The notes beneath the pieces are model-generated. The model searched no databases. It saw nothing but the letters and a program-made list of their open reading frames with translations, and had not been told where the DNA came from. Source: Hymenopellis radicata (taxonomy: Eukaryota; Basidiomycota; Agaricomycetes; Agaricales; Physalacriaceae). Taken from it: a stretch of 64,000 nucleotides of DNA. The stretch lies in the NCBI GenBank assembly GCA_015501595.1, contig JADNRX010000216.1, forward strand, positions 1 to 64,000, given 5' to 3'. This document shows positions 1 through 64,000 of the stretch, piece by piece. Position numbers and translations under genes: made by a program. Numbering within the stretch: position 1 is the stretch's first letter; the number at the start of each line of letters is the position of its first letter.

Positions 1-33
1 CTAATCTTGCAGAAACGTTAGACAGAGTTTACA

Positions 34-1717
34 ATGGTGCGAGATTCCAACATTATGATTCCTCGCCTGTGATCTAATGTTCATCTTGGTATAGGCGCCA
101 CATTGCTCGACTTGCTGCTGTCAGTCGACGCAACTCCCTTTAGACACGCCAGAACTACCTGACGCTGTGAGAGCACATATTGCTCTCCAACGAGCCTCCA
201 TCCACTTCCGAGTTACCCATGTTGCGCGAGTACGCGCTTTCCATTGATTCGTACCTCGCCCGGCTCGATTCCGAGATTGCTGCTCTGTTTGCTACGCAGG
301 AGAAGCTCCAGACAGCGCTCGATCTCAGAAAATCAATGCTTGACAATGAGCGACGACTTCTAAAAGAGCGCCAGCAGCACATCTCCGGTGCTCTTTCTCC
401 TCTTCGTCGTCTGCCCCTCGAGATCCTACAGGAAATATTCCTATACACTTTAGCGAAATCCGGTGAACCTGATTATACGTGGTTTAACGTTCGTGACCCG
501 ACGGATTCGCTTTGGAGAATCCGTCGCATTTGCCGAAAATGGCGCCATGGCTGCGCAGTATCCTCATCTGTGGGTGGGCCTACGACTCGAGCATGTAGGT
601 GACGGGGGCCTGTCCATGTTACGAGATGTGCTTGATCGCTCTCGCTCGTTACCACTCCGAATAAATTTCTCCTGGGAAGAGCCTCGCTTGAAGCATGTTT
701 CCTTCGGTCGCCTCGTCCTTGAGGAACTCGCAAAGCACTCAGAGCGGTGGCAGTACGCCTCGTTTAGCTGCATGGCGCGCTTTTTTACTCAATCCATGTC
801 GGCTCTTCGGGGAAGGCTGCCGAAGTTGGAGGAACTTGACTTTTGCCATTGGGAGATGACGTCGGGCGATCACATCGAAGAAGATGCTCATCCTTTCGAG
901 ATCGCGCCTTCGTTAACAAAGGCGACCATAAACTATGCCGTTCTCAAGCTAGATTCCTCCCAACTTAAATCGTTTACCTCAGACGCAGCTACACCGGCCG
1001 CGTTCAGGATTCTTGTGTCATCACCCTATCTCACATACCTGGCAGATCGTTCTAGGGCAGTCATTCCCTCTTCCCCAAACGAAACTCGATACCTTCATTC
1101 ACGTCTGAACACATTGCTCGTTGCACAGTGCGCTCAGCTCAACCTGTTCACCCTCCCCAATCTCCAACATCTCGAAGCGGGGCGAAAATTCAGTGACGAA
1201 TTATCCCTCTCATCACCGTTCATTTCCCAATTCCTGCACGTTTCTCGATGCCCACTCTTGTCCTTGACAATTCACAATTGTGAACTCTCAATAAGTTCGA
1301 TGCCAGAAATCCTACAAGTTGTTCCTGGTCTACAGAGACTTTCCATCAACTTCAAACAGCTTGATGGAGACAGGGATTGCCACATCGTCGGACGAAGCTC
1401 TGAACGTCCTGCTTCATCACTTGGCCGACAGAGCTTCCAACGAGCTTTCGCGTCCACGCCTTGTCCCGAATCTCCGATCCTTCGCGTTCAGGTCGCGCCT
1501 TGAAGATCCCTGGCGCTTCATGGATGAGTCTATCGTGGACATGATTCATGCACGGTCTGGTATGGAGTCGGTCTCCTTTACAGTCCATCCACAAGCACGG
1601 CTTCCCAATCTGTCTGACGATGATGTTGCTCGCCTGCGCACCATCAAGAATGCTGGATTTAATGTTTCAATTGTGAAGCAGGCGGACTACCCGCGTTCAT
1701 TCGAAAATTATGTTTAG
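34..1717 (+). pseudogene. F-box-like protein, paralog copy 1 (frameshifted)
   Basis: First of three close paralogs (others at 8428-10119 and 37520-39224). F-box proteins normally recruit substrates to SCF ubiquitin ligases; the substrate here is unknown. By comparison with the intact copy, translation starts at a lone ATG (34-36), followed at once by a 58-nt intron (37-94), then one long exon. Visible parts are an N-terminal coiled coil (REYALSIDSYLARLDSE..., then an ERRLLKERQQHI helix), the F-box core LPLEILQEIFLYTL, the IRRICRKWR segment, and a long LRR-like C-terminal region (LPNLQHLEAG, LLSLTIHNCEL). Against copies 2 and 3 there is an extra base near 183, another near 543 (GCGCCATGG for GCGCATGG) and a frame change near 1360-1375, so no single frame covers the gene. 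Most likely a pseudogene. The start of the window may cut its promoter. Confidence 0.8.
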
Positions 1718-1860
1718 TATACTTACGCGCGTTTGATTCTCCTCATAGTGTACCTAAGTAAATCTCGAGCTGATAGCAGTTATTCCGATAAATGTTGCGT
1801 GGTACTGTACCCCCTAACGACTCCGAGGAGCGTTGCCGAATTTGGATATTTTAGATCATC

Positions 1861-2170
1861 ACTCTTGCCTTAGCCCACACTGTGCATCGACAGGCCCATC
1901 GTAATGTGGGATGGTTCTGGCTCGTAATACGCAACGGCAGCGACGGACTGCACGGCGGCGACTCGGAATTCTTCATGACGACGTGCACGCTGTCCGAATC
2001 GGTGGTAGCGATTGCGAGTTGATTGGTCGTATGTGCCTTTGGCCAGGTTCGTGTCCGACTGCGACGATGGAGTCATGGTGCGTTGTAGGGCTCACGTTTG
2101 AGTCCGCTACTGACGGGCCTCAGCAGCCGGAGGAGGCGCGGACGATGCCTGTTGGATTCGACAAATAGGA
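1861..2170. repeat. Dispersed repeat downstream of F-box copy 1
   Basis: About 30 bp starting CTTGCCTTAGCCCACACTG recurs downstream of F-box copy 2 (10288-10329), so the F-box duplication included 3' flank. The stretch 1909-2021 recurs in inverted orientation at about 56696-56823 (shared blocks GGATGGTTCTGGCTCGTA and TTCTTCATGACGACGTG). A segment near 2035-2090 (GCCTTTGGCCAGGTTCGT, then TCATGGTGCGTTGT) recurs near 2727-2840. No complete terminal repeats or coding domain are visible. Probably the remains of an old transposon or of segmental duplication. Confidence 0.55.
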
Positions 2171-2291
2171 CATAGCCTGGGGGCGTGTTACGCGAAGTTT
2201 GGACGAGCAGGTATCTCGGCCGACGTGCTCGATGGCAGTAACGGCAACACTAGGACCCCGGCCTATGCCCTAAGAGGTTACGGGCCGTTTT

Positions 2292-2649
2292 CGTACGGAA
2301 ATGGTCAAAAAATGGGTGCCATGTTCGGGTAAATCGACGTACGGAAGAGGCCAAATTGCTGACTAGGTTGGGTGCACACTCACGTACGGAAGTCGCCCGT
2401 CTGGGCAAGGTTATGTGCCAAATAACGTACGGAACTGGCTCCCAGGTAAAACCCGGACGTGTGCTGAGCCCATCGTGCACTGTGGTCAGCCCCAACTCAC
2501 ACTCACCGCCACATGGAGGCTGAATGCACTCTCGGATGTGGGTATATGCGGCAGGAGGTTTGGGGCAAATTTTCGTACGGAAGTACCCCAAAATGACCAT
2601 CCCTTGGCCAAAATCCGTACGCAAGTACCCAAAAAGCCTACGTACGGAA
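2292..2649. repeat. Cluster of seven CGTACGGAA motifs
   Basis: The 9-mer CGTACGGAA, which contains the palindrome CGTACG, occurs in the same orientation at 2292, 2338, 2383, 2426, 2574 and 2641. A one-mismatch copy CGTACGCAA lies at 2616. The DNA between copies is not a simple tandem repeat, so the motif itself appears to be the repeated unit. It lies between the two GCCTTTGGCCAGG direct repeats (about 2035 and 2727). Clustered short motifs like this are common in subterminal regions of DNA transposons, where transposase binds. That role is an inference. Confidence 0.5.
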
Positions 2650-3171
2650 GTGCCGGAATTTGGGCATTTCGGTAGGTAACCTCTTCGGGCATAGGCCGGG
2701 GTCCTGCAACACTGCGCGCGGGCGCCTTTGGCCAGGTTCGTTCCAACCGCGACGGTTTGCACTACGACGCACTTCAGACGGTTGCAACTACGGACCTTCA
2801 AAAGCGAGCTCGGCAGAATCATGGTGCGTTGTCGCATTATCGTGCGGCTCAGCACTGAGACGTTTTACAGGCGATAATTCATACATTCTCATCTCGAAAA
2901 TGACAGTTGACTATTGTTGATAATACGCCTAGAAACAATTCTAAAGCTGTTGATATACGCTTCGGGAGACATGGAACCGACTCAGAAGAATGCTAAAGAA
3001 GCCGTGATACTCACGTTGGTTCTGAAAATGGAGGACCTACATGCATTTTGATTATCGTGCGCTTTCCGATACGAAACCGTGATTCCCCGGCGCTACACAC
3101 CACCTCAAGAAGATAATTAAAAAATGACCGCCATCATTCAGACACGCAACAGACGCGTGTCACTACGAAGA

Positions 3172-3376
3172 TCACGGCAAGTCACTTTGTAGCTTGGGCT
3201 GGATAACATCAGCAACACAATCGATTGCTCGTCGAAGCTTGATGAACGATTCGTAAACGATCTTCTCAACGGTGCGCATCTTGTTAATAGCTGCTACTAG
3301 CTCCGCGCTGATATGAAAGTAAGCCCGGGATCTCGCTATTGCCATTGGAGTGTCAATGCCTCGGCGGCTACGTCGT
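3172..3376 (-). CDS. Possible terminal exon of an unidentified protein
   Basis: On the minus strand, a TTGCAG acceptor at 3377 leads into an open frame of about 67 codons ending in TGA at 3172-3174. It reads RRGIDTPMAIARSRAYFHIS, then AELVAAINKMRTVEKIVYES and a helical tail ending QPKLQSDLP. The composition is protein-like and helical. I could not find convincing upstream exons in 3377-3900 and do not recognise the family. It may be an orphaned 3' exon or chance. Confidence 0.25.
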
Positions 3377-4339
3377 CCTGCAATTTTTAAATATTCTCAT
3401 CCTTTCTCAATTTGCAGATATCAGATAACCGTATCATTCTTCGTGTCCGTCGTCTTTATTGACCTGGCATTCTGCCTTCCGAACCACAGCATGCAATATC
3501 AAGAACGCCACCTTCAACCGGAAGAAATGGCACCGGTCGTTTTGTACTAAGCAACTTCTCAGTTGAGCACCCGTGCTACGTTTATGTTCTTCTCCTTGTT
3601 GATGTTCAACGTCTAGTGCTGCTCCTTCGCATTCTGACGATCACTGAATATATGAGAGTCGGCTCTTATGGCGGCATACAAGGTCTCTATATTTTCGTTG
3701 TTTGAACGCGTCTTGGAGTACTGCTCCTGTTGTCAGGTCCATTTCCGCGACCTGTCAGCTTTAAAGTTGAGGAGTCGGTATATCGAATGCTCCAGTGTCG
3801 ATTCAAAGGCGCCGGAAGTCTGTACAGGTCACGGGAGCAACGCGAACAAGCGCCACGGACGCCTGGAGTTTTTCCTCTTTCCAAATGAAACGCAGTCGAA
3901 GTAAGTTCTTCGATGGCTAGACTCTACAGCTCATTATCAGCCCTGCAGTCAGGATATTCTCTGTCCGCAATATGTTGGAAAGGTGTGGTACAACCGGTAC
4001 CACGGACACTTGGCTTGAACCAGGCTGAGGCTCTTCTTGATGACGTTAACATGACTCGTGTCATTCGAGACTGTAGTCTTAGTCGTCTATGTATGGACTC
4101 CCTTATTCATCTACGAATTATCCGAGGTGTATTAAATCCTCCCTTCCTTAGGTAAGGGATTTCGCTTAACGTGGCGGCGGAGTTTTTGCTCTTTCATGTT
4201 AACTCCACTTGAACTAGTACCTCGTTGACTTGGGCGCTCAGCAAGACTGTCGGATTCCATCAATCGCACATCTCAACGCCGTTTTTATTCACATACATTT
4301 GAACATTTAGAGTTATGTTTACGGCTCCTTCCCAGTCCT
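3377..4339. other. No supportable gene
   Basis: Short open frames on both strands carry no recognisable domain, no consistent intron signals and no long repeat. I see nothing that can be annotated with confidence. Confidence 0.5.
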
Positions 4340-5083
4340 CTAGTGAACAACCTCCTGTTCGAAAGCGAGGCGGGTAACACTCTCCGTACCGGGGGCAACG
4401 TATCCGCTATCCTCGACAGTATCCTCAGGCTGTGCCAAGTGACGGGCCGCGACCTCTCCAAGGAGAGCCGCATCACCAAAATCGAGGACTGCAAGTCCGC
4501 GGAGAACCCGTACCACGAATATGTCCTCATTCATGTCACCTACGTTTTCGGGGGCAAATCCTGTCCCAGTACAAATGCGTAGCGCTTGTCGAGCGGAACG
4601 CCAATGGCAGTCGGGGCGTCGCTCCTGGTTCGGGTGCTATCGCGTCGTCGCTCATCGCACCCGCCAGTACTACTTCCGTCGTTTCCACACCGGCGCATAC
4701 TCCGTCTCTCTATCTGCGTCCAGCTGCTCTGCGGTCGACCAGCAGCTTATTTTCTGGCGTCTAGCGTACGATCTTCGTCAGCTGTTTCGACACGCCGGCC
4801 AATGATTTCATTGCCGTCTATCCCCATGGCAAGGTCAACAAGGGCCGGCCAAAGACGATGCGCTTCAAAGAAGGCGCGAGCCTCAGCTTTGAGCAGCGCG
4901 TGCATCGTCGAGGTCGTGGACGAGCTGGTTCTCAAGTACCGCGTATCTCTACGCAGTGTTATTGGTTTCGATTTGCGTGTGGGCGACGATTTGTCATGTT
5001 CTTGGGACGGTGTTGAGCATGACAGGCACGAGAATGGGCTAGTGGCGAGGGAGTCGACACCACGTCGCGCTGAGGATAGCTGA
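4340..5083 (+). pseudogene. Degenerate hypothetical protein gene
   Basis: A coherent protein-like reading can be followed across three frames. It begins LLFESEAGNTLRTGGNVSAI, continues LRLCQVTGRDLSKESRITKI and ENPYHEYVLIHV (4343-4540), then GAIASSLIAPASTTSVVS (4640-4690), LAYDLRQLFRHAGQ (4760-4805) and AVYPHGKVNKGRPKTMRFKE with GASLSFEQ (4810-4900). The continuity suggests an old gene broken by several indels. The tone matches uncharacterised proteins common in agaricomycetes, but I cannot name a domain or function. Confidence 0.45.
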
Positions 5084-6356
5084 TCAAGATGGGAGGGGAG
5101 GGTTATTCCCAGTGAAAAAGCCGTTCAGGTGTGTCCAGGTATCGACGGAATTGACAAGGCAACGGTGAAACCCGTCGATGCCTAGTCTCACCTGGATAAA
5201 AACGCAAGTTTTCGCACCGTCATTTCAGGAATCGCAAGCTTTTCGTGCTATATTCTCACGGTTAGTGGCAAATCCTGGGCCTGGGCAAACCACAGCGGTT
5301 CTGCTTGCAGGCTGCTATTCGTGCTTGCTTTTGGCGACACTCAACCATAGAAATGAAATAAAACACTTGTATTCCTCTACTAGTACTGTGGATAGAATGG
5401 TATCCGAGTGTGTTATGCTACAAAATGAAAGCCCTCAAGCCCATCCCATCCCATACCCGTGCATCCCATTGGCAGTGACATTCCAACACCACACAGCGCG
5501 AATAAATACAGCCCAGATACGAGGGGGGGCGATAGACGACGTCGCAGTGCCCGCGCGCGCGACTTGCGTCCTGGAGCGGCGTTGACGATGTCCTATGTCA
5601 TTCCTGGATGAGTGTTAGCGATGTACTTGGCTCATAACGAGACACGCACCTTATACCAGAGTGGCCGCGGCCGCGACAAGTCGGTCGTACTTGCAGTCAA
5701 GTCATCCACGTCAAATTTTGGGGCAGCGCGCGCGCTGCGGAAACGCTGGTCGACAACATCTGGTCCATGTCTAGACATCTATTAACAGGGCTTGCTTGAA
5801 TGCCACATCCGCGACGTACCAATAGGCGGAGAGCATTCGAGTGAATACGAGAGCGTGTAGAGGAGGGAGGCGGGCGCCGACAAGGTGAGGGAAGGGAACA
5901 AAGTGCGAAGTTGATGACAAAAGAATTATATTCAAAAATCGTACGACATAGAAGCCCCTAGCGGGCATGGGACTGAGCGAAACGCGCGAAACCCTGACCA
6001 AAAAAACCACTCAAGTGATGGCAAGGGAGAAAAAGACCTTGAAAATTTGGTAGAATGCGAAAGAGATGAAGAGATGGTAAGAGCGGGTGGACCCAGGTAT
6101 CACCCTGCTGATCCTGTCGATATCTGGACACACCGGAACGGCTTTTTCACTGGGGGTTATTGCTGGGCTCGTGCAAATTCGAATTCGAATTTGATGTACA
6201 ACGGGAGGAGTGCCAGGAGGACTTCAGGGTCGGAACGTAACCTTACCAACCGTTCAGAAGGAAAGTTCTTATCTTACTTCGATCCGCTGAGGTCTCTATA
6301 TAAGAGCGCGCGAATAACGCCTATGAACATCGACTGTCCACGAGCCCTTGCAAGCA
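5084..6356. other. Intergenic stretch, no gene seen
   Basis: No ORF with recognisable features. A TATA-like TATATAAG at 6297-6304 lies about 55 bp upstream of the GST start codon and is a plausible promoter element for that gene. Confidence 0.45.
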
Positions 6357-7174
6357 ATGTCTTCTACGATTACCTTCTATGATATCCCTGGTTCTCTTCC
6401 GGGCGGTCCGTACTCTCCAAGCCCCAATACATGGAAGATAAGGTCAGATTCATTCTTCAATCGAACTGTGAAGCAATAGCTTAAGACTAACACAGATACG
6501 CGTTAAACTTCAAGGGCCTCCAATACACTACGGTGTGGGTTGAATACCCAGATATCAAACCTCTCTACGAGAAACTTGGGATCTCCGCAGTTCTTACAAA
6601 AGCCGATGGCACTCCATACCACACACTTCCCTTGATTCGCGACGCATCCACCGGCGCCATCATCTCCGACTCCCTCCCTATTGCCGAATATCTCGATAAG
6701 ACCTATCCCAACATGCCACAGCTCTTCCCTCTCGGCCCAGATTCTTACACCCTTCACGCCGCCTTCTCCGATGCCTTCATGGCGAAGCTTGGGAATCTAT
6801 GGCAGTTTGTTATACCCGCGATGCACCGCGCATTGAATCCCGCAAGTCAAACGTACTTCGACACGACCAAGTCGGTGATGTTCGGAACACCGACGTTGGA
6901 TGCCGCGGATCCGAAAGGTGCGAAGCGTGCAGAGGAGTGGAACAAGGTGAAAGCGGACTTTGACGGAGTCGCAAAGTGGTACCGAGAGGGCGAGAAGTTT
7001 GTCATTGGTAACAAACTGTCATGTGCAGACATGGAGGTCGGTGGGTTCGTGCTTTGGACACGCGCCGTTTTAGGCGCTGAAAGCTCGGAATGGCAGGCGA
7101 TGTCGGCGTGGAATGGTGGACGCTGGGCTCAGCTACTCAAGGATTTGGAACCATATGAAGTTGTAACGGTCTGA
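6357..7174 (+). CDS. Glutathione S-transferase, fungal (etherase/FuA-like)
   Basis: Cytosolic GST that would conjugate or reduce electrophiles with glutathione. Two exons: ATG at 6357, exon 1 to 6442, a 53-nt intron 6443-6495 with a branch-like GACTAAC, and exon 2 to the stop at 7174, giving 254 aa with an uninterrupted frame. The N-terminus MSSTITFYDIPGSLPGGPYS leads into SPNTWKIRYALNFKGLQY and VWVEYPDI, the thioredoxin-fold N-domain style of fungal GSTs related to LigE-type etherases. The segment ISDSLPIAEYLDKTYP is the glutathione-binding (G-site) region with the expected (E/D)S-like DS pair. The C-terminal all-alpha domain follows (CADMEVGGFVLWTRAVL). The substrate is not predictable. A young palindromic transposon lies about 120 bp downstream. 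Confidence 0.9.
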
Positions 7175-7295
7175 GCTTGATACAGACGTATTCCTGAATT
7201 TGTTGTGGGATAATCATATTGCTTGTTTCCTGTGTTCCCCATTCACGTTACATTGAGGAAGATAATCATCATATACTTATAGAGGGCCTTTGACA

Positions 7296-8160
7296 GCAGG
7301 CTCCTGAACCAGCCGTCGATGGTGGTTGAACGAGAATGTGGGCAGCGAGATTAAAGTAGATACGATTATGTCATGTATTCCGAAAAGAGAAAATGACGAG
7401 CCAATGAGAAGAGAGCAAAGAGTGGGTGTTCAACCACCATGACGGCTGGCAAAAAACCATCGGCAGCCTCGGCATCTTTCGTAACGGCACCTCCGGCAAT
7501 ACGCAGGTGCAGCATCTCTCTCGTTCATTCTGCACGTCGCACGGCCAAATATGACTCTGGATATACCCATTATGGTTTCTCTACTTGACTGGTTGCATCA
7601 ATGCCTTCCCAAACCCGGTCGGCGCCACCCCGACAACATCCTTGCCCTCATATACAGCTAATACAATTTGAATCTGTGCCCAGCAGCCCCGCTTTCACAT
7701 TTTTTGCTGCCCAAGATCACGGATCTCCTGTAGAGTCGACGTCCATTTTTGATGCTTAGGAGCGGGCGTCGGTGGAGGTTCTGAGCCCGTATTTTGTTGA
7801 AGCGGGTGGCCCAAGGGTGGCCAGGGAACGGGCAAGCACTAAGGTATTAAGGGACCATGAATAAAGTGAATGATTTGTGTAAAATAAAAGGAGAGGAGGA
7901 CTGGAATGCAGTCCGAAAGATGGAAGAACGAAGAGAGCTCATGCTGCACCTGCGTATTGCCGGAGGTGCCGTTACGAAAGATGCCGAGGCTGCCGATGGT
8001 TTTTTGCCAGCCGTCATGGTGGTTGAACACCCACTCTTTGCTCTCTTCTCATTGGCTCGTCATTTTCTCTTTTCGGAATACATGACATAATCGTATCTAC
8101 TTTAATCTCGCTGCCCACATTCTCGTTCAACCACCATCGACGGCTGGTTCAGGAGCCTGC
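7296..8160. mobile_element. Palindromic non-autonomous DNA transposon with 220-bp inverted repeats
   Basis: The left arm 7296-7515 and right arm 7941-8160 are inverted copies of each other over 220 bp, with no mismatch that I can see. They enclose a 425-bp core without a credible ORF. TTTGACA (7289-7295) is repeated directly after the right arm (8161-8167). Because the outermost bases are GC, the duplication can also be read as 8 or 9 bp (TTTGACAG or TTTGACAGC). Each arm itself contains a smaller palindrome (CCAGCCGTCGATGGTGG at 7309 against its complement at 7428-7449). Structure and intact TSD indicate a foldback/MITE-type element that moved recently. Superfamily is uncertain; an 8-bp TSD with CAGG termini would suggest hAT. 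Confidence 0.88.
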
Positions 8161-8427
8161 TTTGACAGCGGTAAGCTGTTGATCTGACTTGATCATCATC
8201 CGCAATAGCCACGTGTGGCACATCAACAAGTTGGGCCCACACGTGTTCTTGCACGGTTGGATTCGCACCACGATTGCGCTCACGTCGACAACAAAGTTCG
8301 CCGCATTTTAAGCCTGCGCACTTGCTACGCTAGCACCACGAGGCCATCGACGATTCCTTCCCATCGCTCTCTCGAGACTCTTGGGCTATCAGCGCCAATC
8401 TTATAGAAACTTTAGACAACATTTACG

Positions 8428-10119
8428 ATGGTATGGGGTGTCACCATTGCGATTCCTTGCCAATTCCTAATCTTTGTCTTCGTATAGGTGCCACATTGCT
8501 CGACTTGCTGCTGTCAGTCGACGCACATCCCTTTAGACACGCCAGAACTACCTGATGCTGTGAAAGCACATATCCTCTCCAACGAGCCTCTGTCCACTTC
8601 CGAGTTACTCGTGTTGCGCGAGTACGGGCTTTCCATTGATTCGTACCTCACAGGGCTCGACGCCGAGATAGCTGCTCTGTCTGCTATGCAGGAGACGGTC
8701 CAGAAAGCGCTCGATCTCAGAAAAACAATGCTCGACAATGAGCGACGACTTCTAAAAGGGCGCCAGCAGCACATCTCTGGTGCTCTTTCTCCTCTTCGCT
8801 GTCTGCCCTCGAGATCCTTCAGGAAATATTCCTGTACACTTTAGCCCAATCGGGTGAACCTGATTATACGTGGTTTGACGTTCGTGATCCGACAGATTCG
8901 CTTTGGACAATCCGTCGTGTTTGCCGAAAATGGCGCATGGCTGCGCAGTATCCTCGTCTGTGGGCAGGCCTACGACTCACGCGTACTGGTCAAGGGGGCT
9001 GTCCATGTTAAGAGATGTGCTTGATCATTCTCGCTCGCTACCACTGCGAATCCGTTTCATCTGGGATGAGGCTCCCGGCGAGAGCTTTTACTACTCGGTC
9101 GCCTTATCCTTGACGAGCTCATACAGCACTCAGAGCGGTGGCAGTACGCCTCGTTTACCTGCGTGCCGCGCGCGTTTACTCAATCCATGTCGGCTCTTCG
9201 TGGAAGGCTGCCGAAGTTGGAGGAACTCGACTTTCGCCTGGATTGGGATTTGAGGTCGGGCGATCACATTGAAGAAGATGCTCATCCTTTCGAGATCGCT
9301 CCTTCGTTAACAAAGGCGACCATAAACTGGGCCGTTATCAAGATCGATTGTTCCCAACTTACATCATTCACCTCAGATGCAGATACACCCGCCGCGTTCA
9401 GGATTCTTGTGTCATCACCCTATCTCACATACCTGGCAGATCGTTCTAGGGCAGTCATTCCCACTTCCGAAAACGAAACTCGATACCTCCATTCACGTTT
9501 GAACACGTTGCTCGTCGCACAGTGCGCTCAGCTTAACATGTTCACGCTCCCCAATCTCCAACATCTCGAAGCGGGGCGAAAATACAGTGACCAATTATCC
9601 CTCTCATTACCGATCATCTCCCAATTCCTGCACGTTTCCCGATGCTCACTCTTGTCCTTGACCATTCACAACTGTCAACTCTCAATAGGTTCGCTGCCAG
9701 AAATCCTACAAGTTGTTCCGGGTCTACAGAACCTTTCCATCAACATCAACGGCTACGTGGGGATGCGGAGGGGGGCTGCCACGTCGTCAGATGAGGCTCT
9801 CAATGACCTGATTCATCACTTGGCCGAGAGAGCTCCCAGCGAGCTTGTGCGCCCCCGCCTTGTTCCGAATCTCCAATGCTTTGCGTTCAGGTCGTGCCTT
9901 GAACATCACTGGTACTTTATGGATGAGTCCATCGTGGACATGATTTGCGTGCGGTCTGGTATGGAGTCGGTCTCCTTTACAATCCATCCCCAATCACAGC
10001 TTCCCAATTTGTCTCACGATGATGTCGATCGCCTGTGCACTATCAAGAATGCTGGATTTAATGTTTCTATTGTGAAGCAGTCGGCGGTGTGGCACAGGAA
10101 AGGTACTGTGCTCATTTAA
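8428..10119 (+). pseudogene. F-box-like protein, paralog copy 2 (frameshifted)
   Basis: Same architecture as copies 1 and 3: ATG-only first exon (8428-8430), a 57-nt intron (8431-8487), then a long exon. The N-terminal peptide PHCSTCCCQSTHIPLD is shared with copy 1 and mostly missing from copy 3. The F-box core is broken by a missing C near 8815 (GCCCTCGAG against GCCCCTCGAG in copy 1), a second base is missing near 8995, and the alignment shifts again near 9075-9110. From about 9163 a 318-codon frame covers the LRR-like C-terminal part (LPNLQHLEAGRKYSDQ, VPGLQNLSINI) to the stop. Probably a pseudogene. Its 3' flank shares sequence with that of copy 1. Confidence 0.8.
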
Positions 10120-10787
10120 AAAATGTATCGTAGTATCCGCGTGTACTTGGATTGATTCTCCTCAAAGTGTACATATGTAAATCTCAAGTATATGACTAGT
10201 CAGATCAGGAGCGACCAAAAGACCCCCATCAACGAGGCTAGCCGCATATATTGTGGCGGTGGTGTTGCGTTTTTGGATATCTTCCAATCATGACTCTTGC
10301 CTTAGCCCACACTGTGCATCGACAGGCCTATTGCGGTGACCCACGCTCAAGTTCATGAACACGATGCATTTGTGCGTGTTCCTATTTGCGCAGGCAGACT
10401 ACTTGATACGAGAAAGTCCATGAGAAAATATCACTCGATATAGCTAGGACAGTGACACGGAAACTCTCAATCGCCTCGGCGATATCGTTTAGGCAAGGCG
10501 TAGACTCGACACCAGTCGCTTCACCAAGCCGATCGGGTGTCCTCATCCCCTCAAAAAACCGGCGTCGAGCGGCTGGTTCGAGACTAGGCAAGGCGGTACT
10601 GTCATAATCGTGCCCGGCGAAATGCAGCACTTCGACAAGATGTATGACGTCCGCACATGCCTGCATGCTGCCGGACTGAGTTCGCAGTCTTCCAACAGCT
10701 AGACAAAAAACACATTCGTGGGAAGAGATCGAAGAGCATACTAAGTGGCGTAGCTGCGTTACAGTACCACCATTCCACAGATTCTTA
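10120..10787. other. Intergenic, includes duplicated F-box 3' flank
   Basis: Positions 10288-10329 repeat the flank of F-box copy 1 (1861-1895). The rest has no recognisable coding content; open frames here overlap the 3' end of the next gene in other frames. Confidence 0.4.
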
Positions 10788-11759
10788 CTACAGCGCAACG
10801 TAATGCTGGAGAACGGCGACATCAATTGTGACCTCATCTTCGTATCCTGGGAAGACACGTTTGAAGAGGTCAACCCAGCCTTGATATTTATAGCGGCAGT
10901 GAAGCGCGCAAGTCAACTCGAAGTATTCGGGCATCCATCCCGCGCATTCCCAGTCTATAAGCGCTGTTGGGCGCATGTTCTTGTCGAGAAGGATGTTATG
11001 TGGCGTGATATCACCATGCGTGAGGCATATACGATACTGCTTGTTGCGGCGTCGCGCAATCAACTCGCGCACGTCGTCGTCGTACGGCTCCCAGACTGTG
11101 GAGAACTCGTGATCGTGAAACTCGTCCTGTGAGGCGAAGGAGGGAATTGGCATTCCTGCATCAATTCGATAACTGTAAAAGTCACTTCCCGGCAGAAAAC
11201 CGGAGATCTGACGTGGATGTGGCGGCACAAGTGAACGTAGCTGATTGAACCAGTCACGTAGGGTGTCCGCGATGATCGTGAGCTGCCCGGGAGTCAAATC
11301 GTCAAGGCGGGTTCCGTCGGTTCCTAGACCTTCGCCGTCTACTTTTGTCATGAGCATAATCATTTCTCGCTCGCCGATGAAGTAGGGGTGTTCTACAAGG
11401 TCCAAGATGCGAGGAACAGGAACACTGGTGTGGAGAGCGACATGCTGCGTCACAAGAGCTTCATTAACGAGAGTTGATCCAACCTCCCTTTTTGCGTATA
11501 TGCCAAAAGGAAGGCGAGTCACTCTTGGTGAGGATGTCGTCGTACCACGATTCCATAACATCCGATAAATAGCGGTTCGCAACGACGATGGGAGGTAGAG
11601 AAAAAGAGACCACAGAAGATCAAAGGCCACTCCAGGTCTATGAGCTGGTTAATTATTGGCACAGAAAACTGGTTTATAGTTGACTAACCTGCGCTTGAAC
11701 GAAAACGCCGATGCTGGAAGGTTTGAAGATCCCACGTTGCTAGAGGTTTGCTGATCCAT
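10788..11759 (-). CDS. APH-family (aminoglycoside phosphotransferase fold) protein
   Basis: Kinase-like fold protein of the APH superfamily, which in fungi is large and mostly uncharacterised; small-molecule phosphorylation is likely and aminoglycoside resistance should not be assumed. The start MDQQTSSNVGSSNLPAS lies in exon 1 (11759-11689). A 51-nt intron (11688-11638) joins in frame to exon 2, which ends in TAG at 10788, for 306 aa. The catalytic loop HGDITPHNILLD is at about residue 231 and the metal-binding ALIDWECAG at about 252, both intact. The N-lobe is short, with GIYAKREVGSTLVNEALV as the probable strand carrying the ATP-contacting lysine. No frame break is seen. Confidence 0.88.
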
Positions 11760-12342
11760 GCTAAGCATCACCATCAACGACCGAGATGAAACATATAAGA
11801 CAACCTTACTATGTGCAGAACGAGGTCCGTTGGGCAGCTGGCGATCGACAGCCTGTTGAAGTTGCTGACAAGTTACAAGTTACCGTAAGTCACGGGCAAG
11901 GGTACGTAACATGACCATCCTATCTCGTTGATGGTTCATCGGGCGACGGGGAGTCGGGAGCGAACGGAAGTCATTTCTGGAAGGTTTAGTATCAAAATCA
12001 ATCACTTTGTGGTTGGGAACTTATCACGGTCGCTGCGCCACATTTCGCGCCGAGATGCGCAGGTCGTCTCAAAGAACGAGGCGGTTCACAATCGGTTACA
12101 TACTCGTATCCTTGATCCGCCAGCTAGCGGGATGAAGCCTTGGAACTGTCGTGGTGAATAAGTTAATCAGTGGCAGTGATCCTTCATCATACTTGCGGGA
12201 CAAAGCTTTGAACCGTCCTCAATCATCTCCGAAAACAAATTTCTCATTGCACGCTACCCGAGCTCATGATAAACACTTCGTAGCACCCAGTGTCTTCGAT
12301 CACCGATATCCCGCCGCCGACGCAGGCCTCGAATCATAGTCG
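11760..12342. other. Intergenic between APH-like and zinc-finger genes
   Basis: Open frames here are short and without domains. The stretch holds the upstream region of the APH-like gene and the 3' end of the zinc-finger gene. Nothing else seen. Confidence 0.4.
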
Positions 12343-14430
12343 CTATCGAGTTCCACATCCTGCCAACTGGGAGAGGAAAAAGCCTGGCGAGAATGTCAGA
12401 TAACCTCCGGCACATACAGCTACGATTATACATACCGACGAGGTAACAGAACTAACAGACGAAAAGCCCGAGCCCGAGCTTGACGTTGACTGACTCTCTT
12501 TAACATCGTTGAAGAACTGCCACTCCTTCGCCTCAACTGGAATAAGCTCGCGCGGCGGATGCGTCCCCATATGGTGCTGTAACAATCCTTTTTCAGTGAC
12601 GACCAACCCATCTTGAATGAACGAAACCCACAGCAATGTAACTCTCCCGCCCACACAGCACTTCAGCGCATAGCGCGCACTGGAAGTACGTGTGCTCGTC
12701 CTTAACATGCCGCGCCAGGTCCTGCATGGTAAGCTCTTGATGTTCACACACGTTACACCGCAGATCCCATGGGCCAGTCTCATGTGCTACAAACAGGATA
12801 GTATCAGTCTCAGCCTAACCCACAGAAAGTAGAAAAGCTCAAACACACCTCATCCGAAGCCCGCTGATCCACGAACCCCTTGTTCTCGCATGCCCCATAA
12901 TAGCAACTCGGGTGATCAGAAGACCGCGCGTAATGTCCCTCCAATTCATCAAACGCCAAACGGCTCTTGCACACACAGACGACAGTGGTCAAATTGGGGC
13001 ATGAAGAATCGACAGCCAGACATGAATGAGCCTCCAAATCCGCGAACGGCAGTCGTTTCTTGCACGTACATATGACGGTGGTGGAGGCGGTCAGGTCCGG
13101 ACGGGACGAGTCGAGGCTAGGGACGGGACGGCAGGACGTCGATTCAGAGTAGTGATCCTCCAAGTCGTCGAAAGCGATGCGCTTCTTGCACACGCAGATG
13201 ACAGTGGTCGGGGCATTCAAGTCTGGGCAAGACGAATCTAAAACTGGAGCAATGGAGGATTGAGGTGTATCAGGAAGTTCCACTTGATCAATTTCAGAAA
13301 CTTGGACGTGCACGTCCTCTTCCGCCCGTTGCCGCATAGCTTTGATATCGCTCTTTTCTGCAGGCTTCTCGATCTCCTTTTTGCTGTCCTTCAACGCGAG
13401 GAGTTTCTCACTCTCAGTGGGTTTATGTGCATCTCGTCGATGCTGGTCCAAGCGTTGTATCACTGGGAAGCTGCGGCCACACTGATCACATCCGAACGTA
13501 GCTGGCACAGGTGCTGACTTGACGGCGTCTTCCGCAGGCTTGGGAGTCTACGATATATCGATGGGGTAAGTATAAATGGAAGGATAACAAGTGAGAAAAC
13601 ACTAACAGTGACCGTCCCACCTTGCTCTCTAGAAGACCTATAAGAAGGATCAGAACAAAGTTCAAACGAATGTCAGGAAGAAGTACACAGACCGGGAAAT
13701 GACCGCCTGTCTCTCGTCAGGAGAGGTCTCTGCCCTAAACTTCGCATGCGGCGCCAATCCCAGCACATCCATCACACTCGTAGGAGGAGCCATCACGGTG
13801 ACCTGCATACCCAAATGACTTGTCGCTCTCTGGTGCTTCAGGAGATCTTCCTTCGTCCCAAACTCCGATAGCACGCTTTACACATCACCGCGGTGACCGT
13901 AGCGGGCCGGGCATGTTTATGGGTCCTGATATGCTGGCGCAGAGCGTCCCTCGTCGCGAACGATTCGTCGCATTCCCAGCAGCTGTGAGGTACTATGGCA
14001 TTGGCATGTACCATTCCATGCGCACGTAGTCTGGCGAGACCCGGGAAGATTTCGTGACACTGGATGCATCTCAAACTCGTCGGATGGCGGCAGCCTGTGT
14101 CTTCTTGGTGCTGCAGGAGGCCTTCTTTGCCTTTCTGGCATTTGGGCAGATGTCAGCGCCGGAGGAAGAATTGTCCCAAGGAACAGGATTGGCTGGACGT
14201 TGGAGCAGCTAGAAGAACGTATCGGAATGAGATAGAATTGGTGGTGGGTAGTGAAATTAGACAGACCTCGACATCGATGTCAGAATCCGTCGAAGGGATG
14301 GGTTGATAAGAAGTTTGTTGAACGTTAACTCTAGACGAAGGTTCTGGAAGGTCCGCAATTCCGTGTTTCAGAGGTGCGAGTTTCGGAGAGCTATAATGCC
14401 GTCGATTGAGAACTTGTTCAGACCATCAAA
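12343..14430 (-). CDS. C2H2 zinc-finger protein, multi-exon, with two frame breaks
   Basis: Read on the minus strand, this encodes several C2H2 fingers: CIQCHEIFPGLARLRAHGMVH (14074-14010), HSCWECDESFATRDALRQHI, CKACYRS...DLLKHQRATSH, CDQCGRSFPVIQRLDQHRRD (13500-13440), CNVCEHQELTMQDLARHV and a last finger near 12560. Between them are repeated short modules of the type TVICVCKKRIAFDDLEDHY, seen three times at 13210-12940. Introns are evident at about 13690-13553 and 12840-12785. Upstream coding continues to about 14430 (SSPKLAPLKHGIADLPEP, ending at a donor after DSDIDVE), but the start codon is not identified. Single missing bases near 14143 and 13860, both in short homopolymers, break fingers that are otherwise intact. 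Probably a DNA-binding regulator. Confidence 0.65.
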
Positions 14431-15133
14431 GTTGAACAGAACAAACCCCATCTTGACATGATTGACATTGTCATAGTCTGTACCACCTCCTTCGTGTTTA
14501 AACGAAAAGTCCCTCAAATTTGCTTGCTTCCGCTCCTGCTCACTGGGGCCCGAACGAGGGCGCATAGGGGTAACGGTGCTAATATAGAGTTGAGAAGATG
14601 TACACAGACATCGACATGGCAAAGGACCAACCTCGCACCTTGAAGTCCAGCGACGGACTCTGGACGACTTGTACGTCCAAACTTCGCTTCCGGCGCATTC
14701 AAGCTTGAGTGCGTCACATTCATAACCCTTGACCTCCAAATTCAGTTTCAGAAAAAGCAAGAAGGCACAAAAGAACACACGATAAATCGGCCTTCCTAAG
14801 CGCATTTGCAGCTCTATATAAATGAGCTGTGGAGCGCGCCGTTGAGATCTGCGGCGGTACAAATGGGAAGCGTGTATTGCCCGCGCGTAAAGCTGCAGAA
14901 GTTGATGGTCGCCCACGGTAAAAGTGCGGAGCCACCGGAACGGGGGTGCCATAGATTGGCTGCGCTTCTACGCGAATGGACGACGGCGAGTCTAACCGTC
15001 CCGTGGATGGCTCGAAAGGCGGTGCCTCAGCGCGCAAAGTCGGAGAAGTAGGCATTGGTAGATGTGATCGTTGAGAATGAACTTGGGTGGAAGAGAGGAA
15101 TAATGATTTCCTGAAGACCTCGCCGGATGTCAT
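14368..15133 (-). CDS. Unassigned protein gene, structure unresolved
   Basis: A likely start is MPTSPTLRAEAPPFEPSTGR at about 15055, continuing as a Pro/Ser-rich leader to about 14780. A second convincing block reads VKGYECDALKLECAGSEVWT, YKSSRVRRWTSS, then a 60-nt GTGCGA...TATTAG intron (about 14641-14582) and GPSEQERKQANLRDFSF ending RNSHL-stop at 14368. The junction between the two blocks near 14730 is not clean: either a weak-donor intron or a frame break. The end overlaps the putative first exon of the zinc-finger gene in another frame, so one of the two models is wrong there. No family recognised. Confidence 0.4.
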
Positions 15134-15571
15134 TTATACTCCTCCGAGTCCTTGTTCGCAACGGGACACAACAATAATCATCACTGCCATCACGAAAGAA
15201 CAATACGCGTTGATCTTCGTTTCCAGGTCCTCCCTACCGGTCTTGGCCTTTTCCCATACTTGGCTGAAGGAAAGAAGGGAGCTCGTCAGAACTTGGAGAT
15301 CGAGAAAGATGAATGAGCAAACTTTGGCGTATGCCCTATTTTCGAAACCAGAGCTCAAGTCGACCATATGCGGGTCTAGAAACATAGACAATGATACCAG
15401 TAGCCTATTGTTAAAATGCACGGATACTCACAAAAGGTCTGGGCAGTAACGACGAGGTTGTCATGTCGTACGGTTGATGGTAAAGAAAAGGAAACAGGCG
15501 TGGGAATCTCAGCGTTGACACCTCAAGTATTAGTTATTATTGTCCAGATAAATAGATAACAATTGTCTGCT

Positions 15572-18500
15572 TCACAGTCCCATGAACGCAGAAGCCAACA
15601 CCTCCTCCTGCTGCTTCTTATACAGCTTCCCCACACCCGGCGCCGGCAACGCACTCTCCTTGCGTCCCAAATAGCCCACCCTCTTCCCATCCACTGCCAT
15701 CACGTCCTCAATCCGCTCGCGCACATACCCCCACGCGCCCTGATTCCTCGGCTCCTCCTGCAGCCAGAAACACTCCGCCTTCCCGCCATACCCTTGGAAA
15801 ACATCCTGCACCGCCTCAAACGGGAACGGACTCAACTCCTCGATCCGCACGAACGCAACCTTGTCGTCCAATCCACGCGCATGGCGCTCCTTGATCAAAT
15901 CGTAGTATATCTTGCCCGTCAAGAATACAATTCGTTCGGGGTTAGGGACATCGTCTGCAAGGACAGGCTGGAAAGATGTTCCTGGTCCCATATCTGAGAG
16001 CGAAGACGCGTCAGCCTATATTATTCTTCAGACAGTGAAAGGAACAGCAGCAGGTGATGCGCACCGATAAACGCAGCAGCCCCTTGGGTCCGGCCACAAT
16101 CAAGGGTTTCCGGTAGTTCCTCTTCATTTGTCTGCGCAGTAAATGAAAGTACTGCGCAGGCGTCGTTGGGTATACAACGTGAATGTTGACGTTGGGCTTG
16201 TCGTCCGATAAGCTGTATCGGTCGTTGGACAACTGTAGCTTATTGATTAGCGGGGGAAACGGAAAAGGCCCAAATGACATTACCTGAAGCATTCTCTCGA
16301 TGCGCGAAGACGAATGTTCTGGACCGGCGCCGTCCAAGCCGTGAGGTAAGAGCATAACGATACCGCTTTGCTTCAACCATTTCGCTGTGGTTATGAATTA
16401 AATCATGCATTCATACGACGAGGGAATGACCGTACTTTCCGACGACGTGATGAAAGTGTCGATGATGATCTAACAAGGACATCAATTTCTCAGTCTGAGA
16501 CTGAAAGAACCATAATCCCAACCTGTGCCCCATTGAAAAAGTCGCCAAACTGTGCCTCCCATATCGGAAGCAAATCAGGCCTCTCCCAGCTCGCGCCGTA
16601 CTCAAACGACAGAACCGCCATCTCGCTGAGTGAACCTGGATAGGACAATCAGAACGATTCTCAAATCAAATCATGGACTTACTGTTCGCCAACTCTAATT
16701 TCCCTTTTGCCTTGAGCTCGTGGTTCAGTGGTACAACCGTGCCCTCCTTCTTCTGATCAACCAACATGGCATGCCGTTGGCTGAACGTCCCACGCCCAAC
16801 ATCCTGCCCTGAAATGCGCACATCATACCCCTCCATCAAGAGCGATCCAAAAGCTAGGGCCTCCGCTGACGCCCAATCGATCCCTGTCCCCTTCGCTAAG
16901 CTACCTAGCCGGTTCTTGATGTGACGTTGTAGCTTGGGATGGATCTCGAATCCGGCGGGGACACGCACGCTCGCTTCGCCGACGTCGATCAGTGTTTGGG
17001 TATCGACTCCGGTCATTGGAGAAGAGGATGCTTCTGAGGAAGCGGGCCATACTATGCCGTGCCATTGGCCCTCAAGCATACTCGCAGACGGAGTATATCC
17101 TTCGACCTTGACAAGTTGGTCGTTCAAATGGACTTTGTACGAGTCTCGGAGTACGGCGGCGTCGCCCGCAGAGATGACCTGCTCGTTGATGAGTTTCTCC
17201 TCATACAACTGGGGCACGGAACGGCGCGCGGCGATTTGCTCGTACATGAGCGGGCTGGTGAGGCTCGGGAGGTCGAGCTCATTATGGCCCCATCGTCGGT
17301 AAACCAACAGATCCACGATGATGTCCTTTCTGAAGTATTGTCTGTATCTGAACGCCACGTCCATAGCGCGTACCACATCCTCCGGATGATCACCGTTAAC
17401 ATGCAACACAGGCGCATTGATCATCTTGCCGATATCCGAGCAATACATGGAGGATCGGGCCTGGGATGCGGGGGTAGTATAACCAATGTTGTTGTCCACG
17501 ACGAGATGTACGGTTCCGCCACTGGTGAAATGTGGGAGGTTGCTCAGCCCAAGACTTTCCATGACGACACCCTGTCCGGTGAACGACGCGTCACCGTGAA
17601 GTTGTACACACATGACGCGTCTCCGAGCGAGCAGTCATCTGGAGAAGTCTTGAGGAGACTGTACTGTTTGGCACGCGTCTTTCCTAGGGCGACACCAGCG
17701 ACGGCTTCTAGATGAGACGGATTAGGGAGAAGAGAGACCTTGACGCCGTTAATATTGGTTGAAGATACGAGGTGACTAAGGACATCTCCTTCAGCACCGA
17801 GTTCTTCGGGTACCTCGGAGCCACCGCGGATTTTATGGAAGAGCGCCGTAGGGGAGTAGGCGAGCAGGTCAGTCAATAAATTGAGACGTCCGCGGTGGGG
17901 CATCGCCAAGATGATGTTTGACATAGAAGCTCGGGCTGCTGACGAGAACAGGGCGTCGAGCGCGGGCAGCATGGACTCGCCTCCTTCCAGGCCGTATCTT
18001 TTGAGATTAGGAATTTAAGCTGGAGAAAGTTGTCGAGCACCTCGCTACGCGCAAGCAAACCGTGAATTCGCTTCTTGTCCAATAGCGGCGGGGCAGTCTG
18101 ATTGCTCTCGAGGTGATGTGAGAACCACAATCGTTCAGACTTGCTGGGCGAGTGCATATACTTGACATCCCATTAGTGTTCAGTAATAGCCGTCTAAGTC
18201 AAGCCATACCTCATAGGCAATTCGACCGACATATGTCAGTCGAAGATGCTGGGTTATCTCGTCTAGCGTCCACCACTCCTCCTGGTTCTTACCCTGGATT
18301 CGACATTCGGGTTCGTCCAGATAATGCCATTCACGTTGTATTTCTTGTCGGAATCAACAAGTCCGTAACGCGTAGGATCCAGTGCCTTCACCTCCATGCG
18401 TTGAATAAGATCCAGGGGGTCAATGCGCGCTGCACGGTGTCCATGCGTCCGCACAGAGTCGACATAGCGTAGTAGCGCCGCGTTCTCTGCCCTGTTGGAT

Positions 18501-18677
18501 AGCTGGGCTGGTGTATCTATACCCAGTCTAATCAGGAAGCATGGATGCCGACAGCGAGCAGGACATACAGTCAGGAAACACGTAGGCACGAGGGGCTCTG
18601 TATCCGAACGACTCGTCGTGATACAGCCGGCGTAAGGGCGTGCCTCTCAGCCGCCTGGCCGAGGTCGAGAGTAACAT
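15572..18677 (-). CDS. 2-oxoacid dehydrogenase E1, DHTKD1 type (thiamine-dependent, mitochondrial)
   Basis: Homolog of DHTKD1, the E1 subunit that decarboxylates 2-oxoadipate (and 2-oxoglutarate) in the lysine-degradation branch. It starts [20 protein letters not shown] at 18677, an Arg-rich presequence suited to mitochondrial import. Conserved blocks in order: [174 protein letters not shown] and [19 protein letters not shown]. At least seven introns of about 45-55 nt follow GT-AG. Three isolated frame breaks (about 17613, 18000 in an A-run, 18290) each read as one missing base, while the surrounding protein is fully conserved. Either a very recent pseudogene or uncorrected indels. Confidence 0.85.
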
Positions 18678-18824
18678 TGTCGTCGTCAACGCCAGGCCAT
18701 GAATGGTAGACTAAGACTAAGACAAGATCCGAGCAATCAAGTCAGGTGGACGTATGATGGTGAGGTAAGAAAGATGAGTAATAGGACTTGCCCATTTACC
18801 CGGACTGCAGCATTAGCTCAGCGT

Positions 18825-18915
18825 GGCGCTATAGTGTAGTGGCAGCACATGGGATTCTGATGCGTTAACGGCCTTTCGACTTCCCATAACCCAGGTTCGA
18901 CCCCTGGTAGTGCCT
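18825..18915 (+). tRNA. tRNA-Gln(CTG), with 20-nt intron
   Basis: The acceptor stem GGCGCTA (18825) pairs with TAGTGCC (18908-18914), with one G-U. The D stem is GTG/CAC, the anticodon stem TGGGA (18850-18854) pairs with TCCCA (18882-18886), and the T arm is CCAGG-TTCGACC-CCTGG. The anticodon CTG is at 18857-18859 in loop TTCTGA/T. The 20-nt insert 18861-18880 sits after position 37, the canonical place for a tRNA intron. A MITE is inserted 71 bp downstream. Confidence 0.93.
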
Positions 18916-18985
18916 TACAAGAGAGCAAAGTCCAGTTTTTGTTTTGCAATGCTTGAGCGCTTGAGCTAGAGCCTAGCACCTGCCA

Positions 18986-19317
18986 TAGGGTGGCGCAGTA
19001 AACCTCCGGGGGGTGTTAGTAACGGTATTGATACCGACCCCCCGCGAGGCCCTGGTTTTGAAACCGTTAGTAACGGTTTCGATACCGGCACGTGTTTTGA
19101 ACACGTGATGTGGCGCAGCGGCTCGCCGCCCTCATCCCGCCCTTGTCCCGCCACTCTCAGCTTCTCTAAGGGCCAGCGTGCCGTCACGTGAAGTGATCAC
19201 GTGCCAGTATCAAAACCTACCTCCCGACCCCCCACAGTTTCAATACCGTATCGATACCGTTAGTAACCGCAGTAAACCCAAGGTGTATCAAAACCAAGGG
19301 TTTACTTCACCACCCTA
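18986..19317. mobile_element. 332-bp MITE, 8-bp TSD, hAT-like (copy 1)
   Basis: Terminal inverted repeats start TAGGGTGGCGCAGTAAACC and end in the near-complement GGTTTACTTCACCACCCTA. An exact 8-bp duplication ACCTGCCA flanks it (18978-18985 and 19318-19325). No ORF. It contains four CACGTG palindromes (19089, 19102, 19185, 19198) and inverted GATACCG/CGGTATC blocks. A sister copy of the same length is at 59083-59414 and a longer relative at 59429-59863. The TSD length fits the hAT superfamily. Confidence 0.9.
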
Positions 19318-19382
19318 ACCTGCCACCTGGAAGCGCCGACTTTCGACTCTCGAGACTTCGAGTGGATGCCACTGGACATCGC

Positions 19383-20502
19383 TAGAGACCTCAACGAGTC
19401 AGATCCGGGTCTGACTCGCGATCCGTGAGGCGAGTACTCGAGGCCAAGAGCCTCGATCCGCGATCCGCGTTTGACTCGACCCGCGTTGACTCGTGAGTCA
19501 AACGAGTCGAGTACTCGCGAGGTTTGCGAGTACTCGTGCGCGATCCGGGTCGTCGACGGATCTCACGGATCAGCCCCCTCAAACTTGCCCAAAGTTCATT
19601 CATGCCTGGTGAGCATCCCCGGGCAATGGCACGGGGACACTCAGCCGTGCATGAGTACGGACTGAGGGTAGTAGTGGTGGGGGTGATGGGGTGATGGTGG
19701 TGTGATGGTGGTCCTGGTCGTGGTATGATGGTGGTGGGATGGGAGAAAAAGGAAAAAAAGCCACTCACCCAACACTGTTCCTGCCTCGGCTCGCCATCCC
19801 ACTTACCGCCACCATCGCCGCATCATCTTGTCGTTGGCGTTGTTGTCGACGCGTAGTCGCGGACGCGTCGTCGATCTCCTCATCCGCGTTGGCGGTGTCC
19901 TGCGTCGTCGTAATACCGGCGTCTGGCGTCCATCGTCCGGTGTCCATCGTCGAGTCGTTGTTGTTGTGCATCCTCTGCTGCTGTCGCAAAGACAGCAGCA
20001 GCAGGCCCGGCATGAAGCCAAGCCAAGATCCACCACCCGGCATGCAGCCAAGGTGGAAGTACACACCCCAAAGGCGCCTGACAGTCGTCAGAGCGGCAGA
20101 GGCGACAATCGTCGCACTCTGGGTGGTCGTGGTGGTGAGTAGGAGAGAGAGAGAGGCTGCGATCGCACGCTTACGCAGCCTCTCGGCGTTTGCCGGATCG
20201 TGAGAATTTCTAGGAAATTCACGCGAACGTCTCATTTGGGCGACGCAAGGGCCCGTTCAACTTCTAAAAAATTTGTAAATTAAGTTTAAATATGTATCTA
20301 CATTATTGCGAGTCAAACCGAGTACTCGCGACGAGTACTCGTGCCTCCAAGGCCGTACTCGTGCCTCCAAGGCCGTACTCGCGATCCTTCTCTGATCCGA
20401 CCCGTTATCGATCCGCGGATCAAACGAGTCGGATCACCGAGACCCCCGACCGGGTCGAGTACTCGAGTTTCCGTGTGATCCGGAAACTCGTTGAGGTCTC
20501 TA
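19383..20502. mobile_element. 1.1-kb non-autonomous hAT-like element
   Basis: Termini TAGAGACCTCAACGAGT and its complement are flanked by an exact 8-bp duplication GACATCGC (19375-19382 and 20503-20510). Subterminal regions on both sides are packed with GAGTACTCG and GACTCG motifs in both orientations, as expected for hAT transposase binding sites. The interior has overlapping frames on both strands caused by CATCATCG-like low complexity and no transposase signature. Probably mobilised by a hAT transposase encoded elsewhere. Confidence 0.88.
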
Positions 20503-20535
20503 GACATCGCCGATCGGAGTCACTCAGCACTACTA

Positions 20536-20600
20536 GGTAAACCCAAGGTGTATCAAACACCTGGGATTTACTGCAGGCAATACGGTATTGAACCCATAGT
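20536..20600. repeat. Small fragment resembling the MITE end
   Basis: GTAAACCCAAGGTGTATCAAA (first 20 bases considered) also occurs near the right end of the MITE at 18986-19317, followed here by an imperfect inverted copy. It looks like a deleted or internally rearranged MITE remnant. No TSD seen. Confidence 0.35.
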
Positions 20601-20843
20601 CCAACCTTGAATTACTAGGTCGATGGTAGGCTCAATTTTTGATGGAAGGACTCCAGAGATGTACGTCTGATAGCATGGATAGCATACTACAAAATTGTCC
20701 TTGTCGCTATTTTGTTCGACATTCATTCGTTCTTGGTACAATAAATCTATAGTTATAGGGATGAATGATATGAATGGAGGTGTAGAAAATAAAGGAAGAG
20801 TTCTGAATTACTACCATTGCCCCGACCGGCGACTGCTATATGT

Positions 20844-22887
20844 TCACTGCACTGTACACCCGTATGTCCTTACTGACGGGATACTATCAACACTTGGCTG
20901 AACATCCTCTTCATCGACATCCTCTGTAGCACTTCCCTCGTTGGAGGCCGCATTGGTCGAGAAGGCGGCGTCGTCCTCCCCGACTGAATCCTCCCCGACT
21001 GAATCCTCCTCGACATCATCAGCATCAGCATCAGCATCTCCATCATCAGATTCGTCCTCCTCCGAATCGCTTTCGTCATCCGAGCCAGAGGCGACGACGG
21101 TGCTCGCAGACGGAGACCAGCTCCTGATGCCAGCACCGAACGAGTTCATCCGGAATCCCCGCGAATCTCCTCTGGGCTTCGTCAAGCATATCTGCGGGTT
21201 GCTCCGAGAACCTCAAAGACGCTGTCCAAGTCCTTCATACACACGAGACGACGAGTTCTTTCGATATAAATCGACCCTTGGCGTACTGATGCAGTCTTCA
21301 TCCACCGCTGTAGATGGGAGTGGGCGGTAAGCATTTGAATTCCGTGTAGGGCATCGAGGAGCAAGGCGAAATCGGTCTCGGTGAGAAGCGACTTGCGGTG
21401 GTCTATAGATTCGGCAAGATACTTTTGGACGGCGTCAAAGGCAAATTGGACTAGGTCGAGTCTTTCGAAGATACGCGATTGGAGCTGAGATGAAGAAGGA
21501 GAACGCGAATAGGGCGTAGGCCTGGTCCTTCGCGTCGGGGTGACTGGCAGCATGATGGCTAGGCGAGCCGATGTTAACAACATGGATATCTGTTGACGTT
21601 TAACAAACGTACCGTTAGTGAATAGCCCGGGTCGGCTGACCCGGTCCGGGTCGCGGGTTCGGGTACTCGCGGGTACGGGTGAGGGTGCCGGTCCGTTCAC
21701 CCGTCGTGACCCGCGTGACCCGTGGTCACCCGTGAGCTTGTTGCCGAGCTCGCCGGCAGGATCCGGCAAACGCCGGATAAGAATCAGATACGTCTGATTC
21801 CACATCTCTACTTCTTACTACCACAGCACGTCACTGTAGACGTGCTCTTGAGTCCCAGAACTTTCTCTGGGGCGTATTTCCTCTATTTTCTTCGATTTTC
21901 CGGTCGATTGGCCTTGCTCTGGTGCCGCTGCCGCCTCGATACATTCCGGGGCTGCCTGGTGCTCGTCTTCGCGACGGCACCATTTCTACGTGGAATAGCA
22001 ACGGATTAGCTACGGATTAGCTCAGTGTAAGCCCTCGGGACGAGGCAGCTACTACCTGGAGCGCGTCACGAGCTTCAAGATTCCATCATTGTTGACGAAC
22101 TCGCCAAACCGGTTGTCTCAGAGACGTTCTTGTCTTTTAGCGCCTTCGAAACATCGACGAATGAGGCGGGCTCACAGGCGCTGTTGTCCCCGCAGCTGAT
22201 CCGGATTTTTGGTATGTCCAGTCGTCTCTCAACATATTTCGTTCGCTCATCGTGCAGTAGATTTCGACTCGTTTAAGCCGTTGCTTTTATAACACTCCTA
22301 CATCGAGCATGTCCTTCCGCCTTCTCTGGACTCAACGACGACGCCGCCGACCATCCATCCCCGCACCCTCGTGACCCGCACCTTTATCACCACACATCTT
22401 CCACACCCGTGCCGTCCTTGTATACATCCCCTCGCAACCCTCACCATCACATGCACGCTGGTGGCCCCGCGCAATTGCTCGGGGTAGCCAACGGGCATGA
22501 AAATGTCGGTGGACAAGGGTACTTGCAAGTCGAGTCTTGGTATTTACTTCGGACACGGCGGCATGGGTGCAGTGATGGGTGCATGGGTTGAGGGTAGCCC
22601 GTCGACCCGTAATAGCCCGAGGGTGAATTCGGCGGGTTACCCGTACCCGTGAGGCGGGTGCGGGTACTCAGCGGTTCGGGTAGGGTCCCAATCCAATCAC
22701 CCGCGGACACCCGGCTATTCACTACGTACCGTAGGCGAGATAAGGAAAACGCGCGCAGCGGTGCGTGGGATCGCTGAAGATGGTCGTCGCGGTACAGGAA
22801 GGGAATGGATCGGCCCATCCGAAATGGGTCGCCTCGATCCGGATCTGAAAATCCCAAATTGTCGTCCTCGCTGGTGAATTTGTCCAT
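20844..22887 (-). pseudogene. LVRxWH-family protein, copy A (deleted, transposon in intron)
   Basis: Close paralog of copies B (39777) and C (55299). A leader exon starts at an ATG at 22887-22885; the conserved protein starts at a second-exon ATG (21553) as MLPVTPTRRTRPTPYSRS (first residues) and continues RIFERLDLVQFAFDAVQKYL and VRQGSIYIERTRRLVCMKDL. Compared with B and C it has lost 8 bp near 21222 and about 100 bp between two CTGGTC repeats near 21116, which removes the family motif. It then resumes as an acidic tail ending DSIPSVRTYGCTVQ. A 1.1-kb hAT-like element (21616-22724) sits exactly at the 5' splice site of its intron. Function unknown. Non-functional as read. Confidence 0.75.
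21616..22724. mobile_element. 1.1-kb non-autonomous hAT-like element in an intron
   Basis: Termini TAGTGAATAGCC and GGCTATTCACTA are flanked by an exact 8-bp duplication CGTACCGT (21608-21615 and 22725-22732). Subterminal GGGTACCCG-type and CGGGT repeats fill both ends. No transposase ORF. The duplicated 8 bp, read on the minus strand as ACGGTACG, is the exon-intron junction of LVRxWH copy A, so the insertion copied the splice donor. Confidence 0.88.
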
Positions 22888-23305
22888 GTCCAACGTATGC
22901 ACGGTGCTGAGCCTCGAGGTTTCTATAGTGCGAGTGACGTGTAAACAAAGGTAGCAAGTCAGAATCCAAAAAGCTTAGTTTGTAGGAACAGCGTATTGAT
23001 AGTGTGTGTATAGTTTGTTAAAGTGAACCGCCGGCCCGCATGTCTCCACATGAACTCCTCATTGAAAGGTGCCACTGAACCAGAGTCTGAGTAGAGGGTA
23101 GCCCGCTGACTGGGTCCTTACTTACTTACATACTCTGGAAATTATTCTTGTCTTTGCTGTTTGGACTTGTCGTTTAGCGGAAGGGAATGGAGGAGGGGCA
23201 AAGTTGATCGAATCTAGGCCGACGGCAATGTCGGTACATCTGACGGCAACTGCCGACATAACTCTCCCCATTCCCTCATAGTTCCTACAACTTTTTGAGT
23301 GCTTA
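22733..23305. repeat. Upstream flank shared (inverted) with LVRxWH copy C
   Basis: About 23015-23215 is an inverted near-copy of 54995-55190 upstream of copy C (shared blocks include TTCCCTTCCGCTAAACGA and TAAGTAAGTAAGGACCCAGT in the C orientation). The duplication unit therefore includes promoter DNA. No other gene seen. Confidence 0.6.
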
Positions 23306-23643
23306 CTGCCGTTTGCATAATTCCGTGAAAATGTGCAATTTTTTATTTCTTTCGGTCCGATCCTCCGGCGACAAATCGGGCAGGTAGCATGGCAAACATG
23401 ATGACATGCTCATCACCATCCAAACTCTACCTCACCTCTCCAGCCTCGCCGAGACGTAGAGAAGGCTGCAGGATGATATACCAGACTTTACTAACACTTT
23501 TGGCTCTCAACAGTGGTGCTTGAGTGCCCATTCATGGGTTATATACATTGGGTACTCACCGCGGATCTTCCCGGATATTGCGGACAGTTCGGTCCGAAGA
23601 AAAATCAAAATTGCACATTTTCACGGAATTATGCAAACGGCAG
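23306..23643. mobile_element. 338-bp MITE with TA target duplication (Tc1/mariner-like)
   Basis: Terminal inverted repeats of about 50 bp begin CTGCCGTTTGCATAATTCCG and are nearly perfect at both ends (23306 onward, 23589-23643). The flanks are TA on each side (23304-23305 and 23644-23645). No ORF. TA duplication plus long TIRs fit a mariner-type MITE. Confidence 0.75.
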
Positions 23644-25509
23644 TATCTCTGTCGTCCACAGGTCGTCTTAAACGCCCTGCCTTTGTATCAGGTCCTCTCA
23701 TGTTTATTGTTGACTATAGCATCCCGTTTGCACACGTGCGCCCATTGTTGAAAATTTCCTGAAATGGACGACAATAACGCTTTCAACAATCGACAAAGTA
23801 GCCAGCCACATGACACTCACCATCTCTTCATTCAACAACAACCATTCAGTGAGTGACCACGAGTCTGTGCGTCTAAGATCTCCTCTTCTAACTTGTTGCA
23901 TCAGGAACTTTCACAACACTCCAGATACTTCCGGAGCACTATGTCTATTTCGACTCAAACCAGTGAGGTCCAGCGAATAGCACGAACCGTTCCCGAGGCC
24001 GTTCAACCCCTCGTCCAATCAAATGATATCCCCACCCAGCTTCAGCTCAACACCATACATGCATGGAAAAAGTCCCTAGACGCAGCTCTGGCGAGTCTAC
24101 CGGATGCAGACACCCAAACTACGCAGCGGAGAAGTGTCGCTGTCGCTGCGCATCGTCGTCTTTACCGCTCTTTCTGCTCCGCCATCCGACGTCTCCCGGT
24201 AGAGGTCTTGCAAGCGATCTTCCTGGAATTAGGCAGCGACCTGGATGCCGACTCAAACACGCGGGGCTACGACGTGTTCAACGTTAATGCCGGACCGTGG
24301 CCGCTCATCTGCGTCTCTAGGCTCTGGCGCGCCGCGGCGTTGGGCTGCCCCGAGCTATGGGCAACCATCTCGGTGGAAAGCCATGCTGAAGATGTCACAA
24401 GGACGCGCCACAAGAGGCCAAGGAACCATATCGCGCTCTTGAAAGTGCTATTCAACAGCGGCCAGCGCGACATCGGGCTCTTGAGAGCGGCGCTAGTCAA
24501 CAGCGGCCAGCGCGACTTGTACATTCGCTTCATGGACCGTAGCAGCAATGCGCGCACTCTCCTCCACGTGCTCGTGGAGCACTGTAATCGGTGGAGAGAA
24601 GTGTATCTCTACATGAGTACTATGGATGCCTCTGAGCTCTCCTCGGACCTCGGGAGGCGCATGGAACGGCTGAAGGCCCTAACCTACTGGACACACGGAC
24701 CGACATTTACTGGACATCCACGCCGCCAATTAGTGCGTTCCACGAAGCGCCTAGTCTTGTCGAGCTGTGCGTGGCCGGGCAGTGTCTGCACGCGGATGGT
24801 GTCACGCTTCCCCAGGTTATCAAGGTGAAATACTGCCACGCTGATTCCGTGGTTCATCGCCTTGATGCCTTTTCTCTATGCCCAAATGCCGAGGATGTGA
24901 GTCTCGATCCGGGAACACTCCCCTACGGCGACGAGTGGACTCCACTGCTCGTTGATATCGAGGACTGCATACGACGGGATCGCATCACTCGGTTCGAGAC
25001 TTCCGACGTGGGCCTTCTGTACCACCTGTGTCTCCCATCTCTCTCCGACCTTTCCATATTCTTCACAGACGCAGTGAACTTGGAGCTCATTTCAAGGCCT
25101 ACTCTTGTTTCCCCTGCGCCCCTTCCTGCCTAGTCTCTTTAAACAGACGCTATATACACGATCGATTTTTGTAATGTGAGGTTGATCGATGTGTATAGAG
25201 TCTGTCGATTAAGGTGGGGTCTGTACAGCGATTGGCGTTATTACATAAGTTGGCTTAATTGGGCAACGCGCATTTTGCTTCTACCCTCGTCAGATCCTCG
25301 TCCGCGCTATCTGTTCTGGCCCCGGTGTCATACGTGCCTGCGCCGTACCAGGATGTGTCACCACTGATGTTCGCGCCCAGATGGACGCGAATACTCTTTT
25401 CGCATTTCCTTGTTAACGCAGCAACAGTGGCACCCAGCGTCAAGTACTGGTCCGCGTATTGCTAAAAGTGCCGCCCGTCGACGTCGCTCGGCTTCCAAGA
25501 GAGAGCCCC

Positions 25510-25820
25510 TGTGGGTGGTCTGGCACCGCAGGCTGACAAGTCACCTCCTCCCGTCATGCAGCCCAACTTTGATAGCGTTAAGGTAAGTACCTCTCTGTCT
25601 TTCTTTCTCTCGGCGTCTTCTTAACTCTCTAATTCCTCACAGACGTTCCCATCCATGCTGATGGAACCGACGTGCACGTATTCCTTGACGGCCTCATAGG
25701 CATGTCCGATCTCGTCGGCGCCGGCGTCTTTGGAATAATGTCCGCCATGGGTCCCATCCTCCCCCTTCCCTCCACCAATCTTTCTTATGATTATGGTCTC
25801 TAGGACGTCCGCACGCACTA
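25510..25820 (+). pseudogene. Captured gene fragment with intron (unidentified)
   Basis: Inside the 25131-27045 element. An exon reading GLAPQADKSPPPVMQPNFDS ends at a canonical GTAAGT donor (25583), followed by a 60-nt intron ending CACAG at 25642. Downstream, one frame reads VPIHADGTDVHVFLDGLIGM. Proper splice signals in a mobile element suggest a host gene fragment. Protein family not recognised. Confidence 0.4.
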
Positions 25821-26084
25821 CAACGCCCTCCATCCCACGCCCAAGACTATGGAGGCGCTGACCCCGCCCTGTGGCGCGCTCATGTAGATCTCGATGCCAA
25901 TTTATACGTTCTCTCAGTCCAGATTAGGTGGTATATATTCGAGTGAATGTCAACCTCAGATATAATGCAAATGTATATGGGTGGTGGGGAATATATGATT
26001 GAAAGCGTGGAAAGCATGATAAGACAAGAGATAGAGAAACGAGAAATGATGCACGCAGAGTGTGAGAGTAAAAAGATGAAGGAC

Positions 26085-26977
26085 TCAGCGTCCTATAGTT
26101 CTAGCATTGCGCGCTGACCGCCTCGGCACGACATTGTCCATAAGCCCCTTCTTTCCCCTCGTCGCCGGCGTAGCAGGCACATCGCTCATCCTCTCATCCG
26201 ACAGCCTTGCCTTCTTCCTAGGCGACGCAACATCCATCGAAACATCATTATTCTCCGCAGCCGGATTCTCAGCCATCGGAGTCAACGACCTGGGCGCAAC
26301 CTCCTCGTTCGCCGACTGGTTCGTCAGCCGCTCAAAGTTGGCAATCAAACCCGGGGAAAGTCCAACGTCCGCGACCTCCTTGTTGTCGTCAATGCGTGCA
26401 TGTATGACCTGGCTCCGGCGCTGAATGGGAGCGGACACGTTGGCGCCCTGGGGCTCCGAGGCGTCAATGTCTGATAGTGAATCGGCAGCCATCATGGAAA
26501 AATCGTGTTGGACGACCTCGCGATTGCACCGCGCAGAAGGTAGTCGGGAAAGTCGGAGTGGTCGTATATAACGTTGTAACTCAATCGATAGATGCAATTT
26601 TCCACTAAAGATAGCTGGTTCAATCATTGCGCCGTGGCGGAGAAATTCCTGCACGCACCATTCACAGACAGGTTTCCCTTCCGAAGAACAGACCAGCGAA
26701 TTTGCCGAGGACGAATACGCTCTCGGATATTGGCAGGCCCAGCGCTGTCATCGAACGGACTGGAATTTGAGAGCCTGGCAAACACGTTAGGAAAATGAAG
26801 GAAGTCGAAAATGAGGACATACATGCAGAAGACGATGACGCCAATACTCCAAGCGTCGACAACATCTCCATAGCCAGTGATGCCATTTTGTGAGACCACC
26901 TCAGGAGCCAGATAGCTAGTGAGGCATAGAATAATTCGTGATAATGGCGGTACATACGCAAGGCTAGCGGCAGGCAT
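26085..26977 (-). pseudogene. Captured C-terminal fragment of a CHK2/RAD53-like protein kinase
   Basis: Inside the 25131-27045 element, minus strand. The first recognisable block is SYLAPEVVSQNGITGYGDVV with DAWSIGVIVFCM, kinase subdomains VIII-IX. A GTATGT...GCCAG intron of about 48 nt follows, then SNSSPFDDSAGPANIRERI and RQIRWSVLRKGNLSVNG, closely matching the CHK2/Cds1 C-lobe. The rest (SDFPDYLLRGAIARSSNTIF in a shifted frame, MMAADSLSDIDASEPQG, PRKKARLSDERMSDVPATP) is a typical nuclear tail ending RRSARNARTIGR. The FHA domain, N-lobe and catalytic loop are absent, and at least two frameshifts occur. It keeps an intron, so capture was from genomic DNA. Not functional as a kinase. Confidence 0.75.
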
Positions 26978-28003
26978 GGATATATTGGGTCGACTTATGT
27001 AATAAGCCTAATCACGGTACATACCCCACCTTAAACGCCAGACTACTTCCTGCCCTCCTCGCCTTTCTCAAGCGCTCCGGATGTGCGCTGACACATCTGA
27101 TGTTGGGTGGCGCTAGCCTCCGCTCCCAAGCAGCCAGCCTCGGCGATATCTTCACACTGACGCCGGGACTGGAAAGACTGGAAATATCTTATGGCTGCAA
27201 CGCTTTTATGTTATCTCAGCGCGAGCTGCAGGCAATACACGACGGCATGTCATTGATGGTCGAGAACCTGTCGACCACCGAACTTCTGCCCAACTTGGCG
27301 GTATTTGTATTCGCGAGCTTCGCCAAAGGCGAGCCTGCATTTACATTCGTGAACGCTGACTTTGTCGCAATGTGCAGGGCACGTCGGCCGATATTACAGT
27401 TTGCCTCTCTCCATTGCCTTGGTTGCCCGCAGAAGGGTTTCCCGACGTTGAAGAGGGACCCCGAAAGCCTGAGTGAGGTTAAAATTTCGGTGTGTGGAGA
27501 TGCCCTTGATAATTCGGTTTTCCTGGCGGTTTTACGCGGCGAGGACGAGGAGAAGTTTAGTTCTGTGTTGGTTGAAGAGTCTAGTCATACTGGAGAGATG
27601 ATATAAATGCCGGGCTCAAGGGCGATGAAAGAGAAAGAAGCATTGTTGTGTGGCTGTAAGGTCGATGTGTGTACATATTCAATGAGTTTGAACTACAAAT
27701 ATATATCCATGGGGTGCCGCCATCCTGAGTAGTACTAGAAGGGATGGGAGAAACGATCCTCGTTTGCAACTCGTTTGAATTTGTTTACTTACATAATGAC
27801 AGAATCGTCATCTTGAACGATCAACTCGATCAACCTGGAGTCGATTGGTGAGCAGGCTTGTGTTCTCATTTATCACCAATCCTAAAGACTGTTTAGCTAG
27901 TCTGCCGAGTATCGGCCTTGGCTCTTCGGCTTTTATCGCGCTAGCACGCCATGCGCCTCGAAATCGCCAAGCATTCCAAAAGTTTTCGCGCATTCTAACT
28001 AGA

Positions 28004-29888
28004 ATGAGTCGCGCTCCCATCCCCTCCACCACACCGGAACCTACCGACGATCCTGACGATCCTCTGAATGTCATAGCTTTGGTATTTGAAGCTCTCACTG
28101 CCAGCATTGCCGCGGAGTTTCTCCGAAGCTCGACGTTACCTGGAGGCTCCCCCACTCGGAGGAGACAAATGCATTGGTTCTCAAGATAATGCCATATCTT
28201 TCCAATTGCATGAGTTACTTTGCTACCCACATCATTATTCCAGGTCGCGAGTCAGAGTTCCGCCATAACTTTGCCCAGCTTTCAGCGACTCTGCTCGCTG
28301 GCGTGGCGGACAGTGCTGAAATTCATTTCGGGGTGTATAGGGAAATTATTTCTCTGCCGGCACCTCAGGAGCTGCGCAGTGAAGGAAACACTTTATTCCT
28401 TAGCTGTATACTCCCGGTACTGCTATTCGATGACACCTCGTCATCTCCCGCCTCACGCGAGGAAGTCGTCTTCCACTGCTTCCGTGTACTCGGCTGTCTC
28501 GTATCCGTGGACTTCTCCCTGCTTCCTCCCCAGGTTAAGGAGCTCTATAACGCTGTCAAGGCCGAGACCGAAGCCCTTGTAGACCTCTTTCAATCCAGTG
28601 TCATCCTCAATATAGGTCGCCTTCGGCAGTCAATCTTCAAACATCCCGCCCTGAATATTACCGCATCATCAACTATCTCGCCACTGCTTATCGGGGTATC
28701 TTCTTCTTTTTCGCCGTCAGAGGCATACTTTGTCGTCTCATGGACAACGACCATGTGCGTTGGACGTGCGAGATGCTCTGTGCCATATGCAAATCGAAAC
28801 AACTGCGCCAATTCGTCGTCATCGCTCCATTGCCTATGTCTTTTGGGAAGAACAGTGGGGCTGGGCTGTTGACAATGAGCAATGCCTGTGTTGACATTGG
28901 AGCCAAGCACCTCGATCGTCTGATTATCGTCTTCGGACCCGCCGTGGCGCAGCAGGTGTTCAAGGAAGGGGCCGTCTTGAGTACCGTTCGGATGTTGCAT
29001 CTCGTTACTCAGGCATACCTGGCAAAGATAATTCACGCTTCAACCATAGACAACACCGTGCGAGAGACGACCATCTTCTTGGAACACGCCTTCGTTTATC
29101 TCGTCTATCGCTCTGTTTTAAAGTATGCCATTCGAACGGAGCAACAGATGAAGCGCTTTCTTACATCCGAACTCTTGGCCACGACGTCCTGGAAAGCATA
29201 CAACAAGCACCTCAACGACATGACGGTGTTGTACAAGCTGTATCAACATCACCCGGTAACAATTTGCGATGGGCCTGAGGTGAGTCTGTTCTCGTTAGCA
29301 TGTTGAAGGTTTTCGTATTCATGTGAGGAACAGTGTCCTAATCTCGATAGCCCCGAGCCATATCCTCTGCGCGTATGTTCTGGGTGTGCGGTATACTATT
29401 ACTGCTCCGAAGCGTGCCAAAAGCGTGCTTGGGAAGCCCGTCATCGGGAGATATGTCCTAGTTATCAGGAAGCGCGCGAATGTACGTCCTGGCACTCTCA
29501 GGTCTTCGTGCAAATTGTTCTGACAACTTGGATAGTCAACCTAAGCCAAGCTGTCACGTCGCGCGACAACTTATTTTTCTGCTATATTAGGCGAGAAGTG
29601 ATGCGTGCCCATGTTGACGCTGACAAGTCGCTCGTCCGCCATCTGGACTTTTCCAAGTTTCCACCTGTCGTGGAACTGAGGACCATAGATTCGTACAATA
29701 CAGCAGGCACGCCCGAGCATGACCAGTTCCGAGTCCCAGAATTGCCAAACAATGGCGGCGGTGTGCCAATGGTGACCATCATGCCGCTGGGAGACAATGA
29801 TATGAAAAGGGTGGAAAGATATAATGATGATATCAGTTGCAGAGGAGTAATCACATACAATTCTTTGGTTACATTTCGTAATGATTAG
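28004..29888 (+). CDS. MYND-type zinc-finger protein
   Basis: The start is taken as the ATG at 28004 (MSRAPIPSTTPEPTDDPDDP), because a fragment of this exact exon start recurs at 39535-39625. A helical repeat-like body follows (LKIMPYLSNCMSYFATHIII, YYRIINYLATAYRGIFFFF, CEMLCAICKSKQLRQFVVIA) to an exon end near 29282. After an intron, the MYND finger lies at about 29330-29480: C-x2-C in VCSGCAVYYYC, then CSEACQKRAWEARHREIC, all zinc ligands present. A further intron leads to a C-terminal exon ending FRND at 29888. Two frame breaks (about 28128 and 28612) read as single missing bases. MYND proteins of this type are abundant in agaricomycetes; the partner is unknown. Confidence 0.7.
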
Positions 29889-30174
29889 GGTGCTTCGCTG
29901 TTTCCGCCGCAAGCTCCTCCAATGCACCCGGAGGTCGCATCAGGACGGAGGCCAGGTGAGCGTTGTTGTGAGGTTGTAACGTCCTATAGCTATTTTAGTA
30001 CGGTGTAGCGCACAAGAAGACAACAATTTCCACAACTTACGAAACAGTGTGGTCGACCTTCAAAGTTGACGAATTTTAGTAGCCATTATGTATTCGCTGT
30101 TATATGTACACTGACAACAAATTAAACGAACATACTCTCTACGATAATCCAGTCCAGATCATAAATACCCGTCC

Positions 30175-33100
30175 TTACTTCGTAAACCTGCCCAACAACT
30201 TGCCCCCTCCCTGCATCAACTGGTCCACCCTCTTCTTCCCAACCACACTCCCCAGCGCATTCGTCGCCGTCGCCACATACGGCGAACTCGCAAACCCTCC
30301 TCCATGACTCTGAGTATTCGGAGGCTGCGAACTCTGTCCAGGCTGAGGATGGTATGCAGACTCTTCCCTCTGATGATTAGGATAAGTCGAGTGTGGCTGC
30401 GACCACGGCTCATTCCCCCCTCCTCCCGGTCCATACGACGGATTGTATCCCACTCCTCCTCCATACGGCTGAGGTGCAGGAGGCGCATACGGCGCATCAT
30501 ACCCTCCAGACCCATACCCGCCTCCAAACGGCGGCTGCGGCGCATACATACCGCCCCCAAACGGCTCCGCCTGCGGTTGCGGATACCCGCCCGCATCAGG
30601 CTGTGGCATCCCCGGCGAACTCGGCAGCGGCATCATATGCAGGTTCGGCGACGGCGACATACTCTGCGGACGCGCATACACCGCATACTGCGCAGTGCTC
30701 GGCGCTTGTCCCCACTCGGATGGGGGCCATTGTGGCGAACTGGAGGGCGGCCGCGGTGGCTCGTATGGCGTGCTTGATCCCGGTTCATAGGGTGAACTTG
30801 AACCAGGGCGCGGAATCTCATATGGAGAACTCGACCCAGGACGTGGCGGTCCATAGGGTGCATCGTAAGACGCGAAATTCGAAGGCGGATGATGACCAGG
30901 TACAGGCGGCGGCCGCATCGAATTCGCCGTACTAGGTCGATGTGAATTCGGCAAAGGCGGAGGAGGGTATCCTCCTGGAACAGTACCTAGTCTTCCTCCT
31001 GCTGATCCAGGTCTACCTCCTGCTAGATTCGCCGCCGATGGTCTCTTCGCCAATGCCGGATGGACTGGAGGAGGAGGACGTGCGACTGTCGTGTACGTTG
31101 CTGTGGGGTGCGCATGGTGCACGGGAGGAGGAGTAATGTCAATAATTCCTGATCCTGTCGGAGGAGATATTGGTCTAGTGCTGGAGGGAACTGTAGGAGG
31201 TCCATAGGATGAGTTCTCATACGAAGATGTTGGACCATATAGCGAAGAGTTTGCTGGAGGATAAGGAGATGTAGATGACGGCGTATACGATGGACGAGAT
31301 GAAGGACCATGCCCTGACATCTCGGGTGGCATATAACTTGACGCGCCCGGAGCTGGCGCCGTGTACCCCGATGTCGCTGGTGCTGCATACGACGACGGTG
31401 AATGTGGCTGGCCATACCCAGAGGCGACAGATGAATTACGAGCCAAGTTCTGTCTCGCAAACTCGTCAGTCATCGAACCAACAGGATCACTCGTATTAGG
31501 ATCTCCATATCCTGCAAAGCCAGGACTTGAGGGCTGTGATCCATAGACCCAGGACTCGACACACGCGGACCCATAAATCCAGGACTGGACGGCTGTGATC
31601 CCAAGAATCCTGGACTCGACGGTTGAGATCCCGAGCCGACAGTCGACGGCCCCGCACCCAAGAAACTCGGACTTCCCGGAGAATGTCTTCCGCCCAAGGA
31701 GCTTCCTGGAGAATGCCTCCCATCTAGACCAACAGAAGCTGGACGGGCGCCCAGGAAACCCGGGCTCGAAGGCTGATGGGGGTGATTAACTGACGGGTAC
31801 CGTGTGTCAGATGTCGGGGTGGGCACTTCCACCGTTGGTGTCCGCGAAGATGCGCTGATTGGTGTTGTAGTTGATACTGCAGGTGCTGGCGCAGTGACGG
31901 GTGGTGTGGTTGATACGATAGGTGCAGGTGCTGGTTGCGATGATGCAGCAGTTGAAGCAACATCGGGCGTTTCTTCCGCCTCCAACGAATACGGTGGTGG
32001 CGGCGGCTCATCTCCGTCGGTCGTCGGCTGGGTCTTAACCCATTCATCGTATCCTCCTCCTCCTCCTCCGCTCCCACTTCCACCCGCACTAGGAGAAGCG
32101 ACTTGCTCTTCATACCTCGGCCGAGTTGCCCAATAATCGTCCAGTTCCTTGGAGGGAAAACTTTCATGAATCATACGTTCGCTTCGCAAGCCTTCAGCAG
32201 CGAAACCGCATATACGCATATACCTAAGAAATGGTTATAATGGAATTGAAGAAAAATAGAAGACATACCAATCTGGAGGTAAATCGTAACCATCCTCGTC
32301 AAGCGCCATAAATCGCCACTTGTCTGAATGAGGGAGATTCCGCTTCTTGGAGACGACAGGCATGAATGCAGTCCCTTCGTCGTATCTGATGTATGTGTAA
32401 GAAAAAAAAATAGATCTAGAAAGGTGCACGTACTCGTCCCACATCGCGCCATAGATTGTGCGCACACCCAATCTCTTCGCATGGAAAATCTGTTTCCACA
32501 AAAACCTACCGCCATTTCGCTTGATATCATTGAAGCCCCATTTCCCTTCAGAAAGATTGTAACCCGAACCGCCGGGCAAAACAACTGGCACATAATCCAC
32601 CCTCCTCCCTTGCTGCTCATTGAATCGCTTGATTGCTTCGACGTCGCCCTTCATCCTCCCCTCTGCCCAATCTTCCACTTCTCGTTCGCCGTTGTACCGT
32701 CCTATGGTCCATGGGCTGATCGCATCCACTTCTCCGAGCCACACATTCCTCCATGCTTCATCTCGACTCATATCGCCGTCCAATGTGCGCCAATTCGAGG
32801 GCGTGCCAGCATATATATACAATCCGCCAGGAGTCATAGCGCGTAGGGAACGCATAATGGCGGTAACAAGCCCGGGAGTGTGGTGCGCATCGGACATTCC
32901 AAAGCCCCACAGCGCGAGGACAGGACTCCCGCGTTCGTGAAGATAGGAGGGTGATGTAAGGATGCGTCTGTTGTGCAAGAGATGGTGCCAGTCCTGTTCT
33001 AGGATGCGCTGGATGCGGTCTGCAGGGACACCAGAGACGTCGTACATGATCGCCCAGACTCTGCCCTCCTGCTCTGCCGCCGCACGGACGAGCTCGCCCA

Positions 33101-33663
33101 CCTCGTCGCGTATCCTGATCATCCCGCGTCCGCCTTCGCTTTCGCCGCCGGGAGCGGTATCGCACTGCCCTGCGAAGCGCTGTAGGAAAACACCGTCGAC
33201 GCCGTGCTCCGCCATCCAGTGGAAATGCCGCTGCACCGTCTTTGGATGCCGCGAAGAGAATAGTTGCGCGCCGTGGAGGCCGGGCGCATCAAAGAGCTCA
33301 TCGGATTCATATGAGGAGACGTCTGGCCAGAGATCTGTGTTGGGCCGTCCACCGCACGGAATGGGCTCGTTGAACCAGTGTAGCCAGCCATGGTGTCCTA
33401 GAGCAGATGGTGAGTAATGTGGCGCTGTCAAATCCGCGGACGCACCTGGACCGACGGGTTCGCCATCTCCTGCACAAGTAAACCTTTTGAATTATGAGTT
33501 CAAAGAATGGTCCGAGTTAATATGAGATACTCACCAGCCCTGATATCCAACTAAAAACTTGTCATGGATCGTGGCGGGGTTGGCTCTGTAAAGTCAGACT
33601 CTTTGCTTGCCCTTGGCGTTGAGAGACGCACCTCTTGATCGTTTTATTCGTGTTCGTCGCCAT
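30175..33663 (-). CDS. GH99-like domain protein fused to a long Pro/Ser/Gly-rich tail
   Basis: Starts MATNTNKTIKRANPATIHDK at 33663. At least five short introns join FLVGYQGWFTCAGDGEPVGP, HHGWLHWFNEP, WMAEHGVDGVFLQRFAGQ, VWAIMYDVSGVP, SPVLALWGFGMSD, DAISPWTIGRYNG, TIYGAMWDEYDEGTAFMPV and LDEDGYDLPPDWYMRICGFA. This is the GH99-like (endo-alpha-mannosidase-like/xylosidase-type) barrel seen in fungi and bacteria. No signal peptide is visible. From about 32100 the protein becomes very Pro/Ser/Gly/Tyr-rich with repeats of SQPSSPGFLG and PRPGSSSPYE, ending in a positively charged tail GKKRVDQLMQGGGKLLGRFT. One frame break near 31540, in the repeat, reads as one missing base. Activity on glycans is plausible, not shown. 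Confidence 0.78.
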
Positions 33664-33972
33664 CCGAATTAATAGGAAGGAAAATGTAATGTACGATGAT
33701 GGTGGTAGGAAGAAAGGAAGCTGGGCCTGGCGGCGATCGACGTGTAGCTATCACATGATCTTAACCTGTCCATCTGCCAGTGTCAGTGCCTTGTCAAGAA
33801 CAGATGGTTACCACTGCCACAGGTTTCGTAGTGGTAAGTATCTACGGCCTGACGGTACTGTGCCACGGAGCTGTCGTGAAGTTAGCTATAACATCTAATC
33901 ACTGTCTTGACCTGTGCATCGATATCATGACTCATGTTCTTCTTACAGCAGTATATCGACAGCACAACAATA

Positions 33973-34861
33973 TCATAATTTGGCTTTCGAAAGAAACCTA
34001 TCAAGAGTCTCCGCCGAAAAATGCGCAACCTGCAACACCTCGTCTCCCCTCTCAAAATCTATCAAACCTCGATAAAACGAATCCAACGCCTCATTCCTAT
34101 GCGTCCCCTCACTCCCCGTCCCTTTCTCAAAAACAGTCCCTTTAGCACTGCCCCGAAAACAGAACGCATCCCAATCAAATAGTACATCCGGCCTGAGATA
34201 CATGGACTCCCTCAACGCTGGTGTCTCGACGATAGTTTTGGCGATAAGCGTATGCGTGGGAGTAGGCGCGACGCGATGCCGTGGAGATGGGTACACCTCG
34301 TCCATGAAGATCGCAATATTTCCTAACGATGACACTACAGCAGCAAGGTTCGAGACCCACACCGTTCGGTCGGGTCGCCTTCGAAGATAATGCCTCGCGA
34401 TCCCGCCTACCAGCATCTTGGTGAGCCCGTGAGAGAGCGCCGAGGGAATAATACATGTCAATCCTAGATGAAGTACTGGATCTGGGAGAGACGGAATAGG
34501 TAACTTGGAACATCAATACATTGAATATATGCGTTGACGTTCTGCTCACCAATACAGCAGAACTAAACCCAATCATCTCGCCAGTGTCCTTCAAACGAAC
34601 GCAGACCATAACCTTGTCCGCGAGCGATCTCACGGGGTCGTCCAAGGAAAGACACTGATAATTTGGCAAGCGGCCTTCATCGATCTGGAATGAGCTCGCC
34701 GCCACTTGACGCAACTCGCGAATGAACCTCCTGCAGTTGTCTACAGACAGGTTCGTCGAAGGTCTGTGATGGTAGGAGACTATCATGTCTAGCCGCCTAG
34801 GGGCGGATTCAGTCGCAATGGATACGAAAATATACTCTCCACACCTTTCCCGGGCACCCAT
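33973..34861 (-). CDS. Unassigned protein, possibly GNAT-like
   Basis: Two exons: ATG at 34861, intron 34549-34504 (46 nt, GTGAGC...CCAAG), stop at 33973, about 280 aa with an open frame. It begins MGARERCGEYIFVSIATESA; possible internal starts exist (MIVSYHHRPSTNLSVDNCRR). Blocks such as CVRLKDTGEMIGFSSAVLLP, LTCIIPSALSHGLTKMLVGG, RPDRTVWVSNLAAVVSSLG and a final IDFERGDEVLQVAHFSAETL show strand-helix alternation reminiscent of acetyltransferase-type folds. I do not see a clear acetyl-CoA loop, so this is only a guess. The 5' end is about 390 bp from the divergent coiled-coil gene. Confidence 0.6.
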
Positions 34862-35246
34862 GGTGGCTTGATCCAGCAGTTACCTCCACCATCTTTATAA
34901 GCCACAAAAATCATTCCCAGCATCCCCGCGCTTGATAATGCCCCACAATTACCCACTCATTACCGGAATAACTTAAAGCGACGTGAAAGTCACCGACGCG
35001 TTCACGCGCCGCCGGAGATCCAAACAAATCCAGACATGATACTCATCAGCGGACTCGAGTGATGACTTTTGACAACGTGATTAGAGAGGATGCTGTTAAA
35101 TAGCCTCTCGTTAGCACCAGCACGTCGCCGCTCTACTTCCTCTCTCACCGATCGTCACAATCTGTCTGCGTGTCAACCACACAACCTCGACGCCACATCC
35201 GGCTTCTCTGATTCCATCCCCTCATTCAACGGATTCGGAGACGAGC

Positions 35247-36129
35247 ATGTCCACGCAGCAGGACGTCGGCGTCGATGGATGGGCCGCGTATCATCCATAC
35301 GACCTTTCGTACGATTATCCGTATTACCCTGGGACCGCAATCACGACTGGCGCTAGCCATTACGACGCATCCGAATCCTCATCCGTATCCGGGACGAGTA
35401 CGACTCCCGGGGGCCCGTGTTCGAGTGGAGGAGAAGGCGACGAGATCCAGAAACAGATACAGGCTTTGCAGCTGCAGGTGTACGGTACGTTCCAAGTTTT
35501 TCAAGCTTTGTACTCCGGCTGAGGGAGAATATAGTCCATCAGCAATCGGCGGAGGTGAATCAGAAATGTGCGTCTTACCCGCTTGACTATGCATGTAAGG
35601 GCGCGTGAACTGCTGCCTAGTAAATAAAGAACTGCGACATCGGAATGAGGAGCTAAGCGCGGAACTGGAGGTGTACGAGGAGGACCTACAGGTTGCTGAA
35701 GAAGCGCGGGATCAAGCGCTGGGTGTGTGGTCTTGCTTCTCATAAACCTGAGGCGAGTGACAGAAGTTGACGATATAGAGGCATCGAAAAAGCTCTGTCG
35801 AGAGCTGGAGCGTACCAAGAAGCGGTTGCGGAATAAAGTGGTCGGTTCGTCGTTTCCATTCTACGCTATTTTCGTATCTAACGACACGACAAGCGCTTCG
35901 AGGTCTCGTAGAACGTGAACGGCGGGAGCGACGCCTGACTTCTATGCAGGAGTACAACACGATACGGAGGGAGAGACAACGTCTGGACAAGATTGTTTAT
36001 GAGGACGAGGACGAAGATTTGGAAGACGCGGTTGCAGACCATATTATTGTCCTCGAGGATATCGAGGAGAGATACGAGAAGATGATGAGTGTCGGGGCGA
36101 AGACAGAGATGGCAATTGAGGTAGACTGA
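35247..36129 (+). CDS. Coiled-coil protein, multi-exon
   Basis: Starts MSTQQDVGVDGWAAYHPYDL. After a Tyr/Ser-rich N-terminus, exon 1 ends in EIQKQIQALQLQVYG at a GTACGT donor. Small exons follow with short introns: one through SAEVNQK, then NKELRHRNEELSAELEVYEE (about 35635-35720), VDDIEASKKLCRELERTKKR (about 35770-35840), and a last exon GLVERERRERRLTSMQEYNT... ending in EDLEDAVADHIIVLEDIEER and the stop at 36129. Heptad-like charged helices suggest a structural or scaffold coiled coil of fewer than 300 aa. Family not recognised. Exon boundaries after exon 1 are approximate. Confidence 0.65.
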
Positions 36130-36441
36130 TTCGAATTTTTATTTGAGAAAGGGCCGCTCGTGATTGGCCAGTTGTACGTTATAGCAGCACTATGATTCAA
36201 TTACATTGGGGATTGGACATCCATCGTGGTTCCAAGTTCGCGTGTTGCGGTCGACATGATGGTCACTAGACAGGCGAAGTCGCGCCACGTGCACGTGAGT
36301 CCCTGTATATAATTGGGCTTGGGCGAAGTCCTTCCTTCCTACCTTCATCTTCTGCGCGTTACGCGTTACCTCTCGTTTCTCCTCCCCCGCGTACGCACAT
36401 ATTGTACATCGTCTCCTTACTGAACTGACCAACCTAGCAGA

Positions 36442-37146
36442 ATGCCAAGACACCCTCGCAACACCTATCGACCTCACTCCCGCCAGAATCCCTATGTCCT
36501 TCAACTGCACCCGCCCAACAGGATAGCCCGCCGCGAGCTCGCTTTTTTCGTCGTCCACCAGTTTCTCTTCGAATCCAACGAGAATTGCGACCTAGTCATC
36601 ACCGAAATCGAATACGACCTGATCTTTGCTGCCGTCTTCGACAAGAGCAGAGTCACCCACGCGAAACAGAGCGTCAAGCACTTAATCGATACAGCTCAAG
36701 TCCGCGATGGCGCGTTATACGTCGGCACGGCTCGGGTGGTCAGCGAGAAGGCTTTATCTCAGGCTCTTGTAGAGCTATCGTTCTGCTTAGACCCTGAAGA
36801 GATGGTTCAGGAGGCTGCCGCTCGGTATAGAGGGCTGCCGGAGGATCTTGTTCGAGTATGGCACGCCTCGCTTCTCTTACTCGCAATCGTGGAGCCCGCC
36901 GCACAAAACATCCTATCCTCTACTCACGCTTCTATCAATCCCTTCACCGACGCCGATGACTTTCAAGTTCAACCACCTGCTCGTCGCCGTACTTCGACGT
37001 CTTTATCAACGCCCTCTCCTCCATCAGTCTCCTGCTGCGCTGCCAATTCAGCGGTAGAATCACCACATGGTAGCCCCCAGAGCCAAGAATCCAAGCCCGT
37101 CGCGATTATGTCTATGTTGTTACCAATGATCTTCGGCTCCGCGTAA
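36442..37146 (+). CDS. LVRxWH-family protein, copy D (intact)
   Basis: Single uninterrupted frame of 234 aa from ATG 36442. The protein has a basic N-terminus (MPRHPRNTYRPHSRQNPYVL), a first helix block ARRELAFFVVHQFLFESNEN, then VRDGALYVGTARVVSEKALS, and the family signature AARYRGLPEDLVRVWHASL at about residues 130-148, followed by a Ser/Pro-rich tail. It aligns in order with copies A-C (VRQGSIYIGKTRR; FAGILDELVRCWH) and E (KFSGLPEIVVRPWHAEL), though the overall identity is low. A TATA-like TATATAAT at 36305 lies about 135 bp upstream. The only family member in the window with no lesion. I know of no named domain that fits. Confidence 0.72.
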   Translation: MPRHPRNTYRPHSRQNPYVLQLHPPNRIARRELAFFVVHQFLFESNENCDLVITEIEYDLIFAAVFDKSRVTHAKQSVKHLIDTAQVRDGALYVGTARVVSEKALSQALVELSFCLDPEEMVQEAAARYRGLPEDLVRVWHASLLLLAIVEPAAQNILSSTHASINPFTDADDFQVQPPARRRTSTSLSTPSPPSVSCCAANSAVESPHGSPQSQESKPVAIMSMLLPMIFGSA

Positions 37147-37519
37147 CGAACGAGGAGATGGGCGAACCGCTGGGAGTCGTTGAACCGGTGTTGGCTTGAA
37201 GATTTTATTATCGGTTTGTACACTTCTATAGATCCAACTACATATTCTCCGTTTATCCTAGCATTGTGGCGCGTGTCATCTTTATATGAAATTTTACTTT
37301 GTCATACTTTCTCCGTACAAATGAGGTACGACTTGGCGGTAGACATCGCATGGTGCGCCACATTTCCCGGCCAAGATATTAGATGCGGATATGTGCTCGA
37401 GGAGATCAGCTCATAGCCAGCTGACCATGTTAGAGTACCGAAACAACTGCTATCAGCTTGAGATTTACTTCTGTACAGTATGAGGAGAATCAATCTAGAT
37501 ACAATGTACTAGACACTTT
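37147..37519. other. Short convergent intergenic region
   Basis: Lies between the 3' ends of LVRxWH copy D and F-box copy 3. AT-rich, no coding features seen; presumably holds both polyadenylation regions. Confidence 0.4.
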
Positions 37520-39224
37520 TCAAATGAAGACAGTACCTTCCGTGAAGAACTCCACCACCTGCTTCACAATTGAAACATTAAATCCAGCATTCTTGATAGT
37601 GCGCAGGTGAGCAACATCATCGTCAGACAAATTGGGAAGCCGTGATTGGGGATGGATCGTGAAGGAGACCGACTCCATACCAGTCCGCACACGAATCATG
37701 TCCACGATGGACGCATCCATAAAGCGCCAGGGATCTTTAAGATTCGACCTGAACGCGAAGGATTGGAGATTCGGAACAAGGCGTGGACGCGAAAGCTCGT
37801 TGGAAGCTCTGTCGGCCAAGCGATGAAGTAGGACGTTCAGAGCTTCGTCCGACGACGTGGCAAGCCCTGACTCCACCGCCTCATCTGACGATGCGACAAA
37901 CTCTCCCTCCAGTATGAGGAAGCCGCCGTAGCCGTTGATGTTGATGGAAAGGTTCTGTAGACCAGGAACGACTTGTAGGATTTCTGGCATCGAACCTATT
38001 GAGAGTTCACAGTTGTGAATGGTCAAGGACAACAGTGGGCATTGGGAAACGTGCAGGAATTGGGAAATGATCGGTAATGAGGGGTCTAGTAATTCATCGA
38101 GGGTTTCAATTTGCCCAGCTTCGAGATGTTGGAGATTGGGAAGGGTGAACAGGTTGAGCTGAGTGCACTGTTGGAGGCGCAACGTGCTCAGATGTGAATG
38201 AAGGTACCGAGTTTTGGAGTCGTCATTGGGAATGACTGTCCTGGAACGATCTGCCAGGTAGGTGAGCTTGGGTGATGACATCAAAACCCTGAATGCGGCT
38301 GGTGTAACTGAATCTGAGGTAAACGATTTGAGTTGAGAACCATCGAGCTTGAAAACAGCACAGCTTATTTTCGCCTTTGTTAAAGAAGGAGCAATCTCGA
38401 AAGGACCGCCTTCAATGTGATCGTCCTGGCCCAAAAGCCAGTGTGCAAAAAATTCGAGTTCCTCCAACTTCGGCAGCCTCCCACGAAGAGCCGACATCGA
38501 TTGAGTAAACGCGCGCGCCGTGCAGGTAAACGAGGCGTACTGCCACCGCTCTGAGTGCTGTACGAGCTCGTCAAGGATAAGGCGACCGAGGTAAATGCTC
38601 TCGCGAGTCTCATTCCAGATGAAATGGAATCGCAGTGGTAGCGAGCGAGAGCGCTCAAGCACATCTCTTAACAAGGATAGGCCCCCTTGACCTATACGCG
38701 TAAGTCGTAGGCCTGTCCACAGATGAGGATCCTGCGCAGCCATGCGCCATTTTTGGCAAACGCGACGGATTCTCCAAAGCGAATCCGTCGGATCACGAAC
38801 GTTAAGCCACGTATAATCAGGTTCACCCGATTGCGCTAAAGTGTATAGGAATATTTCCTGTAGGATCTCGAGGGGCAGACGACGAAGAGGTGAGAGAGCA
38901 CCGGAGATGTGCTGCTGGCGCTCTTTTAGAAGTCGTCGCTCATTGTCGAGCATTGTTTTTCTGAGATCGAGCGCTTTCGGGAGTTTCTCCTGCATAGCAG
39001 ACAGAGCAGCTATCTCGGTATCGAGACGTGCGAGGTAGGGATCAATGGAAAGCCCGTACTCGCGCAACATGGGCATGTCGGAAGCGGCCGGAGGCTCATT
39101 GGAGAGGATATGTGCTTTCACAGCATCAGGTAGTTCTGGCGTATACGTTGAGCAATGTGGCGCCTATACAAAGACGAAGATTAGAGAATTGGCAAAGACT
39201 CATAATGCTAGCAGCCCGCACCAT
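37520..39224 (-). CDS. F-box-like protein, paralog copy 3 (intact)
   Basis: The only unbroken one of three close copies; 548 aa. The first coding exon is just ATG (39224-39222), followed by a 58-nt intron (39221-39164) and an exon starting APHCSTYTPELPDAVKAHIL. It lacks the TCCCQST insert of copies 1 and 2. Coiled coil at about residues 30-85 (DTEIAALSAMQEKLPKALDL), F-box LPLEILQEIFLYTLAQSG at about 98-115, then RVCQKWRMAAQDPHLWTGLR and LRR-like repeats (RLPKLEELEFF, LPNLQHLEAG, LLSLTIHNCELSIGSMPEI, VPGLQNLSININ). The end is SIVKQVVEFFTEGTVFI. Probably an SCF substrate receptor; target unknown. A divergent LVRxWH copy B starts about 550 bp upstream. Confidence 0.87.
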
Positions 39225-39776
39225 CGTAGAATTCGTCGAAATTTTTGGAAGACTGACACTAACAGCCCCAAGAGAACGTGTCGTCTGTGTTTTGTCGTGG
39301 TGCTAAATCAAGGTGTTCCTTGGCACGTGGCGGGAAGATGCCCCCTTCGTCACACATGGCACATCTTTGCTTTATGTGCGATGACATCGTTTCATCGCTT
39401 TCGACTACCACCAGGCGTCAATGCATCGACATAAGTACTGTGAACTTTCTCAGTGCTGCGCGTCCCATGTTGCTTTCGGTATCATACAAGATTCAGCCGA
39501 GGTTTTTGGCTGTCCTCTTTTGTGAGACGGTCCGGGAGCTTCAAATACCAAAGCTATGACATTCAGAGGATCGTCAGGATCGTCTGTAGGCTCCGGAGGG
39601 GATGGGAGCGCGACTCATTCTAGTTATGAGGGCCCGGTGGTTCACTTTAACGAAAACAGACACACTATCAACACACCATTCCTACAAACTGATTCTGTCT
39701 CGCTACCGGTGCGTCATTCGCACTAGAGCAACCTCAGCCAGGTTGATGACATACGTCCATTGCGCTAACGTCTGAC
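39225..39776. other. Divergent intergenic region with inverted MYND-gene fragment
   Basis: Positions 39535-39625 are an inverted near-copy of 27999-28095, the start of the MYND gene (GATCGTCAGGATCGTC, GGATGGGAGCGCGACTCATT in this orientation). Positions 39628-39776 share sequence with the DNA upstream of LVRxWH copies A and C (GGTTCACTTTAACG, CACACTATCAACACAC). The remainder is unassigned. Confidence 0.6.
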
Positions 39777-40796
39777 ATGGACAACGAATTCACCAGCGAG
39801 GACGACAATTTGGGATTTTCAGATCCGAATCGAGGCGACCCATTTCGGATGGGCCGATCCATTCCCTTCCTGTACCGCGACCACCATCTTCAGCGATCTC
39901 CACGCATCGCTACGCGTGTTTTCTTTATCTCGCCTACGGTACGTTCGTTAAACGTTAACAGATATCCACATCGTTAACGTTGCACGTTTAGCCATCATGC
40001 CGCCAGTCAACGCGAAGGACCAGGCCTACGCCGTATTCGCGCTCACCTTCTTAATCTCAGCCCCAAACGCGTATCTTCGAAAGACTCGACCTTGTCCAAT
40101 TCGCCTTTGACGCCGTCCAAAAGTATCTCGCCGAATCCATAGACCACCGCAAGTTGCTTCTCACCGAGACCGATTTCGCCTTGCTCTTCGATGCCCTACA
40201 CGGAATTCAAACGCTTACCGCCCACTCCCATCTACAGCGGTGGATGAAGACTGCATCAGTACGCCAAGGGTCGATTTACATTGAAAGAGCTCGTCGTCTC
40301 GTGTGTCTGAAGGATTTGGACTCGGCGCTAGCGTCTTTGAGGTTCTCGGAGCAACCCGCAGATATGCTTGACGAAGCCCAGAGGAGATTCGCGGGGATTC
40401 CGGATGAACTCGTTCGGTGCTGGCATCAGGAGCTGGTCGAACTGGCTAAGATGCAGAAGATCTGGTACGGGCTGAAGGAGCAGGAAACCTTTGTTCCCAT
40501 TCCGGATCCACCTCAACTGGAACCATCGAGTCTCTGGTCCCCGTCTGCGAGCACCGTCGTCGCCTCTGACTCGGACAACGAAAGCGATTTGGAGGAGGAC
40601 GAATACGATGGTGGCGATGCTGACGCTGATGACGATGATGACGAGGAGGATTCAGTCTTGGAGGACGACACCGACTTCTCCGACCGATCCGGCATCCAAC
40701 GAGGGAAGTGCTACAGAGGATATCGATGAAGCAGACGTTCATCCCAGCGTTGATAGTATCCCGTCAGCAAGGACATATGGGTGTACGGTGCAGTGA
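39777..40796 (+). pseudogene. LVRxWH-family protein, copy B (frameshifted)
   Basis: Leader exon from ATG 39777 (MDNEFTSEDDNLGFSDPNRG), intron 39941-39991 approximately (GTACGT...TTTAG), second-exon ATG at 39998. Relative to copies A and C, 5 bp are missing right after MPPV, so the frame is lost at once. It is recovered from about 40150: LLTETDFALLFDALHGIQTL, VRQGSIYIERARRLVCLKDL, FAGIPDELVRCWHQELVEL (signature intact), then an acidic tail (SDSDNESDLEEDEYDGGD). An extra base near 40682 changes the C-terminus. Sits head-to-head with F-box copy 3. Non-functional as read. Confidence 0.75.
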
Positions 40797-40904
40797 ACAC
40801 AGGTAATAATCCAGAACTCTCTTCCTTCATTTTTCTATGGCACCTTCATGTATATATTATGTTCATCTCTAGTATCGAGTTCGGTTTGTACCCTACAATT
40901 GTAC

Positions 40905-41106
40905 CAAGAATGAATGAAACATTGCCACGGACAACTTTGTCGTATCATGCTCTCAGACGTGCATCTCCTCACTGGTCTTTCTGCCGAAATTCGAGCCTGC
41001 CATCGACTTAATCCGAGCCTGAGGGTCAAATTAGCATACAGTCCGCCTACGCTGTATGGTTTCATTGAGTTCAAGGGATTTATCTATCGCACTGCAGTTC
41101 CCGGGT
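40905..41106. repeat. Direct repeat downstream of LVRxWH copies B and C
   Basis: About 200 bp here match 56412-56612 downstream of copy C with scattered differences (for example CCTACGCTGTATGGTTTCAT in both). With the shared upstream DNA, this shows the duplication unit extended well past the coding region. The homology stops close to the LTR element's insertion point at 41124. Confidence 0.7.
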
Positions 41107-41128
41107 CGCGAGTGGAACGGAAGGGCGG

Positions 41129-41561
41129 TGTGAATCGCGCGTCCGATTCCACCCAGTTCTAGGACCTCTCCGCTTGGAGGATACGGGGTATGACCTGTCG
41201 GAAGGTCGCGTAGCCGAGGAGCGGCGTATCAGCGCGTGAGACGCGGCGTGTCGGCGCATGGAAATGGTCGTAATAGTCGTTAGGTAGCAGATTGTAACCC
41301 ATATGCTGTAGGAAGCGTTTGACCCGCGCTCGGGGAGCCGTTACACGGGTGCTCAGCGGGCCTGGCGTGACGGTTATCGGTATACAATCGTGAAGGGACT
41401 TAAGCCATCGACGGGAACAAGACGGGAGAGAGACAGACGAAACAGACTGGAGGCAACGACAATGATAATTCTAACTGAGGTACTATGATACCAACAGACA
41501 CGTATATGGAATGGCTTAGTAAGCTACCTTCCCACGATTCCGATACTTCCTCCGTATCACA
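41129..41561 (-). repeat. Left LTR (3' LTR of the element)
   Basis: 433 bp with TG...CA ends, identical by eye to 51543-51975. Next to it inside the element is a purine-rich run on the minus strand (complement of 41562-41572), as expected upstream of a 3' LTR. Confidence 0.9.
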
Positions 41562-43439
41562 GTGCCCCCCAATCGTGGTAAGGGAGGTTCAAACAGCCTG
41601 GGTGAACTGATATGAAGACTTGCATTAAAATCTGACCTTCAGAGCCTAGAAATCTTGCGAAAATTTTGAGCAGCTTGATTCCAAAATCAAGATGCTCAAA
41701 CTCTCGTCCAATAGAGCACCTGAACTGGGCGAGTCGACTCGTTTGCTATACTGATACACCGCTTCTCGATGCTCGCCAGTAGTGATCGAGTGACTCCTGA
41801 TGAACCGTCACTCCTTCAAGATCCTCTGACTCTCATCAATAGCCTGTCCGTGGCAGTATGACAATGGCTCTCTTCGTTCGCCATGTTACGCCCTACTAGT
41901 GGTAACAGCCCGCGTGGTGATGCCATCGGACCGTGATCCAGGCTGCACTTGCTGACCTCGTGTAGCCTATGACTCGCTGCGCGCGCCATCTGTGTCCGTG
42001 GCAAGATATTGATGGCTCTCTGTGTTCGCCACATTAAGCCCTTCGGGTAGTAACAACTCGCGTGCTGATGCCAATGGACAGTGATCCAGGCTACACTTGC
42101 CGACCTCGTATAGGATGACTCGCTGTGCATGCCATCCTTGGTACCTAGTACCCCCTACAGCCCCCCAAATTAGAAGTGAATTCGCTGCATCAATGCATGC
42201 ACGGATTTGCTTCTGATTTCCAAAACCTAGCCCCAAAGAACAACGGCCCCCCAGACTGAGACAATGCACGTACGCCATCATGCGGGAAGAAGAAAAAAAA
42301 AAATGGAGCAAATTCTAGGCGAGTCTTCTAACTGACATGCGTGCTTCGATAGCGGAGCTACAAGCTCAACACTAATAATACTGCAGGAGAGCTAAAGCTC
42401 GATCCATGCGGTGTCAGCCTTTGAACACTCGCCCCCCAGACCAGACGAGACCACAACTGTAGTCTTTGCAGTCCTGAACAATCAACGTAGATAACTCTCG
42501 TTCCGACTGGTAGTGATTACGACTCCGAGTCGATCTTGAAGCCAAAGCTGGTCGCACATAGACAAATCCGATTCCAAATAATGGCGGCGCTGGTAACGGT
42601 TTGGAGCAGAGCAGAGGAGCTATGAGCTCAACAGCGCAATGCACAAGAGAGCTACAAGCTTCATCTCCGCAAAATTTCTGATCTTGTATCGGTATGCAGC
42701 CAGTGGATCGTGTGATACGTATCCCGCCGTAGAATCTCGTACTAGTCGCGCCGTCACGGAAAGGAGTGGTGCTGTTGAATAAGAACATGCACAATTGCCT
42801 AGACTCTCCATCCGCGAGTGAATTCTTAAATCCAAAACCTCCCAAACGATCCAAGGTGCGGAATTTGCTTCCGTGGGACTTTCTGCGGTTGGATCCGCGC
42901 TAAGTCCGACACACCTCTTTTTCAAACCGTCACCTTTCCCGACCGGGGTAGGGACGAGTTCTACTGGACTCTTCTTAATGAATGGCTGGCTTTGAGCCGC
43001 CACTGGACCTGACTGGCTCTGAGCTAGCGAGATCGTTTGGCTCCATGCCGGCGAGACTGGTGTCGTCTGGCTTCGTGTTGGCGAACGGGTGTTGGCGAAC
43101 GGGAATTTGCCTGTGCGCGAGCCACAGCAAGAGCAGGATTGGCTGCGGCGGGGTCCGTATGGGGCTGAGCCGAGTCATAGAATGCGTAGCCCGAGGTCTG
43201 GTGTGGCTGCAGCGGCGGACTCGAGTCGTGGAGCGATTGCGACTCAGTTTTAGTGTCAGATTCAGCGTCGGGTCGCCCTCCGTTCGTTCTTGTGGTCCTC
43301 GCAGAATGAACTGGTTCTTCATCGGATGTGCAAAGGTGTTTTCTATTCCTGTAGATTCATCACTGATGTCTGTATCTTGTCGGGGACCTCCGTGCCAACT
43401 AATAAGAGTGTGGTGACACCAAACTTTTCAAGTGAGTCA

Positions 43440-43860
43440 TTATCTTTTGGCTCGTGGGCGTGAATCCTGGACAGCGCGTCCGCGAGTATGTTGTCCGTGC
43501 CGCGAACATGTTCGACTTTTGAAATCAGACATACCGAGCTTCTCGATCCAAAGGGTGATAAGTCTTTTGAGACAAGAGGTAACTTCTAGTTGGTGATCCA
43601 AGTAAAGCTCAGGCCTTGCAGGATACCTCGATAAGACGCATCGTCGTTTCCACACCAGCAAGCATTCGACTTCCTGAACTGGGTAATTCTGCTGCGCGGC
43701 CGCCGCGGCGTTCAACTTCGCCGTGGATACTGTATGGCGCGCCTCGAGCTGGTAGCGGTTGTCGCGCTGGTCGGTCATGTATGCTGACAGAATCGAGACC
43801 GGCTTTCAAGACGGGCGGACGGATGTGGACATGTTGCGCGTAGATATCTGAAGGGACCAT
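43440..43860 (-). pseudogene. Ty3/gypsy RNase H remnant
   Basis: On the minus strand, AQQNYPVQEVE, then in another frame SRMLAGVETTMRLIEV, later WIEKLGMSDFK and, after one extra base, VEHVRGTDNILADALSRIHA can be read. These are the ordered hallmarks of the RNase H domain and connection of Ty3/gypsy pol. At least two frameshifts. No reverse transcriptase or integrase could be followed on either side. Confidence 0.78.
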
Positions 43861-45739
43861 ACTTTGCTACTATTCAGTTCGTAGGTGACAAATTAGGTGG
43901 TGTCTTCTGTAAACTTTTGACGAATCGAGCTATACAGCTTTAGGCGCGCGTGCGTAACCGGAAGCAGGTTGAGTAAGACATGTAGGATAGGACATGTGAG
44001 TATCCTCGTAGTCGAATCATTGGATTCCCATTGGCTTGTTAACACGGCTGAAGCAGCGATTAACGATAATGGGTGAACGAGGCTTGAAAGCCTGCACTTG
44101 GTATTCGATTTGACATGGCACTGAGACGAGACTCAACAGGGACTTGGATGAGTGGGATGGCCAAGCAAAGATGTCCGACAGAAAGTAGAAGAAGCTCGGT
44201 GTAGGACTCCGAAGCAGCAGATAGCAATGATGCAGATTCAAGTCAGACCATTGAGACGTGTGATGGTGGCGGGACAAGGTTTGGATGTCGAATAGTGATT
44301 GCGTCACTTCCCCGTACACCTGGAGATCAACGGGAGAGCTACAAGCTACATCCCGTCTGTGGCGCGAGAGCTACAAGCTGCATCGTGCTAGGATCAAGAG
44401 AGCTAAAGCTCGATCTTGTTTGGAGGCCTTCTCAAGTACGAGTATTTTGAAGAAATCCGCTAGGTCCAGTCAACATCCGTACATCGCGACGAGCCGAGTG
44501 GTCTTGGGAAGCAACTTGACAGCAGTAACATTACGGATCTTCTGCTCTCTAAAGACATAAGAGAGCTACAACTTGCGACGATGCGTGGAGAATGCAATGA
44601 CGAGTCGAACCCCGGACGAAGCGCCGTTCATACTTGATGTGTCGTCTCCAATCTGGAGGAACGACAAGGAATTGGACGATGAGCCAAATAGTCTTGGTGT
44701 AAGATTTTGAATCAGCGGCGGGCAGCGCGAAATTAAAACGACGACGTCGCGCTCGTAGTGCCGCCCGACTCGTGCATATGTGCAGATCATAGAGGCGCAA
44801 CCCTTGAGCCGCCGAACAGCCATCACATCAGAGGTTGTTTGACCAGCACGAGCTCTAGAGAGATGAATGGCCTTGTAAAACAAGACACCAGCAACGTCAC
44901 GGATGTTCTGCCTTCTGAAGACATAGGAGAGCTATAAGCTTCATCCAGCTGTGAAAATCGGAGAAGAGCAGAGAAGCTGAGGGCTTCGACTTGTCGGTAC
45001 CAGCGAGAGAGCTAGAAGCTTCATCTCGCTCGAGATACAGGAGCTGAAAGCTCATTGTGCCAAATCAAGAGAGCTAGAGCTCAATCTTGCTGGATCATAT
45101 CAGAGCTGAAGCTTCATTCCTCGGAATTTTGACAAGGACATGTAAGTGGTTCGTGGCCAAAGACACATCCCGTCAAATGTCCAACGGAATGGCGATACAG
45201 AGAGGTCGCGACGGCAGCGAGGAAGATCTGTACATCGGTGAAGGTCTGTACATCGGAGAAGGTCGTTCGAGTCCCTAGTGGTACGGTATCAAGTCCATGA
45301 CAGTGACTTCCTCAGGATCCGATTCGTCGCCTGGCAACGTGAGCTCTTTCGTGATGAGACGATGCCGGTGGGAAGAAACAAGTCCAGTTTGCCTTCGGTC
45401 CAGGAATAGATGTCGGGAACGATGCCAGCACAGACACCGGAGTGTAGGTAACCTTGTGGGATAGGTGACTTGGCGTGTACAAACTTGTTGTGGACAATCG
45501 TAGTAATGTTCCATAGGAGCACTCTTTCCGTCCTTCTTCTTCCGCAGCTCCTTTGCCCCTTGTTCTTCATTACGCCTACGAAAACGCTCCTTCTTGACGA
45601 TAGTGCGAACAAAGGTGGGAAGAGGCTGTCACCATCTCCTCAATTTCTTCGTCGCCGTAAGAGTAGTAGGCCATGAGAGGCGGACCAACATCGAGTGCAG
45701 AGTCGGAATGTCGATCGTACTGGCATATCCGAGTCGTTT

Positions 45740-45885
45740 GGAAGAGGTGCGAAGTACGCTGCATTGGGCAGCCAGGGAAGTTGTGATGGCAGAGATATTT
45801 GATGCGCCATCGACAACAAGGAAAGTGATTGAAAGGATTGGGAGCTTGAGAGCGGTCCCTTCCAACATTGCGAGACGGCGGGCAT
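45740..45885 (-). pseudogene. Possible retropepsin remnant
   Basis: The minus strand reads LPILSITFLVVDGASNISAI, resembling the strand and D-(S/T/G)-G-A active-site loop of Ty3/gypsy proteases, with the motif altered to VDGAS. The frame is soon lost. Position and strand agree with the RNase H remnant at 43440-43860. Confidence 0.45.
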
Positions 45886-46830
45886 CGAGGATGAGTCGGA
45901 CGGTGGCGCAGATTCACAAGGTCGAATATGGCGAGGCCGCCGAGAGCAGGTGTTTGGGAGCCGGTTTGAAAGGAAAAACCCTTAGGTACGACCACTAGTC
46001 ACGCCGAAGAGGGGACGAGAACAACAGCATCGATTCAGACAGTATATAAAAGTCTGCCCTCAAGAGCCAAACCGTCAGCAGAAGAAGCGCTGCAAAGCGT
46101 GGCGTGGGCCCGTGGTCTGTAGTTCGTACGGAACGATGACGGCTCGAAGACAGCCAGTGAGTACGAGTCAGAGTAGAGAGACGAGGCTCGAAGCTGTCAT
46201 TGAGTGATGAATGATCATGTTGCTTCATGTGTGCCGAAAAAGGGTGAGAGAGCTATAAGCTTCATCTCGTCGAAGTCATCCATCCTATCCGTGGCACGAG
46301 AGCTACAAGCTTCATCGTGCTAGGCTCAAGAGAGCTAAAGCTCAATCTTGATTGGATGTACTTATCCGAGCAGCCATAAGCAGCTTGCGAGGCGCGTCAT
46401 GGGTACAGACAGATTCATCGTGGTAGCGCGTCCGAGTCTAGAACGACAGTGATCATGAGACGAAGCTGTGTGGGACGTCCGCCGGAAGGAAAGAGTCTTG
46501 GTCTGGACTTCGAGTTGTTATGGGCAACTGGTAGCGCGAGTCGCCACGACGGGTGCACATCTTCTATTTAGAAAATGGACAGAACACCAAGTCTAAACCA
46601 ATGCGGGATACTTCCACGTCAACCCGTCGACCAGCTAGTATCTCCAGTAGTCCTGTCCTCGCCGCACTAGCATTGTAGTTGCCGAAGTCTTGGCGCCCCA
46701 GACAGCTTTTTCGAACTGTTGATGAGGTGGATTTCGATAAACCTCTTCTGGTCTTGAAAGGACGTCGTTGAGATCGATGTCGCGAGCACAGCAATCGCAG
46801 ATCACGACAATGTGACCCGAGTCGTCAGAT

Positions 46831-49680
46831 GCGCCAAATTCTTGATCCTAAGAGCATCGATGCCAGCGTCAACATTCAAGGCGGAAAGTCACGAAGCCTG
46901 AGTCTGTAATGCGTAGATAAGACTTGCAAGGGAAATAAGACTCCGGGTACTGAAGCATCGGTACGAGAGGCGACGATGACGGACGAAAGGGGAAGAGCCA
47001 GGAAGGGTGAGCTTGCAGTGCGAGAAATGGAATTTTGGAATGAAGAATTTCACTGCCCCGCGCTGGAGCACCCCTTGCGCCCCCCAGACCAGCACTGACC
47101 GTGTACTGTGGTGGTCTTAAGAGCGGGTGCTCGGCATTGAACATGGTCCTATCTTCATGAAGACCTCCATCATTGATTATCTTCAAGAACCTCGACGAAT
47201 GTCAGAGCGGCGCGCAATCGTAGTTCAGACGATGGAGTAGACTGTCAAGATAATCGTCGACGTTGTCGTACGTCACTGGAAATTCCTCGGACGGCGACCA
47301 GCTCCTTGTCCAAAGAGTATTGATGCCGGTGTACTATGGTACTGATCCATTGTGGCAGCGCGTTAGAAGCAGCATTGGCAGAAGGCTAATGGTGAGGCCA
47401 GACGTGAGACAAGACTGGAAATATGCCTTGGGATCAGCGAATAAACAACCCGTCGTTGATGCGAGTATCCTCGTGGTCAAATCGTTGATGATGTCGATTC
47501 CCATTGACTACTGTAAGCGAGAGAACTGGCGTCTGAGTACGCTTACATTGCAACAATGGTTGCCAGGCAGTCAGCTTTTGAATAGTCGGCCTTTGAATAG
47601 CCAGCGTTGAGCCCCGCGAAGTCCCAAGTTGACATCTGATTCGTAGCGAGCACGGCGGGGGTGGCGGGTTGAATGCGAGAGGACGCGAGAGGGCTGTGCG
47701 ACGTTCAAGAGCGTGGTTAAAATGCCATCCATGCGTTCCAGGGCGTCGGCGCGCGTTGAGTTCGAAATCCAAGCTTGACGGTGGTAGTTGGAGGCAGGGT
47801 TCGATAACACTGATGTGAAAACCATCCTGATCGCGAAAAACATGGTAAGAGCAACGTGGGTGGCAGAGATGGATGAGAGTGGCGGGAGAGCTAGAGCTCA
47901 TCTCGTTAACCACATGCCTCGAATTGTTGATGGAGCGGATGCTAGTAACCCACTAGTCTTGAAGGTCGCCATTGAGATTGCTGTCGCAAATCCTTGATTC
48001 CAGGAGCGTTGATGACGGTAAACCCACAAATTCTTGATCCCAAGAACCAGCGTCAAGATTCGTAGAGTCGGCGCGGCACATCAGGCCGTCAGATGCTGTA
48101 TCGAAGCGCCTCACGCCGAGGAGAGCAACTTCCAAGTCCATAACATTGCCTAATCCAGAAGTGCTTGACTTGAATGGAATGGAAAGGTCGATGACTCGGA
48201 TGAGGATGCTCGAGCTGCCGAGATATTACCCTTGTTAATCACGTAGAGGCGCCAGTAGTCCGAAAGCCAATGTGACTCGAGTTGGTCCCGTGGAACGCTG
48301 TCGACGCAGTAACGATTCGGGAGACGTTAGGGGCAGTAACGCAGGCGCAGGTGGCATGGTAACCTCGATAACTCGTTGGATGTCATCAGTGTGAAGAGGA
48401 ATCATCGACATGAATGTAACGGTGTAAGTCGTGACGGCAGGACAAAGTGAGGGAGATGAGTCCAATCCAAGACTCAGGTACGAGTCGCATCTGAGGTTAG
48501 ACTCAGGCAAGCCCTAAGAGATGGATAGCATAATCGAGAATACACAGAAGATGTCGGCGACGCCGGATTCTCAATCCTGGAGGAGATTCAATAGTGGCGA
48601 GAGAGCTAAAAGCTCCATCCCGCGGGCCGTGGCACGAGAGCTACAAGCTACATCGTGCTAAGCCAAACAAAATTCCAAGAAACTGAGTCCGGAACGGCAG
48701 TGAGACGAAACTGGACACACGTCGGCCATGTAAGGTAGGAGAGAGCTAGAGCTCATCTCACAGAGCGCTAACGCTGATCTTTTAGGAATGCAACAAAGTA
48801 GCTTCTTGGGAGAGCGATGTCGCATTGAAGAGTAATGTCCACATGCTCCAAAAGTGCCGAAAACGGTCGTATATACATTACACGTCGCGGATTGTTGATG
48901 ATTCGTTAGATCCCAAAGGTGTGCGTCGAGCGGTAGGATCCAAATTGTTGCAGTACCGAAGTTGTCAGGCATCAACGATTCACGAAAGTTCCTGAGAATG
49001 TTGACGACGGTAAACCCGCTGGCCCTCGTCCTATCAGTCCTCGAGAAGGCGACAACCACGGTGATGCGCCAAGTGCTTGGTCCTAAGAGCCAGCGTCAAT
49101 ACAAGGACCGGACATCTTGAGCCGTGGAACGAATCCAATTGGAGAGCTTGGTAAGGAGAGCTAGAGCTACATCCTTACACCTCACGCGGAGGGGAGAGCA
49201 CCTTGTTTTATCGGAGAAAACATTCCAAACATCAGATCCAAAGCCTTAAGTCGAATGCGCCATACTACCCCACACTACATCAACTGTTCAAGTAGTCGAG
49301 TACTCGGCGCGTAAGCGTTGCGGTCGTCGAAGTTGTTGCACATCAGAGAAACATTTGAAAAGAGCCAAAACCTTGATCCTGATAGCGGCGTCAACACTCG
49401 TCAAGTTAGGATGTCAGACACAGTGTTGAAGAAAGTCTGATGCCAAGGACCGAAATCTTGAGCAGCAGAACGAATCCAACTGGGACGTAAGTCGCGATGA
49501 CAGTGGATCAAGGCAATAGAGGGGGCCTGGTGAACGAGTCCAGGTTGACGCCCGCCGCGGGCTTGATTAATCGTTCCAAATCTTGTTAAATCCCGGATAT
49601 GCGTCTAGCTGAAAGTTACACTCGCGCCGACCACGATGACGCGCCAAATCCTTAAGTCTAAACCGTGCTGATGTCAACGT
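46831..49680. repeat. Second dispersed repeat family in the LTR element
   Basis: A degenerate unit of about 35 bp, roughly GCGCCAAATCCTTGATCCTA followed by AGAGCCAGCGTCAA, occurs near 46831, 47986, 48026, 49066, 49362 and 49641. GATGACGGTAAACCC recurs near some copies (48010, 49007). The interior therefore looks assembled from repeated modules. No coding meaning could be fixed. Confidence 0.55.
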
Positions 49681-51523
49681 GAGGATCCATAGTGGAAGTG
49701 CGTCAAAAATGGTGTTTGTAGGACGATGTCAAGTTGACGCTAACGACAGGTAGTACCATTACGAGTCGCGATGATGGTTCAAGCGGGACTCAATGGTAGT
49801 CGGACAGGTCCAGGATTAGAAGGGTCTGATGCAAGATGCCGGTCACCACAATAATCGCCCGAGACTAGAAGGCTGTGATCCGGTGAGGACAATAGGATGG
49901 GACTCAAGGGGTACGCGCGTCGGGAGCAGAAGTAATCACTGTCAATGTTCTGACAACAGCGTCACCAAACGCAAGAATGCCACCAGAAGGCAAGACTTCG
50001 AGTCGATCCCGGCAGCGAGTATCGCAGCAATTATCAGACGCAGTGAGTGTGAGTGGATGAGCCTGTGCTGCTTGAAGCGAGGATGTCGCTTGACGTGACT
50101 CCATTGGTACGCAAGTCAAGGTTATCCAAGTCGTCGGTCGAAGACCGGAAACGGACCGAGCTGTACAAGGCGGAAAGGCGGCAAGAACAATCTAACAGGT
50201 CGACGTCCGATGTTGACGTGCAGATCGCGATGGAGGCCACACGATGCTTGTCAGCAGAGTGAGTACGAATCTAATCTCAAGAATCGAATGACGGGTGGAA
50301 GCACTGCATATTGTCTTACACGGCACGCGGAAAGAGTAACCCGGTCTATTGAGAATGCAGCAATTGCGTAGTACCGTGATGATGTGTCTACTCGACAAGC
50401 CGAATGGTGTAGCGACTCGAAGGATATAACAACACGCGTCGGAAGCGAAAGAATATAAATGTTCTGTCGGCAGCGTGGCCAGTGAACACAAAGATGCCAC
50501 CGGGAGGCTAGACTTCCAGTCAATACCGGCGGCAGCAATTATTGGATAAGTCATAACTATGAGTCGGAGACTTGCTGTCCAAGTAGTCGGGCGCGAAGCG
50601 CATCGTCAAGGCCCCAGGTGCCACTTAATCCAGCTGGTAATGGCGGTGTTGGATTGACGCCGTGAGCGGTACAAAATGTCGCACCGACAATGATGGGACA
50701 GCTTGAAGCACGACACCGCCCAACGGTGAGACTGTAGGTTGACAACGACGCGGGTAGCACGAGTGGTTGATGATGGTCGTAAGAAATGAGTCGGGGATTC
50801 GAAGATGATGCGGGCAGTGAGAGTCTAGAGACCACGAGCCCATCCTGGCCGTGGGTACGTGAATGCGAATGCCAACGGCGCCGGACAGCTGAGGCCCACG
50901 GTGAAATTGTGCGAGAGCCCAAGCATCAAATGCAAGGATGCAGAAAGACTCTGAGTCGACGGCGGCGATGGATAATGACAGCGTTAAACGCGCTGAAGCA
51001 GCAAAATCGTAGGAGCCAGGAATGTGAGATGCATGTCATATCAAAGAGAGGAGCCGGTGGAAGACCTCGGATGTAGTTACTGGGAAGTGATGCTTGGATA
51101 AAGCCTGAAGGGCGACGGCGTGGAGCAAATGAGGATGCCGGCGGGGCACGAAAGCTTGATGAAAGTCCCGGAACTAACGTGTAAACGCAGGTCAAGTTGA
51201 GGCCGCGGCGGATACGCTCGATGGTACAGACGTAGAGTGAACGCGGTACGAACATGGGAGCGACACGCTCGACCATGCAAGTATACGAGAGAGCTAGAGC
51301 TTCATCTCGTAACATGTGGGCATGAGAGCTACAAGCTCAACCATGCAAGGTGGGAGAGAGCTACAAGCTTCATCTCCAAGAGAGTGGGAGAGAGCTACAA
51401 GCTTCATCTCCAAGAGAGCTAGAGCTCATCTTTTAAGAGCGCAAGGGAACTGGAAGCTCCACGATGCGAATGCCGAGAGCTAGCAGCTCAACCGGACTTG
51501 GTATCCTCCGGGAAGCGGTGAAG

Positions 51524-51541
51524 TCCTGGGTGTCCCCACCA
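51524..51541 (-). other. Putative primer-binding site
   Basis: One base inside the right LTR, the minus strand reads TGGTGGGGACACCCAGGA. TGG matches the CCA end of a tRNA and the rest would be the acceptor 3' strand. The tRNA identity was not determined. Confidence 0.5.
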
Positions 51542-51542
51542 C

Positions 51543-51975
51543 TGTGAATCGCGCGTCCGATTCCACCCAGTTCTAGGACCTCTCCGCTTGGAGGATACGG
51601 GGTATGACCTGTCGGAAGGTCGCGTAGCCGAGGAGCGGCGTATCAGCGCGTGAGACGCGGCGTGTCGGCGCATGGAAATGGTCGTAATAGTCGTTAGGTA
51701 GCAGATTGTAACCCATATGCTGTAGGAAGCGTTTGACCCGCGCTCGGGGAGCCGTTACACGGGTGCTCAGCGGGCCTGGCGTGACGGTTATCGGTATACA
51801 ATCGTGAAGGGACTTAAGCCATCGACGGGAACAAGACGGGAGAGAGACAGACGAAACAGACTGGAGGCAACGACAATGATAATTCTAACTGAGGTACTAT
51901 GATACCAACAGACACGTATATGGAATGGCTTAGTAAGCTACCTTCCCACGATTCCGATACTTCCTCCGTATCACA
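51543..51975 (-). repeat. Right LTR (5' LTR of the element)
   Basis: 433 bp, identical by eye to the left LTR. Followed by the GGCGG target duplication at 51976-51980. The element's transcript would start in this LTR on the minus strand. Confidence 0.9.
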
Positions 51976-52504
51976 GGCGGGATGTCCTGACTATGCTTGT
52001 TCTCCATTGGCGTGTCAGCGTCAACACACTCCTCCTCCTCTTCAAGCTCCTGGTCATCTCCCGATGGCTCCCATCTGTGAGCAGCAAGCTCTGCATGCCA
52101 GGGGCGGACAACGATTTCAGGCAGTCCACTAAACTTCTGGCAGGTTTCCTTCACATCCTGAAAGCGGCGAGTGCCAAATGCAGAGTCCCCGAGTAAACAA
52201 GGAGGCGCTGTCCTTCGTCAACGTACACAGCGTCCCAACCATCCTTAGCTAGCGAGGATAATCTATCAGTTCTCTGTGGTTTCTCGGAAGCCATGTGAGC
52301 TCGTCCGACTCCCGCGCGCGTAGCGATAAGCATGAACTCGGCTTCACAGAACATCTGGTCTTTGCCGGGGCCAGAAAGGAAACTGATTGAAAATCGACGC
52401 GCAAGGCTGTTTCTAAGGCGATGTTGGGAAGCTCGAAGAAGCCAGTATGGCGGCTGACGCCGGGTTTTACTTGTAGAGGAACTTGAAGTGCGGGTGGCGG
52501 GCAT
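51950..52504 (-). pseudogene. LVRxWH-family protein, copy E (frame break; LTR element in its 3' end)
   Basis: Start MPATRTSSSSTSKTRRQPPY at 52504, then FSISFLSGPGKDQMFCEAEF, YVDEGQRLLVYSGTLHLALA and, after a frame break near 52162 that reads as one missing base in a T-run, CQKFSGLPEIVVRPWHAELA, the family signature. An acidic segment (GDDQELEEEEECVDADTP) follows. The 10.8-kb LTR element is inserted just beyond ENKHSQDIP, so the present last codons come from LTR sequence (stop near 51933). A distant family member, most like D in its signature. Confidence 0.65.
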
Positions 52505-53409
52505 AAGGAGCTGTGGTAAACACTGGGAATACCGTTGGGCGAGATAGGATTTATTGCAAGCGAGAGTGGCGGTGAAAAGAAAAGAATGAACCAGCGACCG
52601 ACCGCGAGTTCAGCGCAAGTTAATGACGCGTCATACTTGACGCAAAATTACAGCCGCCCTCCGAGGCGTGTCTCGAATTATGCAAAAGTAACCGCCGCCC
52701 GCGCCACATTTCGACTGTGAAATGTTCTTCTTCGTGGGTTTTTTGTTGATAAGCATGCTGAAAGGGGCAATAAAAGAACGTAACCGGCATAGGATGAGCG
52801 GTCCGATGGGCGCTGAACACAAGTGAGGTGAAAGAGGTTTGTTTCAACAGCCGCAACGAAAGCATGGAGCTCTAGGATAACGAGCCTCCGGTAGATGTTG
52901 ATGTAGAGTTGCGAAAGAAGGGCACCAAAACGGGGTTGACTGAAACACAATATACATAACAATTGGTGAAAGAGCCACCTTCAATTAATCGTGTCAAGGG
53001 ATGCGGCGGCGGAGTTTGAATATATCTTATGATGGACCTTCATTGAGTCGTGTACTTCTAGACCTGGCGAACTGCCCAATCATTTCCAATCTCGAGGCTC
53101 CAGCGTGGACTTGGAGGTCCAGGTTGTCTCAGATATCGCCATTCGAGGCGCAGAACGACTTGTTGTTCACACATCATCTGTCATTCTCTCCGGTGCCTAT
53201 CCTGATATCCTGATACTATCAATAGGTGACCTTCCTCCGCTGTTAACAGTGATTTCCGATCAGACAGCGCGAGAGGATCAATCGAATGTGATCCTATTCA
53301 TCATCTTGTCGAACAGCCATCTTTGAGCCATCTGGATGTTAAGAATGACCAAACAATGTTCTTGCGCTCTCTCCCTCTCGCACACTCTTTTACTCCTTCT
53401 CGGTGGACG
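52505..53409. other. Intergenic, no gene identified
   Basis: Frames near 53001-53326 (for example VVHTSSVILSGAYPDILILS) look weakly protein-like, but I cannot tie them to splice sites or a family. Otherwise nothing seen. Confidence 0.35.
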
Positions 53410-54901
53410 ATGATCTGGTTTCTCGTCCTCTCGCTCGCGACGCAGGTTGTTGCGCAAAACTTCACGTGCAACACCAATGCCATGGATTGGTATACGAAAG
53501 CTGTGGGAGAGACGCCATGTAAGTCGTCCCATGACGTGTCGTCGGCGACTGATTCCTTCATAGGCGCAACCTATTCTCGACTGCGTCAAATATGCGTTCC
53601 GTCATGTACGTGCCCACTGTTTGGTGTCCTGAAATTACGACTAAGCTAGTGTTAGACGATATCAGTTCTCTGCAGAGTATATTTGGCTCGACGCCGGACT
53701 ACTGCACAGATGAGATAAGTCTTTTCTTCTTTGCAAGACTAGCCTCATATTGACGTTTCGAAGTCTACCCAGCTGATTGTTGCTGTAATACTGTTTCTTT
53801 TGTGTTGAGCATGTTGTGTCGGAAGTGGGTCGCGTCCTTTCGAATTCCTTGAGGCAGTTTTGAACACCTTTTTCAAAGCTGCCAGTTCGGTTCTGGGCAC
53901 AACACTTTTGTTGGGACCTACGATGTTTACCTGAACAAGTCGGGATCGACGTGTAGCCCGAATACGAACGGCAGGTGTGCATCTCGTTGCCTTCGTCGAC
54001 AGCCAGTCGCCTGATGTACAGAGTAGCCTCCCCGCTCATGTCCAGACCGCCGTATGTGACAATGGTATCAAGATCATGGATGGAATATATACTGATACCT
54101 GGCCAGACGGATCATGGTTTGTTTCCTTACATCTTTGTCGTCGTCTTCGAGTCTGATATATGAAATATCCGCAGGACCTAGTACGTCTACCCTCGCTCCG
54201 CATCACTATCGCATATAACGTCCGGGCAGTGACTACTCCATCCAAACGCTCACTGGAGACCTGGGCAATAACGGCGGCAAGGTCATCACGAAGTGCGACG
54301 GCGCCGGCGATGCATCAGTTTCAGTTTCTGCTGATGGCACCAAAGCATCTGATTCTTTCTCATCTAACTCTGATACTTCGTCATCATCAGCTTCGTCTTC
54401 GACATCGTCTCCAGGGAGCTCCTCGGCTGCATTGAGCACGGGTGCTGCAGTCGGGATTGCCGTGAGTGCGACCATACTCGGGCTGCTCGTGATAAGCGGG
54501 ATTGTTGTAACACTTTGGATGCGAATACGGAAGAACAAGTCAAGCCCCTTGGTGCATGCAGTCCGGGAGATCACTGGCGGTACCAGTACACACGCAAGTA
54601 TTAGCCCTTTTATAACAGCTCGCGCCCCGAATTTTACTCAAACGGCAAACGGCGGCGGTACATCTTTCAAGATAGCTCGTAGAACTTGCCACTGACGTTC
54701 AGTTTTACTAGATTCCAATCGTTACCATTTCCCCTCCTCGAAATCATCATCACCACTTCACCCACTGCCATCGAGCAGCGCTGGCTCCTCGTTATCTGCT
54801 CTCCCCCACGTTCGCCGATGCGTCACGTTGACGCTGGTCCTATGGAGGGGTTACCACCTGCGTACGGGGATCAGGTTGATGGGGGTGTAAGGAGAATATG
54901 A
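53410..54901 (+). CDS. Secreted/type I membrane protein with Cys-rich ectodomain and Ser-rich stalk
   Basis: The signal peptide MIWFLVLSLATQVVAQ is followed by a Cys-rich ectodomain assembled over about eight exons: MDWYTKAVGETPC, ATYSRLRQICVPSYD, GSTPDYCTDE, TDCCCNTVSFVLSMLCRNCQ (ending at first Q), FGSGHNTFVGTYDVYLNKSG and QTAVCDNGIKIMDGIYTDTW. Introns of about 45-65 nt join in frame (donors at about 53520, 53608, 53719, 53835, 53974, 54113, 54180). A Ser-rich stalk (SDSFSSNSDTSSSSASSSTS) leads to one transmembrane helix (AVGIAVSATILGLLVISGIV) and a basic cytosolic flank MRIRKNKSS. The last exon ends MEGLPPAYGDQVDGGVRRI at 54901; the last intron is not precisely placed. Common agaricomycete architecture; role unknown, perhaps cell-wall sensing. 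Confidence 0.78.
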
Positions 54902-55298
54902 AGAGCATCCGTGTGCTGATATTTCATACGTGACAAAACAAGCTAGGGAGGTATTGCCGAGCGCGGTTTCTGAGTCGATCAACTTTTACCCTTCCAAGCT
55001 CCTCCCATTCCCTTCCGCTAAACGAAAAGTTCAAACAGCAAAGACAAGATGAATTTCCAGAGTCTGTAAGTAAGTAAGGACCCAGTCAGCGGCTACCCTC
55101 ACTCAGACTCTGGTTCAGAGGCACCTTTAAATAAGGAGTTCATGTGTAGACATGAGGGCCGGAGGTTCACTTTAACAAACTACAGACACACTATCGACAC
55201 ACTATCCCTACAAACTAAGCTTTTTGGTCTGTCTCGCTACCGGTGCGTCATTTGCACTAGAGCAACCTCAACATACGTCCATTGTGCAAACGTCTGAC

Positions 55299-56296
55299 AT
55301 GGACAACGAATGGGAAGGCGTACTCCGGATCGAGGCGACCCATTTCGGATTGGGCCGATCCATCATTTCCTTCTTGTACCGCGACCACCATCTTCAGCGA
55401 TCCCCTACGCGTGTTTTCTTAATCTCGCCTACGGTACGTTCGTTAAACGTTAACAACTATCCACATCGCTAACGCTGGCACGTTTAGCCATCATGCCGCC
55501 AGTCACGCCAACGCGAAGGACCAGGCCTACGCCCTATTCGCGCTCACCTTCTTCATCTCAGCCCCAAACACGTATCTTCGAAAGACTCGACCTTGTCCAA
55601 TTCGCCTTTGACGCCGTCCAAAAGTATCTCGCCCAGTCTGTAGACAACCGCAAATCGCTTCTCACCGAGATTGAATTCGCCTTGCTCCTCGATTCCCTAG
55701 ACGGAACCCAAGTTCTCCCCGCCGAGTCGCATCTTCATCAGTGGTTACGCGTCGCGTCAGTGCGCCAGGGATCGATCTACATTGGCAAGACTCGTCGTCT
55801 CGTGTTTATGAAGGATTTGGACTCGGCGCTAGCGTCTTTGAGGTTCTCGGAGCAACCCACGGATATGCTTGACGAAGCCCAGAGGAGATTCGCGGGAATT
55901 CTGGATGAACTCGTTCGGTGCTGGCATTAGGAGCTGGTCGCGCTGGCCAAGATGCAGAAGATCTGGTACGGGCTGAAGGAGCAGGACAATTTTGTTCCCA
56001 TTCCGGATCCACCTCAACTCGAACCATCGAGTCTCTGGTCTCCGTCTGCGAGCACCGTCGTCGCCTCTGGCTCGGACGACGAAAGCGATTTGGAGGAGGA
56101 CGAACCCGATGGTGACGCTGCTGATGCTGATGAGCATGATGACGAGGAGGATTCAGTCTTTCAGGACGATACCGACTCCTCGACCGATCCGGCATCCAAC
56201 GAGGGAAGTGCTACAGAGGATGTCGACGAAGCGGACGTTCGTCCAAGCGTTGATAGTATCCCGTCAGCAAGGACATATGGGTGTACAGTGCAGTGA
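55299..56296 (+). pseudogene. LVRxWH-family protein, copy C (nonsense mutation)
   Basis: Leader exon from ATG 55299, intron from GTACGT at 55435 to TTTAG at 55487, main ATG at 55493: MPPVTPTRRTRPTPYSRSPS. Intact through RIFERLDLVQFAFDAVQKYL, VRQGSIYIGKTRRLVFMKDL and the signature FAGILDELVRCWH. The next codon is TAG (55928-55930), where copy B has CAG. The frame stays open beyond it: LVALAKMQKIWYGLKEQ, then an acidic tail to SIPSARTYGCTVQ and the stop at 56294-56296. The leader exon is partly scrambled relative to A and B, so it may be untranslated. A single C-to-T change explains inactivation; readthrough is not excluded. Confidence 0.78.
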
Positions 56297-56411
56297 ACAT
56301 ATAGCAGTCTGGGCAACGGTGGTCTCTTCCTTCATTTTCTACACCTTCATCTATATATTATGTTCATCTCTATCGAGCTCGCTTTGTATACAACTATAGA
56401 TGTCTCGTACC

Positions 56412-56823
56412 AAGAATGAATGAACAGTGGCACGGACAACTTTGTAGTATCATGCTACTTATCAGACGTGCATCTCTTCAGTCTTTCTGTCGAAATTCGA
56501 GCCTGCCGTCGACTTAATCCGAGCCTGTGGGTCAAATTAGCGTACATTTCGCCTACGCTGTATGGTTTCATTGAGTTCAAGGGATTTGTCTATCGCACTG
56601 CACTTCCCGGGACTTTGAAGGGCACTCTTCTCAGAGCAGAACTTGAATCCAGTCAACTCAAAGCGGAGTCGGGAGCCTCCCAGAAGATGAACTATCGCTG
56701 CCACCGATTCGGACAGCGTGCAGGTCGTCCGAGATAATGCACACGTCGTCATGAAGAATTTCGAGTCGCCATGTTGTTGCCATGCAATCCGTCGCTGCCA
56801 TTGCATGCTACGAGCCAGAACCA
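56412..56823. repeat. Duplicated 3' flank of copy C and inverted dispersed repeat
   Basis: 56412-56612 matches 40905-41106 (flank of copy B). 56696-56823 is an inverted copy of 1909-2021. No coding function seen. Confidence 0.6.
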
Positions 56824-57603
56824 TCCAGGGACGGACAGGAGGGAATCTAGAAGTTTAGCCGTCTCTGTTGCCTCTGGGACGCATTCGAGTGGTAGCCGCG
56901 CCACACTGCCCCCGAGCTGATGAGAATGAATATCGGATTAAAAAGAAACGAGTCGGAGGTGACCTACAACGAGCAGTGGGTACCAAAGTGCCATTCTCTA
57001 GGCAGGTTTGTAATAAGCATCGCTCTATTTCAAGCGAAAACGTACCATTCACCGCCTCGTGCGCAGTAGATATAAAAATACTGTATTCCAATCGTACGAG
57101 CTCGAGCATCTACGATCTCAACTGTATGAATGCCTGTTCTGCCCACGCTAACAGTGAGCCCAAATTGACGACTTACAGATAGTAACTCAATGGCTCCCAG
57201 GGCAATTAAATATATCAGTCTTCGGACCAGAATTGGGTAAAGATAGAAGGGAAAAGGGGTTCGTGGTGGCGCCAGAGCCAGGATGAGGTCGTTCTTCCCA
57301 GCTCATAAGTACAGACGGTGTTCAGGCCCTCCGTGCTACGCATGAAGCTTAGATTGACTTGGACTACTATACCTACTATAGGAAATGCCCACCATTGTCC
57401 CAAATCTGGCCATAGTCATGACAGCGGTCGCGGTCTCGCGACGGAACGTGGTGGTGGTCCGAATTTGAACGCGTCAGTCACGTGAAACGCTGACAACCCT
57501 GATTTCCCCACAATCACAGACGTAACCATTACCAGCATTTCGCGCCCTTAAATTGGTTGCCATTCTCTCTCCATTCCCTTGACGGGAACCTGCCTTTTCC
57601 TCC
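56824..57603. other. Intergenic, no gene identified
   Basis: No recognisable domain or TE termini. The region directly upstream of 57604 presumably contains the DUF1769 gene promoter. Confidence 0.35.
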
Positions 57604-58640
57604 ATGCCTCGCCTGCGCGTGCTCGCTGGTCCGTCTGTGGAATCGCTGGAACCGATAACCGCCTACGTCAACAAGAACAAGCCCTTTGGAATCAAGTCTG
57701 ATGCTTTTGAGGGCTGTATAGTCGTCAACATTAAAGGGCTTGAAGGTTCGGACGACTGCGAGTACTTTGCTCGCCCGGAGAGACAGGGAATTACTTGGAG
57801 TATCCAAGTTCAAGGTACGTCCCGCGTCACAGTTACCCGTGCGCGCCGCATACCCATACCTTGCTAGGCCGGTTCTTGAAGTCTTATTCTTCCAATGACA
57901 TTCTCTTTGGCAACACGTTTGATCGCCCGCTGGGCTTGCCTTGGGGCTCGGGTGCTGCGCTCAAGTTTATGAAGTATGTTTAACGTGTCTTAAACAGCGC
58001 TAGTACTCACAACCATCCAGTTACGTTGATCCTACTTTAGAACACGACCTGACTTCGTCCACGAAGCCGTGGGCGTTGTCTCCGCTCGTCGCTACCATGC
58101 CGCACTTTTCTCACACGCAAGAGGAGCCTCCGCAGTTTCCGCCACGCACGCCACTCGTAGATGACACGTCCAATCTTTACCTCGCTGTCACATCTTCCTC
58201 CCCTGTGTCGTCTTCTTCCTCCTTGTCCAACAATCTTCTTCCTCCAGGATGTCTTCTTTAAGAAAGAAAAAGAAACCTCCCCAGACCTCTCTAGCCTCAC
58301 TACTGCCTCCAAGCGACGCGCCTACTTTGCATCCGAGCCGAACAGACGCACTATTACCTTTGGCCGGATGTATGCGTTTCTTCTAGTCTCGCGATTATGC
58401 TGATGTCTTCTAGGATATCATTACAACAGATTTTTGCTACGGCTTCCTCGAATTCCACCCCTCACTGCGCTGCGATTGCCGGGCGGGCTTTCATTTGATC
58501 TGATGCGCTATTGGGATGGACAGCCTGTGAGATTTGTCTGCTGCGAGCGTGGCACCGGTGACCAGCCGTGGGGAAGGGTATTTTGGTGCTTGTCAATCGA
58601 GTCGGAGGACGAGTTACAGGAGTCGGATCCTCCTGCTTGA
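57604..58640 (+). CDS. DUF1769 (Duc1-like) domain protein
   Basis: Start MPRLRVLAGPSVESLEPITA. Exons join through introns at about 57815-57867, 57975-58020 and 58218-58247 (GTGTCG...CCTCCAG) plus one near 58371-58414. Domain blocks are typical of DUF1769: ARPERQGITWSIQVQGRFLK, NDILFGNTFDRPLGLPWGSG, YVDPTLEHDLTSSTKPWALS, PLVATMPH, then VFFKKEKETSPDLSSLTTAS and RRAYFASEPNRRTITFG. The end is ITTDFCYGFLEF followed, after a frame break near 58468 that reads as one missing base, by LRLPGGLSFDLMRYWDGQPV and RFVCCERGTGDQ...VFWCLSIE. The fission yeast member binds phosphoinositides at the cell cortex; a similar role is an inference. Confidence 0.8.
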
Positions 58641-58945
58641 ACGCAGGAATTTGCACGGACTTTGTTTGGAATGTACTTTACCACATACATGTATAGGTAC
58701 ACGCATAATGTACAGTATTAGCTTTCTTCGACTCGACGGTGGGTCTGCGTCTAGTGATGACAAGATACCCAAAAGAATTGCGGCTACCGCACCAGATGGG
58801 AGCAGGCAAGACCAATTTCTAACCGGCAGGAGCGATACTTGTTATACAAGCCGGCCTACTATTAGTATAGAGAACGCCACGGATGGAAGCCTCAAACCAG
58901 GAAGCATAGATGGAGACTTGCTGTAGGCTGATGGAAGGACACTTG

Positions 58946-59030
58946 TCTCTGATAGTATATCGGTTAGTACACGCGCCTGTCAATGATTGAAATGACGCGC
59001 GAAAGCTGGGTTCGACTCCCAGTCAGAGAG
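58946..59030 (+). tRNA. tRNA-Asp(GTC), with 13-nt intron
   Basis: The acceptor TCTCTGA (58946) pairs with TCAGAGA (59023-59029), discriminator G. The D arm is GTAT...GTAC, anticodon stem CGCGC (58972) with GCGCG (58997), T arm CTGGG-TTCGACT-CCCAG. The anticodon GTC is at 58979-58981 in loop CTGTCA/C. The 13-nt insert 58983-58995 lies after position 37, the canonical intron site. A MITE lies 53 bp downstream. Confidence 0.93.
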
Positions 59031-59082
59031 GTCGACTGATGGCATATGGGTAAATTTTTGCATTCGCTTCGGGCCTTCGGCT

Positions 59083-59414
59083 TAGGGTGGCGCAGTAAAC
59101 CTCCGGGGGGTGTTAGTAACGGTATTGATACCGACCCCCAGGAGGCCGTGGTTTTGAAACTGTTACTAACGGTTTCGATACCGGCACGTGCTTTTACCAC
59201 GTGATGTGGCGCACCGCTCCGCCGCCCTCCGCCCGCCCTTATCCTGCAACTTCCAGCTTGCCTGAGGGCCAGCGCGCCATCACGTGAATTTGTCACGTGT
59301 CGGTATCGAAACTGTACTGATACCTCGGCCGAGGTTTCGATACCGAATCAATACTGTTAAAAACCGCAGTAAACCTGAGGTGTATCGAAACCTAGGGTTT
59401 ACTGCACCACCCTA
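59083..59414. mobile_element. 332-bp MITE, 8-bp TSD, hAT-like (copy 2)
   Basis: Same family and length as 18986-19317: starts TAGGGTGGCGCAGTAAACC and ends CACCACCCTA. Exact TSD CTTCGGCT at 59075-59082 and 59415-59422. Four CACGTG sites (59185, 59198, 59281, 59294) sit at positions matching those in copy 1. Confidence 0.9.
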
Positions 59415-59428
59415 CTTCGGCTCTATGT

Positions 59429-59863
59429 TAAGGTGGTGAAGTAAACCTCCGGGCAGGTAACTTACCGGTAAGTTACTAGGGGGTCCCAGAGGCCTTGGTA
59501 TCAATACGGTAAGTTACCGTTACTTACCAAACACGTGACTTTTCACGTGAGAAGCGTGGCGCAATTTCTCGCGGGGCTTCTGAACCATGTTTTTTTTGCT
59601 CCTCAGAGCGAATTTTGGCTTCAGAGTGCACATATTTCAACTGTATTTACCATACAATGCCTTATCCCTCCCATCTCCACTGTTCTCCACCCACAACGGT
59701 CAACCCTCCTGGGCCTCCTCCCGCCGCTGATCACATGATAGGTCACGTGTTTGGTAAGTTACCTACCTCCTCAGCCATGAGGTAAGTTACCGGTATCGAT
59801 ACCGGTAACTTACCGCAGTAAACCCTACCGGTATCAAAACCTAGGGTTTACTTCACCACCCTA
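59429..59863. mobile_element. 435-bp MITE, 8-bp TSD, hAT-like (related, longer copy 3)
   Basis: Termini TAAGGTGGTGAAGTAAACC and TTTACTTCACCACCCTA. Exact TSD CTCTATGT at 59421-59428 and 59864-59871. The left TSD overlaps the right TSD of copy 2 by 2 bp, so it landed directly beside it. The interior differs (GGTAACTTACCGGTAAGTTA blocks), but it again carries CACGTG pairs (59532, 59544, 59743). Confidence 0.9.
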
Positions 59864-60248
59864 CTCTATGTAGTACGACGGCGGCACTGCGCCGTGCGGC
59901 AGCAGGATGTCCACAAACCATTTCTTGTGAGGCAGGTCTCAAGGGGTGGCGCAAGCACCGCACTCAAGCTGCATCCCCGAAGATGTATTTTAGCCTCAAC
60001 CGACTTCTTGGAGACTCTCAAATCAGCTCTTACCAGATACTGGGCACCTAGTCTTCTTTTAGTTTTAACTCCCCTGGATGAATACTGCCGGGATAGACAG
60101 CTTCCGCGATTGAAGTTATGCGACTCTGGGTCTCAGAGGTTCTTCTAAGAAGTCCACTTTTTTGATGCGGTACTAAGTAAGAGCATTTTAAAATCGACTT
60201 CGACCTTCAAGTAATGGTACAAACAAGTTCATTGTAAGTCGCGAGTCA
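59864..60248. other. Intergenic, no gene identified
   Basis: Between the MITE and the 3' end of the P450 gene. No recognisable feature. Confidence 0.4.
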
Positions 60249-62312
60249 CTATACTTGACCTCCCAAAGAGCGCACTCGAAGCGGCATCATGGGCTCCTCG
60301 CCTACAAATGCCTGCGTAGTCGTAGATCTGAATTCTTCGAGCTTTGCACCCGTGCGCGCCCAGGCAAAATCCCGAATCAAAATGGTGAGCATGGCCTTGA
60401 ATTCCAGTATAGCTAGCGATAATCAGTCCCAGCAAGGAAAACCGCCAAACACTCACCAAGGCGCCAACCGAGACAGTTCCTATGGCCATCCGCGAATGAC
60501 GCCACAGTAGTGTAGGGACCACGAGGAAGTCGAGCAGCTGGAGGAAGGCCCCCAGGAGTAAGCCAGCGTTCGGGGGAGAAACTATGACTATCCGGGCCCC
60601 AGACTTGCGGGTCTGTGTTCAAAACGGATATGGGGATCTGAATCACCTGCGTCGTACGAGCCTATCAGAAATCTGGCAGTGGCAAATGCAAAGACTGAAC
60701 AAACCTGCCCGGCTTTGATAGGCAATGACGTGATTATCTCGCCATTTGCGGTGGTGACGGGGTTTCCAAAGGGAATCACGTCGTCTTTGAGGGCTACACG
60801 ATCGGTGCGAGATGCGGCGGCATGCAGACGAAGACTGATTGAAGCAGTTGAGAGTCAACGGATGGTGCACCTAAGGAAGTTCTTACGTCTCGCTTGTAAC
60901 GGCGTCAAGATATGGCAAGCTGCTGATTCCATCGTAATTCAGATCACTCCCCAGCTCGTGTATCTTTTGACGGAGCTTGCTTTGAACATCGGGATGACCC
61001 GCAAGTTCATACAGAGCAAAGTTGATCGTGCAAGCTGTCGTCTCGTGCCCAACCATACTAATAGAGTTTTCAGTGTGCGTTCTAGGAAGTCCTGGCGGCA
61101 AGTTGACTCACATAAAAGTTGCGATATTCTCCAACAACACCTGTTCTGGCAATCGCTCGCTCTCTTTGGTCGTTTTCTGATTTCTCAGCAAGATCGTCAG
61201 GATGTCCTTCCCTTCGGCAGCCGTCTTCACACCAGCACTCGTCGCGTTATCTCTCAACATCTGCGATCCGATCCGTATTGCGACCCGCTTGGCGACGCCT
61301 TCGTTTCGTAGGGCGGCGATTGGAAGCTTCTGGATCCACGGGAACTTGGAGATGAGTAGCGGCGCACAGAATCCAGTCATCATCGTATGTGCGAGAAGAA
61401 CGTCATCGTGCCACGACTCCGAGATGCTCTTAGCATCTTCTGATTGACCGCCACGGAAATCGTGCCCAAACGCCACGCGTCCGATAATGTCGAGTCTGCG
61501 CACATGCTTCAGTTAGCATGGCGAAAATTTGAAGGACCCTTCTACTTACGTGCACGAGGACACAAAGGGTGAGATATTGGTGCAAGCATCTTCACCTTGA
61601 CTCAAAACGTGTTTGAGGAGCCGAGCAGTCAACTAGAAACATGTCTTGTTAAGGAGCCACGGAGACTTGGTGGCACTCACATTTTCCGCGCACAATATGA
61701 CGTCGTCTGTCATCCTTTTCACCGAGGCAAGTCTGTACGGTTAAAGGCATCAGTGAAATATACAGATTGCCAAGGGGGAAACCATACGTCAAAGCCGGTG
61801 CAAGGACCTTTCGTTGATGTTTATGTTCTTCTCCCTCGGCGCAAACTATACCTTTCCCAAGCCACCTCTCCGGGTTAAGACGAAACTCGGGCGCTTTGAC
61901 ATAGCGATAACAATGTTGGAATATATATTGAGCAGATACGTTATCCGAAGTTACAAGCTGTGAAGATTCTGAGCGTCATGCCGACACTTGGAAGAGCTTC
62001 TATACTCACGACATCGGGACTGAACAATGGTGCTTTGATACGATAGACAGGCCCGAGCAGCGCAGCCCATCTCGAGTGCGGGGAGTGCTGCACATTCGTT
62101 TCCTGCGACCAGGCGGCATATTCGTGGCCCCAAAGCCAATGCTGCTGGTGTGCAGGCTAGAGACGTGTGTTGGATCAATACGGTTCCTGCCCTATCAATT
62201 GCGGTCCACGTACTGCAATGCGCAATTCATGGATAGGCGAGCTTCGTCGAACAAAGAGTCGGTAGAGTAGCAAAGCGGCAAAGAGGACAGCACAGAAGAT
62301 GAAGCTGTACAT
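60249..62312 (-). CDS. Cytochrome P450 monooxygenase
   Basis: ER-anchored heme monooxygenase. Start MYSFIFCAVLFAALLLYRLF at 62312 is an N-terminal membrane anchor. Next exon PAHQQHWLWGHEYAAWSQET and WAALLGPVYRIKAPLFSPD. A central exon reads MRRLDIIGRVAFGHDFRGGQ to PEQVLLENIATFM. I-helix: VGHETTACTINFALYELAGH, with the oxygen-activating (A/G)GxETT as VGHETT. ExxR is split by an intron: SET/LRLHAAAS. The PERF-like region is FSPERWL and the heme loop FADGHRNCLGWRL, with the Cys ligand present. The last exon runs ILEFKAMLTILIRDFAWART to VRSLGGQV, TAG at 60249. At least eight introns of about 50 nt; several upstream boundaries (61510-61980) are not fixed. No frame break seen. Substrate unknown. 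Confidence 0.85.
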
Positions 62313-64000
62313 CGTATCGAGATTGTGAAAGGTGTGCGAAAGGCTGGAGAGAAGAAGAGCATCACGTATGACTATAAGTATGCGCCAAAAAATGGCATGA
62401 CATCTGGTTCAAACACGTATGCCACACTTGAGTCAAAGTTGCCGTAAAGTCAGAGTCTGCTAGAAGTTTCCCCAGGTCCTTAGCCCCGTTGACATCGCCT
62501 TCAGATGGTGGTTGTGGTAAGAGACATCGTGCGTGGGAACAACTTCCTGATGACGCGCCACCGCCGGACGTTCCTCGACCGACAGGTAGCCTGTCAACTC
62601 GAAAGTCGAGAATAGAGCCCTCGGACCTCCTATCGTTAAGCAACACACGTTCCTCAGAAGTCGGCGCCGTTCCAATTGCGAGATTCCTGGAATGCGCATT
62701 TCTTCGACGGTTTTCGACTTGGCACTCTTTTCGTATCCCTTCTGAGCTCGCTATCAACGACCTCGGCATATTCTACAATAATTGGGGTGAGAATGTATAC
62801 ATTATAGAAGGCCGAAATAAGGTGTCTTTACCTGTTAATATTGACGCTGCGTGTTCAGCCGTGGTGAACGAAACAAGAACAGCCCTCTGATTGATGTTCT
62901 ATTCTGCACTCCTTGTATTGTTTTGGGTAGTGACTTTGTCTCTTCGCGCGGCCAAAGTCGTTGAATGAGACGGGGCATTGCTTGCGTCGTCGCCGCCCGC
63001 AAGCCCTCTGTTTGTTCATCCCTCATAACATTTCTCTACTGAAGATGAGTCGTGTATTTATCTGGTGGGATCTTTCGCACCTGCCAAATCTTCCATTATT
63101 CTCGGGCTACGCGCTAGATTCATGAATAGGTTCCTTCACCCTATCCAAGATCATTGAATGGTTGGAGGAACTGACACGTCTTCTGTGTTTGGTTTTCTAT
63201 TTTGCACTCTCGGTATTAAGGACAATGCAGTCCGTCAGGAGCTCCTCAAACAAAGATGTGGTCGGCAGCCTCTTGTGTTGGTCCTTGGAAACCTCGCAAA
63301 TGCATAACAGCAATGTAGTGAGCCAGCCGTTGCATTCTACGTAGTAATAGGTAAGTCAAGGCAAATCAGAGTAAAACGGCGATAGACGTACTAATTTCGA
63401 CTCACACAACTTCTCCCCAAGGCTTCAAAAGGTCTAGAGGGTCCCGTAAGGTCCCGTAAAGGTGCACATATAACGTTCGCTTATATCTGAAGGTAAGCTT
63501 TATCTGATGCGCCCGTGTACACCATAAAACCTTCTGCATCATTTCAGTTCTTACACGACGACATTGCCTTGATTGTGCCGAAATGAAGGAGCTGTGATTT
63601 TGGAGCGGTATAAGTTGGGAGACGCGGCGCATACGTGCGGGATCGGACACCACGGTCGGCGTGGGCACCTCACTAGCAACCAGCGGCGAGTAACGCGAGT
63701 AAAGTGGGCAGGGAGTCGGGCAACATCATGATGGTTCCGAAGAAAGCCGGTCACGCTCACATGCAACCTCTGGGGCGTTTTGAATCTGATCAAGCTTTGA
63801 TTATCCGCGTATTCAATGTATTAGGCCGGCCGTCTTCAGAAGATCATTAATGATATCTATGCAAAAAAGCCTAGTAGAGTTTTCGGGAACAAGACTGAGA
63901 AGTAGTGTGAGGCATTTGCATCCATCTTCTCCTTCTTCCGTGCAGCAGAGCTGTCTATTTATCCGGGCTTGATACCTGCATTTCGTTCTCTTGCGTCTGC
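62313..64000. other. No supportable gene
   Basis: Several short frames (for example 62489-62890 plus, 62362-62769 minus) overlap on opposite strands without domains or consistent splice sites. No TE termini with duplications recognised. The window ends here, so a gene running off the right edge cannot be excluded. Confidence 0.4.

Follow-up and report, generated by a model that had tools for sequence, protein, structure and literature searches.

Dispersed, covarying hairpins in LTR retrotransposons of the mushroom Hymenopellis radicata as candidate RNA recognition elements

A 64,000-nucleotide stretch of the Hymenopellis radicata genome (contig JADNRX010000216.1, positions 1 to 64,000; hereafter the window) contains many copies of a short core whose flanking arms differ from copy to copy yet remain complementary. 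What are these hairpins, and what do they do for the DNA that carries them? The original prediction, made from the letters of the window, placed them inside a retrotransposon, read their compensatory changes as selection for structure, and offered packaging signals, protein-binding hairpins or a tiny self-inserting palindrome as possible explanations.

The host of the hairpins is indeed a retrotransposon. Positions 41129-51975 are a young, gene-less LTR retrotransposon whose sense strand is the minus strand of the window. Read in that direction, it begins with the 5' LTR (51543-51975, recognised by LTR comparison) and a primer-binding site (PBS; GTGGTGGGGACACCCAGGACTTC, 51520-51542), and ends with a polypurine tract (PPT; GGGGGGCAC, 41562-41570) ahead of the 3' LTR (41129-41561, TG...CA on the plus strand), while copies of the target-site duplication GGCGG flank it at 41124-41128 and 51976-51980. 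The LTRs are 433 bp long and identical (434 identical bases including one common flanking base). The PPT likewise precedes TGTGATA in the related locus C113, and in C225 the PBS letters recur downstream of the LTR start. No stop-to-stop frame of at least 200 aa occurs in 41129-51976, so that the element combines TG..CA LTRs, target-site duplication, PBS and PPT with a lack of gag-pol capacity, as expected of a non-autonomous LTR retrotransposon. Its LTR matches those of C225/C113 over 69 bp and that of C686 over 82 bp, and is thus no nearer to C225/C113.

The core GAGCTNNNAGCT occurs 22 times on the two strands of the window (16 plus, 6 minus), against 0.56 expected and at most 4 in 100 shuffles, which bears out the predicted count of more than 20; all matches are confined to 42355-51489. 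Allowing spacers of 1-3 nt and requiring an A after the core gives 26 matches on the plus strand of the window and none on the minus strand. Model R1 matched 24 hairpins in the element, all on the minus strand, with a sense form of approximately arm-UNG-AGCU-NNU-AGCU-C-arm' (class A). The first past the PBS in the sense direction lies at 51469-51499 (26.3 bits). It is followed by a leader cluster at 51384-51414 and 51350-51380 (identical in sequence, 35.3 bits each), 51318-51348 (arms GCATG/CATGC, 34.2 bits) and 51283-51312 (TACGAGA/TCTCGTA, 28.4 bits), and then by hairpins at 51250-51280 (19.6 bits), 49150-49179 (GTAAGGA/TCCTTAC, 23.3 bits), 48630-48660 (40.1 bits), 48595-48625 (36.1 bits) and 47880-47908 (weak; 12.6 bits, E 0.4). 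Further along are those at 46324-46353 (TCAAGA/TCTTGA, 27.8 bits), 46292-46322 (GCACGA/TCGTGC, 40.9 bits), 46242-46272 (33.7 bits), 45063-45092 (28.3 bits), 45033-45062 (weak; 14.7 bits), 45001-45031 (AGCGAGA/TCTCGCT, 40.4 bits) and 44921-44951 (29.6 bits). The remainder lie at 44392-44421 (2-nt spacer, 25.8 bits), 44360-44390 (36.8 bits), 44328-44358 (ACGGGA/TCCCGT, 37.8 bits), 42641-42671 (32.2 bits), 42609-42639 (23.9 bits), 42381-42410 (18.4 bits) and 42347-42377 (33.3 bits).

All seven arm pairs quoted in the original prediction are present in the sequence. The 3-nt spacer it described holds for four of them, but the TCAAGA, GTAAGGA and TACGAGA pairs enclose 2 nt; its span of 42383 to 51500 does contain hairpins, but the first starts slightly earlier, at 42347. 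The letters of the AGCG/CGCT variant described near 48769 can be found, but R1 does not recover the site at E up to 1. The sequence GAGCG/CGCTC at 51250-51280, where both sides have changed, is a better core variant. A generic counter of bulged hairpins gave 11 on the sense strand of the window element (shuffled mean 3.5; largest of 8 shuffles, 7) and 7 on the reverse, antisense strand of C224 (mean 2.9; largest, 5), with values inside the shuffled range on the remaining stretches tested. An Rfam scan of 41000-52100 at E up to 5 returned two matches, both far under the gathering score and neither a ribozyme, and a known Rfam fold or retrozyme was rejected as an identity for the hairpins.

The same hairpins are present at twelve related loci. 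Of 262 class A model matches with E up to 1, from 28 sources, 261 are in the sense orientation of the element. Of 78 class A genome matches, 74 fall in LTR-bearing loci; the four outside (C158:18318, C446, C777 and C996) each have 3 mismatches. The genome-wide pattern GAGCTN{2,3}AGCTNCA is unspecific alone (223 matches vs 212 in the reversed control), and the narrower GTGTAGCTNNTAGCTC gave 8 vs 1. We also found a second class of hairpin, class B, with the form arm-GGC-N-GCU-NAU-AGC-GCC-arm' and 98 genome matches vs 1 in the reversed control. Five related LTR elements hold 95 of these 98, all 95 in sense orientation. The hairpins are nearly restricted to one LTR-element lineage in this genome. 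Each gene-less element retrieved has about 8 to 27 of them, and in the window element, C225, C686 and C158 they are gathered immediately downstream of the 5' LTR. Among spacings of up to 60 nt, 63 of 85 in class A fall in 30-36 nt and 18 of 45 in class B are exactly 36 nt. C741 (7 kb), the sole related element without hairpins that was sampled, holds a single AGCT..AGCT and a single GCTCATAGC that lacks the class B flanks. In viral contigs, the class B core matched at least 120 stretches; the 80 of these that were listed have one match apiece, which we take as chance. The minus-strand sense orientation, the second class and the occurrence of hairpins within coding linkers of gene-bearing elements all go beyond the original prediction.

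Arm complementarity is well above that of shuffled sequence. At least 5 contiguous pairs were found in 77 of 181 non-redundant class A cores, whereas sets with shuffled partners averaged 24.7 and reached at most 37 in 1000 trials. For class A, 40 hairpins picked by core and register, with pairing not a criterion, had a covariation score of 0.416 vs 0.158 shuffled (0/500), with at most 0.137 in slid versions; a first MAFFT alignment (A1) was set aside because it opened no loop gaps. For class B, 49 hairpins picked by apex only scored 0.265 vs 0.088 shuffled (0/500), with at most 0.149 when slid. The loop U is retained in most copies. Judged by this covariation, selection for structure is established in the hairpins. 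Could they nevertheless be a self-inserting micro-palindrome, or a few units duplicated without function? Recent duplication does account for some copies: the units at 51350 and 51384 match exactly, a 76-nt stretch recurs at 44349 and 46281 with 89% identity, and C712 carries four near-identical tandem units at 34-bp steps. The 181 class A cores nevertheless fall into 46 arm clusters under a greedy rule, so that the family is not just a few recent units, and together with the covariation in both classes and the near-restriction to LTR elements this makes such an origin scarcely credible. As a main explanation, the self-inserting palindrome is refuted by covariation and by the match locations.

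Gene-bearing relatives carry class A (C113, C464, C593 and C1225) or class B (C686 and C707). A hairpin class is therefore shared between gene-less and gene-bearing elements, and a check named in advance, presence in an autonomous partner, came out positive. ORF1 encodes one CCHC knuckle, the integrase of gene-bearing relatives has SH3_Tf2-1 and chromodomain matches, and the accessory protein contains an arginine-serine-rich stretch. Accessory ORFs were matched in C686, C707, C113, C464, C593, C913, C93, C607 and C1051, and had no match in C741, C12, C1 and C14; the hairpin check left out C93 and C1051. Nine frames from C225, C113, C1157, C224 and C774 gave no match in Pfam scans. Alignability was much higher at hairpin sites than at distant sites (0.42-0.67 vs 0.09-0.16) in five of ten compared copies. 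At hairpin sites it was modest (0.20-0.33) in C818, C567, C519 and C1138, and C1351 showed no rise (0.08 vs 0.08).

Where compared, the coding hairpins sit in variable linkers between conserved domains. This location would suit a protein-level motif (AAxSA / xAxSS repeats serving, for example, as protease cleavage sites or spacers) to which the hairpin look is incidental. In C686, too, the 18 coding class B hairpins share a single reading frame although a second frame reads as stop-free, which leaves some room for a protein-level role. Codon choice argues otherwise. AAxSA in C686 and its close relative C707 is encoded as GCN-GCT-NNT-AGC-GCY in 34 of 34 cases (18 and 16, respectively), with the second Ala always GCT and the Ser always AGC, against a C686 background of 74/279 Ala codons for GCT and 45/313 Ser codons for AGC. 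The third base of the first Ala codon, in the bulge, is free to vary, and the last Ala is GCT solely in four cases with GGA upstream, by which the pair is kept. The coding linkers are under nucleotide-level constraint. Arms beyond the motif covary, class B also occurs outside ORFs (ahead of ORF1 and between ORFs), and the window element, with its short frames, largely refutes the protein-motif reading for the window; overall, we regard it as highly improbable. Among the best 120 of 769 pol relatives, P0009 alone shows the encoded AAxSA twice, and the 4 occurrences of AAxSA in the set equal the 4 of the reversed ASxAA, giving no excess. One of nine Gag relatives has a single AAxSA. The hairpin motif is not evident in the examined proteins from other fungi.

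Which strand folds? G.U exceeds A.C at internal arm positions by 25:9 (25:4 on a less independent set), a mild sense excess that weakly suggests folding of the sense rather than the antisense strand. The count for distinct changes between copies is 4:6, a comparison of folding energies found no difference between the strands, and the class B outer stem is longer in sense 18 times and in antisense 23 times. Single-stranded DNA or cruciform sites, used during reverse transcription or integration, would accommodate this unsettled choice of strand, and first-strand cDNA would also suit the fixed orientation relative to the element. The G.U excess and the leader position, which suits RNA signals, nonetheless make that explanation very unlikely, and RNA rather than single-stranded cDNA is presumably the folded form.

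On balance, and with modest confidence, we think that the hairpins are probably cis-acting RNA recognition elements of this LTR-retrotransposon lineage, read for packaging by a protein that the autonomous partner encodes, the foremost candidate being Gag. The occurrence of the same hairpin shape within coding genes of gene-bearing relatives points to a probable tag that marks RNAs for recognition, copying and movement by the proteins of those relatives. When transcribed from the sense strand (minus in the window), each hairpin would fold so that a small loop, mostly ending in U, caps a short conserved upper stem above a variable outer stem. A bulge on the 5' side would amount to about U-N in class A and to a single base in class B. 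The likeliest reader is the Gag nucleocapsid, with an accessory protein specific to the lineage and encoded after pol as the other candidate. The reader would recognise bulge and apex, and the outer stem would need only to pair. With copies so numerous, both in the leader and in dispersed close-set groups, the protein could gather the RNA to be packaged and reverse-transcribed. The gene-less window element would persist by showing the tag, and a single genome would contain two recognition codes, one for class A and one for class B. The packaging or protein-binding hairpins of the original prediction are thus the best fit, and it is from the pattern of the sequences that we infer both the identity of the reading protein and packaging as the step served.

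The hairpins might instead serve a step other than packaging, such as nuclear export, control of translation or stability, or escape from silencing, through recognition by a protein of the host or of the element. The covariation evidence applies equally to this alternative, dispersal over coding and non-coding parts suits general RNP formation, and the arginine-serine-rich stretch of the accessory protein is also in its favour. We consider it unlikely, since leader clusters past the 5' LTR point to use of the genomic RNA, and the presence of two different classes among related lineages within a single genome favours an element-encoded, coevolving reader over a host factor. RNA-RNA contacts through the cores, for dimerisation or condensation of genomic RNA, are a further alternative. 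The cores are self-complementary, so any two hairpins could open and pair, and pairing in trans would agree with a common core, differing arms and close spacing. Self-complementarity holds for every hairpin, however, and is not specific evidence, while pairing alone leaves the retained loop U unexplained; we judge such contacts quite unlikely.

The preferred reading, recognition for packaging, can be set beside known systems. Gene-less non-autonomous elements of the LARD type have intact LTRs, PBS, PPT and a long non-coding interior, as here, but the interior of the window element also holds a repeated structured motif. The known packaging and dimerisation domains of retroviral (psi) and Ty leaders are few and mostly confined to the 5' region; our hairpins likewise follow the 5' LTR directly in genomic RNA, but about 20 copies spread over the whole element. 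For Ty1, a leader packaging and dimerisation domain is reported as TIPIRT (PMC5454406). GalEa Copia elements of fungi are described as having one Conserved Hairpin Site beside the 5' LTR and no PBS (PMC5445492), which resembles our case in being a conserved hairpin in fungal LTR retrotransposons at that place. Identity with that site was rejected: a PBS is present, the hairpins are many, and the relatives have a chromodomain integrase. Retrozymes, reported to be gene-less LTR-related elements with hammerhead ribozymes (PMC4918200), similarly combine a small RNA fold with such an element, but our hairpins match no Rfam family at threshold. In single-stranded RNA viruses and their like (MS2, the hepatitis B pregenome), two sources describe dispersed packaging signals, genome-wide stem-loops with a common small motif and otherwise variable sequence, the MS2 motif being a 5' bulge with an apical loop (PMC6281560, PMC7612645). 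The hairpins described here are also multiple stem-loops with a common motif, known from sequence and covariation. They differ in belonging to mushroom LTR retrotransposons, in their stricter core and covarying arms, in having only a candidate coat/Gag reader, in being a set common to gene-bearing and gene-less elements, and in forming two classes per genome. In the titles and abstract beginnings searched, which covered few subscription journals, dispersed hairpins were not described for any LTR retrotransposon.

Our wider proposal is more tentative, with somewhat less than an even chance of being right: two matched codes of dispersed RNA hairpins in one fungal genome, hidden by synonymous codons in the variable linkers of autonomous elements and serving as an entry ticket for gene-less ones, with code and reader coevolving, would make up a dispersed-packaging-signal system in LTR retrotransposons. 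To our knowledge, how autonomous LTR retrotransposons choose RNA for packaging, and how gene-less elements stay mobile, are poorly understood. Here a candidate tag can be seen, with some 20 covarying copies per element, and its two versions within a single genome offer natural swaps for testing specificity. If the proposal is true, the RNA motif would provide a handle for finding gene-less partners, and the idea of dispersed packaging signals would be extended from RNA viruses to retrotransposons.

The element in the window is bounded by repeats at 41129-41562 and 51543-51976 that are identical over 434 bases. Because of this identity, the TG...CA ends of the 433-bp LTRs and the 5-bp duplication (GGCGG) just outside, the element can be judged from its sequence to be an LTR retrotransposon that inserted recently. 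In the minus-strand reading, an LTR is followed by GTGGTGGGGACACCCAGGACTTC, a putative primer-binding site whose letters recur in contig C225 of the same genome, and GGGGGGCAC, a polypurine tract whose context recurs in contig C113, lies directly ahead of the other LTR. The long ORFs of C686 and C707, two contigs with related LTRs, point in the direction opposite to that of the LTRs as read on the window's plus strand. These three features indicate that the sense strand is the minus strand, and the plus-strand reading of the original prediction is replaced here. No frame of at least 200 aa was found inside the element. Inside the element, additional copies of the polypurine-tract core (CCCCCC on the plus strand, GGGGGG in sense) can be seen at 42161, 42247, 42432 and 47080, three of them in sense TCTGGGGGG or similar; they are possibly internal plus-strand priming sites. 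Outside the element, F-box-like matches occur in frames at 37523-39163 (minus) and 23857-24825 (plus), the latter under Pfam's cut-off.

Class A hairpins (roughly arm-UNG-AGCU-NNU-AGCU-C-arm' in sense) combine a conserved core with copy-specific outer arms. Matches to GAGCTNNNAGCT number 22 in the window, where 0.56 would be expected. The hairpin-bearing loci together hold 266 cores, of which 181 are distinct; at least five contiguous arm pairs are present in 77 of the 181, compared with a mean of 24.7 and a maximum of 37 in 1000 shuffles that reassigned 3' arms among other hairpins, which upholds the earlier claim of arm complementarity. Covariation was measured in 40 sequences with more than three pairwise differing positions, selected by core, 3-nt loop and register-setting A, and not by pairing. 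Paired cells amounted to 88.5% versus 75.6%, and the covariation score was 0.416 versus 0.158 ± 0.018 (0/500), with slid versions at or below 0.137; the number of pairs changed on both sides in this set (six) was not above shuffles (5.5). A covariance model of class A, R1, yielded 262 matches at E ≤1 in 28 sources, all in the element's sense orientation with the sole exception of L019:690-713 (E 0.28). The window contains 24 of these matches, two of them weak; the hairpin at 51250 has a core altered on both sides (GAGCG/CGCTC). Among spacings of up to 60 nt in 11 elements, 63 of 85 fall within 30-36 nt. Tandem multiplication of a single 34-bp hairpin unit, a visible route of hairpin multiplication, is seen at C712:9872-9994 (four copies) and at window 51350-51417 (two copies).

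Class A loci number 13 including the window, each with 0-2 opposite-strand cores, and no frame in the stretches fetched exceeds 339 aa. In alignments colinear with the window element, coverage of hairpin sites, which matches between different hairpins could inflate, was 0.42-0.67 versus 0.09-0.16 at far sites in C463, C794, C88, C1079 and C712, 0.20-0.33 versus 0.08-0.13 in C519, C567, C818 and C1138, and equal (0.08 and 0.08) in C1351. When 19 window hairpins were compared across copies, 333 of 357 cells at paired arm positions were unchanged, five (three distinct events) carried double changes preserving Watson-Crick pairing, and 19 carried other changes. The hairpin match lists of L010 (C463) and L014 (C794) are near-identical, which suggests that the region is duplicated or that the assembly includes both haplotypes; the same is true of the lists of L012 (C567) and L018 (C1162). 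L028 (C774:210514-214856), a relative that also carries class A hairpins, is only about 4.4 kb long, less than half the usual length.

The gene-bearing C686 has matches to RT, RNase H, integrase zinc-binding, SH3 and chromodomain domains, and its ORF1 encodes a CCHC knuckle. C113, with an RT 83% identical to that of C686, carries class A hairpins in two linkers (protease-RT and RNase H-integrase) over which the C113 and C686 proteins show no alignment. C686 and C707 have no R1 match; their linkers carry a second type, class B (GGC-N-GCU-NAU-AGC-GCC with paired flanks). Hairpins are thus also found in gene-bearing relatives. Class A cores are present in C464 and C593 (the latter by core match), and C1225 has seven in 5.5 kb (likewise by core match) together with a long Gag-protease frame, no RT being found there in the comparison of RTs. 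Neither class's core is repeated in 7 kb of C741 (72% RT identity). In C113, a 174-nt pol-linker stretch including a hairpin (L040:471-644) recurs at 5142-5315 with 86% identity, flanking about 4.5 kb of other sequence.

In 75.5 Mb, the class B pattern GGCNGCTNATAGCGCC has 98 matches, against one for the reversed control: 24 in C158, 19 in C224, 18 in C824, 17 each in C686 and C707, and three elsewhere. At least six contiguous arm pairs occur in 38 of 95 distinct apex matches in these five elements (shuffled-arm mean 6.4, maximum 14). Covariation across 49 apex matches was 0.265 versus 0.088 (0/500; slid versions ≤0.149), and shuffles were exceeded by four of the five measures, the exception being further pair types. 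Since the stretches fetched from C158, C224 and C824 contain no frame above 266 aa and their LTRs share ~82% identity with the C686 LTR across ~250 bp, class B too is common to gene-less and gene-bearing elements.

We searched the long frames of C686 and C707, as protein rather than DNA, for AAxSA, the peptide encoded by the class B apex. All 34 occurrences (18 and 16, respectively) use the codons GCN-GCT-NNT-AGC-GCC/T; background use in C686 is 74 GCT among 279 Ala and 45 AGC among 313 Ser codons. The free third base, in the first Ala codon, is the bulge position, and GCT replaces GCC at the last Ala solely in the four cases with a GGA codon before the motif, so the pair is kept. The coding hairpins of C686 are all in one frame (18/18); by our reading, one of the other frames is closed by TAG and the other is open, so the RNA constraint may be joined by a preference for small residues at the protein level. 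One of three C464 hairpins is, by arithmetic, in a different frame, which is not decisive because this copy is degenerate.

Internal G.U outnumbered A.C by 8:2 in class A, by 17:7 in class B and by 25:4 in another, less independent set, but not among distinct changes between copies (4:6); this is mild wobble evidence for the sense strand. Sense and antisense folding energies did not differ; the contiguous outer stem was longer in sense than in antisense in a ratio of 14:5 for class A and 18:23 for class B. The leader position of the hairpins and their constant orientation within the element fit genomic RNA, and the folding strand is likely the sense RNA.

Two accessory ORFs after pol are matched in C686, C707, C113, C464, C593, C913, C93, C607 and a C1051 fragment (the hairpin survey of these carriers left out C93 and C1051), with no match in C741, C12, C1 and C14. 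They encode 266 and 674 aa in C686 (L033:2988-6018), with no Pfam match, and form a single 1023-aa frame in C593 (L163); in both contigs, two conserved parts flank an arginine-serine-rich stretch. The genome is that of an agaric: Agrocybe, Mycena and other Agaricomycetes are among the named pol relatives, and a Mucidula mucida record matches one protein with 100% identity across 37% of the query. Repeated encoded motifs were absent from the 120 of 769 Pol relatives from other sources that were looked at, apart from two AAxSA in P0009, and from nine such Gag relatives; the hairpin system may thus be young, or other motifs may be used elsewhere.

In these hairpins the bulge and apex are conserved and the stem sequence is free, as would be expected of a hairpin recognised at its top by a protein. 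MS2 and dispersed packaging signals (PMC6281560) offer a model for such recognition. The accessory ORFs are, beside Gag, candidate hairpin readers. Packaging by the partner's Gag is our leading reading of hairpin function, because clusters lie just downstream of the 5' LTR, copies extend along the whole element, spacing is regular, and gene-less and gene-bearing elements share the hairpins; the gene-less elements would then be packaged by the Gag of their gene-bearing partners.
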